Positions 1-64,000 of a stretch of DNA of 64,000 nt are shown one piece after another; within the stretch, counting starts at the first letter, position 1, and every line of letters begins with the position of its first letter. The DNA is taken from positions 166,001 through 230,000 of the forward strand of contig NZ_CP152050.1 in NCBI RefSeq assembly GCF_038632915.1. Reading direction: 5' to 3'. The notes beneath the pieces are model-generated. The model searched no databases. It saw only the letters and a list, made by a program, of their open reading frames with translations, and was not told the DNA's origin. Both the position numbers and the translations under genes were made by a program. The stretch comes from Paenisporosarcina sp. FSL H8-0542. GTDB lineage: Bacteria; Bacillota; Bacilli; Bacillales_A; Planococcaceae.

Positions 1-1386
1 TTACGAGATGTTTTTGTGGAATTGGGGGACTCAGTCACTACTCTACAAAAAGATATGGTTTCCAGGGAATTTGATTTTTATATTATTGATATGGACTTAT
101 GGTCTGCCTCGGAAGAAAGTATCCTGCCTTCAGGAGCGAGGTGGCTAGGGGTATCCTCAGATCGAACGTTTCAAACTGCATACCGTGCACTTAAACATAA
201 AGCGGAAGATTTATTGTTCCGTCCTTTCCAGCCCGAACATCTGATTAAGCATATCCAGCAAACGCGTTTTCGTGTGCGCAACGAAAAGAAAGGGATTCCT
301 CAACTGGATGCATATCAAGAATCGAATTTTACATATGAAGATTTATTGTTGGCGAAAACGTACCCAAGGACTTCTGTACTCTTAAGTGCAATTGTTCCTG
401 CGAGCCGGGAAGAGGGAACGCAATTGGTGAAATCGCTGGAAGAGTTCGCATTCCCCTCGCATTTTGAACTATTTCCGTTTACTAATTTTATTGTTGTTGT
501 ACACCGACTACCTGAACTTGAAAGCATGCAGGAAGCCTATCTGGCGTTTTATGCGTCTTGGAAACGCCAATCCAATACACTATTGTCCATTTACTTATAC
601 GAATCACCTGGCGACCAAGATATTCGTTCACTTTATCAAAAAATGCGTCGCTTCCAAGAACGTGTTTTTTATGATGGCTATGATATTTTATCCGTTGAAG
701 CTGAAGATTTATCGTGGTGTGAAATGGATCCGTTTTTGTCTCCCATAGAGCAACGCATGTGGATTGAAATGCTAGGAAAACAGGACGTTAAAGCAATTCG
801 TCAATGGTTGGAGCAAGATTTTCTAACCCTTGAAGCACCTTACCCGGATCCTGAAATGGTGCGAATCCGTTTGACTAGTGTTCTTGCGCAAATCAGAAGA
901 TATATGTCGGCCAATTCGATTCAAAATCCCCCCCTTGAAAAACAGTACCATCAACTATTTCAAGACATCATCCGCGAGCCGGTTATGTATCACATCATTC
1001 AAAGCTTTGGTGACTTCACAGCGGATTTGATGAAAGTAACAAGTTTAGTGGAATCAGGGACGTCTAATTTCTCAGATAGAGTAAGAATGATGATGGAATC
1101 AAATTATTGGGATTCGAATTGGAACTTGGCGGCTTGTGCAGATGCTTTGCAAATGAATAAAAGCACATTAAGTCGAAGGTTTTCGAAAAGTACAGGCAAG
1201 AATTTCAGGGAAACGCTACAAGAAATTCGCCTTGGAGAAGCAAAACGATTATTAAAAGAAACAAACGCAACTTTAGAAGAAGTATCGAGATTGGCGGGTT
1301 TCACACATCAATCTTATTTCAATGCGAAGTTCAGAGCATCAACTGGAAAGACCCCAACCCAGTATCGATTTAATTGGGGAAGATGA
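1..1386 (+). CDS. Response regulator-like protein with C-terminal AraC DNA-binding domain (5' end outside window)
   Basis: The frame is open from base 1, so the start lies upstream and at least 461 residues are visible. The N-terminal part resembles a receiver domain: an IIDMDL strand with a candidate phospho-acceptor Asp, a GVSSD strand, and an LFRPF motif where receivers normally have Lys-Pro (here Arg-Pro). The last ~95 residues are a double helix-turn-helix of AraC type (LAACADALQMNKSTLSRRF, then LEEVSRLAGFTHQSYFNAKF and a TPTQYR end). This layout is typical of YesN-like regulators of sugar or amino-acid uptake. It lies upstream of the hut genes behind a terminator, so it may control them, but that is inference. 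No sensor kinase is visible. Confidence 0.8.
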   Translation, partial: LRDVFVELGDSVTTLQKDMVSREFDFYIIDMDLWSASEESILPSGARWLGVSSDRTFQTAYRALKHKAEDLLFRPFQPEHLIKHIQQTRFRVRNEKKGIPQLDAYQESNFTYEDLLLAKTYPRTSVLLSAIVPASREEGTQLVKSLEEFAFPSHFELFPFTNFIVVVHRLPELESMQEAYLAFYASWKRQSNTLLSIYLYESPGDQDIRSLYQKMRRFQERVFYDGYDILSVEAEDLSWCEMDPFLSPIEQRMWIEMLGKQDVKAIRQWLEQDFLTLEAPYPDPEMVRIRLTSVLAQIRRYMSANSIQNPPLEKQYHQLFQDIIREPVMYHIIQSFGDFTADLMKVTSLVESGTSNFSDRVRMMMESNYWDSNWNLAACADALQMNKSTLSRRFSKSTGKNFRETLQEIRLGEAKRLLKETNATLEEVSRLAGFTHQSYFNAKFRASTGKTPTQYRFNWGR

Positions 1387-1460
1387 ATCGAGTTTTTCGA
1401 TTATAAATTAGTTTCTTTGGTTATATCATTAGTTGTCTCTCCGAAGAAAAGATTATTTAA

Positions 1461-1488
1461 AAAGGCCGATAATCCAATCGGTCTTTTT
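1461..1488 (+). terminator. Intrinsic terminator after the AraC-type regulator
   Basis: GGCCGAT pairs with ATCGGTC around a short AATCC-type loop and is followed by TTTTT. It separates the regulator gene from the hut operon. Confidence 0.75.
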
Positions 1489-1502
1489 GTATGTAAAAAT
1501 GA

Positions 1503-1516
1503 TTGAAACGGGAACA
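1503..1516 (+). promoter_or_regulatory. Candidate CcpA (cre) site upstream of hut operon
   Basis: TTGAAACGGGAACA matches 12 of 14 positions of the consensus TGNAANCGNWWNCA. Catabolite repression of hut through CcpA is known in Bacillus. The site is about 125 bp before hutU; its relation to the transcription start is not known because no convincing sigma-A promoter was found nearby (a TACAAT at 1597-1602 has no good -35). Confidence 0.4.
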
Positions 1517-1640
1517 GATTATAAAAATATTTTCAAATCAAAGAAATAATTCAATAAAACATAAAGAATGAACTAAATTATAAATAAATTATCAGAACTT
1601 TCACGATACAATGAAACTATTAATAAGGGGGCGAATGAAA

Positions 1641-3314
1641 ATGAAAGCGAATACAATTGAACGAGTTATCCAATATAGAGGAACAGAATTGAACACGAAA
1701 GGATGGCAACAAGAAGCCGCACTTCGTATGTTAAACAACAATTTACACCCAGATGTGGCAGAGCATCCTGAAGATTTAGTGGTATACGGAGGAATCGGTA
1801 AAGCTGCGCGTAACTGGGAAAGCTACGACGCTATTGTGCGCTCATTAAAAGAGTTGGAGAACGATGAAACCTTGCTGGTTCAATCCGGAAAACCGGTAGC
1901 GATTTTCAAAACTCATACAAATGCACCACGTGTGTTGATTGCCAATTCGAATATTGTGCCAGCGTACGCAAATTGGGAAACGTTCCATGAGCTAGATAAA
2001 AAAGGCTTGATGATGTACGGCCAAATGACAGCAGGTAGCTGGATTTATATCGGATCACAAGGGATTGTCCAAGGAACATATGAAACATTTGCTGAACTTG
2101 CAAAACAACACTTCGGAGAATCGTTGAAAGGTACCATTACATTGACAGCTGGTCTTGGTGGAATGGGCGGTGCTCAACCATTAGCAGTAACAATGGCTGG
2201 CGGAGTTTGTATCGGTATTGAAGTAGACGAGACGCGTATCGATCGACGTATTGAAACGCGCTATACTGACGTAAAAACAGATTCGTTGGACGAAGCAATC
2301 CGTTTAGCGGAAGAGGCAAAAGCGGAAGGTAAAGCGTTATCGATTGGGTTGCTTGGCAATGCCGCAGACGTCTTACCGGAAATGATCGCACGGGGCTTTA
2401 TTCCGGATGTGTTAACGGATCAAACTTCTGCACATGATCCATTGAACGGCTATATCCCATCAAAAATGTCATTGGAAGAAGCAGCGAAGCTCCGTTCAGA
2501 AAACCCGACGGAGTACGTCAAGCTTTCTAAAGCATCGATGGCGAAGCATGTTTCTTCAATGGTAGAGATGATGGACAAAGGCGCCATTACATTTGATTAC
2601 GGCAACAACATCCGTCAAGTGGCAAAAGATGAAGGGGTTGAACGTGCGTTTGACTTCCCAGGATTCGTTCCAGCTTACATTCGACCACAGTTCTGTGAAG
2701 GTAAAGGGCCATTCCGTTGGGTAGCACTTTCTGGTGACCCGGAAGATATTCGCAAAACAGACGAAGTGATTTTACGCGAATTTAGCTACAACAAGCATTT
2801 ATGTAACTGGATTAAAATGGCTCAGGAGAAAATTCAGTTCCAAGGCCTTCCTTCACGCATTTGTTGGTTGGGTTATGGCGAACGTGCACGTTTCGGGAAA
2901 ATCATTAACGATATGGTAGCAAGCGGCGAATTGAGTGCGCCAATCGTTATCGGACGTGACCATTTGGACTCAGGATCAGTAGCTTCACCGAATCGTGAAA
3001 CCGAAGCAATGAAAGACGGCTCGGACGTTGTTGCGGATTGGCCGATTTTGAACGCGATGGTCAATGCAGTGGGCGGCGCGACATGGGTATCCGTTCACCA
3101 TGGCGGCGGTGTAGGCATGGGCTATTCCATTCATGCCGGAATGGTCATTTTAGCGGACGGTACAAAAGAAGCAGAAGTTCGTCTGGAACGTGTATTAACA
3201 ACTGATCCAGGAATGGGTATCGTCCGTCACGTCGATGCAGGCTATGATTTGGCGATTGAGACTGCGCGTGAAAAAGGCGTCAACATTCCGATGCTAAAGG
3301 GGTCTGAAGCATGA
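1641..3314 (+). CDS. hutU: Urocanate hydratase
   Basis: Urocanase (EC 4.2.1.49) converts urocanate to imidazolonepropionate in histidine degradation, using tightly bound NAD+. The 557-residue product has the NAD-binding [10 protein letters not shown] segment and the [13 protein letters not shown] region that carries the conserved Cys of the family. Start chosen at ATG 1641 because the AAGGGGG ribosome site is 9 nt away; upstream in-frame ATGs (1611, 1635) are too far or too close. First gene of the hut operon; its stop overlaps the hutI start (ATGA). Confidence 0.97.
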
Positions 3315-4564
3315 TTCCGGTTTGGATAAAAAATGCAGCACAACTTGTAACGGTAGCCGGTGAAAACGGCCCCCGAGTTCGGGAAGGAATGTCTGACCTC
3401 GGGTTGATCGCAGATGGCAGTGTGTGGATGGAAAATGGAAAAGTAGTGGCGGTGGGCACGACGTCTGAGCTTGAAGCTTTATATGGCACACGTGCCCATG
3501 AAGCGGATATTATCGATGCAACAGGGCGTTTGGTGACACCGGGTCTGGTCGATCCGCATACGCACATAGCATATGGAGGAAGCCGCGAACGTGAATTCGA
3601 AATGCGTCTCGAAGGTGCAACGTACATGGAAATCATGAATGCTGGTGGCGGTATTCATGCGACAACACGTATGACACGAGATGCGTCAGAAGACGAACTG
3701 GTGGAACAAACAACGCGCCGCCTAGACTCGTTCCTTGAGCATGGCGTGACAACCGTGGAAGGCAAAAGTGGCTATGGACTAGATTTGGAAACAGAATTGA
3801 AACAACTGAGAGTGATGAAACGATTGAATGAAAGTCATCCGATTGACTTGGTTCCAACGTTTATGGGCGCTCATGCAGTCCCTCAGGAATATAAAGGACA
3901 AGAAGACGAGTACATCGATCTTTTGGTAAATGACATGTTGCCGAAAGTTGCGGAAGAAAAATTAGCTGTTTTTAACGATGTTTTTTGTGAAGTCGGAGTA
4001 TTCACACCAGAACAGTCCGAACGAATTTTAGAAGCAGGCAAAAAACTCGGCTTGATTCCCAAAATTCATGCTGATGAAATTGAGTCTTACGGTGGCGCGG
4101 AACTGGCTGCCAAAGTTGGTGCAATTTCAGCGGAACATCTATTGAAAGCATCTGATGAAGGTGTGCGTTTAATGGCTGAAGCAGGCGTCATTGCCTGTCT
4201 TTTGCCAGCGACCGCTCTGTATTTACGTGAAGAAGCAGCAAAAGGCCGTGCGATGATTGATGCAGGTGTAGCCGTAGCCATCTCAACAGACTGCAATCCT
4301 GGTTCGTCACCAACGACTTCGATGCCCTTGGTCATGAATTTGGCCTGCATCTCTATGCGTCTAACTCCTGCAGAAGCATTGGTTGCCGCAACGATGAACG
4401 CTGCGTGTGCCATTGGCATGCAAGAGAAAGTCGGTTCATTGGAAGCGGGCAAACAAGCGGATGTCGTAATGTGGAATGTATCCAATTACCAGGAGCTACA
4501 ATATCTTTTCGGCGTGAATCACGTTGGTTCGGTGTGGAAAAAAGGCGTGCAGGTGGTGGGTTAA
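3311..4564 (+). CDS. hutI: Imidazolonepropionase
   Basis: Amidohydrolase (EC 3.5.2.7) that opens imidazolone-5-propionate to N-formimidoyl-L-glutamate, the third histidine-degradation step. 417 residues, the usual family length. The metal-binding [10 protein letters not shown] motif lies near residue 80, with later HADE and [10 protein letters not shown] motifs typical of the family. Starts inside the hutU stop codon (4-nt ATGA overlap), so translation is probably coupled; hutG begins directly after its stop. Confidence 0.97.
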
Positions 4565-5524
4565 ATGAAACATTTACAACCGCCTGAATGGTCGTGGCGC
4601 GATACTTCCGGAGATTTCGTACATCAGTGGGTAAAACCTCTTGCTGAACAGTCTCCGGACATGGTGATTTATGGCGCGCCCATTTCCCGTTCTTCAATCA
4701 GTGTTTCCGGCGCTTCCTTATATCCAATGGAATTCCGCAAATTGTGGAAAGGGTTCTCCTCGTATAACTTAGATGAAGACTTGGATTTGTCTAGCTACAT
4801 CGTTCGTGATGCGGGAGATGTCGTTATGCATACGACCGATATTTTAATGTCACATGAACGCATTGAAGACACTACATATGAATTAGTCCGCACATTTGAA
4901 CAATCAACTACATGTTTAATTGGTGGCGATCATTCTGTAACTGCATGTGCGGTAAGAGGTCTTAAGAAGGCCTACCCAGACGAGCGGATTGGCATTTTAC
5001 AACTAGATACACATCTAGATGTGCGCGACCCGGCCGATTTGGGACCTGCAAATGGTACACCCATTCGTCAACTGATTGATGGGGGCACTGTCTACGGGGA
5101 AGATGTCGTCAATATTGGTCTTCACGGGTACTTCAACGCAGCACCATTGGTGGCTTATGCGAAGGAACACGGTATTCGAATGATTACTTTACGTAAAGCA
5201 CGTGAGCTAGGGGTGGCTCAGTGCGTCGAAGAACAATTAAAGGAATTAGCACAACGAGTGGACCGTGTTTATGTAACTGTCGATATGGATGTGTTGGACA
5301 TTGCAGTCGCACCGGGTGTTCCCGCTTCTACACCAGGAGGCATGACGGCGGAAGAGCTATTCCAAAGTTTAGTGCGGATCGGCCAACAGGATGCGGTTCG
5401 ACATATCGATTTTGTCTGTCTGGATCCAACACGAGATGTACCGACAAGTGCCACGGTCAAAACAGGAGTGTATGCATGGTTGGAATTTATCACGGGGAGA
5501 GTTCTATCACAAAGGGGGATTTAA
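4565..5524 (+). CDS. hutG: Formimidoylglutamase
   Basis: Arginase/ureohydrolase-family enzyme (EC 3.5.3.8) that hydrolyses formimidoylglutamate to glutamate and formamide. 319 residues. The binuclear Mn ligands are visible in GGDHS (about residue 119), LDTHLDVRD (about 147) and VDMDVLD (about 240). No spacer from hutI: the ATG follows the TAA directly. The residue pattern around the last motif fits HutG better than agmatinase, and the operon context supports it. Confidence 0.95.
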   Translation: MKHLQPPEWSWRDTSGDFVHQWVKPLAEQSPDMVIYGAPISRSSISVSGASLYPMEFRKLWKGFSSYNLDEDLDLSSYIVRDAGDVVMHTTDILMSHERIEDTTYELVRTFEQSTTCLIGGDHSVTACAVRGLKKAYPDERIGILQLDTHLDVRDPADLGPANGTPIRQLIDGGTVYGEDVVNIGLHGYFNAAPLVAYAKEHGIRMITLRKARELGVAQCVEEQLKELAQRVDRVYVTVDMDVLDIAVAPGVPASTPGGMTAEELFQSLVRIGQQDAVRHIDFVCLDPTRDVPTSATVKTGVYAWLEFITGRVLSQRGI

Positions 5525-5525
5525 T

Positions 5526-6845
5526 ATGCAACAAGTGGGAGAACGTTCAAAAATACGTTCAAGTACGGGAATGTGGAAGTTTTTTGTATACAGTTTTATT
5601 GGTGCGTTCATGTTTTTCGTGCCGGTCACAATTGGTGAAAAAAATTCAATCATGCTTGACCACATCGTGTCATGGATTCAAGCAAATGCAACTGGGGTTT
5701 TACCATATTACTCATTAGTACTTATTCTAGCTGGTGCATTATACCCGTTTTACTCGGGGACTTGGAAAAAATCGACCGTCAACATGGTGTTTTCATTCTT
5801 TAAAATCATAGGTTTAGTCGTTGGGATTATGATTGTTTTTGGATTTGGTCCGGCGTGGTTATTTGCTCCTGATATGGGACCATTCTTGTTCGATAAATTA
5901 GTGATTTCCGTAGGTTTATTAGTCCCAATCGGGGCGGTATTTTTAGCATTATTAGTAGGTTATGGATTACTTGAATTTATTGGGGTTCTCATGCAACCGA
6001 TTATGCGGCCAATTTGGCGAACACCAGGTCGATCTGCAATTGACGCAGTAGCTTCTTTCGTTGGTTCATATTCATTGGGCTTGCTAATAACGAATCGTGT
6101 TTATAAAGAAGGGAAATACACAGCACGAGAAGCAGCAATTATTGCAACGGGCTTCTCGACTGTATCTGCTACGTTCATGGTTATCGTTGCGAAAACACTT
6201 GGCTTAATGGATATGTGGAATTTGTACTTTTGGGTAACACTAATCGTCACGTTCATCGTGACGGCAATTACAACTCGCATCTGGCCGCTGAATCGTATTA
6301 AAGATGATTATTATGAAGGCAGTGTGCCACAACCAGAGGTGAAACCTGAAGGAAGTCGCTTGACAGCCGCTTGGAATGAAGCGCAGGAAACCGTTAAACA
6401 ATCACCTAGTTTACTTGCGAACATATGGGAGAACTTGCGAGACGGTTTATTAATGGCTATGGCGATTTTACCATCAATTTTATCAATTGGATTACTTGGT
6501 TTAGTGTTAGCGGAATTCACGCCGATATTTGACTGGATTGGTTACATCTTCTATCCGTTCACCTACATTTTGCAGCTTCCTGAACCGATGCTAGTCGCAA
6601 AAGCAAGTGCACTTGGAATAGCTGAAATGTTCCTACCTGCATTGCTGGTTGTGAAATCGGGGATGATTGTAAAATTCGTAATTGCGGTTGTATCTATATC
6701 GTCCATCATTTTCTTCTCTGCAGTTGTTCCTTGCATCGTGGCAACAGAAATTCCGATTTCAATACCGAAATTAATCGTTATCTGGGTTCAACGTGTCATT
6801 CTGACTTTAATCATTGTTACGCCGATTGCTTTCATGCTGTTTTAA
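5526..6845 (+). CDS. YjiH-family membrane protein (nucleoside-recognition/Gate domain), probable transporter
   Basis: A 439-residue polytopic membrane protein with about ten hydrophobic segments and the Gate-type repeats of the YjiH family. Start taken at ATG 5526, preceded by AAGGGGGA at 8 nt; an in-frame upstream extension has no ribosome site. It follows hutG by 1 nt and ends at a strong terminator, so it is the last gene of the hut operon. The position suggests uptake of histidine or a breakdown product, but the substrate of YjiH proteins is not established. No HutM-type permease is present. Confidence 0.85.
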   Translation: MQQVGERSKIRSSTGMWKFFVYSFIGAFMFFVPVTIGEKNSIMLDHIVSWIQANATGVLPYYSLVLILAGALYPFYSGTWKKSTVNMVFSFFKIIGLVVGIMIVFGFGPAWLFAPDMGPFLFDKLVISVGLLVPIGAVFLALLVGYGLLEFIGVLMQPIMRPIWRTPGRSAIDAVASFVGSYSLGLLITNRVYKEGKYTAREAAIIATGFSTVSATFMVIVAKTLGLMDMWNLYFWVTLIVTFIVTAITTRIWPLNRIKDDYYEGSVPQPEVKPEGSRLTAAWNEAQETVKQSPSLLANIWENLRDGLLMAMAILPSILSIGLLGLVLAEFTPIFDWIGYIFYPFTYILQLPEPMLVAKASALGIAEMFLPALLVVKSGMIVKFVIAVVSISSIIFFSAVVPCIVATEIPISIPKLIVIWVQRVILTLIIVTPIAFMLF

Positions 6846-6848
6846 TAG

Positions 6849-6884
6849 AAGTGCCATCCTTGCATAAAAGGATGGCACTTTTTT
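6849..6884 (+). terminator. Terminator of the hut operon
   Basis: AAGTGCCATCCTT and AAGGATGGCACTT form a 13-bp perfect stem with a 6-nt loop, followed by TTTT. Confidence 0.95.
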
Positions 6885-6941
6885 GTGTTATAGGAGCGTA
6901 GCGGAAATAAAAACCATTAAATCAATGAACTTGTAGAAGTA

Positions 6942-7033
6942 TCTCTAAAAGTTAACAAGGATGTGAGACGTGTTTGAGTGATAATCTTGCTCGTTTAATT
7001 GATAAATTTTCACAAACTCAAAGTAGGCCGTGA
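6942..7033 (+). repeat. Degenerate dispersed repeat, copy 1
   Basis: 6942-6980 matches 17761-17799 at 30 of 39 positions without gaps; both then contain TTCACAA followed by a similar AA(A)(G/T)(A)TAGG(C/G)C block. Copy 1 has about 20 extra bases between the two blocks. No coding capacity; nature unknown. Confidence 0.5.
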
Positions 7034-7069
7034 AATCGTCACACTATCTAAGTATACTAGTCAATAAGA

Positions 7070-7099
7070 TTGATAATATCTGAATATTCTTGCTATAAT
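7070..7099 (+). promoter_or_regulatory. Candidate upstream sigma-A promoter of ctsR operon
   Basis: TTGATA (7070-7075), 18-bp spacer, TATAAT (7094-7099). It would give a leader of about 190 nt reaching ctsR through the CtsR box. Confidence 0.45.
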
Positions 7100-7155
7100 T
7101 TTCACTTAAGAAAATAGCTTTTTATTTTAGAAAAAACGGAACGAAAGCATATGAA

Positions 7156-7185
7156 TTGCACACTTCCTATCTCCCCTTATATAAT
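7156..7185 (+). promoter_or_regulatory. Sigma-A promoter of ctsR-mcsA-mcsB-clpC
   Basis: TTGCAC (7156-7161), 18-bp spacer, TATAAT (7180-7185). The predicted start site falls inside the CtsR operator, as expected for a repressed promoter. Confidence 0.75.
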
Positions 7186-7187
7186 AA

Positions 7188-7204
7188 AGTCAAAGTTAGT
7201 CAAA
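7188..7204 (+). promoter_or_regulatory. CtsR operator
   Basis: Direct heptads AGTCAAA-GTT-AGTCAAA agree with the CtsR box (A/G)GTCAAA-NAN-(A/G)GTCAAA. It lies just after the -10 element, so CtsR bound here would block its own operon. Confidence 0.9.
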
Positions 7205-7298
7205 GTCAGGTACATGGTGCATCCTATTGGGATGCCCACGTGAAATATAGCCACTAACCTTAATCGCACTCAGAGTTAATTGATCAGGAGGTGATTGC

Positions 7299-7769
7299 AT
7301 GCGGAATATATCAGATATTATTGAAGGGTATTTAAAGAAAGTTATCGAATTAGATGAAAAAGGGCATGTTGAGATAAAGCGCAGTGAGATTGCGGAGCAG
7401 TTTCAATGTGTGCCTTCACAAATTAATTATGTGATTAATACGCGCTTCACCGCTGACCGTGGTTACCTCGTTGAAAGTAAGCGGGGGGGCGGGGGGTATA
7501 TTCGAATAGTTCGGGTACGCGCTCATACGAAGGCTGATTTAATTGAAACCATTCTGGCAAGTTTAGAGCGTGGAGCTTCTCAAACGATGACGGAAGATAT
7601 TATCTTTCGTTTAATCGATGAGAATGTAGTGACGAAGCGTGAGGCGAAAATGATGCTCGCGGCACTCGATCGTACAACCCTCAATACCCCATTGCCGCAT
7701 CGAGATGAATTGCGTTCACGCATATTGCAAGCGATGCTTATGACATTCAAGTATGAACAGTTAAAGTGA
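7299..7769 (+). CDS. ctsR: Class III stress-gene repressor CtsR
   Basis: 156-residue winged-helix repressor of clp genes. The N-terminal helix-turn-helix (IKRSEIAEQFQCVPSQINYVINTRF) and the glycine-rich wing RGGGGYIRI that contacts DNA and senses heat are intact; the C-terminal part carries the McsB-interaction and dimer region. ATG preceded by AGGAGGTG. First gene of a four-gene operon and regulated by the CtsR box at 7188-7204. Confidence 0.97.
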   Translation: MRNISDIIEGYLKKVIELDEKGHVEIKRSEIAEQFQCVPSQINYVINTRFTADRGYLVESKRGGGGYIRIVRVRAHTKADLIETILASLERGASQTMTEDIIFRLIDENVVTKREAKMMLAALDRTTLNTPLPHRDELRSRILQAMLMTFKYEQLK

Positions 7770-7781
7770 GGCGAGCGCGAG

Positions 7782-8327
7782 ATGATTTGTGAGAATTGTA
7801 AACATCGTCCGGCAAAAGTTACCGTGACGCAAATACAAAATGGAGAACAGGTGCAACGACATTATTGTGAGGTCTGCGCAAAAAATTTCCATCCGTTTCA
7901 TTTGGATTTTCAGCAGGATCCACTTTCGCTACATCAGTTATTGTCCAATTGGTTTGGCGTCCCGGAAAGCAAACAAGTGCAACAAAAACCTCAACCAGAA
8001 GCTAAGACATGCAGTTCATGTGGATGGACATTCCGACAGTTTTTAAACCAAGGGAAGTTTGGGTGTGCACATTGTTATGAAAGTTTTCACGAACAATTAC
8101 CGGATGTCTTCAAAAAATTGCACAACGGCAATGTGAAACATGTGGGAAAAGCGCCAGGTACATTTGGCCAAACACTGCAATTAAAAAAACAAATTGAAGC
8201 AATTCGCACGTCCATGCGCACGGCGATTGAGATTGAAAATTTTGAAGAGGCGGCACGACTTCGGGATGAAGCTCGCTCGTTAGAGGAACAGCTGCACAGC
8301 GGAGGTGAAAACCGAGATGTCCATTGA
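7782..8327 (+). CDS. mcsA: McsA, activator of the McsB protein-arginine kinase
   Basis: 181 residues with two pairs of CxxC zinc-binding motifs (CENC, CEVC, then CSSC, CAHC) and a C-terminal UVR domain (QIEAIRTSMRTAIEIENFEEAA onward). McsA binds and activates McsB and stabilises CtsR. Follows ctsR by 12 nt and overlaps mcsB by 11 nt. Confidence 0.95.
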   Translation: MICENCKHRPAKVTVTQIQNGEQVQRHYCEVCAKNFHPFHLDFQQDPLSLHQLLSNWFGVPESKQVQQKPQPEAKTCSSCGWTFRQFLNQGKFGCAHCYESFHEQLPDVFKKLHNGNVKHVGKAPGTFGQTLQLKKQIEAIRTSMRTAIEIENFEEAARLRDEARSLEEQLHSGGENRDVH

Positions 8328-9417
8328 ACGTTTTCTGAATAATTCCGTTACAAGTTGGATGGCCGGCGAGGGAGAGCATGCAGATATCGTGATGAGCACG
8401 AGAATCCGGCTCGCCCGAAATTTAACAGGTTACCGATTTCCACTTTCTTTTACGGAAAATGAAGCGCTGCAAGTAGATCAAGCGATTTCCTCAGTTTTAC
8501 TTGATGCAGAAGCGGAACTTGAGTCGACCTTTTCGTATATAGATATAAAAGAGCTATCTGCGCTCAATCGGCAAGTGCTGGTTGAAAAGCATTTAATCAG
8601 TCCGAAATTGGCTCACTCGGAAATAGCAGGGTCCGTTTTATTATCAGATGATGAAGCGGTCAGTGTGATGGTCAATGAAGAAGATCATATTCGCATACAA
8701 TGTATTTTCCCGGGAATGCAGTTAAACGAAGCATGGCGTCAGGCAAACCATATAGATGACGTCCTTGAAAAAGAACTGCCCTATGCATTTGATGAACAGT
8801 TTGGCTATTTAACGAGTTGTCCGACGAATACGGGCACTGGCCTACGGGCATCGGTGATGATGCATTTACCAGCACTCACTATGACAAAGCAAATGGATCG
8901 CATTGTAACAGCGATTACACGTCTCGGGATGGTCGTACGAGGAATCTACGGAGAAGGTAGTGAAGCCCTCGGCAATGTGTATCAAGTATCAAATCAAACA
9001 ACTCTCGGGAAATCAGAAGAAGATATCTTAACTGATTTGCAAAGCATCACGGAACAAATTATTCAAAAAGAACGTGAAGCAAGAGCGGCTCTCTTACATA
9101 CGAGACCGAATGTATTGGAAGATCGTCTGTATCGTTCACTTGGTGTTTTGACGTATGCACGGCTTTTAACAACAGAAGAAGCGGGACGCTGTTTATCAGA
9201 CGTGCGTCTTGGCATCGATCTAGGTTTGATTAAAGGTGTCGATGTTTCAATTTTGAATGAATGCATGGTTTTCATGCAACCAGGTTTTTTACAGAAGTAT
9301 GCAGATACGTCCCTGCAACCCGAAGAACGCGATGTGTTTCGGGCAAAGTTGTTTAGGGAACGGTTGCAAGTAGACAATAATTTAGACAATGAAGGAGAGG
9401 AACCTCATGATGTTTAA
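8317..9417 (+). CDS. mcsB: Protein-arginine kinase McsB
   Basis: Phosphagen-kinase-fold enzyme (EC 2.7.14.1) that phosphorylates arginines, marking proteins such as CtsR for ClpC-ClpP. 366 residues; the ATP-binding pattern [10 protein letters not shown], the EEDHIRIQ loop, the [14 protein letters not shown] loop and [10 protein letters not shown] are all present. Start chosen at ATG 8317 (GGAGG 11 nt upstream); a GTG at 8305 overlaps the ribosome site region. The 3' end overlaps clpC by 11 nt. Confidence 0.96.
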
Positions 9418-11845
9418 TCGATTTACACAACGCGCACAAAAAGTACTCCAATTAGCTCAAGAAGAAGCCATTCGTATGAAGCACGAGTCAATTGGTACTG
9501 AACATATATTATTAGGATTAATTCGAGAGGGTGGCGGAATTGCTGCCAAAGCAATGGAAGCAATCGAAGTCAGTCCGCAAATGATTGAAGAAGGCATTGA
9601 AGAACTGGTAGGAATGGGAACTGGTGACGTAGGTCCAATCGTTCATTACACACCACGTGCGAAGAAAGTCATTGAGTTATCAGTAGACGAATCGCGTAAA
9701 CTGGGCCATTCATACATCGGCACAGAGCATTTATTGCTGGCATTGATTCGCGAAGGTGAAGGTGTAGCTGCTCGTGTGCTTAACAATTCAGGTGTCAGTT
9801 TGAATAAAGCACGTCAACAAGTGCTGCAATTACTAGGGAGCAACGATCATGTTCAAGCGAACAGCGGAAACAATCCTGCTGCGAGCACACCAACGCTTGA
9901 TAGCTTGGCTCGTGATTTAACACAAATTGCACGCGAAGGAAGCTTGGATCCAGTCATTGGACGTAGCAAAGAAATCACGCGTGTCATTGAAGTGCTATCA
10001 CGTCGTACGAAAAACAACCCTGTTCTTATTGGGGAACCGGGTGTCGGTAAAACAGCCATCGCTGAAGGTTTGGCACAACAAATTGTGCAAAATGAAGTAC
10101 CGGAAATTCTGCGTGACAAACGCGTCATGACATTGGATATGGGTACAGTTGTTGCGGGTACAAAATACCGTGGTGAGTTTGAAGATCGCTTGAAAAAAGT
10201 GATGGATGAAATTCGCCAAGCGGGTAACGTCATTCTATTTATCGATGAGCTCCACACATTGATTGGTGCCGGTGGTGCAGAAGGCGCTATTGATGCATCA
10301 AATATCTTGAAACCGTCACTTGCTCGTGGCGAACTTCAATGTATTGGTGCAACAACGCTTGATGAATACCGTAAATATATTGAAAAAGATGCTGCTTTGG
10401 AGCGTCGTTTCCAACCGATTCAAGTGGATGAACCTTCAGTTGAAGAGTCCATTCAAATCATCAAAGGACTTCGTGATCGTTATGAAGCCCATCACCGTGT
10501 GAAAATTACGGATGCAGCGATTACTGCAGCGGCTAAAATGTCAGACCGTTACATTTCAGACCGTTTCTTACCGGACAAAGCCATTGATTTAATTGATGAA
10601 GCCGGTTCGAAAGTGCGTTTGCGTTCATACACGACACCGCCGAATTTGAAAGAACTGGAAACTCGTTTAGAAGCAATCCGTTCGGAGAAAAACGCGGCTG
10701 TTCAAAGCCAGGAGTTTGAAAAAGCAGCATCATTCCGTGATACGGAACAAAAGCTGAAAGAAGAACTCGAAAGCACGAAGAAGTCTTGGAAAGAAGAACA
10801 AGGCAGAGCCGAGTCTGAAGTAACTGTGGAAGATATCGCGGCAGTTGTTTCCATGTGGACGGGAATTCCGGTTTCAAAACTGGCACAAACCGAGTCTGAG
10901 AAATTATTGAAATTAGAAGATACATTGCACCAACGTGTTATCGGTCAAGCGGAAGCAGTTACAGCGATTTCTCGTGCAGTACGCCGAGCACGCGCTGGAT
11001 TGAAAGATCCAAAACGTCCAATTGGTTCATTCATTTTCCTTGGGCCAACTGGTGTCGGTAAAACAGAACTTGCCCGTGCACTTGCAGAGAGCATGTTTGG
11101 CGACGAAGATGCAATGATTCGCGTCGACATGTCCGAGTACATGGAAAAACACTCGACTTCACGACTTGTCGGTTCACCTCCTGGTTATGTTGGATTTGAA
11201 GATGGCGGTCAATTGACAGAAAAAGTTCGTCGCAAACCGTATTCTGTTATTCTTTTAGATGAAATCGAGAAAGCACATCCAGATGTCTTCAATATTTTGT
11301 TGCAAGTGTTGGAAGATGGTCGCCTAACTGATTCTAAAGGACGCACAGTCGACTTCCGCAACACGGTTGTTATTATGACATCCAACGTTGGCGCGGAAGC
11401 GTTGAAGAAAAACAAATACGTCGGCTTCAACTTGCAAGACGGCGAACAGAAATACAAAGACATGAAAGGCAAAATGCTCGAAGAGTTGAAAAAAGCCTTC
11501 CGTCCTGAATTCTTAAACCGTGTCGATGAAATGATTGTGTTCCATTCTTTAGAAAAAGAACACTTGAAAGAAATCGTGACATTAATGACTGCTCAATTAA
11601 CGAAACGCTTGAAAGAGCAGGAAATTGAGCTTGTGTTAACAGAAGCGGCTCAAGAAAAAATCACAAAAGAAGGGTACGACCCAGAGTACGGTGCACGTCC
11701 GCTCCGTCGTGCACTTCAAAAACACGTGGAAGATCGCTTGTCTGAAGAACTATTAAAAGGTACGGTGTTGACAGGAAACAATATTGTGTTCGATGTTGAA
11801 AACGATGAATTTATCGTTCGTACAAAAGAAGCAGTAACAGAATAA
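9407..11845 (+). CDS. clpC: ATP-dependent Clp protease ATPase subunit ClpC
   Basis: 812-residue HSP100 unfoldase that pairs with ClpP and adaptor proteins. Two N-terminal Clp repeats, AAA-1 with Walker A GEPGVGKT (about residue 208), a UVR/middle segment ([16 protein letters not shown]), and AAA-2 with GPTGVGKT (about 545) and LLDEIEKAH. The KYVGFN stretch in the C-terminal half is at the position of the ClpP-docking loop. Start ATG 9407 (MMFNRF as in Bacillus) after GAAGGAGAGG; it overlaps mcsB. Last gene of the CtsR operon. Confidence 0.98.
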
Positions 11846-11853
11846 AACTATTG

Positions 11854-11890
11854 GAGCATTCCGGCGAGGCTGTTCGGAATGCTCTTTTTT
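11854..11890 (+). terminator. Terminator of the ctsR-clpC operon
   Basis: GAGCATTCCG (11854-11863) pairs with CGGAATGCTC (11875-11884), followed by TTTTTT. Confidence 0.95.
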
Positions 11891-11909
11891 ACATAATGCT
11901 CTATGTAAA
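11888..11909 (+). repeat. Inverted repeat before radA, possible operator
   Basis: TTTACATA and TATGTAAA form a perfect 8-bp inverted repeat with a 6-bp spacer, between the clpC terminator and radA. It could be a dimeric repressor site or a simple hairpin; no known regulator was recognised. Confidence 0.35.
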
Positions 11910-11956
11910 CGATGTTGTTGATAGTAGTAAAGGAATCTGCGAAAGTAGGAGGTACT

Positions 11957-13333
11957 ATGGCTAAACGTAAAACAAAATTCTTGTGTAACTCATGTGGCTA
12001 TGAATCTGCTAAATGGATGGGACGCTGCCCTGGTTGTGGCGCATGGAACACCATGGTGGAAGAAGTGGAAGTGGTCGTAAAAGGACCCCGCCGCACGTTC
12101 CAGCATTCTGAAAAAATCGCACAAAAAGCGACCCCGATTACAGCTGTTGAAACGGTTGATGAACCACGCGTAGATACGGATCTTGCTGAATTGAACCGTG
12201 TACTTGGAGGCGGAATTGTACCTGGGTCACTTATTTTGATTGGTGGAGACCCCGGTATCGGTAAATCCACACTGTTGCTGCAAGTTTCCTCATTACTGGC
12301 GAACAAAGGGCAACGCGTATTGTATATGTCTGGGGAAGAGTCCATCCGACAAACGAAACTTCGTGCAGAACGTTTGGGTGTGGCATCTTCTGAGCTCTAT
12401 ATTTATTCAGAAACCAACTTGGAACTAGTGAATGAGGCAATCGATCAAGTCGAACCAAAGTTTGTCGTAATTGACTCCATTCAAACAGTTCACCATCCTG
12501 AAGTTACGTCTGCCCCAGGTAGCGTTTCACAAGTGCGGGAATGTACAGCGGAATTGATGCGCATTGCCAAAACGAAAAACATTGCGATTTTCCTTGTGGG
12601 TCATGTAACGAAGGAAGGTCAGATTGCCGGACCGCGATTACTTGAACATATGGTGGATACAGTTCTGTACTTCGAAGGCGAACGTCACCATACGTATCGC
12701 ATTTTGCGTTCACAGAAAAACCGTTTTGGTTCAACCAACGAGATTGCTATTTTTGAAATGTTACAAGGTGGATTAAAAGAAGTATTGAACCCTTCTGAAT
12801 TGTTCTTGCAAGAACGTTCACAAGGAGCGGCAGGTTCAACCGTTGTCGCTTCTATGGAAGGGACACGACCGATTCTGGTTGAAATTCAGGCTTTGATTAC
12901 GCCGACGAGTTTCAACTATCCGAAGCGTATGGCAAGCGGGATTGATCAAAACCGGATTTCTTTACTGATGGCCGTATTAGAGAAGCGGGTCGGAATGCTG
13001 CTGCAAACGCAAGATGCCTACATTAAAGTAGCCGGTGGCGTGAAGCTGGATGAGCCAGCCATCGATTTGGCTGTCTTGACGACCATCGTTTCCAGTTTCC
13101 GTGATGTTGCGGCGAGTGCACATGACTGCTTTATTGGAGAAGTGGGGTTAACAGGTGAAGTGCGTCGTGTGTCCCGAGTGGAACAACGCGTGCAGGAAGC
13201 GGCGAAACTTGGATTCAAACGCGCAATTATTCCAGCGTCGAACCTTGGCGGCTGGGACTATCCGAAAGGTATTCAAGTGGTTGGCGTTGAAACCGTAAAT
13301 CAGGCATTAAAAGAAGCTTTCCCGAACGCTTAG
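11957..13333 (+). CDS. radA: DNA repair protein RadA
   Basis: 458-residue RecA-like helicase that promotes branch migration in recombination. N-terminal Cys4 zinc finger (C10xxC13 and CPGC), Walker [11 protein letters not shown] near residue 95, the RadA-specific KNRFG motif near 253, and a Lon-protease-like C-terminal domain. ATG 11957 has AGGAGG at 5-6 nt; an upstream ATG extension lacks a ribosome site. The stop codon lies in the loop of a terminator hairpin. In Bacillus disA follows; here it does not. Confidence 0.96.
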
Positions 13334-13356
13334 GCGTTTTGGGAAAGCTTTTTCTC
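13314..13356 (+). terminator. Terminator overlapping the radA 3' end
   Basis: Nested stem: AAGCTTTCCC (13314-13323) with GGGAAAGCTT (13341-13350) and inner AACGC with GCGTT; the radA TAG sits in the 4-nt loop. TTTCTCT follows on +, and CTTCTTTTA follows on -, so it may act in both directions. Confidence 0.85.
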
Positions 13357-13545
13357 TAGTATCTCGAAGGAGGAGATTCCGCTGGGAGAATCTAGGTGAA
13401 ACCGAACCGTGCGGATTAAAACCTCTGCCACGCCGATTAACTTCCCTACACCATAAATTCCAAGTGACTGACGCTTTTCATAAGAAACTTTACGATTGCC
13501 TTCTTCGTCAAGTAGGTGTTTCCGTTTGAAAACGTGTATAATCAA
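13330..13545 (-). CDS. Small ORF convergent with radA, unknown function
   Basis: A 71-codon open frame on the minus strand fills the radA-yacL gap; all three plus-strand frames are broken by stops here. The product would be basic and soluble (it contains [20 protein letters not shown] and ends [11 protein letters not shown]). The only start is TTG at 13545 and no ribosome site precedes it. It ends within a two-way terminator, as a convergent gene would. I do not recognise it; it may be a remnant or a chance frame. Confidence 0.3.
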
Positions 13546-13562
13546 AAACAGGAGGTGGGCCA

Positions 13563-14642
13563 GTGTTAAAGTGGATTATTCGAATTACATTTATCTTGAT
13601 TGGTGGAACGCTCGGGTTACTTTTTTTACCGCAATTATACGATCTTATACATTTATCTTCTAACCCGTGGCTGAACAATCCGTATGTGTCTGTGCTAATA
13701 GGAGCCATTCTTTTGTTTGTACTTGCTTTACTGTTGACCGACTATTTGATCGAGTTTTTAAGTTGGATGGAAGATCGATTGCTGAAAGCGCCAATTGGTG
13801 ATTTGTTGTTTGGTACACTCGGTCTGATTATTGGGCTTAGTGTCGCATTTCTTTTGAATTTTGCGGTGGATTCCATACAGCTTCCAGTCATTGATGCGGT
13901 ACTTCCCATATTGCTGACCATCACTTTAGGATATCTTGGTTTCCAGGTAGGCTTCAAGAAGCGCGATGAAATTGTTCAAATGTTTACTGCTAATAAAACG
14001 GTTGTACAAAAGAAAAAGTTCGATGAAAACAACCCTCAGGAATTGCAACAAGCATCATATAAATTACTCGATACAAGTGTCATTATCGATGGTCGGATTT
14101 CTGATATTTCTGCAACGGGTTTCCTTGAAGGGGTGCTTGTCGTACCTCAGTTTGTATTAACTGAACTTCAGCATATTGCCGATTCTTCGGATACATTGAA
14201 ACGTACACGAGGTCGACGTGGTCTTGATATCTTGAAACAACTTCAGTCCGAGCGAGCTTCAGCTGTTTTGATTACAGAAGAAGATTTTGATGATGTGGCA
14301 GAAGTTGATTTGAAACTGATGCGTCTTGCGAAGAAAATGGACGGCATGGTAGTGACCAATGATTTCAACTTGAATAAAGTGTGTGAATTGCATCAAGTGC
14401 CTGTTCTGAATATCAATGATCTTGCGAATGCGGTCAAACCAGTCGTGATTCCCGGTGAAGAAATGCATATCGTGGTCATCAAAGATGGCAAAGAACAAAA
14501 TCAAGGTGTAGCTTATCTAGACGACGGAACGATGATTGTCGTGGAAGATGGCAAGTCGTATATCGGCCAAGCAATTAACGTCATTGTTACAAGTGTTCTT
14601 CAAACTTCGGCTGGGCGAATGATTTTTGCTAAAACGAAATAA
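13563..14642 (+). CDS. yacL: PIN/TRAM domain membrane protein YacL
   Basis: 359 residues. Four N-terminal hydrophobic segments (to about residue 115), then a PIN nuclease-like domain starting near LLDTSVIIDGRI with acidic residues at VIIDGR, VLTELQ and VVTNDFNLN, and a C-terminal TRAM domain (VAYLDDGTMIVVEDG). The biochemical role is not established; a PIN fold suggests RNA cleavage at the membrane. GTG start with AGGAGGTGGG upstream. Follows radA directly because disA is missing; ends at an inverted repeat. Confidence 0.92.
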   Translation: MLKWIIRITFILIGGTLGLLFLPQLYDLIHLSSNPWLNNPYVSVLIGAILLFVLALLLTDYLIEFLSWMEDRLLKAPIGDLLFGTLGLIIGLSVAFLLNFAVDSIQLPVIDAVLPILLTITLGYLGFQVGFKKRDEIVQMFTANKTVVQKKKFDENNPQELQQASYKLLDTSVIIDGRISDISATGFLEGVLVVPQFVLTELQHIADSSDTLKRTRGRRGLDILKQLQSERASAVLITEEDFDDVAEVDLKLMRLAKKMDGMVVTNDFNLNKVCELHQVPVLNINDLANAVKPVVIPGEEMHIVVIKDGKEQNQGVAYLDDGTMIVVEDGKSYIGQAINVIVTSVLQTSAGRMIFAKTK

Positions 14643-14662
14643 ACAATTACACCTAAAATAAG

Positions 14663-14715
14663 AGGCTGCCCTTTCTGTCAACAACACCAGACAGCTAAGG
14701 CGGCCTCCTTTTCCA
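14663..14715 (+). terminator. Long hairpin between yacL and ispD
   Basis: GAGGCTGCCCTTTCTGTC (14663-14680) pairs over most of its length with GACAGCTAAGGCGGCCTC (14691-14708), followed by CTTTTCC. Probably a partial terminator, as downstream genes are read in the same direction. Confidence 0.65.
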
Positions 14716-14739
14716 TCAAGAAAGAGGAGAATACTTGAA

Positions 14740-15435
14740 ATGAAATATATCGTTGTATTACCGGCTGCGGGTAGCGGGAAACGGATGAAGGCCGGACGTA
14801 ATAAATTATTTCTTACATTGCGCGATAAGCCAATTCTCATCCATACACTTGAGGTCTTTGAACAAGATACAAATTGCGTTGGGATCTGGCTCGCAGTGAA
14901 GCCTGAAGAGCGTGTGACGATTCAGGAGATGTTGAACGAGTATAACATTACGAAAGTGAAAGGGATGCCTGAAGGTGGCGAGGAACGTCAATACAGTGTG
15001 TATGCCTGCGTCCAAGCAGCTGAGCATGAGGCTGACTTGATTCTCGTGCACGATGCGGCAAGGCCTTTCATCGAACCAGCCGTGATTTCCCAATTGGTTC
15101 AAAAAGCTCATGAGACCGGTGCTGCCATCGCTGGTGTGAAAGCAAAAGACACCATGAAACGTGTACGCAATCACATTATTGAAGAAACGGTGGACCGTGA
15201 TCAATTGTGGATGATCCAGACTCCACAAGCTTTCCGTAAGGACATTTTGATGAAGGCGCAACAGCAAGCAGAACAAGATGGGTTTCTCGGGACAGATGAA
15301 TCCATGTTAGTCGAACGACTGAATATCCCTGTGTACGTGGTAGAGAGTACGTATGATAATGTAAAAATGACGACACAAGAAGATTTATTGATAGGCGAAG
15401 CCATCTTACAAAAACGACAGCAGGAGGAAAACTAA
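14740..15435 (+). CDS. ispD: 2-C-methyl-D-erythritol 4-phosphate cytidylyltransferase
   Basis: MEP-pathway enzyme (EC 2.7.7.60) that joins CTP to MEP. 231 residues, with the nucleotide-binding LPAAGSGKRMK at the N-terminus, VHDAARPF in the middle and ESTYDNVKMTTQEDL near the end. Its TAA is followed directly by the ispF ATG, so the two are coupled. ATG preceded by AGAGGAG. Confidence 0.97.
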   Translation: MKYIVVLPAAGSGKRMKAGRNKLFLTLRDKPILIHTLEVFEQDTNCVGIWLAVKPEERVTIQEMLNEYNITKVKGMPEGGEERQYSVYACVQAAEHEADLILVHDAARPFIEPAVISQLVQKAHETGAAIAGVKAKDTMKRVRNHIIEETVDRDQLWMIQTPQAFRKDILMKAQQQAEQDGFLGTDESMLVERLNIPVYVVESTYDNVKMTTQEDLLIGEAILQKRQQEEN

Positions 15436-15912
15436 ATGTTTCGAGTTGGACAAGGGTTTGATGTACATGAATTTGCAGAGAATAGACCGCTTATTTTAGG
15501 TGGCGTGACGATTCCATACGAAAAAGGTTTAATCGGGCATTCAGATGCCGATGTTTTATTACATACAGTAACGGATGCGGCACTGGGCGCAATTGGTGAA
15601 GGGGATATTGGACGTCATTTTCCCGATACGGACCCTGAATTTAAAGATGCAGATTCCGCAAAATTACTTGCATACATTTGGAACATCGTTGAAGAAAAAG
15701 GCTATAAATTAGGCAATGTGGATTGCACGATTATTGCACAGGCACCAAAGATGGCACCTTATATTAATCAAATGCGTGACCGCATCGCACAACTGCTAAA
15801 TGCGGAACCAACGCAAGTGAATGTCAAAGCGACAACAACCGAAAAGCTTGGCTTTACGGGACGTGGAGAAGGCATCGCGGCACAGGCGACGATATTACTC
15901 ATTCAAAAATAA
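15436..15912 (+). CDS. ispF: 2-C-methyl-D-erythritol 2,4-cyclodiphosphate synthase
   Basis: MEP-pathway enzyme (EC 4.6.1.12), homotrimer. 158 residues, normal length. Metal ligands in GFDVH (Asp9, His11) and [10 protein letters not shown]; the C-terminal [15 protein letters not shown] motif is complete. Translationally linked to ispD by zero spacing, with AGGAGG inside the ispD end. Confidence 0.98.
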
Positions 15913-15968
15913 GTATGACCTGTGTTAAACTGGACAAAGTTTAGCACGTATTCGAGGAGGACACACAC

Positions 15969-17432
15969 ATGACACAAGAAGTTCGCGTACGCTACGCACC
16001 AAGCCCAACAGGAAATTTACATATTGGTGGAGCCCGCACTGCCTTATTCAACTATTTATTTGCACGCCATCACGGCGGTAAATTCATTGTTCGTATTGAA
16101 GATACGGATATTGAACGTAACATTGAAGGTGGCGAATTATCGCAACTGGAAAACTTGAAATGGCTTGGCATGGAATATGATGAGTCTGTTGATATCGGTG
16201 GACCATATGCTCCTTACCGTCAAATGGAACGTTTGGACATTTACCAAAAGCATGCAGTAGAAATGCTTGAAAATGGTCATGCGTATAAATGTTTCTGCAC
16301 AACGGAAGAGTTGGAAGTTGAGCGTGAAGAGCAAAAAGCAAAAGGTGTCGCTGCACCAATGTACAAAGGTACATGCCGTAACTTAACGAAAGAACAAGTG
16401 GCGGAAAAAGAGGCGGCAGGTCTTGCACATACCATTCGCATGCGTGTACCTGCAGATGTAACGTATACATTTGAAGACTTGGTGCGCGGTTCGGTTTCAT
16501 TTGAATCGAAAGATGTTGGTGACTGGGTGCTTGTTAAAGCAAATGGTATTCCGACTTATAACTATGCAGTTGTTTTGGATGATTATTTCATGAAGATTTC
16601 TCACGTATTCCGTGGGGAAGAACATTTATCAAATACACCAAAACAAATGATGGTATTTGACGCATTTGGTTGGAAAGCGCCTGAATACGGTCATATGACA
16701 TTAATCATCAACGAAAGCCGTAAAAAACTTTCAAAACGTGACGAATCGATTATTCAATTCGTTGCTCAGTATAAAGATCTTGGTTATATCCCAGAAGCAA
16801 TGTTCAATTTCTTTGCGCTTCTTGGCTGGTCTCCTGAAGGAGAAGAAGAAATCTTCACGAAAGAAGAATTCATTCGCCAGTTTGACGTCAATCGCTTATC
16901 TAAATCACCATCGATGTTCGATAAACAAAAACTAACGTGGATGAACAATCAATATGTGAAGCAACTGTCTCTTGAAGAAGTAGTTGAACTTGCATTGCCT
17001 CATTTACAAAAAGCTGGTCGCTTGCCTGAAACATTGACAGAAGAAGAAAAACAATGGGCAACGGGCGTTATCGCGCTTTACCATGAACAAATGAGTTTCG
17101 GTGCTGAAATTACTGAGCTAACTGACCTATTCTTTAAGGATGAACTTGCATATGATGAAGAAGCTACTGCTGTTTTAGCTGGCGAACAAGTGCCGGAAGT
17201 TATGGCATCTTTCAAAACGCAACTTGAGCAACTGGAAGTGTTTGAAGCAGATGCTGTCAAAGCAGCAATCAAAGTCGTGCAAAAAGAAACGGGACATAAA
17301 GGCAAGAACTTATTCATGCCAATCCGTGTTGTGACGACTGGTCAAACACACGGTCCGGAATTGCCTAACGCAATCGCGTTAATCGGCAAAGAAAAAGTAC
17401 TTGCGCGTGTGGAGAAATTCGCAAAACAATAA
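15969..17432 (+). CDS. gltX: Glutamate--tRNA ligase
   Basis: Class I synthetase (EC 6.1.1.17), 487 residues; in Bacillales it also charges tRNA-Gln for later amidation. HIGH-type HIGGARTA near residue 18 and KMSKS-type KLSKR near 252. A Cys-containing segment ([11 protein letters not shown] and CRN) lies at the zinc-knuckle position. ATG after GAGGAGGAC. The Cys T-box and cysE-cysS follow. Confidence 0.98.
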
Positions 17433-17434
17433 GT

Positions 17435-17463
17435 TTGACTTTCATGCATGATGGTGTGAAAAT
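17435..17463 (+). promoter_or_regulatory. Candidate promoter of the T-box-cysE-cysS unit
   Basis: TTGACT (17435-17440), 17-bp spacer, GAAAAT (17458-17463). Placed just after the gltX stop and before stem I of the T-box. Confidence 0.5.
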
Positions 17464-17469
17464 GAAGCT

Positions 17470-17737
17470 ATCTTTAACCAAAACATCAAAACGCTTTGAT
17501 GAGGAGAAGTACATAAGGCACGCTCTTTAGAGAGGACCACCACCGGCTGAAAGTGGTCTGAGCTTAGGCACTATGGAAATGCACCTCTGAGCGCTCAGCT
17601 GAACCATTTAGTAAGCGAGCCGTACCGTCTACGTTACAAGACGCCAAGTGGGAAGGACCGCAAAACATCCTTCCAATCAGAGTGGAACCGCGCTATTACA
17701 GCGTCTCTGTCAGTCAATGACAGGGGCGCTTTTTATT
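17470..17737 (+). promoter_or_regulatory. T-box riboswitch specific for tRNA-Cys
   Basis: The T-box sequence AGAGTGGAACCGCG is at 17679-17692. Stem I carries an AGTA element (about 17507) and a specifier UGC at 17580-17582 followed by A, reading Cys. The TGGA that pairs with the tRNA end calls for discriminator U73, which tRNA-Cys has. Terminator: AGCGTCTCTGTCA with TGACAGGGGCGCT, then TTTTATTTT. Uncharged tRNA-Cys would let transcription enter cysE-cysS. Confidence 0.93.
17700..17737 (+). terminator. Regulated terminator of the Cys T-box
   Basis: 13-bp stem (17700-17712 with 17718-17730) followed by TTTTATTTT; competes with the T-box antiterminator. Confidence 0.92.
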
Positions 17738-17760
17738 TTGGTCAAAAAACTGTGAGGTTG

Positions 17761-17831
17761 TCTCGTAAAGTAAACTTGGAGATGAGACCTGTTTGAGCGT
17801 TAAATTATTCACAAGCCAAATATAGGGCTAC
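17761..17831 (+). repeat. Degenerate dispersed repeat, copy 2
   Basis: Matches 6942-6980 at 30 of 39 positions and shares a second TTCACAA-...-TAGGGC block. Lies between the T-box terminator and cysE. Confidence 0.5.
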
Positions 17832-17885
17832 CGATCGAATCAAAATCAAACAAAACATTTAACAAAAACTAACACAGGAGGAACG

Positions 17886-18551
17886 ATGATGTTCAGTCGA
17901 ATGAAAGAAGATGTTGAAGTCGTCTTCGAGCAAGATCCAGCTGCCAGACGTGTGCTGGAAGTTGTGCTGACGTATGCCGGGTTACATGCGGTTTGGGCAC
18001 ACCGTGTCGCACATGCGCTCTTTAAGCGAAAATTCTTTTTCCTGGCGAGAGTCGTATCGCAAGTGAGTCGATTTTTCACCGGAATTGAAATCCATCCGGG
18101 TGCCAAAATTGGTCGCCGCTTTTTCATAGACCACGGAATGGGTGTAGTCATAGGGGAAACGTGTGAAATTGGCGATAATGTAACGATATTCCAAGGAGTG
18201 ACACTTGGTGGTACAGGTAAAGAACGAGGGAAACGACATCCCACGTTACACGATAATGTATTGGTAGCAACAGGAGCAAAAGTACTTGGGTCGATTACGA
18301 TCGGCGAAAACAGTAAAGTCGGTGCAGGCTCGGTTGTATTGAAAAATGTTCCGCCAAATTCAACGGTTGTAGGTATTCCTGGAACAGTCGTCGTGCAAGA
18401 TGGAATCAAAGTGAAACGTGACTTGGATCACCAGGACTTGCCGGATCCAGTAGCGGATAAATGCAATATGCTAGAAGAAAAAATTGCCGTCTTGCGCGAG
18501 CAAGTCGCGCTTGTCAGTGAACAATTCGAAAAGGAGCGAAACGTTAAATGA
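17886..18551 (+). CDS. cysE: Serine O-acetyltransferase
   Basis: Hexapeptide-repeat acetyltransferase (EC 2.3.1.30) making O-acetylserine for cysteine synthesis. 221 residues: N-terminal helical part, then a left-handed beta-helix ([20 protein letters not shown] onward) with the catalytic His-Asp region in FIDHG, followed by [16 protein letters not shown] after AGGAGGAACG. Controlled by the upstream Cys T-box; the 3' end overlaps cysS by 4 nt. Confidence 0.97.
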
Positions 18552-19948
18552 GCATTCATATTTACAACACATTGACGCGTCAAAAAGAACCATTTGTGCC
18601 GCTTGAAGAAGGCAAGGTGAAAATGTACGTATGTGGACCGACAGTATATAACTACATCCACATCGGGAACTCCCGTCCGGTAATCGTCTACGATACCGTA
18701 CGTCGCTACTTGAAGTACCGTGGATATGAAGTGAATTTCGTTTCTAACTTTACGGATGTTGACGATAAAATCATCAAAACGGCAAATGAACTGGGTGAAG
18801 AAGTATCCGAATTAACCGAACGTTTTATCGCCGCTTATTTTGAAGATGTGGTTGCACTTGGTTGCCAGAAAGCGGATGCTCACCCACGTGTCACGGAACA
18901 TATGGACTCTATCATCGAATTCATCGAAGTCTTAATCGAAAAAGGCTATGCTTACGAGTCGCAAGGTGACGTTTATTACCGCACACGCAAGTTTGAAGGG
19001 TACGGCAAATTGTCCCAACAATCGGTTGATGATTTAAAAATCGGCGCACGCATTGAAGCGGGCGAAAAGAAAGAAGATGCACTTGATTTTGCATTGTGGA
19101 AAGATGCGAAGCCGGGTGAAATTTTCTGGAAGAGTCCTTGGGGCAATGGTCGTCCGGGATGGCATATTGAATGTTCCGTTATGGCTCGTGAAATTTTGGG
19201 AGATACGATTGACATTCATGCAGGTGGACAGGATTTGACATTCCCGCATCATGAAAACGAAATTGCACAGTCTGAAGCATATACAGGTAAGCAATTTGCG
19301 CGCTACTGGATGCATAATGGATATATCAATATTGACAACGAAAAAATGTCGAAGTCCCTTGGTAACTTTGTATTGGTGAACGACATTCGTAAACAAATCG
19401 ATCCTCAAGTGTTGAGATTCTTTATGTTGTCGGTTCATTACCGTCACCCAATCAATTTCTCGCAAGAGCTTGTGGAAAATGCGGAAAATGGGCTGGCGCG
19501 CATTCGAACATCATACTCGAATTTGGCGCATCGTCTTGAAGCATCTCCTGAACTAGGGGATCACAAGGATATCTGGTTAAACAAAATCGAAGAAGTCCGC
19601 ACCCAATTCGTTACGGCAATGGACGATGATTTCAATACGGCCAACGGAATTGCTGCCTTGTTTGAACTGGCGAGTCTGGCTAATGTATATCTAATTGAAA
19701 AACATACGGAAGCGGTTGTTCTTACTGCATTCATGAAAGCATTGAAAGAACTTTCACTTGTTTTGGGTATTGAAGTGGAAGTAAAAACAGAAGTACTGGA
19801 TGAAGAAATTGACGCTCTTATTGCGGAGAGAATCCAGGCGCGTAAAGATAAAGATTTCGCTCGTGCAGATGCCATCCGGGATCAATTGAAAGAAATGAAT
19901 ATTTTATTGGAAGATACGGCGCAAGGCATCCGTTGGAAACGCGGATGA
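18548..19948 (+). CDS. cysS: Cysteine--tRNA ligase
   Basis: Class I synthetase (EC 6.1.1.16), 466 residues. Zinc ligands: Cys29 (YVCGPTVYN), the Cys in HIECSVMA and the His in [12 protein letters not shown]-type HIGNSRP and KMSKS near residue 265 are intact. Starts in the cysE stop (ATGA) and its own stop overlaps the mrnC start. Confidence 0.98.
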
Positions 19949-20376
19949 ACAAAGAATATTCACTTCGTCCGGCAGATGTAAAACAATTGAATTCACTGGC
20001 CCTTGCGTATATGGGGGATGCCGTCCTGGAGCAAGCGATTCGTGAACATTTGATTCGTTCAGGACGAGTTAGACCCAATACACTGCATAAAGAAGGAACT
20101 AAATATGTTTCGGCGAAAGCCCAGGCATCCGTGGTGCGTGTGCTACTCCAAGAAAAGTTTTTGACGGAAGATGAAGAAGCGGTGCTAAGACGCGGGCGTA
20201 ATGCCAAGTCTGGCACCATTCCCAAAAATACAGATGTACAAACGTACAAATATAGTACGGCGTTTGAAGCGGTTCTCGGAAGTTTGTACCTATCCGGCAA
20301 CTTCGAACGCGTGAAGGAAATAATCGAAAAAGCTATTACCACTATAGAAGAACCGAAAGGAGAATCGATATCGTGA
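19945..20376 (+). CDS. mrnC: Mini-ribonuclease III
   Basis: RNase III catalytic domain without dsRNA-binding domain; matures 23S rRNA in Bacillus. 143 residues, the same length as B. subtilis MrnC. The signature [13 protein letters not shown] and [26 protein letters not shown] are clear. ATG at 19945 overlaps the cysS stop by 4 nt; no strong ribosome site, consistent with coupling. Confidence 0.95.
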
Positions 20377-21125
20377 CTGAACTTGACAATGAAATCGTAT
20401 CAGGGAAAAATCCAGTGCTGGAGGCCCTTCGCTCCGGGCGAGATATGAACAAAGTATGGGTAGCGGAAGGTGTCAAGAAAGCGGGAATCGCCGAGTTGTT
20501 ACAACTTGCGAAAGAAGCGGGCATCATCGTCCAGTTTGTGCCAAAAAACAAAGTGGACCAATTGACGGACGGAGCCAATCACCAAGGGGTAGCAGCTTCA
20601 GTAGCAGCTTATCGTTATGCAGAAATTGATGAGCTTTTCGAACGTGCTGCTTCACGCAATGAAGATCCATTCTTTTTGATTTTGGATGAGTTGGAAGATC
20701 CACATAACCTGGGTTCTATTTTGCGAACAGCTGATGCGACTGGCGTGCATGGTGTCATTATTCCGAAGCGTCGTGCAGTTGGACTAACTGCAGTCGTGGC
20801 GAAAACATCTACAGGGGCAATTGAGCATGTGCCGGTAGCACGCGTTGGTAATCTAGCACAAACTGTTGAAGATTTGAAAAAGCGTGGCGTGTGGATCGCG
20901 GGAACGGATGCTAAAGGCTCGGCTGATTACCGTCGCATGGATGCGAAATTACCATTGGCAATCATTATAGGCAGTGAAGGAAAAGGAATGAGTCGCTTGC
21001 TGAAAGAGAAGTGCGACTTCCTCTATAACATGCCGATGGTTGGGCGCGTAACGTCGTTAAATGCATCCGTAGCAGCTGCTATCCTGATGTACGAAGTATT
21101 GCGGAACCGCCTGCCGGTTAATTGA
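20373..21125 (+). CDS. rlmB: 23S rRNA (guanosine-2'-O-)-methyltransferase RlmB
   Basis: SPOUT/TrmH-family enzyme that methylates the ribose of a 23S rRNA guanosine. 250 residues; N-terminal substrate-binding domain, then SPOUT motifs [26 protein letters not shown] and [16 protein letters not shown] start overlaps the mrnC stop (GTGA), with AAAGGAG 12 nt upstream. Followed by yacP after 1 nt. Confidence 0.95.
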
Positions 21126-21126
21126 G

Positions 21127-21636
21127 ATGGACATTTTACTCGTCGATGGCTATAACATTATCGGCGCATGGAAAGAATTGCGTGCATTAAAAACAGACAA
21201 GCTCATTGATGCCAGAGACAGGCTGATTGAAATGATGGCGGAATACAAAGCTTATTCAGGTTGGCGAGTCATTGTAGTGTTTGATGCACATCTCGTACCT
21301 GGGATTGAAAAAAAGAAGAAACAATATGATGTCGAAGTTATTTTCACCAGGGAAAACGAAACTGCGGATGAACGTATTGAAAAATTAACATCACAATTAA
21401 TGACAAGACGTGATCAAGTGCATGTAGCTACATCTGATTTGACGGAACAATGGGTGATTTTCGCACAAGGCGCACTAAGAAAGTCTGCACGAGAACTTGA
21501 AATTGAAATGGAGTTAGTTCAGGAGAATATCACGAAGAAGGTGAAGGCTATCCAGGAGCAGCGCCCGTTTTCCAAAATCCAGCTAAGTAATGAAGTGGCA
21601 GAAATTTTTGAAAAATGGCGCAGAGGGATGAAATGA
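21127..21636 (+). CDS. yacP: NYN-domain ribosome-dependent ribonuclease YacP (Rae1)
   Basis: 169 residues. N-terminal PIN/NYN nuclease fold: DILLVDGYNIIGAWKEL, VVFDAHLVPG, ENETADERIEKL and HVATSDLTEQW carry the conserved acidic residues. The B. subtilis homologue, Rae1, cleaves mRNA in the ribosomal A site. Starts one base after the rlmB stop, so co-transcribed with it. Confidence 0.93.
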   Translation: MDILLVDGYNIIGAWKELRALKTDKLIDARDRLIEMMAEYKAYSGWRVIVVFDAHLVPGIEKKKKQYDVEVIFTRENETADERIEKLTSQLMTRRDQVHVATSDLTEQWVIFAQGALRKSARELEIEMELVQENITKKVKAIQEQRPFSKIQLSNEVAEIFEKWRRGMK

Positions 21637-21640
21637 GTCG

Positions 21641-21670
21641 TTGACGCTCGATTTCCACATCCTGTATACT
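21641..21670 (+). promoter_or_regulatory. Promoter of sigH
   Basis: TTGACG (21641-21646), 18-bp spacer, TATACT (21665-21670). The predicted start near 21677 places the ATG at 21682 almost at the transcript end, which helps fix the sigH start downstream. Confidence 0.75.
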
Positions 21671-21705
21671 AGGGTCAAACTATGCAGACGGCCGAGGTGA
21701 TACTG

Positions 21706-22356
21706 TTGATTAAGAGTGACTATGTACACGTGAAGCTGCACCAATTTGAAGACTTACTAGATGACGAGCTTGTGGAATTGGTCCACACTGGCGATTCTGA
21801 TGCGCTTGACTTTTTAATCACCAAATATCGATCTTTTGTGCGTATGAAAGCCAGGTCTTACTTTTTAATCGGGGCTGATAAAGAAGATATCATTCAAGAA
21901 GGAATGATTGGACTTTACAAAGCGATTCGTGATTTCAGAGGGGACAAGCTCTCATCGTTTCGAGCATTCGCAGAACTTTGTATTACACGTCAAATTATAA
22001 CTGCTATCAAAACAGCTACACGTCAAAAGCATATCCCACTCAATTCATATGTGTCATTGGACAAGCCGATTTTTGATGAAGAATCAGACCGCACACTAAT
22101 GGATGTGATTTCGGGCTCTGCTATTGATGATCCCGAAGAACTGATGATTCACCGTGAAGATTTTGATTACATGGAAGAAAAAATGAGTGAAATTCTGAGC
22201 GAATTGGAGAGGCAAGTACTTGCCTTGTATTTGGATGGACAGTCTTACCATGAAATTTCAGAAGAATTAAATCGTCATGTAAAATCCATAGACAACGCAT
22301 TACAGCGTGTGAAGCGGAAACTTGAACGGCACATTGAAATTGGTGGCGTTCATTGA
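21706..22356 (+). CDS. sigH: RNA polymerase sigma-H factor
   Basis: Sigma-70 family factor of post-exponential phase, competence and early sporulation (Spo0H). 216 residues, near the 218 of B. subtilis. Region 2 (DALDFLITKYRSFVRMKARSY, EDIIQEGMIGLYKAI) and region 4 (LERQVLALYLDGQSYHEI, HVKSIDNALQRVKRKL) are complete. Start set at TTG 21706 with GAGGTGA 6 nt upstream; ATG 21682 has no ribosome site and lies about 5 nt from the predicted transcript start. Confidence 0.93.
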   Translation: MIKSDYVHVKLHQFEDLLDDELVELVHTGDSDALDFLITKYRSFVRMKARSYFLIGADKEDIIQEGMIGLYKAIRDFRGDKLSSFRAFAELCITRQIITAIKTATRQKHIPLNSYVSLDKPIFDEESDRTLMDVISGSAIDDPEELMIHREDFDYMEEKMSEILSELERQVLALYLDGQSYHEISEELNRHVKSIDNALQRVKRKLERHIEIGGVH

Positions 22357-22376
22357 AATCTTCACCTGGGCGTTTG

Positions 22377-22405
22377 TTGACAGTCTAAACCGTAGGTGAT
22401 AGTCT
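22377..22405 (+). promoter_or_regulatory. Candidate promoter of rpmG-secE-nusG
   Basis: TTGACA (22377-22382), 17-bp spacer, TAGTCT (22400-22405), 36 bp before rpmG. Confidence 0.55.
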
Positions 22406-22440
22406 TTAAAAAGACAAATGCTGACTTAAAAGGTGATAAA

Positions 22441-22590
22441 ATGGCTAATAAAGTCGTCTTAAGCTGTGTGCAATGTGGTTCGCGAAACTATACAGTTCCT
22501 GCTTCAAAAGAAGGATCGAGTGAGCGTCTGGAACTGAAAAAGTATTGCTCCCATTGCAAAGCGCATACGGTTCATAAGCAAACGTTGTAA
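22441..22590 (+). CDS. rpmG: 50S ribosomal protein L33 (zinc-binding form)
   Basis: 49 residues with CVQC and CSHC motifs, the Cys4 (C+) L33 form. ATG 22441 follows AAAGGTGAT; an in-frame upstream start lacks a ribosome site. Standard neighbour of secE and nusG. Confidence 0.95.
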   Translation: MANKVVLSCVQCGSRNYTVPASKEGSSERLELKKYCSHCKAHTVHKQTL

Positions 22591-22631
22591 ATATAGACAT
22601 AGATAATTTTTACTCGGAGGGTTAAATCAGA

Positions 22632-22817
22632 ATGACTAATATCAGTGGTTTCTTTGGTAATGTTGTCTCGGAAATGAGAAAAGTTAGTTGGCCTAAACGT
22701 AAGGAAATGACTCGTTATACAGTCATTGTACTTTCAACGGTCGTAATTATGGCAGTATTTTTCGCAGTCGTTGACCTAGGAATTTCACAAGCGTTTCGCT
22801 GGTTCCTTAAACTGTAA
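22632..22817 (+). CDS. secE: Protein translocase subunit SecE
   Basis: 61 residues, the short single-membrane-span form. Conserved cytosolic segment EMRKVSWPKRKEM, then one hydrophobic helix (VIVLSTVVIMAVFFAVVDL). Partner of SecY in the translocon. GGAGGG lies 10 nt before the ATG. Confidence 0.95.
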   Translation: MTNISGFFGNVVSEMRKVSWPKRKEMTRYTVIVLSTVVIMAVFFAVVDLGISQAFRWFLKL

Positions 22818-22848
22818 TTTGATAACAGATAGCACTTGTGGAGAATAG

Positions 22849-22876
22849 CCCGTCAGAAACTTAGAACGGGTTTTTT
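22849..22876 (+). terminator. Terminator-like hairpin between secE and nusG
   Basis: CCCGT pairs with ACGGG across a 12-nt loop and TTTTTT follows. Short stem; if active, it would limit nusG expression from upstream. Confidence 0.5.
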
Positions 22877-22921
22877 CATTTGTCTAAGAAATGGAGGGAC
22901 GGACGAACAGTCCTGCTACTT

Positions 22922-23455
22922 ATGGAAAAGAATTGGTATGTTGTTCACACGTATTCTGGATACGAGAACAAAGTAAAAGCAAATCTTGAAAAGCGTGTTG
23001 AAACGATGGGTATGTCCGATCTGATCTTCCGCGTCATTATCCCGGAAGAGCAAGAAACGGATTTTAAAGATGGTAAAAAACGTACAGTTATGCGTAAAAC
23101 ATTCCCTGGGTATGTTTTAGTTGAACTTGTGATGACAGACGATTCTTGGTATGTCGTGCGAAATACTCCAGGCGTTACTGGATTTATCGGTTCTTCAGGT
23201 GGTGGAGCAAAACCGACACCATTATTGCCGGAAGAAGTAGAATTCATCCTGAAACAAATGGGCATGACAGAGCGCAAAATTGAAGCGCAATACACGGTTG
23301 GGGAAATGGTTGAAGTTCTTGAAGGACCATTTGCACACTTCCAAGGTAAAGTGGAAGAGATTGATGATGCAAAAGGTAAGTTGAAAGTTTCTGTTGATAT
23401 GTTTGGACGCGAAACGAAAATGGAACTTGACTACGACCAAGTTATTAAAATGTAA
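22922..23455 (+). CDS. nusG: Transcription termination/antitermination factor NusG
   Basis: 177 residues, identical in length to B. subtilis NusG. N-terminal NGN domain (KNWYVVHTYSGYENKVKANL, FPGYVLVE, VRNTPGVTGFIG) and C-terminal KOW domain (VEVLEGPFAHFQGKVEEID). Start set by homology at ATG 22922. GGAGGG is 25 nt upstream, with a possible GGAC-gaaca-GTCC hairpin in between; a TTG at 22880 has no ribosome site. Confidence 0.95.
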   Translation: MEKNWYVVHTYSGYENKVKANLEKRVETMGMSDLIFRVIIPEEQETDFKDGKKRTVMRKTFPGYVLVELVMTDDSWYVVRNTPGVTGFIGSSGGGAKPTPLLPEEVEFILKQMGMTERKIEAQYTVGEMVEVLEGPFAHFQGKVEEIDDAKGKLKVSVDMFGRETKMELDYDQVIKM

Positions 23456-23470
23456 TTAGAAAAGTGAAAA

Positions 23471-23593
23471 CGCCACTCGATGCGAAAGCTAGCTTTCGCT
23501 AGATTAGGGGAAGGAAGGCTAAATTCCCGACATCGTGTCGGAACGCCTTCATGACCCACATCCTGTGGCCCTAAGCTTAGGTGAGAGCTGGCG
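23471..23593 (+). repeat. Cloverleaf-like palindromic element
   Basis: Outer arms CGCCA (23471-23475) and TGGCG (23589-23593) enclose an 18-bp palindrome (23482-23499), CCGAC-atcgt-GTCGG (23527-23541), CCAC-atcct-GTGG (23556-23568) and CTAAGCTTAG (23571-23580). Could be a mobile palindromic repeat or a folded RNA; only one copy is in this window. Confidence 0.55.
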
Positions 23594-23673
23594 CTTGCAA
23601 CTAGACATTAGCAATCTTGAATGGAAAAAAAGCATTTAAAATCTAGTTCATAGAACCTTTTTCCAAAAGCTAC

Positions 23674-23702
23674 TTGCTTAAGTTTTGGAAAAATGGTATT
23701 AT
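23674..23702 (+). promoter_or_regulatory. Promoter of rplK-rplA
   Basis: TTGCTT (23674-23679), 17-bp spacer, TATTAT (23697-23702). Confidence 0.65.
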
Positions 23703-23832
23703 TTCAAAGGTCAGACTGAAATAGTGTAGTCTGCGAAAATTTTAGCTTATGCTCAGCTAGTAGCTGACAGACAGATATTGAGTGGGAGGGGCAACCCAAT
23801 TACCACATCACGGACTTAAGGAGGTGTGTCTC

Positions 23833-24258
23833 GTGGCTAAAAAAGTTGTTAAGGTAGTAAAATTACAAATTCCTGCTGGTAAAGCAAATCCAGCACCGCC
23901 GGTTGGTCCAGCATTGGGTCAAGCAGGTGTTAATATCATGGGATTCTGTAAAGAATTCAACGCACGTACGGCAGATCAAGCTGGACTAATTATCCCTGTT
24001 GAAATTTCTGTATTTGAAGACCGTTCATTTACATTCATTACAAAAACTCCACCTGCAGCAGTATTACTTAAAGTGGCGGCTGGTATCCAGTCAGGTTCTG
24101 GTGAACCAAACCGCAAAAAAGTTGCTACGGTGAAGCGTGATAAAGTTCGCGAAATCGCTGAACAAAAAATGCCAGACCTAAACGCAGCATCAGTTGAAGC
24201 AGCTATGTTGATGGTTGAAGGTACTGCGCGCAGCATGGGTATCGTCATCGAAGACTAA
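23833..24258 (+). CDS. rplK: 50S ribosomal protein L11
   Basis: 141 residues; binds 23S rRNA in the GTPase-associated centre. N-terminal [26 protein letters not shown] is typical, with the proline-rich thiostrepton-site helix. Start is GTG 23833, 7 nt after AGGAGGTG; the longer upstream frame is not conserved. Confidence 0.97.
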
Positions 24259-24290
24259 TCCCTGCACTTGATGATGCATTAGTTTTTGGG

Positions 24291-24321
24291 GGGTTGCGGA
24301 TGTCTATAAGACACGCAACCC
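24291..24321 (+). promoter_or_regulatory. Hairpin in the rplK-rplA spacer
   Basis: GGGTTGCG (24291-24298) pairs with CGCAACCC (24314-24321), with an inner GTCT/AGAC stem. No T-run follows. Possible L1 regulatory site or processing signal. Confidence 0.4.
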
Positions 24322-24375
24322 TTATTCGTGGGAGGTTTATTCCGCTAAAACCACAATCAAGGAGGACATTTTACA

Positions 24376-25077
24376 ATGGCTAAAAAAGGTAAAAAGTTGC
24401 AAGATGCAGCGAAATTGGTAGACCGTACTAAATTGTACGCAGCTCAAGAGGCAATCGAACTTGCTAAAAAAACGAGCACTGTTAACTTTGACGCAACAGT
24501 TGAAGTGGCATTCAAATTAGGAATCGACACACGTAAAAATGACCAACAAATCCGTGGAGCAGTAGTACTTCCAAACGGAACTGGTAAAACTCAACGTGTA
24601 TTAGTTTTCGCTAAAGGCGAAAAATTAAAAGAAGCAGAAGCTGCTGGCGCTGACTTTGTTGGCGATACAGAGTTCATTAACAAAATCCAACAAGGATGGT
24701 TTGACTTCGATGTAATCGTAGCTACTCCTGACATGATGGGTGAAGTTGGTAAATTAGGTCGCGTTTTAGGACCAAAAGGCTTAATGCCAAACCCTAAAAC
24801 TGGTACTGTAACATTCGACGTAACTAAAGCGATCGAAGAAATCAAGGCTGGTAAAGTTGAGTACCGTGCTGACAAAGCTGGTATTATCCATGCACCAATC
24901 GGTAAAGTTTCTTTCGACGACAACAAGTTAGTTGAAAACTTCTTGGCAGTATTTGATGTAGTTCAAAAAGCTAAGCCTGCGGCAGCTAAAGGAACTTACA
25001 TGAAATCAGTTAACGTTACAACTACAATGGGTCCATCTGTAAAAGTGGATTCTTCTAGCGTAAAAGTTAACAAATAA
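24376..25077 (+). CDS. rplA: 50S ribosomal protein L1
   Basis: 233 residues; forms the L1 stalk and is a translational repressor in other bacteria. [19 protein letters not shown] and [14 protein letters not shown] are family hallmarks. AAGGAGGAC upstream. Co-transcribed with rplK; the rplJ promoter lies directly after its stop. Confidence 0.97.
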
Positions 25078-25079
25078 GG

Positions 25080-25108
25080 TTGACAGTTTAAAGTCTATCT
25101 GTTAAGAT
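25080..25108 (+). promoter_or_regulatory. Promoter of rplJ-rplL
   Basis: TTGACA (25080-25085), 17-bp spacer, TAAGAT (25103-25108), beginning 3 nt after the rplA stop. Confidence 0.85.
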
Positions 25109-25109
25109 G

Positions 25110-25254
25110 ACTTTTGTTGTAAATAAATTATTTGTACCGTAGACAGTAGGGGCGACTTGTCGCATAATGATCCTACCGAGGACATGCATTCAGATTCTTT
25201 TTAAGATGACGTTTCAGCCCCTGTGTCTATATAGATCCAGGGGCTTTTCTTTTG
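25110..25254 (+). promoter_or_regulatory. L10 autoregulatory leader with attenuator
   Basis: About 145-nt leader in the position of the L10 leader of Firmicutes, in which the L10(L12)4 complex binds RNA and favours termination. It ends in a strong terminator, AGCCCCTG with CAGGGGCT (25216-25245) then TTTTCTTTT. The L10-binding fold was not traced base by base. Confidence 0.8.
25216..25254 (+). terminator. Attenuator terminator in the rplJ leader
   Basis: 8-bp GC-rich stem with a 14-nt loop, followed by TTTTCTTTT. Confidence 0.85.
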
Positions 25255-25291
25255 GCGGTATAAATGACTCATTCTATTAGGAGGTGTCCAG

Positions 25292-25792
25292 ATGAGCAGA
25301 GCAATCGAAGCTAAAAAAGTTCGTGTTGAAGAAATTACTGAAAAGTTCCAAACAGCAGCAACTGCAGTAGTAGTTGACTACCGTGGCTTGAGTGTTTCTC
25401 AAGTAACTGAACTTCGTAAACAACTTCGTGAAGCTGGCGTTGAATTCAAAGTGTATAAAAACACAATGACTCGCCGTGCAGTTGAAGTTGCTGGTCTTGA
25501 AGGCTTGAACGAAAGTCTTACAGGTCCAAACGCAATTGCGTTTTCAACAGAAGACGTAGTAGCGCCAGCGAAAATCCTTAACGATTTCGCTAAAAAGAAC
25601 GAGAACCTTGAAATCAAAGCTGGTGTGATCGAAGGTGCAATCGCAACTGCTGAAGATATTAAAGCACTTGCAGAACTTCCTTCTCGCGAAGGTTTGTTGT
25701 CAATGCTACTCAGCGTTCTACAAGCTCCAATGCGCAACTTCGCGCTTGCAACAAAAGCTGTTGCAGAACAAAAAGAAGAGCAAGGCGCGTAA
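25292..25792 (+). CDS. rplJ: 50S ribosomal protein L10
   Basis: 166 residues; base of the L12 stalk. N-terminal [20 protein letters not shown] and the C-terminal helix ([20 protein letters not shown]) that binds L12 dimers. Translated from ATG after AGGAGGTG and regulated by the upstream leader. Confidence 0.97.
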
Positions 25793-25867
25793 TTCGTTAC
25801 AAGGCTTAGCTGTTTAAACCCGGGTATAACCCAAACAAAAAAATATTCCTATTAGGAGGAACATACA

Positions 25868-26230
25868 ATGAACAACACTCAAATCCTTGAAGCAATCAAA
25901 GGTATGACAGTTCTTGAATTAAACGACTTAGTAAAAGCAATCGAAGAAGAATTCGGCGTTACAGCTGCTGCACCAATGGCTATGGCTGCTGGTGGCGGTG
26001 CTGCTGCTGAAGAAGAAAAAACTGAATTTGATGTAATCCTTAACTCTGCAGGAGATCAAAAAATCAAAGTAATCAAAGTGGTTCGTGAAATCACTGGATT
26101 AGGTCTTAAAGAAGCTAAAGAAGTTGTAGATAACGCTCCTAAAGCTCTTAAAGAAGGCGTAACTAAAGAAGAATCAGAAGAAATCAAAGCTAAACTTGAA
26201 GAAGTTGGCGCTTCAGTAGAAGTTAAATAA
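25868..26230 (+). CDS. rplL: 50S ribosomal protein L7/L12
   Basis: 120 residues: N-terminal dimerisation domain, Ala/Gly-rich hinge ([18 protein letters not shown]) and the factor-binding C-terminal domain ([20 protein letters not shown]). Pairs with L10; TAGGAGGA upstream. Followed by a terminator. Confidence 0.98.
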
Positions 26231-26251
26231 TTTCTTTTAATAAGTAATGGA

Positions 26252-26281
26252 AAGCTCGTCAGTTAACGGCGGGCTTTTTCT
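26252..26281 (+). terminator. Terminator after rplL
   Basis: AGCTCGTC pairs (with G-U pairs) with GGCGGGCT, loop AGTTAAC, then TTTTTC. It lies inside the spacer before the methyltransferase gene. Confidence 0.8.
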
Positions 26282-26312
26282 TCATTTCATCAACAGGTTG
26301 GAGGGTGCCCGA

Positions 26313-26918
26313 ATGGCTGATCATTATTATTCAAAAAAACCTCAAACTGAAAGTAAGCCTAAGTCATGGAGTTTTACACTGCGTGGTGAGCTGTTTCATT
26401 TTGAAACGGATACGGGTGTTTTCAGTAAAAGCGAAGTAGATTTTGGGTCCCGTGTTTTAATTGATGCGTTTGTAATGCCTGCGACTGAAGGACCTGTGCT
26501 TGATGTAGGGTGTGGGTATGGACCAATTGGTTTATCCATCGCTAAAACTGAGGCAGATCGTACAATTCACATGGTGGACATCAACGAACGTGCAGTGCAA
26601 CTTTCGCGTAAAAATGCGGAGGGTAACGGGGTACAAAATGTACGAATCTATGAAAGTGACGGGTTAACCGACGTTACGGAAACTGACTTTGCTGCAATAT
26701 TAACAAACCCGCCGATCCGTGCTGGAAAACAAACGATTTTTCGTTTTTATTTAGATGCCTATGCGAAATTGCGTGTGGGTGGAGAGTTGTGGGTTGTCAT
26801 TCAGAAGAAACAAGGAGCTCCGTCAACTTTCGATCGATTAGAAGGAATTTTCGGTCAAGTTGAAGTGATCGATAAGGTAAGAGGTTACTGGATCATTAAG
26901 GCTGAGAAAGTCAAATGA
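26313..26918 (+). CDS. RsmC-like class I methyltransferase
   Basis: 201 residues, the length of B. subtilis YbxB, found at the same place between rplL and rpoB. SAM motif I LDVGCGYGPIGLS, acidic strand end HMVDINERAV and the NPPI motif of guanine-N2 methyltransferases, suggesting 16S rRNA as substrate. Start ATG 26313 with GGAGGG 7 nt before; the longer frame from 26247 runs through the rplL terminator. Confidence 0.9.
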   Translation: MADHYYSKKPQTESKPKSWSFTLRGELFHFETDTGVFSKSEVDFGSRVLIDAFVMPATEGPVLDVGCGYGPIGLSIAKTEADRTIHMVDINERAVQLSRKNAEGNGVQNVRIYESDGLTDVTETDFAAILTNPPIRAGKQTIFRFYLDAYAKLRVGGELWVVIQKKQGAPSTFDRLEGIFGQVEVIDKVRGYWIIKAEKVK

Positions 26919-26926
26919 TTATTGAC

Positions 26927-26955
26927 TTGACAAAATCGCTATGATATTATAATAA
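26927..26955 (+). promoter_or_regulatory. Promoter of rpoB-rpoC
   Basis: TTGACA (26927-26932) with TAATAA at 17 bp (26950-26955) or TATAAT at 15 bp (26948-26953). Gives a leader of about 190 nt before rpoB. Confidence 0.7.
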
Positions 26956-26956
26956 A

Positions 26957-27121
26957 ATGCAAAAATATTATTTTGCGGTCGTATGCCCTTTTGTATAAAG
27001 GTGTTTTGCGAGTGGGTATACTTACCAAGAATAAATTTAGTTAACCGAAAATGAGCTCTTATAGAACTCGTTTTCTTTTTGTCTTTTCGACATCATACAC
27101 TAAATATGGTGTGCCGAAAAG
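26957..27121 (+). promoter_or_regulatory. Structured rpoB leader
   Basis: Hairpins GCAAAA/TTTTGC (about 26959-26975), GTATGCCC/GGGTATAC (26981-26988 with 27014-27021), a terminator-like stem (27048-27074) and CTTTTCG/CGAAAAG (27083-27089 with 27115-27121), the last starting in the U-rich tract of the terminator. Confidence 0.5.
27048..27085 (+). terminator. Terminator-like hairpin in the rpoB leader
   Basis: AAAATGAG pairs with CTCGTTTT (8 bp, one G-U; extendable), then CTTTTTGTCTTTT. Lies about 70 nt before the rpoB start. Confidence 0.6.
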
Positions 27122-27153
27122 TCCTAATATTGCTTTATTGAGGGGTGAATGAG

Positions 27154-30100
27154 TTGGCAGGTCAACTAGTTCAGTACGGACAACACCGCCAGCGCAGAAG
27201 TTTTGCGCGTATTAATGAGGTGCTGGAACTTCCGAATTTAATCGAAATTCAAACAGCATCTTATGAATGGTTCCTGGAAGAAGGTTTGCGTGAAATGTTC
27301 CGAGACATTTCTCCGATTGCAGACTTCACAGGTAATCTTTCACTGGAATTCATCGATTATACATTAGGTGAACCTAAGTATCCGGTCGATGAATCAAAAG
27401 AACGTGACGTAACTTACGCTGCACCACTTCGCGTAAAAGTACGTTTGCACAACAAAGAAACAGATGAAGTGAAAGAACAAGATGTGTTTATGGGTGATTT
27501 CCCACTCATGACAGAAACAGGTACTTTCGTCATCAACGGTGCTGAGCGCGTAATCGTATCTCAGTTAGTCCGTTCACCAAGTGTTTACTTCCATGATAAG
27601 ACAGATAAAAACGGTAAAAAAGGTTTCGGTGCAACGGTTATTCCTAACCGTGGCGCATGGTTGGAATACGAAATCGATGCGAAGGACGTAGTATATGTAC
27701 GTATCGATCGCACACGTAAATTACCAGTAACGGTACTTCTGCGTGCACTTGGCTTTGGTTCTGATCAAGAAATTATCGACCTTATCGGCGATAACGAATA
27801 CCTTCGTAATACTTTAGAAAAAGATAACACGGAGAGCACAGATAAAGCGTTGCTTGAAATTTATGAGCGTCTTCGTCCAGGCGAGCCGCCAACAGTTGAA
27901 AGTGCGAAGAGCCTGTTGTACTCACGTTTCTTCGATCCAAAACGCTATGACTTAGCGAATGTTGGTCGTTACAAAATGAACAAAAAACTGCACATTAAAA
28001 ACCGTCTATTCAACCAGACAGTAGCTGAAACGCTAGTTGATCCAGAAACTGGTGAAATTTTAGCGGAACAAGGTGCAGTGATTGACCGTCGTTTACTTGA
28101 TCGTTTAATCCCACATCTTGAGAATGGAATCGGATTCCGCACAATTTCTCAAGTAGGTGGCGTATTAGAAGGCGATATCACGTTACAATCAATCAAAATT
28201 TACGCTCCAAACAATGAAGCGCAACAAGAAATTAATGTCATCAGCAATGCTTATATTGAAGATGCGATAAAAAACATCACACCTGCTGATATTATTTCTT
28301 CTGTTAGTTACTTCTTCGGCCTACTTTACAACATTGGAAACACGGATGACATTGATCATCTAGGTAACCGTCGTTTACGTTCAGTAGGGGAACTATTACA
28401 AAATCAATTCCGTATTGGTCTTTCCCGTATGGAACGTGTGGTACGTGAGCGTATGTCAATTAACGACACACAATCTATAGTGCCACAACAATTGATTAAT
28501 ATCCGTCCGGTTATTGCATCAATTAAAGAGTTCTTTGGTAGTTCTCAGTTGTCTCAATTCATGGATCAAACAAATCCACTTGCTGAATTGACGCACAAAC
28601 GCCGTCTATCGGCATTAGGACCCGGTGGTTTAACGCGTGAACGTGCTGGTTTTGAAGTACGTGACGTTCATTACTCCCACTACGGTCGTATGTGTCCGAT
28701 TGAAACGCCTGAGGGACCAAACATTGGGTTGATCAACTCACTTTCAAGTTTCGCGAAAGTGAACAAATTCGGATTTATTGAAACACCTTACCGTCGCGTA
28801 GATCCTGAGACAGGCCTTGTGACAACTCGCATCGATTATTTAACAGCAGATGAAGAAGACAACTACGTAGTAGCGCAAGCTAATGCCCGTCTTTCTGACA
28901 ATGGTGAATTTGTCGACGAAGAAGTTGTTGGTCGTTTCCGCGGAGATAACACGGTATTCAAACGTTCATCAATCGATTATATGGATGTATCGCCTAAACA
29001 AGTTGTTTCTGCAGCGACAGCGTGTATCCCGTTCTTAGAGAACGATGACTCCAACCGTGCCCTTATGGGTGCGAACATGCAACGTCAAGCGGTTCCATTG
29101 TTAAATCCTGAAGCTCCTTTTGTAGGAACAGGGATGGAACATGTGAATGCGCGTGACTCGGGTGCTGCGGTCATCGCTAAGTTTGACGGAATCGTTGAAC
29201 ATGTAGAAGCGAAAGAAATTCGAGTTCGTCGCATTGAAGAAATCGACGGCAAAGAAGTTAAAGGCGATTTAACAAAATATAAATTACAAAAATTCATTCG
29301 TTCTAACCAAGGGACGAGTTATAACCAACGCCCAATCGTTAAAGTTGGCGATCGCGTGAAACCACTTGATATTCTTGCTGATGGTCCTTCTATGGAGCGC
29401 GGTGAGATGGCACTTGGACGTAACGTGCTTGTTGCTTTCATGACATGGGACGGTTTCAACTATGAAGATGCTGTTATCATGAGTGAACGTCTTGTAAAAG
29501 ACGATGTGTACACTTCTGTGCATATCGAAGAATACGAGTCAGAATCCCGTGATACTAAGCTCGGACCTGAAGAAATCACACGTGATATTCCAAACGTGGG
29601 TGAAGAAGCGCTTCGTAACTTAGATGACCGCGGAATCATTCGTGTCGGTGCGGAAGTTCGCGACGGCGATATCTTAGTAGGTAAAGTAACACCTAAAGGG
29701 GTTACTGAGTTAACGGCTGAAGAACGTTTATTACATGCAATCTTTGGTGAAAAAGCACGTGAAGTCCGTGATACTTCTCTACGTGTACCTCATGGTGCAG
29801 GCGGAATTATCCTGGATGTTAAAGTGTTTAACCGCGAAGATGGCGACGAGCTTCCACCAGGTGTGAACCAACTCGTTCGTGCATACATCGTTCAAAAACG
29901 TAAAATCTCTGTTGGGGATAAAATGGCTGGACGTCATGGTAACAAAGGTGTTATCTCGCGTATCCTTCCAGAAGAAGACATGCCTTTCCTTCCGGACGGC
30001 ACACCAGTTGATATCATGCTTAACCCTCTAGGGGTTCCATCTCGTATGAACATCGGTCAAGTATTGGAGCTTCACTTAGGTATGGCTTCCCGTACTCTTG

Positions 30101-30705
30101 GCATTCATATGGCTTCACCAGTATTTGATGGTGCCAATGAAGCTGACGTTTGGGATACGATGGAAGAAGCAGGTATGAACCGTGACGGTAAAACAACATT
30201 GTATGATGGTCGCTCAGGTGAGCCATTCGACAACCGCGTTTCTGTCGGGATTATGTATATGATTAAGTTAGCCCACATGGTTGACGATAAATTACATGCT
30301 CGTTCTACTGGACCTTACTCTCTTGTTACGCAACAACCGCTTGGTGGTAAAGCACAATTTGGTGGACAACGTTTCGGTGAGATGGAGGTTTGGGCACTTG
30401 AGGCATACGGTGCCGCTTACACACTTCAAGAAATCTTGACAGTGAAGTCCGATGACGTGGTAGGTCGTGTGAAAACATACGAAGCCATCGTTAAAGGTGA
30501 AAGCGTTCCAGAACCAGGTGTTCCAGAATCATTCAAAGTATTAATTAAAGAACTTCAAAGTTTAGGTATGGACGTTAAGATGATGACAATCAACGACCAA
30601 GAAATTGAATTGCGTGATTTGGATGAGGAAGACGATCTTCAACCAGCTGATGCACTCAACATCCTGCCAATGACGGACGAAGTGCCAGTCGGCTCAGCCG
30701 AATAA
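27154..30705 (+). CDS. rpoB: DNA-directed RNA polymerase subunit beta
   Basis: 1183 residues. All catalytic blocks are present, including [33 protein letters not shown] and [20 protein letters not shown]. The rifampicin region ([20 protein letters not shown], about residues 462-481, then [10 protein letters not shown]) looks wild type. Start at TTG 27154, 8 nt after GAGGGG; GTG 27145 overlaps the ribosome site. The C-terminal tail is shorter than in B. subtilis. Confidence 0.98.
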
Positions 30706-30737
30706 GGCAATATATATAAATTAGTTTTAAGAAATAA

Positions 30738-30759
30738 GGGCAGGCCATCATACCTGCCC
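30738..30759 (+). promoter_or_regulatory. Hairpin between rpoB and rpoC
   Basis: GGGCAGG (30738-30744) and CCTGCCC (30753-30759) with an 8-nt loop. No U-run follows, so a processing or stability element is more likely than a terminator. Confidence 0.5.
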
Positions 30760-30842
30760 GCATTTCCATTTCCATAAAAGTTATCCGCCTGAGCTAAGTG
30801 GATAAAGTCTTTAAAAGACCCAGACTAAGGGAGGTAGGCTCC

Positions 30843-33800
30843 TTGATAGACGTTAATAATTTTGAGTACATGAAGATTGGTTTAGCATCTCCTGACAAGA
30901 TTCGTTCTTGGTCATACGGTGAAGTGAAGAAGCCTGAAACGATTAACTACCGCACACTTAAACCTGAAAAAGATGGTTTGTTCTGTGAACGCATTTTCGG
31001 ACCAACAAAGGACTGGGAATGTCATTGCGGTAAGTATAAGCGTGTTCGTTATAAAGGTGTCGTTTGTGATCGTTGTGGCGTTGAAGTTACACGTTCAAAA
31101 GTGCGCCGTGAGCGCATGGGTCACATTGAATTAGCAGCTCCAGTATCACATATTTGGTATTTCAAAGGGATTCCAAGTCGTATGGGACTTATCCTGGATA
31201 TGTCTCCACGTTCTTTGGAAGAAGTGATTTACTTTGCTTCTTACGTAGTTGTAGACCCAGCGAATACACCACTTGAGCGTAAACAACTATTGTCTGAGAA
31301 AGAATACCGTGCATACCGTGAAAAATACGGTACGAAATTCTATGCTGCAATGGGTGCTGAAGCGATCAAACGTCTTCTTCAAGAACTTGATCTTGAAAAA
31401 GAAACAGAAATGCTGAAGGAAGAGCTTAAAACTGCAGCTGGTCAACGACGTACGCGTGCAATTAAGCGTCTTGAAGTAGTTGAATCATTCCGTAACTCTG
31501 GGAACAAACCAGACTGGATGATTTTAGACGTACTTCCGGTAATTCCACCAGAATTACGCCCGATGGTTCAATTAGATGGTGGCCGTTTTGCCACTTCTGA
31601 TTTAAATGACTTGTATCGTCGTGTTATCAACCGTAACAACCGTCTAAAACGTTTATTAGACCTTGGTGCACCTAGCATCATCGTTCAGAACGAAAAACGT
31701 ATGTTACAAGAGGCTGTTGATGCGTTGATTGATAATGGTCGTCGTGGCCGTCCAGTTACTGGACCAGGTAACCGTCCATTGAAATCACTTTCACATATGT
31801 TGAAAGGGAAACAAGGTCGTTTCCGTCAAAACTTACTTGGTAAACGTGTTGACTACTCTGGTCGTTCGGTTATCGTTGTAGGTCCAAACTTGAAAATGTA
31901 TCAATGTGGTCTTCCAAAAGAAATGGCGATTGAATTATTCAAGCCGTTTGTGATGAAAGAACTTGTTGAGCGTGGCTTAGCTCACAACATTAAGAGTGCA
32001 AAACGTAAAATTGAGCGTATGCATTCAGAAGTTTGGGATGTATTAGAAGACGTCATTAAGGAGCATCCGGTTTTACTAAACCGCGCACCGACGCTTCACC
32101 GTCTTGGAATTCAAGCTTTCGAACCAACTCTAGTAGAAGGTCGCGCAATTCGTCTTCACCCTCTAGTATGTACAGCTTATAACGCTGACTTCGATGGTGA
32201 CCAAATGGCGGTTCACGTTCCTTTATCAGCAGAAGCGCAAGCTGAAGCTCGCTTATTGATGTTGGCTGCACAAAACATTTTGAACCCGAAAGATGGAAAA
32301 CCAGTTGTTACACCATCTCAAGATATGGTATTAGGTAACTACTACCTAACACTTGAGCGTAAAGGTGCAACAGGCGAAGGTTCTACATTCTACGGTCCAA
32401 ATGAAGTGTTGATTGCTTATCAAAACGGACATGCGCATTTGCATACACGTATTGCAATCGCTGCAGGTTCATTGAACAACCAAACATTCACTGAAGAACA
32501 AAACAAAATGTTGTTATTGACGACAGTGGGTAAAGTAATTTTCAATGAAATTTTACCTGAAACATTCCCGTACATTAACGAACCAACGGATTTCAACCTT
32601 CAAGTTGAAACACCGTCTAAATACTTTGTTCCAACAACTACTGATGTGCGTACACACATTGATGAAATGGAACTTGTGTCACCATTCAAGAAGAAAATTC
32701 TTGGAAACATCATCGCTGAAGTATTCAAACGTTTCCATATTACTGAAACGTCGAAAATGCTTGACCGTATGAAGAATCTTGGTTTCAAATACTCAACTAA
32801 AGCTGGTATTACAATCGGTATCTCAGATATCGTGGTACTTCCAGACAAAGGTAAAGTATTAGAAGAAGCTCAAGACAAAGTAGATAAAGTTCTGAAGCAA
32901 TTCCGTCGTGGATTAATTACAGAAGAAGAGCGCTATGATCGTGTTATTTCTTACTGGAGTGCTGCGAAGGACGTTATTCAGGAAAAACTAATGAAATCAT
33001 TAGACAACTTGAACCCAATCTTCATGATGAGTGACTCTGGAGCGCGTGGTAACGCATCCAACTTTACTCAACTTGCAGGTATGCGTGGTTTGATGGCCAA
33101 TCCGGCCGGTCGTATTATCGAGCTTCCGATTAAATCATCATTCCGTGAAGGTTTAACGGTACTTGAATACTTCATCTCTACGCATGGTGCTCGTAAAGGT
33201 CTTGCGGATACAGCTCTTAAAACGGCTGACTCAGGTTACTTAACACGTCGTTTGGTTGACGTTGCTCAAGATGTTATTGTTCGTGAAGATGATTGCGGAA
33301 CGGACCGTGGCTTATTGATCGGCGCATTAATGGACGGAACAGAGGTAATCGAAGGGTTCGACGAGCGTATTGTCGGTCGTCATACACGTAAAACTATTTT
33401 CCATCCAGAAACGAAAAAAGTTATTCTGGAGAAAGATGCTTTGATTACTGAAGACGTAGCTCGCGTTATTTTGGATGCTGGATTCGAAGAATTAACTATT
33501 CGTTCTGCTTTCACATGTAACACGAAACACGGCGTATGTAAAAAATGTTACGGAATCAACTTGGCAACTGGTGAAAACGTTGAGGTTGGAGAAGCAGTTG
33601 GTATCATTGCTGCCCAATCAATCGGTGAGCCAGGTACTCAGTTAACGATGCGTACGTTCCATACAGGTGGGGTAGCTGGAGACGATATTACACAAGGTCT
33701 TCCGCGTATCCAGGAGATTTTCGAATCTCGTAATCCTAAAGGTCAAGCGGTCATTACTGAAATTACAGGTGTTATCTCTGCAATTGATGAAATCCGTGAA

Positions 33801-34445
33801 GGTCAAAAAGAAATTACAGTTCAAGGTGATGTTGAAACACGTAAATACCTAGCTCCTTATAATGGTCGTTTGAAAGTTCAACTGAATGATGCCATTAAAC
33901 GCGGTGAAGTATTGACTGAAGGTTCGATTGATCCGAAAGAATTGTTGAAAGTTAAAGACGTTTCAACTGTACAAGAGTACTTGTTGAAAGAAGTTCAAAA
34001 AGTATACCGTATGCAAGGGGTAGAAATCGGAGACAAACATATCGAAGTAATGGTTCGCCAAATGCTTCGTAAAGTGCGCGTCATCGAGGCGGGTGAAACG
34101 GAACTGTTACCAGGTTCGTTACTCGACATTCACCAATTTGCGGATGCGAATAAAGAGGCAGTGTTAAATGGTAAACTACCTGCAACATGTCGCCCAGTTA
34201 TTCTCGGTATTACAAAAGCTTCACTTGAAACAGAATCGTTCTTATCAGCTGCATCATTCCAAGAAACTACGCGTGTGTTAACAGACGCGGCGATCAAAGG
34301 AAAACGCGACGAATTGCTTGGCCTGAAAGAAAATGTTATTATCGGTAAACTCGTTCCGGCGGGTACTGGTATGCAACGTTACCGTCAGATCAAGATTGTT
34401 GATGAGAAGAAAAACGAAGCTGCAGTAGCAGTGAGCGCAGAATAA
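30843..34445 (+). CDS. rpoC: DNA-directed RNA polymerase subunit beta'
   Basis: 1200 residues. N-terminal zinc site ([19 protein letters not shown], about residue 60), catalytic NADFDGD with Mg-binding Asp residues (about 446), bridge and trigger helices ([29 protein letters not shown]). Start at TTG 30843 ([10 protein letters not shown], matching Bacillus) with GGGAGG 8 nt away; an in-frame upstream GTG (30798) has no ribosome site. Confidence 0.98.
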
Positions 34446-34455
34446 TTTCATCCTG

Positions 34456-34491
34456 TTCCGGGGGTTTGTATAAGCGGCCCCCCGGAATTTT
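34456..34491 (+). terminator. Terminator after rpoC
   Basis: TTCCGGGGG (34456-34464) pairs with CCCCCGGAA (34479-34487), followed by TTTTAA. Confidence 0.85.
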
Positions 34492-34541
34492 AATGACAAC
34501 CGATAAGTGTTGCGGTCTTTCCGCTTTTCTTGTGAAATGGG

Positions 34542-34570
34542 TTGACAGAAAAAATAATGGATGATAATAT
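34542..34570 (+). promoter_or_regulatory. Promoter of the str operon
   Basis: TTGACA (34542-34547), 17-bp spacer, TAATAT (34565-34570), 48 bp before rplGB. Confidence 0.8.
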
Positions 34571-34617
34571 ATTTAAGGTTGATAGTTGAAGGTCTGGGTC
34601 TTTGGAGGATATGCTAA

Positions 34618-34866
34618 ATGTCTTATGAAAAAGTAAATCAGGCGATGAAAACCGTCATCGGTACTAAGCAAACAGTAAAAGCAATCCATGGTGGCCATGT
34701 AGTAGAAATTCTCGTGGCTCGTGATGCAGACAACCGGATCACCCAACCAGCTATTCTATTAGCGGAAGAAAAAGGTGTGAAGATTGACTTTGTAGAGTCT
34801 AAAATAGAACTCGGTAAAGCCTGCGGACTTCAAGTGGGTGCAGCAGTTGTTGCAATTACTGTGTAA
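34618..34866 (+). CDS. rplGB: L7Ae-family K-turn-binding protein
   Basis: 82 residues, homologue of B. subtilis YbxF/RplGB, which binds kink-turn RNA and is a minor ribosome-associated protein. Core motifs IHGGHVVEILVARDADNRI and GKACGLQVGAAVVAI. ATG 34618 after GGAGGAT. First gene of the str operon. Confidence 0.92.
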   Translation: MSYEKVNQAMKTVIGTKQTVKAIHGGHVVEILVARDADNRITQPAILLAEEKGVKIDFVESKIELGKACGLQVGAAVVAITV

Positions 34867-34871
34867 CAGTT

Positions 34872-34904
34872 TTTGTGTATGAAAACACAAAGACTTTGTT
34901 TTTT
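34872..34904 (+). promoter_or_regulatory. Hairpin and U-tract before rpsL
   Basis: TTTGTGT (34872-34878) pairs with ACACAAA (34885-34891); GACTTTGTTTTTT follows. Weak AU-rich stem, possible attenuator between rplGB and rpsL. Confidence 0.35.
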
Positions 34905-34967
34905 ACCCAAAAATGAACCACCTGGATGTGTGGTATTACAACGATAACAAGAAGGGAGGAATAATCG

Positions 34968-35390
34968 ATGCCTACAATTAACCAATTGGTACGTAAGCCT
35001 CGTAAATCCAAAACAGTCAAATCTGGCTCACCAGCATTGAACAAAGGGTATAACAGCTCTAAAAAAACGTTAACAAACGTTAGTTCACCGCAAAAACGTG
35101 GGGTTTGTACTCGTGTTGGTACAATGACACCAAAAAAACCAAACTCAGCGCTTCGTAAATATGCGCGTGTACGTTTAACTAACCTAATTGAGGTTACTGC
35201 GTACATCCCGGGTGAAGGTCATAACCTTCAAGAACATAGTGTTGTTCTAATCCGTGGAGGACGAGTTAAAGATTTACCGGGTGTTCGTTACCATATCGTA
35301 CGTGGTGCTCTTGATACTGCCGGTGTAAACGGTCGTATGCAAAGCCGCTCACTATACGGTACTAAACGCCCTAAAGTTAAAAAAAGCTAA
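34968..35390 (+). CDS. rpsL: 30S ribosomal protein S12
   Basis: 140 residues; decoding-centre protein. [19 protein letters not shown] and [16 protein letters not shown] keep the lysines and proline whose change gives streptomycin resistance, so the allele looks sensitive. GGGAGG upstream of ATG. Part of the str operon. Confidence 0.98.
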
Positions 35391-35432
35391 TTAAAAATAA
35401 AACTATAGATCTCATCGAAAGGAGGAAAACAC

Positions 35433-35903
35433 ATGCCTCGTAAAGGTCCTGTTTCCAAACGTGACGTGTTACCAGATCCAATTTATAATTCAAAACTTGT
35501 AACTCGTTTAATCAATAAAATGATGGTAGATGGTAAAAGAGGTACTTCTCAAAAAATTCTTTATGGAGCGTTTGAACTTGTTCAAGAACGTTCAGGTAAA
35601 GATCCTTTGGAAGTATTTGATGCAGCATTAGCTAACATCATGCCAGTACTTGAAGTTAAAGCTCGCCGTGTTGGTGGTTCTAACTATCAGGTGCCAATCG
35701 AAGTTCGTCCAGAACGCCGTTCTACATTAGGTCTTCGCTACCTAGTTAACTATTCTCGTCTTCGTGGGGAGAAAACTATGGAAGAGCGTTTAGCTAATGA
35801 AATTCTTGACGCTTCTAACAACACAGGTGCTTCTGTGAAGAAACGTGAAGATATGCACAAAATGGCGGAAGCGAACAAAGCATTCGCTCATTACCGCTGG
35901 TAG
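35433..35903 (+). CDS. rpsG: 30S ribosomal protein S7
   Basis: 156 residues; nucleates the 30S head by binding 16S r[23 protein letters not shown] and [19 protein letters not shown] are family hallmarks. AAAGGAGG 9 nt before ATG. Confidence 0.98.
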
Positions 35904-35954
35904 GATTTTTCATCCACTAATCATTCTAATTTGAGATGGAAGGAGAAATACAAA

Positions 35955-38030
35955 ATGGCTAGAGAATTCTCCTTAGAGAATACACGTAACATCGGTATCA
36001 TGGCCCATATTGATGCTGGTAAAACAACTACTACAGAGCGTATTCTTTATTACACTGGTAAAATCCATAAAATTGGTGAAACGCACGAAGGTGCATCACA
36101 AATGGACTGGATGGAGCAAGAGCAAGAGCGTGGAATCACGATCACTTCTGCTGCAACAACAGCTGCATGGAAAGGCCACCGCGTAAACATCATCGATACT
36201 CCAGGTCACGTAGACTTCACTGTTGAAGTTGAACGTTCACTTCGCGTACTTGATGGTGCTGTAACGGTTCTTGATGCACAATCTGGTGTTGAACCACAAA
36301 CTGAAACAGTATGGCGCCAAGCTACAACATACGGCGTACCACGTATTGTTTTCATTAACAAAATGGATAAATTGGGTGCAGACTTCTTGTATTCTGTAGG
36401 AACTCTACACGAGCGTCTTCAAGCGAACGCGCATCCAGTACAACTTCCAATTGGTACAGAAGAAGATTTCAGTGCAATTATCGACCTTATTGAAATGAAT
36501 GCTACTTTCTACGGTAACGAAGATGGTACTGCAATTACAGAAGGCGAAATTCCTGAATCACATAAAGCTCAAGCTGCAGAATATCGTGAGAAATTAATCG
36601 AAGCGGTAGCTAGCGTTGACGAAAATCTTATGGAGAAATACCTAGAAGGTGAAGAAATCTCAAATGCAGAGTTGAAAGCGGCTATCCGTAAAGCAACAAT
36701 CGCAGTTGAATTCTACCCAGTTATTTGTGGTTCAGCATTCAAACACAAAGGTGTTCGAAAAATGCTTGACGCAGTAGTTGATTATCTTCCAGCTCCAACA
36801 GACGTACCAGCAATAAAAGGTATCTTACCTGATTCTGATGAAGAAGTTGTTCGTGAATCTAACGACTCACAACCATTCTCTGCATTAGCATTCAAAGTAA
36901 TGACTGACCCTTATGTTGGTAAATTAACATTCTTCCGTGTGTACTCTGGTGTTCTTGAATCAGGTTCATACGTACAAAACTCTACAAAAGGTAAACGTGA
37001 GCGCGTAGGTCGTATCTTACAAATGCACGCGAATAGCCGTGAAGAGATTTCTAAAGTTTTTTCTGGTGATATCGCTGCTGCTGTTGGTCTTAAAGACACT
37101 ACAACAGGTGATACTCTATGTGACGAGAAAAACCAAGTTATTCTTGAATCAATGGAATTCCCAGAGCCAGTTATCTCTTTATCTGTAGAACCGAAGTCAA
37201 AAGCTGACCAAGATAAAATGGGTCAAGCTTTACAAAAACTTCAAGAAGAAGATCCTACTTTCCGTGCTCATACTGACACAGAAACTGGACAAACAATCAT
37301 CTCTGGTATGGGTGAACTTCACCTTGATATCTTAGTTGACCGTATGCGCCGTGAATTTAAAGTAGAAGCTAACGTTGGTGCTCCAATGGTATCTTACCGT
37401 GAGACATTCCGTGAGTCTGCTCAAGTTGAAGGTAAATTCGTTCGTCAATCAGGTGGTCGTGGTCAATTCGGACACGTTTGGATTGAATTCTCTCCAAACG
37501 AAGAAGGAAAAGGCTTTGAATTCGTAAATGGCGTTGTCGGTGGTGTTGTACCACGTGAATACATCCCAGCTGTTGAAGCAGGTCTTCGTGACTCTTTAAA
37601 CAATGGTGTACTAGCTGGATATCCACTTATCGACATTAAGGCTCGTCTATTTGATGGTTCTTACCATGATGTCGATTCAAATGAAATGGCGTTCAAAATT
37701 GCTGCATCTATGGCATTGAAAAACGCAATTTCAAAATGTAAACCAGTTCTTCTTGAGCCAATGATGAAAGTGGAAGTAGTAATTCCTGAAGAATACTTAG
37801 GAGATATTATGGGTAACATCACTTCTCGCCGTGGTCGCGTAGAAGGTATGGACGCTCGTGGTAATTCACAAGTTGTTCGTTCAATGGTTCCACTTGCAGA
37901 AATGTTTGGTTATGCGACAACACTTCGTTCTGCAACTCAAGGTCGTGGAGTATTCTCTATGACTTTCGATCACTACGAAGAAGTACCAAAATCAATTTCA
38001 GAAGAAATTATCAAAAAAAATAAAGGTTAA
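35955..38030 (+). CDS. fusA: Elongation factor G
   Basis: 691-residue translational GTPase that drives translocation. G1 [11 protein letters not shown] (about residue 17), G3 DTPGHVDF and G4 NKMDKLGAD. Start at ATG 35955 after AAGGAG; the earlier in-frame ATG (35931) includes the ribosome site as coding sequence. Confidence 0.98.
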
Positions 38031-38033
38031 TCA

Positions 38034-38062
38034 TTGAAGTTTGATTTTTAATCTTGTATAAC
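38034..38062 (+). promoter_or_regulatory. Candidate internal promoter of tuf
   Basis: TTGAAG (38034-38039), 17-bp spacer, TATAAC (38057-38062), just after the fusA stop. Confidence 0.45.
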
Positions 38063-38075
38063 TATTTTGTAAGCT

Positions 38076-38110
38076 ATGAATGGTGATGGATCTAGACCAT
38101 CATCATTCAT
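38076..38110 (+). promoter_or_regulatory. Strong hairpin before tuf
   Basis: ATGAATGGTGATGG (38076-38089) pairs with CCATCATCATTCAT (38097-38110): 14 bp with one G-U, 7-nt loop. No U-run. Possible processing or mRNA-stability element of the tuf transcript. Confidence 0.55.
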
Positions 38111-38150
38111 AACAAAAACTAATCATATAATTTTGAGGAGGACATCCCTA

Positions 38151-39338
38151 ATGGCAAAAGCTAAATTCGATCGTTCTAAAACACATGCTAACATTGGTAC
38201 AATCGGTCACGTTGACCATGGTAAAACAACTTTAACAGCTGCAATCGCAACAGTTCTTGCAAAACGTTCTGGTGGTACTGCAATGAGCTATGCACAAATC
38301 GATAACGCTCCTGAAGAAAAAGAGCGCGGAATCACAATCAACACTTCTCACGTTGAGTATGAAACTGCAGCTCGTCACTATGCACACGTTGACTGCCCAG
38401 GACATGCCGATTATGTTAAAAACATGATCACTGGTGCTGCACAAATGGACGGCGGGATCCTAGTAGTATCTGCTGCTGACGGCCCAATGCCACAAACTCG
38501 TGAGCACATCCTTCTTTCACGTCAAGTTGGTGTTCCTTACCTAGTAGTCTTCATGAACAAATGTGACATGGTAGACGACGAAGAGTTACTTGAATTAGTA
38601 GAAATGGAAGTTCGTGATCTTCTTTCTGAATATGACTTCCCTGGCGACGACATTCCAGTAATCAAAGGTTCTGCTCTTAAAGCTCTTGAAGGTGAAGAAT
38701 CTTGGGAAGAGAAAATCGTTGAATTAATGGACGCTGTTGACTCTTATATCCCAACTCCAGAACGTCAAACTGACAAACCATTCATGATGCCTGTTGAGGA
38801 TGTATTCTCAATCACAGGTCGTGGTACAGTTGCTACTGGTCGTGTTGAGCGTGGACAAGTTAAAGTTGGAGACGTTGTTGACATCATCGGTATCGTTGAA
38901 GAGCCGAAATCAACTACAGTAACTGGCGTTGAAATGTTCCGTAAACTTCTTGACTATGCAGAAGCTGGTGACAACATCGGTGCTCTTCTTCGTGGAGTAG
39001 CTCGTGAAGATATCCAACGTGGACAAGTATTGGCTAAACCAGGTTCAATCACTCCACATACTGAATTCAAAGCAGAAGTTTATGTTTTATCAAAAGAAGA
39101 AGGTGGACGTCACACTCCATTCTTCACTAACTACCGTCCTCAGTTCTACTTCCGTACAACTGACGTAACTGGTATCTGTAACTTACCTGAAGGCGTTGAA
39201 ATGGTTATGCCTGGAGACAACATCGAAATGACTGTTGCTCTTATCGCTCCAATCGCGCTTGAAGAAGGTACTAAGTTCTCTATCCGTGAGGGTGGACGTA
39301 CTGTTGGTGCTGGCGTAGTTGCTACTATCACTAAATAA
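38151..39338 (+). CDS. tuf: Elongation factor Tu
   Basis: 395 residues. G1 [10 protein letters not shown] (about residue 19), effector region [10 protein letters not shown]3 DCPGHADYV and G4 NKCDMVDD are all standard. Start at ATG 38151 after GAGGAGGAC; an upstream frame from 38076 covers the leader hairpin and is not coding. Last gene of the str operon. Confidence 0.99.
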
Positions 39339-39352
39339 TTTAACCTTTTCAT

Positions 39353-39385
39353 AAACCTTGCCGGGACGCTGGCAAGGTTTTTTTC
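39353..39385 (+). terminator. Terminator of the str operon
   Basis: AAACCTTGCC pairs with GGCAAGGTTT (39371-39380) around GGGACGCT, followed by a T-run. Confidence 0.95.
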
Positions 39386-39455
39386 TGTTTAAGCAATGTT
39401 AATTAAAGATGTTGATCTTGAATAAGGAAAAAAGTGCATTTGCACCTTAGATGGT

Positions 39456-39491
39456 ACAAGCGAAATGTATGATAAATAGCTATCGTTCAAC
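39456..39491 (+). repeat. Imperfect repeat, copy 1
   Basis: The CAAGCGAAATGTATGATAAA stretch resembles CAAGTGCAAATGTACGGTAAA at 39734 onward, and both continue to a TATCGTT(C/T)AA end. Roughly three quarters identical with small gaps, same orientation. Confidence 0.4.
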
Positions 39492-39733
39492 AAGCTCATA
39501 ATAAAAGAGGGAATGCTTCTCCCTTTCAGCGGACGAAGCAAGTGTAGCGATGCAGAAACAGAAGCAGTGCTTTTTCATAGATTCACTAAAGCGCAAACAC
39601 TGAATTTAGCTATTTCTATAGAAAGCTAATTAACTAAGGTAATAAATAATTAATAAAGAACGAAAGTCTGCATTGCGACTAGCTATCCGCAAGAGTGTGA
39701 AGTGTGAGTCTCACGTGCACGCCGAATATGTGG

Positions 39734-39772
39734 CAAGTGCAAATGTACGGTAAACAACAATATCGTTTAAAT
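39734..39772 (+). repeat. Imperfect repeat, copy 2
   Basis: Second copy of the repeat at 39456-39491, 278 bp downstream in the same orientation. Confidence 0.4.
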
Positions 39773-39857
39773 TAGCCTCGGTTTAGGTACCCCTTCTATT
39801 AACCTCTAAATCCACTACCAATATTATTATTGGAATGATTCTCAACACCTTGGATTG

Positions 39858-39886
39858 TTGACTTTTTCAACACAACTTGATATTCT
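39858..39886 (+). promoter_or_regulatory. Promoter of the YuiF-type carrier
   Basis: TTGACT (39858-39863), 17-bp spacer, TATTCT (39881-39886). Predicted leader of about 50 nt, too short for a T-box. Confidence 0.7.
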
Positions 39887-39940
39887 TTAATCTGTTGTTC
39901 TACTACACTAGTGAACTAAAGCGCAAAGGAGATTATATAG

Positions 39941-41257
39941 ATGAATGCTGTATTAATCGCTGTAGGAGTCATGCTGCTATTAAGCTTGTTGAGAGTTAAC
40001 GTTGTGTTTGCATTACTTGTAGGGGCCGTTTCGGGTGGGCTAGCAGGTGGTTTAACCATGACAGATACAATCACTGCTTTTACAGACGGACTAGGCGGAG
40101 GGGCTTCCATTGCGTTGAGCTATGCATTGCTCGGTGGGTTTGCCGTCGCTATTTCTAAAACAGGGATTCCAGAGCTTCTTGTTGCAAGCATACTAAAACT
40201 AATTAAAAAAGATGGAGAAACAGAAAAGACCGCTTTGGCTAAAACGCTCATTATTTTGACGTTACTATTAATGGCTGTATTCTCCCAGAATTTAATCCCT
40301 ATTCATATTGCTTTTATTCCATTACTTGTACCTCCCATTTTGAATGTAATGAATATGCTTAAACTTGATCGTCGGCTGATTGCATCTGTTCTGACATTTG
40401 GTTTAACAGCACCTTATATTTTATTGCCGTATGGGTTCGGATTTATCTTCCATGAGATCATCGCAACGCAAATGGAAGCCGCGGGTCTTGCAATTGATAT
40501 GAAAGATATCCCGTATGCCATGTTAATTCCAACAGGAGGATTGGTCGTCGGACTGTTGATTGCCATCTTCTTTTCTTACAGAAGACCAAGAGAGTATGAA
40601 CAAGATATTACTATAGAAGCTTCAGAAGCAATTCTAGTTAGTAAAAAAGATATTGTCTTTACAATTGTTGCGTTAGTTGCTGCTCTCGTAGCTCAAATAC
40701 AAACCGAGTCAATGATAATTGGAGCTCTTGCTGGAATTCTGACGCTGTACGTTGCTGGAGTTCTCAAATGGAAGGAAGCCGATAACTTATTAACTGAAGG
40801 TATGCGCATGATGGCATTCATCGGTTTCGTAATGATTGCTGCAAATGGATTTGCTTCTGTTATTCAAGCAACTGGAGACATTGAATCATTGGTAGGCAGT
40901 GCTTCTTCATTATTAGAAGGAAACAAAGCGCTCGCAGCAATGCTCATGCTTGTCATTGGATTATTAATCACGATGGGAATTGGTTCTTCATTCGCGACGA
41001 TACCGATTATCGCAGCAATCTTCGTGCCGCTTGCTGTAGAGTTCGGATTCAGCACGCTCGCCATTATTTCTTTGATTGGCACAGCTGGTGCACTTGGAGA
41101 TGCTGGATCGCCAGCGTCAGATAGTACGCTGGGACCAACTGCTGGATTGAATGTAGACGGCCAACACAATCACATTTGGGATACGTGCGTACCGACGTTT
41201 ATCCATTACAATATTCCGCTACTGGTTTTCGGTTGGATTGCGATTATGGTTCTTTAA
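39941..41257 (+). CDS. YuiF-family (Na+/H+ antiporter-like) carrier, predicted histidine transporter
   Basis: 438 residues with about eleven hydrophobic segments. The N-terminal block resembles B. subtilis YuiF through the first 190 residues, and GGFAVAISKTGIPELL, SQNLIPIHIAFIPLLVPP and GDAGSPASDSTLGPTAGLN are family-typical. YuiF has been predicted as a histidine permease by comparative genomics; transport was not shown to my knowledge. AAAGGAG 12 nt before ATG. It sits between tuf and rpsJ with its own promoter. Confidence 0.85.
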   Translation: MNAVLIAVGVMLLLSLLRVNVVFALLVGAVSGGLAGGLTMTDTITAFTDGLGGGASIALSYALLGGFAVAISKTGIPELLVASILKLIKKDGETEKTALAKTLIILTLLLMAVFSQNLIPIHIAFIPLLVPPILNVMNMLKLDRRLIASVLTFGLTAPYILLPYGFGFIFHEIIATQMEAAGLAIDMKDIPYAMLIPTGGLVVGLLIAIFFSYRRPREYEQDITIEASEAILVSKKDIVFTIVALVAALVAQIQTESMIIGALAGILTLYVAGVLKWKEADNLLTEGMRMMAFIGFVMIAANGFASVIQATGDIESLVGSASSLLEGNKALAAMLMLVIGLLITMGIGSSFATIPIIAAIFVPLAVEFGFSTLAIISLIGTAGALGDAGSPASDSTLGPTAGLNVDGQHNHIWDTCVPTFIHYNIPLLVFGWIAIMVL

Positions 41258-41355
41258 TGGAAGAACTTAATGTTCGGACAATTACTCAAGCTATTGAAAG
41301 AAAAAAGGATTCATCATACAATAGGAAAGCGATAAAAAGAATTTCGTGAAACCAC

Positions 41356-41384
41356 TTGCGTTATTCTTTTTCTTTATGTATAAT
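41356..41384 (+). promoter_or_regulatory. Promoter of the S10 operon
   Basis: TTGCGT (41356-41361), 17-bp spacer, TATAAT (41379-41384). Confidence 0.85.
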
Positions 41385-41390
41385 ATTGAA

Positions 41391-41824
<434 letters not shown>

Positions 41825-41874
41825 TGGTAAACAACAAATAGAACTAAACACAATTACTGTAGGAGGTGTGACAA

Positions 41875-42504
41875 ATGACCAAAGGAATCTTAGGTAGAAA
41901 AATCGGTATGACGCAAGTATTTGCTGAGAACGGTGACTTAATCCCTGTAACTGTAATTGAGGCGTCTCCAAACGTAGTGCTTCAAAAGAAATCAGTTGAA
42001 ACAGACGGCTACGAAGCGATCCAGTTAGGTTTTGAAGATAAGCGTGAAAAGCTTTCTAACAAACCTGCTAAAGGACACGTAGCAAAAGCTAGCACTGCTC
42101 CTAAGCGCTTCATCCGCGAATTCCGCGGCTTGAATATTGCTGAGTACGAAGTTGGTCAAGAAGTCAAGGTTGAAAGTTTCGCAGAAGGCGATGTAGTAGA
42201 TGTATCAGGTGTGACAAAAGGTAAAGGTTTCCAAGGTGTTATTAAACGCCACGGACAATCTCGCGGACCTATGGCTCACGGATCTCGTTACCACCGTCGT
42301 CCTGGTTCAATGGGGCCTGTTGCTCCGAACCGCGTATTCAAACAAAAGAAATTACCTGGTCAAATGGGTGGCACAATGGTAACGATCCAAAACTTAGAAA
42401 TCGTAAAAGTTGATGCTGATCGTAACTTGCTACTTGTTAAAGGTAATGTTCCTGGTTCTCGTAAAGCATTAGTAGTAGTTAAAACTGCTATCAAAGCTAA
42501 CTAA
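41875..42504 (+). CDS. rplC: 50S ribosomal protein L3
   Basis: 209 residues; early 50S assembly protein near the peptidyl-transferase centre. [14 protein letters not shown] start, and [20 protein letters not shown] with the finger loop. Second gene of the S10 operon, 50 nt after rpsJ. Confidence 0.98.
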
Positions 42505-42530
42505 TTATATAGAGGAAGGAGGAAACAGGA

Positions 42531-43154
42531 ATGCCAAAGGTATCTTTACTTAACCAAACAGGTTCATCTGTTGGTGAAATCGAATTAAACGATGCGGTTT
42601 TCGGAATCGCGCCAAACAGTAATGTATTATTTGATGCTGTAGTCGCTCAACGTGCGTCACTTCGTCAAGGTAATCATAAAGTTAAAAACCGTTCTGAAGT
42701 TGCTGGTGGTGGTCGTAAGCCATGGAAACAAAAAGGAACAGGTCGTGCTCGTCAAGGTTCGATTCGTTCTCCACAATGGCGTGGCGGTGGTGTTGTATTC
42801 GGTCCAGTTCCACGTAGCTACAGCTACAAATTACCGAAGAAAGTTCGTCGCTTAGCTCTACGTTCTGCTCTTTCTGCGAAAGTGTTAGAAGAGAATTTCG
42901 TAGTTCTTGAAGGCTTAGCTTTCAACGCACCAAAAACTAAAGATTTCTTGAAAGTGTTGAAAGACCTTTCTATCGAGAAAAAAGCTTTGTTCGTTACAGC
43001 TGAACTTGATGAAAACGTAGCATTATCTGCTCGTAACATCCCAGGAGTAACAGTCGTAACAGCAACAGGCATTAATGTTCTTGACTTGCTTGGACACGAC
43101 AAAATTGTTGTGACAAAAGCTGCAGTAGAAAAAATCGAGGAGGTGCTTGGATAA
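42531..43154 (+). CDS. rplD: 50S ribosomal protein L4
   Basis: 207 residues; lines the peptide exit tunnel. The extended loop [20 protein letters not shown] is intact, with no macrolide-resistance change evident. Its TAA shares one base with the rplW ATG. Confidence 0.98.
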
Positions 43155-43438
43155 TGGAAGCACGTGATATTATTAAACGTCCGGTCATTACCGAGCGTTC
43201 TTCTGAAATCATGGAAGAGAAAAAGTACACTTTCTTAGTGGACACTCGCGCCAACAAAACTCAAGTTAAACACGCAATCGAAGAAATCTTTGGAGTAGAT
43301 GTTGAGAAAGTTAACATCATGAACTACAAAGGTAAATTCAAACGCGTTGGTAAATTTGGTGGATACACTAACAAACGCCGTAAAGCAATTGTTAAGTTGA
43401 CTGCTGATAGCAAAGACATCGAATTATTCGAAGTTTAA
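43154..43438 (+). CDS. rplW: 50S ribosomal protein L23
   Basis: 94 residues; exit-tunnel rim, docking site for trigger factor and [26 protein letters not shown] pattern. ATG overlaps the rplD stop by one base, with GAGGAGGTG inside the rplD end. Confidence 0.97.
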
Positions 43439-43483
43439 TCCATACAGGATTCAAATTGAACTAACAAGAAGGAGGGAATAAAC

Positions 43484-44314
43484 ATGGCGATTAAAAAGTA
43501 CAAACCTACCTCCAATGGTCGACGTAACATGACAGCTTCTGATTTCGCTGAAATCACGACTAACAAGCCTGAGAAATCATTGCTTGAGCCTGTCAAACGT
43601 AAAGGCGGCCGTAATAACCAAGGTAAGTTAACTGTTCGTCATCATGGTGGCGGCCATAAGCGTCAATACCGTGTCATCGATTTCAAACGATTTAAAGATG
43701 GCATTCCAGGACGCGTTGCTACTATTGAGTATGATCCAAACCGCTCTGCGAATATTGCATTAATTAACTACTTAGACGGTGAAAAACGTTACATCCTAGC
43801 ACCTAAAGGCTTAGAAGTTGGCATGACTATCATGTCAGGTCCAGAAGCTGATATCAAAGTAGGTAACGCACTACCATTACAAAACATCCCTATGGGTTCT
43901 ACAATCCATAACATCGAAATGAAACCTGGTAAAGGTGGACAATTAGTACGTTCTGCTGGTACTTCTGCGCAAGTACTTGGTAAAGAAGATAAGTACGTAA
44001 TTATTCGTCTTCAATCTGGTGAAGTTCGCATGATTTTGGGAACTTGCCGTGCTACAATTGGTCAAGTTGGTAATGAACAACATGAGTTAATCAACATCGG
44101 TAAAGCAGGTCGTAACCGTTGGTTAGGTAAACGCCCAACTGTACGTGGATCTGTAATGAACCCGAACGACCACCCACACGGTGGTGGTGAAGGACGTTCT
44201 CCAATCGGTCGTAAATCACCAATGACTCCTTGGGGTAAACCAACTCTTGGTTACAAAACTCGTAAAAAGAAAAACAAATCCGACAAACTTATCATTCGTC
44301 GTCGTAAAAAATAA
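43484..44314 (+). CDS. rplB: 50S ribosomal protein L2
   Basis: 276 residues; required for peptidyl-transferase assembly. The conserved His segment is visible ([18 protein letters not shown]). AAGGAGGG upstream. Confidence 0.99.
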
Positions 44315-44374
44315 TGTGATTCTTCTGCGGTTCGAACAGAGAGCCGTAGCGAGATCACTGAGGGAGGTTCCAAA

Positions 44375-44653
44375 ATGGGTCGTAGCTTGAAAAAAGGACC
44401 TTTTGTTGATGACCATCTTATGAAGAAGGTTGACGCACAAAAGGACTCTGAGAAAAAACAAGTGATCAAAACTTGGTCTCGCCGTTCAACAATTTTCCCG
44501 ACTTTTATCGGATTAACGATCGCAGTATATGACGGACGTAAACACGTTCCTGTATATGTGACTGAAGATATGGTAGGGCACAAATTGGGCGAATTCGCAC
44601 CAACACGTGCGTATAAAGGCCATGGCAATGACGATAAGAAAACAAGACGCTAA
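44375..44653 (+). CDS. rpsS: 30S ribosomal protein S19
   Basis: 92 residues; 30S head, contacts S13. [18 protein letters not shown] and [11 protein letters not shown] are standard. GGGAGG upstream of ATG. Confidence 0.98.
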
Positions 44654-44672
44654 TTGAGAGGAGGATATCCTG

Positions 44673-45014
44673 ATGCAAGCTAAAGCTATTGCTAAAACAG
44701 TGCGTATTGCCCCTCGTAAAGTACGATTAGTCGTTGATTTAATCCGAGGCAAGCAAATCGGTGAAGCAGTTGCGATTTTGCGCCTTACACCTAAGGCGGC
44801 ATCACCTGTTGTTGAAAAGGTGTTGAAATCTGCGGTTGCAAACGCTGAGCACAACTATGATTTAGATGTAAATAAACTAGTTATTTCTGAAGTTTTTGTT
44901 GACGAAGGTCCAACATTAAAACGTTTCCGTCCACGTGCAATGGGGCGTGCAAGCGCAATTAACAAACGCACAAGCCACATTACAATCGTGGTATCTGAGA
45001 AGAAGGAGGGATAA
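44673..45014 (+). CDS. rplV: 50S ribosomal protein L22
   Basis: 113 residues; tunnel protein with hairpin loop. [17 protein letters not shown] and [20 protein letters not shown] are conserved. 19 nt after rpsS; rpsC follows after 3 nt. Confidence 0.98.
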
Positions 45015-45017
45015 TTC

Positions 45018-45674
45018 GTGGGTCAAAAAGTACATCCAATAGGATTACGTATCGGCATTATTCGTGACTGGGAGTCTAAATGGTACGCAGAAAAAGACTA
45101 TGCAACTCTTCTTCACGAAGACTTAAAAATTCGTAGCTACATCGAAACACGTTTGAAAGAGGCTTCTGTTTCTAAAGTAGAAATCGAGCGCGCTGCAAAC
45201 CGTGTTAATGTTACAATTCACACTGCGAAACCAGGTATGGTAATTGGTAAAGGTGGTACTGAAGTGGAAGCACTTCGTAAAAACCTAAACGCTACTACTG
45301 GCAAGCGTGTTCATATCAACATCGTTGAAATCAAACGTGCGGATCTAGACGCAAAATTAGTTGCTGAAAACATTGCGCGTCAATTAGAAAACCGCGTATC
45401 TTTCCGTCGTGCACAAAAACAATCATTACAACGCACTATGCGTGCAGGCGCTAAAGGTATTAAAACTCAAGTATCTGGACGTCTAGGCGGCGCTGACATC
45501 GCGCGTGCTGAACACTACAGTGAAGGAACTGTACCACTTCATACTTTACGTGCTGACATTGATTATGCACACGCTGAAGCTGACACAACTTATGGTAAGC
45601 TTGGTGTTAAAGTCTGGATCTATCGTGGTGAAGTCCTTCCAGTTAAGAAGAATTCTGTGGAAGGAGGCAAATAA
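45018..45674 (+). CDS. rpsC: 30S ribosomal protein S3
   Basis: 218 residues; KH domain ([18 protein letters not shown]) at the mRNA entry site, and a C-terminal domain with [15 protein letters not shown] start, GGAGGG upstream. Next to rplP by 1 nt. Confidence 0.98.
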
Positions 45675-45675
45675 T

Positions 45676-46300
<625 letters not shown>

Positions 46301-46318
46301 TAAAGGAGGTTTTCGAGC

Positions 46319-46582
46319 ATGACTGAGCGTAACCAACGCAAAGTATACACGGGCCGTGTTGTTTCTGACAAAATGGACAAAACTGTAACTGTTATGGTAG
46401 AAACATACAAAAAGCATAAGCTTTACGGTAAGCGTGTTAAGTACTCTAAAAAGTTCAAGGCGCATGATGAGCAAAACGAAGCTAAATTAGGCGACGTAGT
46501 TCGTATCATGGAAACTCGTCCGTTGTCTGCTACAAAACGTTTCCGCCTAGTGGAAGTTGTAGAAAAAGCGGTTATTATCTAA
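46319..46582 (+). CDS. rpsQ: 30S ribosomal protein S17
   Basis: 87 residues, OB-fold rRNA-binding protein. [19 protein letters not shown] and [23 protein letters not shown] upstream. Confidence 0.98.
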
Positions 46583-46627
46583 ATAGAAATTTCGGAACAG
46601 ACCAAATTCCGAGAGGAGGTTACCTAA

Positions 46628-46996
46628 GTGATCCAACAAGAGAGTCGTATGAAAGTTGCTGACAACTCAGGTGCACGTGAAGTTTTAACAATTAAAGTGC
46701 TTGGTGGTTCTGGTCGTAAAACTGCTAACATCGGCGATATCGTCGTGTGTACAGTTAAGAAAGCAACACCAGGTGGCGTTGTCAAGAAGGGTGACGTCGT
46801 TAAAGCTGTTATCGTTCGCACTAAAAGCGGTGTACGCCGTAAAGACGGTACTTATATCAAATTCGATGAAAACGCATGCGTTATCATTCGTGACGATAAA
46901 GGCCCGCGCGGAACTCGTATTTTCGGACCTGTTGCACGTGAATTACGTGACAATAGCTTCATGAAAATCGTATCTTTAGCTCCGGAAGTTCTTTAA
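46628..46996 (+). CDS. rplN: 50S ribosomal protein L14
   Basis: 122 residues; contacts the 30S at bridge B8. [20 protein letters not shown] start and [16 protein letters not shown] start with AGAGGAGG upstream. Confidence 0.98.
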
Positions 46997-47032
46997 TCAA
47001 CTCGAAAGTGCTAAACAAGGAGGTGCGACAGA

Positions 47033-47344
47033 ATGCATGTTAAAAAAGGCGACAAAGTTATGGTGATCTCAGGGAAAGAAAAAGGCAAAACTGGTACAAT
47101 CATTGCTGCTTTTCCAAAGAAAGACCGTGTGCTAGTTGAGGGTATGAATCTTGTGAAAAAGCACATGAAACCAAACCAGGCAAATCCACAAGGTGGAATT
47201 GTCAGCCAAGAGGCATCAATTCACGTATCGAACGTTATGTTAATCGACCCTAAATCAGGCGAGCCGACTCGCGTAAGTTATAAAGTGGAAGATGGCAAAA
47301 AAGTTCGTGTTGCAAAAAAATCTGGCGAACAAATCGATAAATAA
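47033..47344 (+). CDS. rplX: 50S ribosomal protein L24
   Basis: 103 residues; KOW domain ([19 protein letters not shown]), assembly initiator. AAGGAGGTG before ATG. Confidence 0.97.
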
Positions 47345-47369
47345 GTAAAAGAAGAAGGGAGGTACACAC

Positions 47370-48114
<745 letters not shown>

Positions 48115-48143
48115 TCCCCTAAACTGGGAAGGAGGTTAATGTA

Positions 48144-48542
48144 ATGACAATGACAGATCCGATTGCAGATATGCTTACACGTATTCGTAACGCGAACATG
48201 GTTCGACACGAAAAACTGGAAGTACCTGCTTCAAACATGAAAAAAGAGATCGCTGAGATCCTTAAACGTGAAGGTTTTGTTCGTGACGTAGAGTATGTTG
48301 AAGATAGCAAACAAGGTATCATTCGCATTTTCTTGAAATACGGTCAAAACAACGAGCGCGTTATTACTGGTTTAAAACGTATTTCAAAACCTGGTCTTCG
48401 TGTATATGCGAAAACTAATGAAGTACCTAGAGTATTAAATGGACTTGGGATTGCTTTAGTTTCAACTTCTAATGGTCTATTAACTGATAAAGAAGCACGC
48501 GCTAAACAAGTTGGCGGCGAAATCGTAGCTTACGTTTGGTAA
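48144..48542 (+). CDS. rpsH: 30S ribosomal protein S8
   Basis: 132 residues; binds central-domain 16S r[23 protein letters not shown] start block and GKSNE-type [21 protein letters not shown] upstream. Confidence 0.98.
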
Positions 48543-48572
48543 AAAGCAACAAACGAATGGAGGTGCAAATAA

Positions 48573-49112
48573 ATGTCTCGTGTAGGTAAAAAACCAATTG
48601 AGGTTCCTGCTGACGTTACTGTAACAATTGGTGCAAACAATGAAGTTACTGTAAAAGGTCCAAAAGGCGAGCTTACTCGTACTTTTAATGCAGATATTAA
48701 AATCGAAAAAGAAGAAAACGTTGTTACTTTAACACGTCCTTCTGAATCTAAAGAACACCGTACGATTCACGGTACAACTCGTGCTTTGCTTGCAAACATG
48801 GTTGAAGGTGTATCTAAAGGGTTCGAACGCAATCTTGAATTAGTTGGTGTTGGTTACCGTGCTTCTTTACAAGGTGAAAAACTTGTATTGAACGTTGGTT
48901 ACTCTCATCCAGTAGAATTTACTCCTGAAGATGGCTTAATTGTAGAAGTTCCTACAAACACTAAGATCAGCATCAAAGGAATTAACAAAGAGCGCGTTGG
49001 TGCATTAGCATCTAACATCCGTCAAACACGTCCACCAGAGCCGTATAAAGGTAAAGGTATTCGTTATGAAGGCGAAGTTGTTCGTCGTAAAGAAGGTAAA
49101 ACAGGTAAATAA
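48573..49112 (+). CDS. rplF: 50S ribosomal protein L6
   Basis: 179 residues, two repeated alpha/beta domains; [16 protein letters not shown] and [27 protein letters not shown] upstream. Confidence 0.98.
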
Positions 49113-49144
49113 TGCTGCCTAAGCATTAGAAAGGAGTGACCTCT

Positions 49145-49501
49145 GTGATTACGAAACAAGATAAAAATCAAGTTCGTAAAAAACGTCATGCACGTGTACG
49201 TTCTAAAATCACGGGTACAGCTGAACGTCCTCGTTTAAACGTATTCCGTTCTAATAAACATCTATACGCGCAATTGATCGATGATACTGCTGGTGTAACA
49301 CTTGTAAGTGCTTCTACTATGGAAAAAGATTTCGATGGTAAAGGTAATGTAGAGTCTGCAATTGCAATCGGTGAATCAATCGCTAAACGTGCTACGGAAA
49401 AAAACATCAAATCTGTTGTATTCGACCGTGGCGGTTACTTATATCATGGACGCGTTAAAGCTTTAGCTGAAGCTGCTCGCGAAAATGGCTTAGAATTTTA
49501 A
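49145..49501 (+). CDS. rplR: 50S ribosomal protein L18
   Basis: 118 residues; binds 5S rRNA. Start GTG 49145 ([17 protein letters not shown]) with AAGGAG 8 nt upstream; a GTG at 49136 overlaps that ribosome site. C-terminal [18 protein letters not shown]. Confidence 0.96.
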
Positions 49502-49522
49502 TAAGAAGGAGGGACACATTTC

Positions 49523-50023
49523 ATGCGTCGCATTGATCCAAACAAACTTGAACTTGAAGAACGCGTTGTTACTATTAACCGCGTAGCTAAAGTTGTAAAA
49601 GGTGGACGTCGTTTCCGCTTCACTGCATTGGTTGTTGTTGGTGACAAGAATGGCCACGTAGGATTCGGTACTGGTAAAGCACAAGAAGTACCTGATGCTA
49701 TCCGTAAAGCAGTAGAAGATGCGAAGAAAAACCTGATCGAAGTGCCTATGGTACGTGGTACTACTCCACACTTAATTATCGGTAACTTTGGCGCTGGTGA
49801 AATCTTAATCAAGCCTGCTGCTCCTGGTACTGGTGTTATCGCTGGTGGTCCAGTTCGTGCTGTACTTGAGCTAGCTGGTATTACTGATATTCTTTCTAAA
49901 TCTCTTGGTTCTAACACACCAATCAACATGGTACGTGCTACAATCAATGGCTTAACTGGACTAAAACGTGCTGAGGACGTTGCTAAATTACGCGGCAAAT
50001 CAGTTGAAGAGTTACTAGGTTAA
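49523..50023 (+). CDS. rpsE: 30S ribosomal protein S5
   Basis: 166 residues; dsRBD-like N-terminal domain ([20 protein letters not shown]) and mRNA-helicase loop. Wild-type spectinomycin region (VVKGGRRF). AAGGAGGG upstream. Confidence 0.98.
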
Positions 50024-50037
50024 GGGGGGAAATGACA

Positions 50038-50217
50038 ATGGCAAAATTACAAGTTACCCTCACTAAAAGCGTGATCGGTTCTAAACCAGATCAACGTAAA
50101 ACTGTAGAAGCTCTTGGCTTACGTAAAATGCATCAAACTGTTGAGCATGCTGACAACGCAGCTATCCGTGGGATGGTTGGGAAAGTAGCTCATTTAGTTT
50201 CTGTAAAGGAACTATAA
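50038..50217 (+). CDS. rpmD: 50S ribosomal protein L30
   Basis: 59 residues. Start ATG 50038 ([14 protein letters not shown]), as in Bacillus; ATG 50032 is only a few bases from the GGGGGG ribosome site. Ends [17 protein letters not shown]. Confidence 0.96.
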
Positions 50218-50249
50218 AACGTACTTTAGAATAAGGAGGTGCCACACAT

Positions 50250-50690
50250 ATGAAACTGCACGAGTTAAAACCGGCAGAAGGATCTCGTTCTGAGCGCAAG
50301 CGTAAAGGTCGCGGGATTGGTTCTGGTAATGGTAAAACTGCAGGTAAAGGTCATAAAGGTCAAAACGCTCGTTCTGGCGGCGGTGTTCGTCCAGGATTTG
50401 AGGGTGGTCAAAACCCATTGTTCCGACGCTTACCAAAACGCGGCTTTACGAACATTAACCGTAAAGAATACGCTATTGTGAACCTTGATACATTAAACCG
50501 TTTCGAAGAAGGCACAGAGGTTACACCTGCTTTGCTTATTGAAACAGGTTTTGTGAGCAGCGAAAAAGCTGGAATCAAGATTCTTGGTAACGGATCTCTT
50601 GACAAAAAGCTTATTGTGAAAGCTCACAAGTTCTCTGCTTCAGCTAAAGAAGCTATTGAAACTGCGGGCGGACAAACAGAGGTGGTATAA
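50250..50690 (+). CDS. rplO: 50S ribosomal protein L15
   Basis: 146 residues; [20 protein letters not shown] and the glycine-rich [21 protein letters not shown]-terminus. Overlaps the secY ATG by one base (TAATG). Confidence 0.98.
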
Positions 50691-51982
50691 TGTTTCAGAC
50701 AATCTCCAACTTTATGCGCGTTAGAGATATACGAAATAAAATTGTATTCACTCTGTTGATGCTGATCGTTTTCCGTCTCGGAACTTTCATTCCGGTACCA
50801 AACGTTGATGCTCAAGTCTTGCAAGCAGCTGACCAGTATAGCTTAATTGGTTTCTTAAATACATTTGGTGGCGGTGCCCTTGCTAACTTCTCGATTTTAG
50901 CAATGGGAATCATGCCGTACATCACTGCATCCATCATTGTACAATTGCTACAAATGGATGTTGTACCGAAGTTTACGGAGTGGGCAAAACAAGGTGAAGT
51001 CGGAAGACGTAAACTTGCTCAGTTCACACGTTACTTCACAATCGTGTTGGCGTTCATTCAAGCGATGGCAATGTCTTACGGGTTTAACCGTATGTATGAT
51101 GGCTCTTTAATTAAAGCCGATGGCATTTCAACGTATATTGTCATAGCTATTGTGTTAACAGGTGGAACTGCGTTCCTTCTTTGGTTATCTGAGCAGATCA
51201 CTGCTAAAGGTGTCGGTAATGGTATTTCCATTATCATCTTTGCAGGTATCGTTGCTGCGATGCCAAGTACTGCTAACCAAATCTATGCGTCTCAAATTGA
51301 AGACGCTGGTGATCAATTATTCATCAAAATTGCGATTTTGGCACTTCTTCTTTTAGCGATTATTGCAATCACTGTAGGAGTCATTTACGTTCAACAAGCG
51401 TTACGTAAAATTCCGATTCAGTATGCAAAACGTGTAACTGGCCGTGGGACTACTGGTGCTCAACAGACACACTTACCGTTAAAAGTGAATGCAGCTGGTG
51501 TTATTCCAGTTATCTTCGCAGTGGCGTTTATCATTACACCACAAACACTTTCTACCTTCTTCGGACAGAATAAAGTAACAGATTTCATTCAGAACACGTT
51601 TGATTACTCGCAACCGGTGGGCATGCTCATCTATGTAGCGTTAATCGTTGCATTTACGTATTTCTATGCGTTCATTCAAGTGAATCCTGAAAATGTTGCC
51701 GATAACTTGAAAAAGCAAGGTGCATATATTCCAGGAATTCGTCCAGGAAAAAACACACAAGACTACTTAACAACAGTTTTGTACCGTTTAACTTTCGTGG
51801 GTGCGATTTTCCTTGCGCTAGTCGCAATCATGCCGATTTTGTTCATTAACTTTGCTGGTCTTCCAGCTGCTGCACAAATCGGTGGAACAAGCTTGTTAAT
51901 CGTTGTCGGTGTTGCACTGGAAACGATGAAACAGCTCGAAGCACAACTAGTGAAACGCCACTACAAAGGCTTCATGAAATAA
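50690..51982 (+). CDS. secY: Protein translocase subunit SecY
   Basis: 430 residues, ten membrane helices. N-terminal IRNKIVFTLLMLIVFRLGTF, plug region and the cytosolic loop RVTGRGTTGAQQTHLPLK are present. Channel of the Sec translocon, partner of SecE. Coupled to rplO. Confidence 0.98.
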   Translation: MFQTISNFMRVRDIRNKIVFTLLMLIVFRLGTFIPVPNVDAQVLQAADQYSLIGFLNTFGGGALANFSILAMGIMPYITASIIVQLLQMDVVPKFTEWAKQGEVGRRKLAQFTRYFTIVLAFIQAMAMSYGFNRMYDGSLIKADGISTYIVIAIVLTGGTAFLLWLSEQITAKGVGNGISIIIFAGIVAAMPSTANQIYASQIEDAGDQLFIKIAILALLLLAIIAITVGVIYVQQALRKIPIQYAKRVTGRGTTGAQQTHLPLKVNAAGVIPVIFAVAFIITPQTLSTFFGQNKVTDFIQNTFDYSQPVGMLIYVALIVAFTYFYAFIQVNPENVADNLKKQGAYIPGIRPGKNTQDYLTTVLYRLTFVGAIFLALVAIMPILFINFAGLPAAAQIGGTSLLIVVGVALETMKQLEAQLVKRHYKGFMK

Positions 51983-52030
51983 TGTTGGTTTAGAGGAACG
52001 ATTTCGTTCCTTTTAACCTGCAAATTGTAG

Positions 52031-52699
<669 letters not shown>

Positions 52700-53122
52700 A
52701 CCTAGCGGCACGCTTGTAAACGGAATTTAATTTCTAGAGCTGCAAAAGCAAATTATGCCCGATATACGAAAGAACGAAATAGACAATGTTACGTCTAAGA
52801 GGATCCCTTTGTCCTTTCGTGCATTTCTACTTCCGACAAGGTATAATGGGTTTCGTGGAAGCATCTGTGTAACGGATATGGTGGAACTCATCCAAGGCAT
52901 TCCGAGCGGTCGTGTTTACATGAGGGAGACAAGGTTCACCCGGGTCAGTCTACTCCGTAGGTTGCCAGAAGCGAAGCCTGACGAGTGTCTTTCGAACATC
53001 TCTCATGCAAAACAAACATATGTTGAAACGAAAAGAATCCTACACGGGTTTCGATTTGCGGAACATTCCGTTTGATTTGATGATGAGAACCTGATTTTTT
53101 ATACAGAAGGGAGACAGGGTTG
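52700..53122 (+). other. 423-bp region adk-infA lacking map
   Basis: No intact gene. A 106-codon open frame (52755-53075) has atypical codons and no ribosome site. A TATAAT (52842-52847) may be the -10 of an infA promoter, though no good -35 is seen. The last part may be a KOW-gene remnant. Confidence 0.6.
52873..53075 (+). pseudogene. Possible remnant of the KOW/L14e-like gene usual before infA
   Basis: The frame ends with IS-(6)-YVETKRILHGFRFAE. From memory, the small KOW RNA-binding proteins between map and infA in Bacillus end with IS-(7)-LETGRVTNGKLRFA, a matching pattern with one or two gaps. The middle is shorter than the intact family and the N-terminus is poorly matched, so a decayed copy is possible. 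Low confidence without a search. Confidence 0.3.
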
Positions 53123-53341
53123 ATGGCGAAAGACGATGTAATTGAAGTCGAAGGTACAGTTGTTGAGACTTTGCCAAACGCGATGTTTAAGGTAGAATTG
53201 GAAAACGGTCATACGATTCTTGCACATGTTTCGGGCAAAATCCGTATGCACTTTATCCGCATCCTGCCTGGAGATAAAGTCACAATTGAACTTTCTCCTT
53301 ACGATTTAACTCGCGGTCGTATCACATACCGTTTTAAATAA
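53123..53341 (+). CDS. infA: Translation initiation factor IF-1
   Basis: 72 residues, single OB fold ([37 protein letters not shown]). ATG 53123 after AAGGGAG; a TTG at 53120 is adjacent but not needed. Confidence 0.97.
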
Positions 53342-53378
53342 TCTTTTGCACTCCGGACCACTAAGGAGGTTGGGTTAG

Positions 53379-53492
<114 letters not shown>

Positions 53493-53515
53493 TTTGAAGG
53501 AGGTGCACGACACAC

Positions 53516-53881
53516 ATGGCTCGTATTGCTGGTGTTGACATTCCGCGCGATAAACGCGTTGTTATTTCATTAACATATATTTTCGGGATTGGTAAAACAA
53601 CTGCACAAAAAGTTTTAGCTACTGCAGGAGTTGCTGAAGATACACGCGTGCGTGATCTTACAGAAGACGAATTGAACAAAATTCGTGAATCAATCGGTGC
53701 TTTCAAGGTAGAAGGTGACCTTCGCCGTGAAGTATCATTAAACATTAAACGCTTGATGGAAATCGGTTCATTCCGTGGTATCCGTCATCGTAGAGGTTTA
53801 CCTGTTCGCGGTCAAAATACGAAGAACAATGCGCGTACGCGTAAAGGTCCTCGTAAAACTGTTGCTAACAAGAAAAAATAA
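53516..53881 (+). CDS. rpsM: 30S ribosomal protein S13
   Basis: 121 residues; 30S head protein at bridge B1. [20 protein letters not shown] and [28 protein letters not shown] upstream. First of the alpha-operon genes after rpmJ. Confidence 0.98.
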
Positions 53882-53906
53882 TCGGTAAAGGAGGTTTCTT
53901 CCTAAC

Positions 53907-54296
53907 ATGGCACGTAAACAACAAACACGTAAGCGTCGTGTGAAAAAGAATATCGAATCCGGTATTGCTCACATCCGCTCTACATTTAACAACACAATTG
54001 TAACGATTACAGATATGCAAGGAAATGCGGTATCTTGGTCAAGTGCTGGTTCACTTGGTTTCAAAGGTTCTCGTAAATCAACTCCGTTTGCTGCGCAAAT
54101 GGCTGCTGAAGCAGCGGCGAAAGCTTCTGTGGAACATGGTCTTAAGACGTTAGAAGTAACGGTAAAAGGTCCTGGTGCTGGTCGTGAAGCTGCAATTCGT
54201 GCACTTCAAGCTGCTGGTCTAGATGTTACAGCTATTAAAGATGTAACTCCAGTTCCGCATAACGGTTGCCGACCACCAAAACGTCGTCGCGTGTAA
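53907..54296 (+). CDS. rpsK: 30S ribosomal protein S11
   Basis: 129 residues; platform protein. Basic N-terminus ([18 protein letters not shown]) and [37 protein letters not shown] upstream. Confidence 0.98.
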
Positions 54297-54436
54297 TAGG
54301 TGCGACTCAATTAATTGATTGAGAACATCATTTCTTGTACAAACTGAGTTGTGCAATCACCGATAAGTCTTAGTACTTATTGATTTCTGATGGAACGAAC
54401 CTATACATTCGATGTTTTGAAGGAGGGTATATTTGA

Positions 54437-55381
54437 ATGATCGAAATTGAAAAACCAAAGATTGAAACGGTTGAGATCAGCGAAGGTGCCAAATTTGGCA
54501 AGTTTGTTGTAGAACCGCTTGAGCGTGGATATGGAAACACATTAGGTAATTCCCTACGTCGTATCCTTTTGTCTTCTTTACCAGGGGCTGCTGTAACTTC
54601 TATTCAAATTGATGGCGTGCTTCACGAGTTCTCTACTATTGAGGGCGTAGTTGAAGATGTCGCTTCAGTTATTATGAACGTGAAGAAACTAGCTCTTAAA
54701 ATCTACTCTGACGAAGAAAAAGTCATTGAGATTGATGTTAAAGGTGATGGAACGGTTACAGCTGCTGACATTACACATGACAGTGATGTAGAAATTTTAA
54801 ATCCTGATCTCTATATTGCAACAATCGGTAAAAATGGTCATTTGCGTATGCGTATGTATGCACAACGCGGCCGCGGTTACACTCCTGCTGATCAAAACAA
54901 ACGTGAGGATCTTCCTATCGGCGTGATCCCAATCGACTCTATATATACTCCAGTTTCACGCGTCAATTTCCAAGTAGAAAATACTCGTGTTGGTCAAATG
55001 ACTAACTTCGATAAACTTTCTCTTGATGTGTGGACAGATGGCAGCATCGGTCCTAAAGAGGCGATTTCGCTTGGCGCGAAAATTTTAACGGAGCATTTAA
55101 ATATCTTCGTTGGTATGACTGATGAGGCAAAAACTGCTGAAATCATGGTTGAGAAAGAAGAAGACCAAAAAGAAAAAGTGTTGGAGATGACTATCGAAGA
55201 GCTTGATCTTTCTGTTCGTTCTTATAACTGCTTGAAGCGCGCTGGTATCAACACGGTACTTGAGTTAGCTAACAAGTCAGAAGACGACATGATGAAAGTA
55301 CGTAACCTTGGACGTAAATCACTAGAAGAAGTAAAAGCGAAGTTAGAAGAGCTTGGCTTAGGATTACGCAAAGAAGACTAA
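54437..55381 (+). CDS. rpoA: DNA-directed RNA polymerase subunit alpha
   Basis: 314 residues. N-terminal dimerisation domain ([20 protein letters not shown]) and C-terminal HhH domain ([39 protein letters not shown]) for UP-element and activator contact. GAAGGAGG upstream; 140-bp spacer after rpsK. Confidence 0.98.
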
Positions 55382-55432
55382 GCGACTTTTTTGATATAAC
55401 AGATTAATATTCAACAAAGGAGGTAAACATCT

Positions 55433-55813
55433 ATGGGTTACAGAAAACTTGGTCGTACAAGTTCTCAACGTAAAGCGATGTTACGTGACTTAACAACTGA
55501 TTTGATCATCAACGAACGCATTCAAACGACAGAAGCTCGTGCGAAAGAACTTCGTTCAGTTGTTGAAAAAATGATTACATTAGGTAAACGTGGAGATTTG
55601 CATGCACGCCGTCAAGCTGCATCTTATATTCGTCGTGAACTAGTGACTGCTACTGATGAAGAAGGCACTGAAACAACAGTTTATGCTTTGCAAAAATTGT
55701 TTGATGATGTAGCACCACGCTACGCTGATCGTCAAGGCGGATACACACGTATTATGAAAATGGGACCTCGTCGTGGAGACGGAGCACCTGTTGTAGTGAT
55801 TGAATTAGTTTAA
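55433..55813 (+). CDS. rplQ: 50S ribosomal protein L17
   Basis: 126 residues, slightly longer than the 120 of B. subtilis owing to a TDEEGTETT insertion before the last third. [20 protein letters not shown] start. AAAGGAGG upstream. Last gene of the alpha operon, followed by a terminator. Confidence 0.97.
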
Positions 55814-55825
55814 TCATCACAATTC

Positions 55826-55865
55826 GAAGAGGGTTCTAGGTTAGTAGCCGCCCTCTTCTTTTTAA
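55826..55865 (+). terminator. Terminator of the spc-alpha supercluster
   Basis: GAAGAGGG (55826-55833) pairs with CCCTCTTC (55851-55858) around a 17-nt loop; TTTTT follows. Confidence 0.85.
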
Positions 55866-55909
55866 AAGAAAAAGATTTATACGACATAATGAAAAGCAGA
55901 GCGTTACGA

Positions 55910-56036
55910 TGAGCGGACCTTTTGGTAGCGTCTCGTCTAGCTCTACGCACCTCATTCACGTAGACGGTCTGAGCAACCGAATACGAAAAAGATATAGAAG
56001 AGCGCATTTCTCTGAATGAGGTGCGCGCTTTTTTAT
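55910..56036 (+). ncRNA. Candidate structured RNA / attenuator upstream of ecfA1
   Basis: CGGACC (55914-55919) pairs with GGTCTG (55966-55971); inside, TCTACG (55942-55947) pairs with CGTAGA (55959-55964), exposing an 11-nt loop CACCTCATTCA. This loop plus flanking CG (55946-55958) is the perfect 13-nt complement of TGAATGAGGTGCG (56013-56025) in the 3' arm of the following terminator. The two pairings exclude each other. No known family recognised. Confidence 0.4.
56002..56036 (+). terminator. Terminator ending the structured element
   Basis: GCGCATTTC (56002-56010) pairs with GAGGTGCGC (56018-56026), then GCTTTTTTATTT. Confidence 0.75.
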
Positions 56037-56088
56037 TTCATTGATAGAAAATATTTATTATTTGGATATCAGTGTAAGAATATATACT

Positions 56089-56123
56089 CAGTTTGCACCT
56101 TTCTGGTGCAAACTGTGTTTTTG
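56089..56123 (+). terminator. Perfect terminator hairpin before ecfA1
   Basis: CAGTTTGCACC and GGTGCAAACTG form an 11-bp perfect stem with a 5-nt loop, followed by TGTTTTTG. Confidence 0.85.
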
Positions 56124-56194
56124 TAATAGTGTAAAATAGAAACATTGATGAGAATGAGTTGAGTTCGAGCAGAGTAAGAGGAGGTCATATAGAG

Positions 56195-57040
56195 ATGACA
56201 GAAATAATATCACTACATGAAGTCACCTATACATATTCACCAGAAGAAAAGGATGCGCGAAAAGCTGTAGAAAACATTTCTTTTTCTGTCAATGATGGCG
56301 AGTGGATTGCAATCGTTGGTCATAATGGTTCTGGTAAATCCACAATGGCGAAACTCATGAATGGACTGTTATTTCCTCAATCGGGGGAAGTACGTGTTCT
56401 TGGTGAAACGCTGAATGAAGAGAATTTATGGGATATTCGTTCACAAATGGGCATGGTATTTCAAAACCCAGACAATCAATTTGTCGGGGCTACCGTCCAG
56501 GACGATGTCGCTTTTGCTTTGGAAAATAACGGAGTTCCGTTTAAAGATATGGTTGTACGTGTGCACGAGTCCCTTGCGCAAGTGAAAATGGAAAAGTTCT
56601 TAGATAGTGAGCCGCATCATTTATCAGGTGGACAGAAGCAACGAGTAGCTATTGCGGGTGCATTGGCTTTAAAGCCGAGAATTCTTATCTTGGATGAAGC
56701 TACTTCTATGCTCGACCCACAAGGGCGGGAAGAAGTATTAACTACCGTTCGTAGATTACGGGAGAAAACACAGTTAACGGTTTTATCCATAACGCATGAT
56801 CTCGAGGAAGCTTTACTTGCGGATCGCATTTTTGTAATGAATAACGGGCACAAATATGCTGAAGGCACACCAGCTGAAATTTTTTCTCGTGGAGAAGAAC
56901 TGGTGGCACTTGGATTAGATCTGCCATTTGCCATGAAAATGGGCAGTCTATTACGTGCGAATGGAATAGCGTTAAAAAACGAACACATGTCAGAACAAGA
57001 GTTGGTGAATGATGTATGGACATCCAACTTCAACAAGTAG
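56195..57040 (+). CDS. ecfA1: ECF transporter ATPase EcfA1
   Basis: 281-residue ABC ATPase of the shared energy-coupling module used by vitamin-specific S components. Walker A GHNGSGKST (about residue 42), Q-loop FQNPDNQFVG, signature LSGGQKQR (about 143), Walker B ILILDEATSMLD. ATG 56195 after AGAGGAGG; the longer frame from 56159 contains the ribosome site. Overlaps ecfA2 by 25 nt. Confidence 0.96.
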   Translation: MTEIISLHEVTYTYSPEEKDARKAVENISFSVNDGEWIAIVGHNGSGKSTMAKLMNGLLFPQSGEVRVLGETLNEENLWDIRSQMGMVFQNPDNQFVGATVQDDVAFALENNGVPFKDMVVRVHESLAQVKMEKFLDSEPHHLSGGQKQRVAIAGALALKPRILILDEATSMLDPQGREEVLTTVRRLREKTQLTVLSITHDLEEALLADRIFVMNNGHKYAEGTPAEIFSRGEELVALGLDLPFAMKMGSLLRANGIALKNEHMSEQELVNDVWTSNFNK

Positions 57041-57888
57041 GGTATGCCTACGCCAAAGGGACACCTTTTGAAAAACGTGCACTATACGACGTGGATTTAC
57101 TTATTCCTTCTGGTTCCTACCAGGCTATTATCGGACATACTGGCTCAGGGAAATCGACTTTACTGCAACATTTAAATGCATTATTGAAACCATCTGAAGG
57201 GTCAGTACAGCTTGGCGATATGACGATTGAAGCTGGCAAGAAAGCAAAGAACTTAAAATCGATCCGTCAGAAAATTGGCATCGTTTTTCAATTTCCTGAA
57301 CATCAATTGTTTGATGAGACTGTATTGAAAGATATCATGTTTGGTCCTTTAAACTTTGGCGTACCAAAAGAAGAGGCGGAACGACGGGCACGTGTCTTAG
57401 CTGACCAACTGGGTTTACCTGAAGAAGTACTGGATAAGTCACCGTTCGATTTGTCGGGTGGTCAAATGCGACGAGTGGCCATTGCGGGTGTGTTGGCGAT
57501 GGAACCTAGCGTCTTGGTATTAGATGAGCCTACAGCAGGTTTGGACCCTCGTGGACGTCAGGAAATCATGGATTTGTTCCACCAACTGCATGTAGAAAAA
57601 GGATTAACCACGGTTTTGGTAACCCATTCCATGGAAGATGCGGCGCGCTATGCAGATCGAGTAGCGATCATGCATGATGGCCGTTGTGTTCTAAGTGGCG
57701 ATCCGGTCACTATTTTCGGAAATGAAGAGAGACTTGCTGAATATCGTTTAGCAGCACCACGTGTTGTACGTTTCCAACGTCAAGTTGAAGCTCGACTAGG
57801 TTATCCATTGGACAGACTCTGCTTGACAGAAGAACAGTTAGCGCTGGAAATAAGTCGTGTCGTTCAAAGGGAGCGTGATTCCTTATGA
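57016..57888 (+). CDS. ecfA2: ECF transporter ATPase EcfA2
   Basis: 290-residue partner ATPase. Walker A GHTGSGKST (about residue 40), Q-loop FQFPEHQLFD, signature LSGGQMRR (about 145), Walker B LVLDEPTAGLDP. Forms the EcfA1-EcfA2 heterodimer below EcfT. Starts in the ecfA1 3' end; ends overlapping ecfT by 4 nt. Confidence 0.96.
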   Translation: MDIQLQQVGYAYAKGTPFEKRALYDVDLLIPSGSYQAIIGHTGSGKSTLLQHLNALLKPSEGSVQLGDMTIEAGKKAKNLKSIRQKIGIVFQFPEHQLFDETVLKDIMFGPLNFGVPKEEAERRARVLADQLGLPEEVLDKSPFDLSGGQMRRVAIAGVLAMEPSVLVLDEPTAGLDPRGRQEIMDLFHQLHVEKGLTTVLVTHSMEDAARYADRVAIMHDGRCVLSGDPVTIFGNEERLAEYRLAAPRVVRFQRQVEARLGYPLDRLCLTEEQLALEISRVVQRERDSL

Positions 57889-58682
57889 TGGAAAAAATGA
57901 TATTTGGTCGTTATATTCCAGGGGATTCATTTGTACATAAACTGGACCCTCGTTCGAAACTGGTATTTGTCTTTTTGTTTATTGCCATTGTCTTTTTGGC
58001 AAACAATGCTGTGACATATGCATTAATTCTTGCATTTACTTTAGGAACTGTTTTGCTATCACGTATTCGTCTATATTTCTTAATTAATGGGTTGAAACCC
58101 ATCATGTTTTTACTCATATTTACTTTCCTGATACACATCTTCTTTACAAAAGAAGGAGACTTATTATGGAAATGGCATTTTATCGAAGTGTATGAAGAAG
58201 GACTGAGACAAGGTATTTTCATTTCCACTAGATTTTTGGTTCTGGTCTTTATCACATCCATTTTAACACTGACCACTTCGCCGATTTCAATAACAGATGG
58301 AATGGAAGTTCTATTGAACCCATTCAAACGTTTCAAATTACCCGTGCATGAACTCGCGTTGATGATGTCGATTTCGTTGCGCTTTATTCCAACATTGATG
58401 GATGAAACTGATAAAATTTTGAAAGCCCAGATGGCCCGCGGTTCAGATATTAGTACGGGCTCCATCAAAGAGCGAATCAAAGCGGTTGTGCCGTTACTCA
58501 TCCCTTTGTTTGTCAGTGCATTTAAACGGGCTGAAGATTTAGCTGTAGCGATGGAAGTACGTGGCTACCGTGGTGGAGAAGGGCGAACACGATACCGTCA
58601 ATTAAAGTGGGATTGGCGCGATAGTACGGCCCTCGCTATGTTAGGGCTTTTAACTTTATTACTATGGTGGCTCCGATCGTAA
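57885..58682 (+). CDS. ecfT: ECF transporter transmembrane subunit EcfT
   Basis: 265 residues with five to six membrane segments and the coupling-helix motifs AQMARGSDIS and AMEVRGYRGG (Ala-Arg-Gly type) that dock into the ATPases. ATG overlaps the ecfA2 stop (ATGA). No S component is encoded here, as is usual for group II systems. Confidence 0.95.
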   Translation: MMEKMIFGRYIPGDSFVHKLDPRSKLVFVFLFIAIVFLANNAVTYALILAFTLGTVLLSRIRLYFLINGLKPIMFLLIFTFLIHIFFTKEGDLLWKWHFIEVYEEGLRQGIFISTRFLVLVFITSILTLTTSPISITDGMEVLLNPFKRFKLPVHELALMMSISLRFIPTLMDETDKILKAQMARGSDISTGSIKERIKAVVPLLIPLFVSAFKRAEDLAVAMEVRGYRGGEGRTRYRQLKWDWRDSTALAMLGLLTLLLWWLRS

Positions 58683-58701
58683 AACTGGAGGGAAAAATGC
58701 A

Positions 58702-59451
58702 GTGAAACGCTTAAAAGCAATTATCATGTATGACGGCTATGGATTTGCCGGCTATCAAGTACAGCCTAATGCACGGACGGTTCAGCTTGAATTAGAACGC
58801 GTCCTTACAAAAATGCACAAAGGGACAATCGTCCGTGTAGTGGCAAGTGGCCGCACAGATGCTGGTGTTCATGCGACTGGACAAGTCATCCATTTTGATA
58901 CCGACCTGCAATTTCCCATCGAGCGATGGCAACGGGCACTAAATGTTCAGCTGCCCGGTGATATCCGCGTGGTGTCTGTTGAAGAAGTTTCAAGTGACTT
59001 TCATGCCCGATATGGTACTTCAGGCAAAGTATATCGATACAAATGGGGCTTAGGAGACGTTGAGAGCCCTTTTAAGCGTCATTACGTCGTATATATGCCT
59101 GGAATCAATCCGGACATCGAGCGAATGAGAGAAGCCGCTCAAGCGTTTTTAGGCACACATGATTTTACGAGTTTTTGTTCAGCTCGCACAGAAGTTGTCG
59201 ACCGGGTGCGAACCATCAAACGATTGGAATTGCTTGAAAATGAGCATGGTGAACTTCATATGATCATTGAAGGCGACGGGTTTTTATATAATATGGTTCG
59301 CATCATTGCGGGGAATTTGTGGGAAGTTGGGATTGGTCGTCGCGAGCCGGGCGACATGGCACTAATGCTTGCCGCAATGGATCGCAAAAAGGCAGGTAAA
59401 ACCGCGCCAGCACACGGTTTGTACTTGGAATCTGTATTTTATTCTGAATGA
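58702..59451 (+). CDS. truA: tRNA pseudouridine synthase A
   Basis: 249 residues (EC 5.4.99.12); modifies U38-40 of tRNAs. Catalytic Asp near residue 53 in SGRTDAGVHATGQ, and GDGFLYNMVRIIAGNLWEVG. GTG start after GGAGGG, 19 nt from ecfT. Confidence 0.97.
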   Translation: MKRLKAIIMYDGYGFAGYQVQPNARTVQLELERVLTKMHKGTIVRVVASGRTDAGVHATGQVIHFDTDLQFPIERWQRALNVQLPGDIRVVSVEEVSSDFHARYGTSGKVYRYKWGLGDVESPFKRHYVVYMPGINPDIERMREAAQAFLGTHDFTSFCSARTEVVDRVRTIKRLELLENEHGELHMIIEGDGFLYNMVRIIAGNLWEVGIGRREPGDMALMLAAMDRKKAGKTAPAHGLYLESVFYSE

Positions 59452-59483
59452 AGCAACACGTCCAGGTGTTTTAAAATAATTCC

Positions 59484-59512
59484 TTGACTTTTTGTTCCAT
59501 ACGTTATATGAT
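59484..59512 (+). promoter_or_regulatory. Promoter of rplM-rpsI
   Basis: TTGACT (59484-59489), 17-bp spacer, TATGAT (59507-59512). Confidence 0.85.
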
Positions 59513-59529
59513 GACACATGGTATTTCAT

Positions 59530-59570
59530 TAACCCCACAATAAGCCCCGAAACTTGTTGTTGATGATGAT
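59530..59570 (+). promoter_or_regulatory. L13 autoregulatory leader
   Basis: The AACCCCACAATAAGCCCCGA stretch with hairpin CAATAAG (59538-59544) / CTTGTTG (59553-59559) resembles the L13 leader element found before rplM in Bacillales, where L13 binds its own mRNA. Confidence 0.7.
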
Positions 59571-59617
59571 ATAGAAAATTTCAAATCAGATTAGATCGAA
59601 TTAGGAGGACAAAATAC

Positions 59618-60055
59618 ATGCGTACAACATTCATGGCTAAAGGTCACGAAGTAGAGCGTAAATGGTTAGTAGTAGACGCAGAAGGCCAAACACTTGGTCG
59701 TTTAGCTTCTGAAGTAGCTGCTATCTTACGTGGAAAAAACAAACCAACATTCACACCACACGTTGACACAGGTGATCACGTGATCATTATCAACGCTGAG
59801 AAAATCGAATTGACTGGTAAAAAATTGACAGACAAAATTTACTACCGTCATACACAATTTGCTGGTGGATTGAAAAAACGTACTGCATTACAAATGCGTA
59901 CAAACTACCCAACAAAAATGCTTGAATTAGCAATTAAAGGGATGCTTCCTAAAAACTCTTTAGGTCGTCAAACGTTCACTAAACTTCACGTATACGCTGG
60001 AGCAGAACATCCACATGCAGCACAAAAACCAGAAGCTTATGAGCTTCGCGGATAA
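59618..60055 (+). CDS. rplM: 50S ribosomal protein L13
   Basis: 145 residues; early 50S assembly protein. [20 protein letters not shown] start and [40 protein letters not shown] upstream. Operon with rpsI, 20 nt apart; L13 leader upstream. Confidence 0.98.
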
Positions 60056-60075
60056 TCATAGAGGAGGATACAACC

Positions 60076-60468
60076 TTGGCACAAGTTCAATATATCGGCA
60101 CAGGTCGTCGTAAAAGCTCAACTGCACGTGTACGTTTAGTACCGGGCGAAGGCAAAATCGTAATCAACAAACGTGACGTAGAAGACTACGTACCATTCGC
60201 AACATTACGCGAAATCATCAAACAACCATTAGTAGCAACTGAAACAGTTGGAAGCTACGATATCCATGTAAACGTTAATGGTGGTGGATACACAGGTCAA
60301 GCAGGCGCAATCCGTCATGGTATTGCTCGTGCACTACTTCATGTAGATCCTGATTTCCGTCCAGCATTGAAATCTGCAGGATTGTTAACTCGTGACTCAC
60401 GCATGAAAGAACGTAAAAAATACGGTCTTAAAGGCGCTCGTCGTGCACCTCAGTTCTCAAAACGTTAA
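60076..60468 (+). CDS. rpsI: 30S ribosomal protein S9
   Basis: 130 residues; its C-terminal tail (PQFSKR) reaches the P-site tRNA. Start is TTG 60076 after GAGGAGG ([19 protein letters not shown]). The last 25 bases of the gene and the terminator are repeated at 61473, 1029 bp downstream. Confidence 0.97.
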
Positions 60469-60519
60469 TCTTCGGATTTTCAAAAACCCTTTCCCATTCG
60501 TGGGAGAGGGTTTTTTTGT
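60444..60519 (+). repeat. Direct repeat, left copy (rpsI 3' end and terminator)
   Basis: 60444-60499 is identical over 56 bp to 61473-61528; similarity continues through the terminator with one substitution and a 2-bp gap. Left candidate attachment-like site. Confidence 0.85.
60482..60517 (+). terminator. Terminator of rplM-rpsI
   Basis: AACCCTTTCCCA pairs with TGGGAGAGGGTT around TTCG, followed by TTTTT. Confidence 0.95.
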
Positions 60520-60676
60520 GTATGGAAAATTGTTTTGACCACAGATCATAACTCAATGTACCTTTAAAATTTGTTAAGGTTTGCTCTTTTGCTGTTTTGT
60601 AAATATAGATCTTACTCGTCTTAACTGTTGTTCTATTTATTCGTATTCGTTGATATTAATGAATATAAGGAATCGG

Positions 60677-60754
60677 AGGAGGATAAATAATAGCAATTGT
60701 GTACACAAATTACGGTCCAATTGTAATTAAAAAAGGAAGGGAATTGAATAAGTG
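60677..60754 (+). pseudogene. Vestige of a zinc-type alcohol dehydrogenase gene start
   Basis: After a good ribosome site (GGAGGAGG, about 60675-60682) the frame reads IAIVYTNYGP then IVIKKGRELNK and stop, with ATA where ATG would be expected. MKAIVYT(N/K)YGPP is, from memory, the N-terminal signature of NAD(P)-dependent alcohol dehydrogenases often found beside DUF4386 genes. CAATTGT occurs at both edges of the apparent deletion (60694 and 60717 region). Confidence 0.45.
60697..60708 (+). repeat. 12-bp palindrome before the DUF4386 gene
   Basis: TTGTGTACACAA is a perfect palindrome. It lies within the vestigial dehydrogenase codons (VYT), so it is probably coding-derived rather than an operator. 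Confidence 0.3.
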
Positions 60755-61450
60755 AAATCAAGCAAATTAAATGCAAGAATTATCGGAGTGCTTTATATTG
60801 TTGCGACGGTTACGGCAATCATAGGACTTATTTTGTATAATCCGATTCTCAATGACCCTGATTACCTCGTTTCGGGAGCTAAAAATGAAAACCAGATAAT
60901 ACTTGGGGCGATTTTTGAGTTGATTCTGGCATGTTCTGCTATTGGCACTGCCATTATGCTATATCCATATATAAGAAAACAAAATGAAAGTATTGCACGT
61001 GGGTATGTGTGTTTCCGTTTTTTTGAAGCCGTTCTCATTGTAATTGGCATAGTCAGCGTACTTTCTCTATTGACGTTGAGCCAGGTATTCGTAAGTTCAG
61101 ATAATCCGAGTATATCCGCATATCAAACTTCAGGCGCATTGTTACTGGCAGTACATGACTGGACTTTTATTTTGGGTCCCAACTTCATGTTAGGTGTAAA
61201 CACTTTGATGTATAGCTATTTGCTTTATCAATCTAAACTTGTACCCCGATTTATATCCGTCATGGGCCTTGCAGGAGCATCAATGATTATAATCGCAGCT
61301 TTGTTAGAAATGTTCGGAGTGATTCAGCAGGTTTCAACATGGGGAACCATCCTGGCAATCCCGATCTTCTTCTTTGAAATGATATTAGCGGTATGGCTGA
61401 TCGTGAAAGGGTTCAATGCAAAAATGCTTCAATCTGCTTCGGTTTCATAA
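60752..61450 (+). CDS. DUF4386 membrane protein
   Basis: 232 residues with six hydrophobic segments, typical of DUF4386 (NARIIGVLYIVATVTAIIGL start; HDWTFILGPNFMLGVNTLMY in the middle). Function unknown. GTG start after AAGGAAGGG. It is the only intact gene between the two rpsI-end repeats; the stop lies 22 nt before the right copy. Confidence 0.88.
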   Translation: MKSSKLNARIIGVLYIVATVTAIIGLILYNPILNDPDYLVSGAKNENQIILGAIFELILACSAIGTAIMLYPYIRKQNESIARGYVCFRFFEAVLIVIGIVSVLSLLTLSQVFVSSDNPSISAYQTSGALLLAVHDWTFILGPNFMLGVNTLMYSYLLYQSKLVPRFISVMGLAGASMIIIAALLEMFGVIQQVSTWGTILAIPIFFFEMILAVWLIVKGFNAKMLQSASVS

Positions 61451-61472
61451 TTGTTTACATGAACTTTTTAAT

Positions 61473-61546
61473 TGCACCTCAGTTCTCAAAACGTTAATCT
61501 TCGGATTTTCAAAAACCCTTTCCCATTCTTGGGAGGGTTTTTTTGT
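61473..61546 (+). repeat. Direct repeat, right copy (duplicated rpsI 3' end and terminator)
   Basis: 56 identical bases with 60444-60499, including the codons for PQFSKR and the stop, but here fused to unrelated upstream sequence, then the terminator with a T for G and a 2-bp deletion. Confidence 0.85.
61511..61545 (+). terminator. Duplicated terminator after the DUF4386 gene
   Basis: AACCCTTTCCCA with TGGGAGGGTT around TTCT, then TTTTT. Copy of the rpsI terminator. Confidence 0.9.
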
Positions 61547-61613
61547 TTTATCAATGTTTCCTTTTTATCTAATACTTTTAAGTTTGTTGCATAAAATAGC
61601 GAGGATGAACTTT

Positions 61614-62468
61614 ATGAGGGACCGGGAATCTACCAAATTATGTAACGGGGGAAGAAAAATCGGTTATTATATTACGGTTGAAGAGAATGTGAATATTTAC
61701 GTTGAGGATTTGAATCCTGGAAATGGCAAGCCCATTCTGTTTTTGCATGGGTGGCCAGCTAATCATAAAATGTTTGAATATCAGTTCGATCAGCTACCTG
61801 CAATGGGTTACCGCTGTATCGGAATCGATCATCGGGGATTTGGAAAATCTGATCGCCCTTGGGATGGTTATAATTATGATCGAATGGCTGATGATGTACG
61901 AGTTATAATCGATACGCTGCAATTGGAGGATGTCATTCTAGCTGGTCACTCAATGGGAGGTGCAATTGCCATACGCTATATGGCCCGCCATGAAGGCCAT
62001 AAAATTTCAAAGTTGGCTCTTTTTGGCGCAGCTGCACCTTCCTTTACCGAACGTCCTGATTTTCTATATGGAAAAACAACAGAAGAAGTAAATCAATTGA
62101 TTCAAGAAACGTACACCAATCGACCGCAAATGCTGGCTGGTTTTGGAGATGTTTTTTTCGCAAGGTATCTAACTGAAAGTTTTATTGATTGGTTTCAGAG
62201 TCTAGGATTAGAAGCTTCCGGTCATGCAACTGCCATGTGTCTCTTGGCACTAAGGGATGAAGACTTACGAAATGATCTAGCCGAAATCCATGTTCCTACC
62301 GCCATTTTCCATGGGAAACAAGATAAAGTATGTCCATATGTATTGGGCGAGTTAATGCATGAGGGTATAAAAGGATCGGAACTCATTCCTTTTTATTACA
62401 GTGGGCATGGGTTGTTCTATTGTGAGATGAAAAAATTTAATAGGGAGCTTGTTCGTTTTATCGGATAA
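61614..62468 (+). CDS. Alpha/beta hydrolase (chloroperoxidase-like)
   Basis: 284 residues. Oxyanion HGWPANHKMFE, nucleophile Ser in AGHSMGGAIA, late Asp in HGKQDKVCPY and His in YYSGHGLFY complete the triad. Substrate unknown. Start set at ATG 61614, 9 nt after GAGG. Homologues begin with MGYY..., which aligns with IGYY here: ATC at the expected start codon behind GGGGGA. So the natural start may have mutated and an upstream ATG be used. Confidence 0.88.
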   Translation: MRDRESTKLCNGGRKIGYYITVEENVNIYVEDLNPGNGKPILFLHGWPANHKMFEYQFDQLPAMGYRCIGIDHRGFGKSDRPWDGYNYDRMADDVRVIIDTLQLEDVILAGHSMGGAIAIRYMARHEGHKISKLALFGAAAPSFTERPDFLYGKTTEEVNQLIQETYTNRPQMLAGFGDVFFARYLTESFIDWFQSLGLEASGHATAMCLLALRDEDLRNDLAEIHVPTAIFHGKQDKVCPYVLGELMHEGIKGSELIPFYYSGHGLFYCEMKKFNRELVRFIG

Positions 62469-62609
62469 AAAAGGAACAAGTTAGCAGATGGCTTCACTTA
62501 TTAATAAGTTTAGTTGTTTGCAGGATGACAGAAGGACTTTTCAATTTGAAATATTTAAGAAAAGTAATCATATACATTCAGTAAGGTGATTTTAAGAAGG
62601 TGGAATAGC

Positions 62610-63227
62610 ATGCCCTTTATACATAAAACGATATCGATTGTTGTTGGAAGTTTGTTGATGGCAATAGGCGTGAACGTTTTTCTGATTAACCATGAGTTAT
62701 TGGATGGTGGCACTTTTGGGATGGGGTTAATATTGCATTACCTGACAGGGATGCAAGTGGGCTTGCTGGTGATTCTGTTGAGTATTCCTGTCTTGATTCT
62801 TGCTTTGTTTTATAATCGATCTTTTTTATACAATAGCATTCACGGTATGCTGATTTCTTCCTTCGTAGTGGATTTAACGTATAATCCGTTACGGACCTTA
62901 GGATATGTTCTGGATCAAAATCCGTTAGGGAGCGCAGTATTAGGGGGCATATTTGTTGGTGCAGGAATCGGACTCATGCTTCGTTACGATACCAGTATTG
63001 GCGGAACGGATTTGCTTGGACAAATTATAGCAAATTATTTGAAAATCAATCCCGGAGTGATTATCTTTATGATTGATTTCATTATAGTTTTTACAGGCTA
63101 CTTTTTAATTGACGACAGCTCCTTGGTTTTATCATTTATCACAGTAATCTGTGTGGGGACGATGACTAGTCTGCTAGCTATGAAGAGTAAAAAGGTAAAA
63201 GTGCCTGTTATTTCATTTGGAATTTGA
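62610..63227 (+). CDS. YitT-family membrane protein, short form
   Basis: 205 residues, about five to six hydrophobic segments. N-terminal YitT core (GSLLMAIGVNVFLINHELLDGGTFGMGLIL and GIGLMLRYDTSIGGTDLLGQII). It lacks the soluble C-terminal DUF2179 domain present in full YitT proteins (about 280 residues). Start ATG 62610 with AAGAAGGTGG upstream; an ATG-like start at 62586 is before the ribosome site. Function unknown. Confidence 0.85.
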   Translation: MPFIHKTISIVVGSLLMAIGVNVFLINHELLDGGTFGMGLILHYLTGMQVGLLVILLSIPVLILALFYNRSFLYNSIHGMLISSFVVDLTYNPLRTLGYVLDQNPLGSAVLGGIFVGAGIGLMLRYDTSIGGTDLLGQIIANYLKINPGVIIFMIDFIIVFTGYFLIDDSSLVLSFITVICVGTMTSLLAMKSKKVKVPVISFGI

Positions 63228-63279
63228 TTATAAAAGAGTTGGAGTGTTTTCGGGCTTTCGAACAAATAGAAAATTATAA

Positions 63280-63320
63280 AATGGCCGCAATCCTCTTTCG
63301 AGGTTTGTGGCCATTTATTT
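63280..63320 (+). terminator. Terminator after the YitT-type gene
   Basis: AATGGCCGCAA pairs with TTTGTGGCCATT, with an inner CCTC/GAGG stem, followed by TATTTTAAT; usable in both directions. Confidence 0.85.
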
Positions 63321-63333
63321 TAATATGAGTTCT

Positions 63334-63477
63334 TTAAATGATACCGGATTCAAATGTCACATCTGGAATATCTCTGGAACCGAAAAGTAGAAGGGAAATG
63401 AACAAAACAAGTAAAATAACATTCACAAATTTCACTCCATCAAAACTGGAATTACTTTTAACATCAAAACAATTCAA
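63334..63477 (-). CDS. Small membrane protein, unknown
   Basis: 47 codons from TTG 63477, with AAGGAAG upstream in the end of the preceding gene; a 30-codon version from GTG 63424 with GGAG at 8 nt is also possible. One hydrophobic segment (VNVILLVLFISLLLFGS) and a short tail RDIPDVTFESGII. Directly after the 99-residue gene and before a two-way terminator. Not recognised. Confidence 0.4.
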   Translation of the reverse strand: MNCFDVKSNSSFDGVKFVNVILLVLFISLLLFGSRDIPDVTFESGII

Positions 63478-63482
63478 ATGTA

Positions 63483-63782
63483 TCACTTCCTTTTTTTATT
63501 CATGCGTTTACTTAGGGCATCAAACACTTCGTCAAGGGTCATGTCACCGTTTTTATCCAAAAAATCAGCCATCTGATTCGTTTTATCATCTTTTAAATTT
63601 CGGTATTTTCCAATTAATGTAACGCTAATACTGGGGGAGTTACGAAATAGTTGAACTGATTCCACTTTTAGTTTACCTAAGAGTAGTAAAGAGGCGGCTA
63701 TGATATCGAGGTCTTGCCCTTTCAATAAGTCATGCAGGGTGTATTTTGAATTTAACTGTTTGCGAAACTGATCATCATTCAT
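63483..63782 (-). CDS. Conserved-looking hypothetical protein
   Basis: 99 residues, soluble, charged C-terminus. Starts MNDDQFRKQLNSKYTLHDLL with AGAGGGGG 8 nt before the ATG on the minus strand, so it is likely real. No known domain is recognised. Ends beside the small membrane ORF 63334-63477, with which it may form a pair. Confidence 0.7.
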   Translation of the reverse strand: MNDDQFRKQLNSKYTLHDLLKGQDLDIIAASLLLLGKLKVESVQLFRNSPSISVTLIGKYRNLKDDKTNQMADFLDKNGDMTLDEVFDALSKRMNKKRK

Positions 63783-63919
63783 ACTGGAAGCCCCCTCTTT
63801 CTATCGTATGTAATTTAACGAGAAAGGTTTGTAGAACTCATCCCACTATAGTGAATAAGCAATCTTGCATTCGGAAATAATGAAAAAGGCGATGTAGTGA
63901 GAGGAAGGGGAAGTTACAT

Positions 63920-64000
63920 ATGAATCTGGATAATTTTAGTTTTTTAGAGATGATTGTTAGAACGACCGTTACTTTTGTGGTCTTGCTTGGTCTTGCACGG
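63920..64000 (+). CDS. Start of a DUF421-like membrane protein (truncated by window)
   Basis: 27 codons visible: MNLDNFSFLEMIVRTTVTFV..., a hydrophobic N-terminus like that of DUF421/YetF proteins. AAGGGGA 10 nt before ATG. The assignment is tentative because the body lies outside the window. Confidence 0.45.
   Translation, partial: MNLDNFSFLEMIVRTTVTFVVLLGLAR

Follow-up and report, generated by a model that had tools for sequence, protein, structure and literature searches.

The L17 downstream element (L17DE, RF01708) was first described in Lactobacillales and Listeria, where it follows L17 genes, and was proposed to be a possible 3'UTR feedback element (Weinberg 2010, PMC2864571). No function has been assigned to this candidate RNA since 2010, and in the available parts of that description the feedback role is the only suggestion, the range is limited to these two groups, and neither a terminator nor ecfA1 is mentioned. 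Excerpts of other papers place it consistently downstream of L17, confined to Firmicutes (PMC7247131), and predict it within the approximately 180-nt rplQ 3'UTRs of Enterococcus (PMC7724050). In S. aureus strains, Sau-30 and sRNA347 lie 348 and 380 nt upstream of ecfA, according to the available part of the report (PMC6102330). No paper linking the second hairpin of L17DE to a Bacillales terminator stem, or sau-30 to L17DE, was found in the literature searched, part of which was available as excerpts.

The locus compared here belongs to Paenisporosarcina sp. FSL H8-0542, a member of the Planococcaceae. The window, which is the whole stretch of 64,000 nt that was analyzed, covers positions 166,001-230,000 of contig NZ_CP152050.1 (NCBI RefSeq GCF_038632915.1, forward strand), and all positions below are in window numbering. 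A structured RNA was found in the 381-nt gap between rplQ and ecfA1 (Table 1). The explanation favored on balance, with its mechanism included, is that this element is a divergent L17DE fused with an intrinsic terminator in Bacillales. Among the downstream genes, the match of ecfT to TIGR02454 was under the family cut-off (104.9 vs 111.8). Elsewhere in the window, Rfam matches above cut-off were a T-box (17487-17711), a Bacillaceae-1 RNA (23503-23569), and an L10 leader (25119-25258).

Table 1. Coordinates of the genes and RNA features around the rplQ-ecfA1 gap.
Feature	Position	Strand	Basis
rplQ, ribosomal protein L17	55433..55813	+	TIGR00059, E=8.8e-46
T1, first terminator after rplQ, hairpin GAAGAGGG...CCCTCTTC and T-tract	55826..55863	+	fold of -16.8 kcal/mol (55810-55870)
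Conserved motif GATTTATACGACA, near-fixed spacing ahead of the P1 core	55874..55886	+	core common to 98 distinct sequences (picked by relaxed motif)
P0 5' strand, AAAAGC	55892..55897	+	pairs with 56027-56032 in MFE fold; 90.5% of A1 cells paired
P1 domain, the L17DE core: GAGC/GCUC, internal loop GUUAC/UA, GAU.../...GUC, inner hairpin	55899..55943	+	
P2 5' strand (first half of 13-nt pairing)	55946..55958	+	97.8% paired, double changes in 7/13 pairs
P3 hairpin within the P2 loop, apex CUGAGCA	55959..55985	+	67.0% pairing and double changes in the inner 4 pairs
LS, local hairpin resembling a terminator (GCGCAUUUC/GAGGUGCGC), mutually exclusive with P2	56002..56026	+	9/9 pairs in 43/56 rows; no covariation
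P2 3' strand	56013..56025	+	pairing conservation and covariation
P0 3' strand, GCUUUU (56027-56032), and U-tract	56027..56034	+	MFE fold, sequence
ecfA1, energy-coupling factor ATPase	56195..57040	+	TIGR04520, E=2.8e-116
ecfA2, ecfT, truA, rplM	57016..60055	+	same strand as ecfA1

The sequence-only reading of this DNA had claimed a perfect 13-nt complementarity, and CGCACCTCATTCA (55946-55958) is indeed the exact reverse complement of TGAATGAGGTGCG (56013-56025). This match is the longest perfect complement within the gap; a 13-nt complement arose by chance in 0/2000 dinucleotide shuffles of the 153-nt element and in 2/500 of the whole gap. Moreover, the region 55905-56040 folds better than 200/200 shuffles (z = -3.4). 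Conservation of the pairing, here called P2, was examined in alignment A1, which comprises the window and 55 Planococcaceae rows (56 in total). A1 was drawn from a list of 87 rows, from which 12 specified loci, rows with long P1 inserts or distant T-tracts, and near-duplicates had already been removed; the rows of the 87 outside A1 are further near-duplicates or Bacillaceae. P2 was paired in 97.8% of A1 cells, with 7 of its 13 pairs changed on both sides. Compensatory changes, named in the sequence-only reading as support for the pairing, were therefore present: 58 double-changed cells were counted against a shuffle mean of 15.9 +- 4.3, none of 500 shuffles reached 58, and slid versions of the pairing gave 0-9. 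A second alignment, A2, consists of 41 hand-picked rows and omits L060, L066, L096, L097, and most Planococcaceae. Across Bacilli, double changes were found in 11/13 pairs of P2, and the strand pairs among relatives include CGCACCTCATTCA/TGAATGAGGTGCG, CGCACCCCATTCA/TGAATGGGGTGCG, CGCACCTCATTTT/AAAATGAGGTGCG, and CGTACCTCATCTGAG/CTTAGATGAGGTACG.

In agreement with the downstream terminator of the sequence-only reading, a terminator scan found a terminator-like hairpin at 56002-56026 (56002-56010/56018-56026) followed by GC and T6. In L112 and L083, P2 closes loops of just 8 and 10 nt and so forms a plain terminator hairpin, with T6 at most three bases beyond it. Because P2 is a plain terminator stem in these short-loop relatives, it is very probably a terminator stem rather than an anti-terminator. 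Such a stem as second hairpin would give L17DE a concrete output in Bacillales, namely termination between rplQ and ecfA1. In the inspected Planococcaceae gaps, GAGYGUUAYGAU ... GUCUAGCUC precedes a strand whose complement lies right ahead of CGC and T6. The arrangement is best read as P1 inserted in the 5' arm of the terminator, with P0 extending the stem as far as the U-tract.

At the level of sequence, P1 and P2 are demonstrated by conservation, and P0 is supported more weakly. Conservation favors two P1 helices (55899-55902/55940-55943 and 55908-55913/55932-55937) as well as P3 (55965-55968/55976-55979). In A1, the outer helix of P1 was 100% paired with one-sided variation only, and the inner part was 92.1% paired with 7 pairs changed on both sides. 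The P1 core, GAGYGUUAYGAU/GUCUAGCUC, is nearly invariant across Planococcaceae and Bacillaceae. P0 was paired in 90.5% of cells within the family (A1), without covariation, and its strand types track the family (AAGCC with GGCTT, AAAATCT with AGGTTTT). When P0 strands were swapped, the own partner outscored foreign ones in two of the four classes (GGCT and AGGT), and foreign partners came out ahead in CGCT (13.1 vs 12.7 for the own) and GCGT (10.5 vs 10.0). The alignment of ten Enterococcus-type loci reads as CACTTT in an upstream arm lying opposite AAAGTG, which is next to or close to the T-run; L268 and L269-like rows deviate. P0 can thus be regarded as a moderately supported closing helix, and its missing covariation in the family and the split outcome of the swap count against the favored explanation. 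Two other stems of the sequence-only reading were not borne out. Its closing stem (55914-55919/55966-55971) can be drawn with 6 pairs, one of them G-U, but 67.8% of cells were paired compared with 67.0% in shuffles (56 rows), and its small loop hairpin (55944-55947/55959-55962) was paired in 45.1% of cells, not above shuffles. What stands of that observation is the 13-nt pairing and the downstream terminator-like hairpin. As separate observations, most Planococcaceae keep the P3 apex UGAGCA (55965-55979) almost unchanged despite its variable stem, and this apex may be a contact or binding site, and GUUACGAU of the P1 loop has one weak 8-nt resemblance to 23S rRNA (GGCGAGUUACGAUUGC; L237, ~624), a weak lead for protein mimicry.

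An Rfam scan of the element returned nothing above a cut-off. Below threshold, full-length matches were obtained to L17DE (20.0 bits, cut-off 37, 55898-55973) and to the L20 leader (RF00558; 25.0 bits, cut-off 58.7), along with a partial match to sau-30 (RF02388; 22.9 bits, cut-off 70, 56015-56037). The L20 leader resembles the element through a weak full-length fit of upstream fold and terminator; however, identity with it was rejected on the score and on the downstream gene, which here is ecfA1. The features of L17DE are present in the window copy: a P1 core GAGYGUUAYGAU ... GUCUAGCUC with its GUUAY/UA internal loop, a second hairpin 3' of P1 (P2), and a position downstream of rplQ, here past T1. 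Moreover, the L17DE model and R1, a model that derives from 41 rows and includes no helices but P1 and P2, match overlapping places in eight genomes (G183, G232, G250, G253, G254, G407, G426, and G483). The element is almost certainly an L17DE homologue. Since the window copy scores under the 37-bit gathering score, which counts against the favored explanation, it was filed as a divergent homologue and not as a member of the Rfam family. Among 261 Planococcaceae genomes, L17DE reached E<=0.001 in 14 and passed the cut-off in 3. Unlike L17DE as described so far, the window element very probably has an intrinsic terminator stem as its second hairpin, with P0 closing on the U-tract. Streptococcus-like loci carry L17DE without a T-run directly after it, which counts against the favored explanation. 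In Lactobacillales (L110, L113, L242-L271), the second hairpin is followed by CACTCATCAT; this strand and parts of the P1 5' strand GAGTGTTATGAT are complementary and may form an alternative pairing. Some loci deviate, for example L102 and L117.

Further genomic analysis bore out a conserved structured RNA that ends in a terminator between rplQ and ecfA1 in relatives. R1 matched 258/261 Planococcaceae genomes and 251/251 of those of good quality. rplQ was located in 258/261, and the R1 misses are precisely the 3 genomes without a found rplQ. In a class sample of 398 genomes, R1 matched 83 (39 Planococcaceae, 29 of genus g27, and 15 elsewhere) and L17DE matched 45. The sequence 3' of rplQ was also inspected in 178 loci, where a script found the core and a helix before a T-run in 154; for ten Lactobacillales-type loci among these the script-picked helix is unreliable, and the element was confirmed by R1 and L17DE. 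R1 adds L166 and L177, giving the element in 156/178 rplQ loci. The 22 loci without it all belong to Bacillaceae, with the pumilus, licheniformis, and velezensis groups among them; the element is therefore dispensable there, which counts against the favored explanation. These are counts of loci and not of species, and some genomes are probably duplicates of others. Regarding second copies, weak extra R1 matches were found in G058 and G257. L231 was rejected as one because its core-like stretch has neither a GTCTAGCTC partner nor a terminator, and L232 because the core is absent from it.

Among 20 loci taken from R1 matches, rplQ was upstream in 20/20 and an ecfA1 homologue downstream in 19/20. 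Among 30 loci taken from L17DE matches, rplQ was upstream in 30/30 and an ecfA1-like gene lay within the locus in 4/30, these loci being short enough that farther ecfA1-like genes would escape. rplQ is thus the constant partner (50/50 model-picked loci), which argues for a ribosome-linked role and against a vitamin switch. L210 and L228 have gaps of 141 nt in total, with the ecfA1 start predicted, by extrapolation from tblastn, about 20 nt beyond the T-run. With so short a gap, ecfA1 in these loci is probably reached through the terminator of the element.

According to the favored explanation, RNA polymerase that passes T1, or that arrives directly from rplQ in loci lacking T1, would make the element RNA. 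A folded P1, probably one held by a ribosome-related protein, would let P0 and P2 stack; RNA polymerase would then be released, leaving a short stable RNA. When P1 is unfolded, P2 would stop three bases before the U-tract and termination would weaken, which would allow more read-through into ecfA1-ecfA2-ecfT-truA-rplM. Whereas homology and the P2 helix were established by sequence comparison, we infer the regulation, the ligand, and the direction of the effect. That termination is regulated rather than constitutive is plausible but falls a little short of probable, and a ribosomal protein as the ligand is suggested tentatively. It is distinctly unlikely that L17DE in Bacillales is the sensor arm of a regulated terminator, with P1 reading a ribosome-assembly signal such as free ribosomal protein and thereby setting read-through from the ribosomal operon into ecfA1A2T and truA-rplM. 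If so, the energy coupling of nutrient uptake would be tied to ribosome production.

A constitutive double terminator appears somewhat unlikely. T1 and the L17DE-type terminator would together insulate the ribosomal operon from ecfA1, and P1 would be a 3'-end stabilizer or processing mark without any switching. This agrees with the two alternative 3' folds, since either of them (P2 or LS) places a stem beside the U-tract, and with T1 preceding the element in the window. The position of T1 between rplQ and the element also counts against the favored explanation; transcripts reaching the element need either T1 read-through or an intervening start. However, a plain terminator needs no nearly invariant P1 core of the kind kept across Planococcaceae and Bacillaceae.

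LS and P2 have eight bases in common (56018-56025) and are therefore mutually exclusive. The best fold contains P0, P1, P2, and P3 (-53.9 kcal/mol), and blocking the P2 5' strand gives P0, P1, P3, and LS (-46.4 kcal/mol). Such exclusive pairings would suit an attenuator switch in which LS is the terminator, the 13-nt P2 is the anti-terminator, and ligand binding decides between them. The persistence of LS would suit it as well, as its 5' strand GCGCAUUUC is conserved and the 56 family rows keep 9/9 pairs in 43 and 7-8 pairs in 13, thus at least seven in all. However, covariation in LS was equal to shuffles in these 56 rows, and in L044, L051, and L165 LS gains C-A mismatches while the P2 5' strand compensates. 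Moreover, the LS 5' strand (GCGC) is missing from the aligned Bacillaceae rows, and the U-tract follows P2 itself, closed by P0. An attenuator of this kind is unlikely. The mutually exclusive terminator and antiterminator of the sequence-only reading hence survive as two exclusive 3' pairings but not in their roles, as P2 reads as the terminator stem and LS is without covariation. In Planococcaceae, LS may represent an additional form that is weaker or kinetic; being conserved as well, it could also be the working terminator, a point that counts against the favored L17DE-terminator fusion. An LS register of AGCGC/GCGCU was replaced by the 9-pair register, and an LS-P2 pseudoknot was rejected by reasoning, given the eight shared bases in the 9-pair register and a loop that is too short in L033/L124.

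The sequence-only reading had also considered an independent small RNA, an option that gained some support from sau-30. sau-30 passed its cut-off in 2/32 genomes searched (G556 and G291), and in both it overlaps the 3' end of the R1 match. Because these are two members of genus g27, this genus is probably Staphylococcus. Positions 15-37 of sau-30 match the P2 3' strand and U-tract of the window; in contrast to the element, sau-30 covers its 3' part only and extends about 30 nt further. The overlap and the placement of Sau-30 and sRNA347 upstream of ecfA, taken from the available part of PMC6102330, suggest that a relative probably transcribes this site, apparently past the U-tract too. These matches link a Staphylococcus small RNA to the same element as L17DE. 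An independent small RNA would have this terminator as its 3' end and Sau-30 or sRNA347 as its Staphylococcus counterpart, and it would be in keeping with GATTTATACGACA holding its distance to the element where inserts part GATTTATACGACA from T1 (L004 and L014). However, no -35 preference was found upstream of GATTTATACGACA in 98 distinct sequences picked by a relaxed motif, and since sau-30 extends about 30 nt beyond the R1 end in G556 and G291, it is not simply the terminated RNA. The probability of this alternative is accordingly low. A vitamin-ligand riboswitch for the ECF module, which the sequence-only reading had thought conceivable and which the position before ecfA1 in Planococcaceae would favor, can be practically discounted, as the element matches no riboswitch family in Rfam and stays with rplQ where no ecfA1-like gene lies downstream (26/30 of the short L17DE-derived and 1/20 of the R1-derived loci).

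The sequences flanking the element have features of their own. A T1-like hairpin is present in the inspected Planococcaceae and Bacillaceae gaps and absent in L209 and L210. Its interior is conserved in Bacillaceae (L060-L109 gaps) as GGACAGTT ... AACTG/AACTTGTTC ... GCCCTT, and T1 interiors in Planococcaceae have other conserved sequences; T1 could itself be another structured element. A sigma-A promoter at GATTTATACGACA was rejected on the missing -35 preference and on the number of CATAAT sites (2 vs 1.7 in shuffles). TTTATACGACA is rare in the genome, with 3 copies vs 4 for the reversed control. Downstream of the element, a hairpin repeat at 56058-56125 has one other partial copy in its own genome, and several tandem copies of a similar unit lie between T1 and the element in L014.
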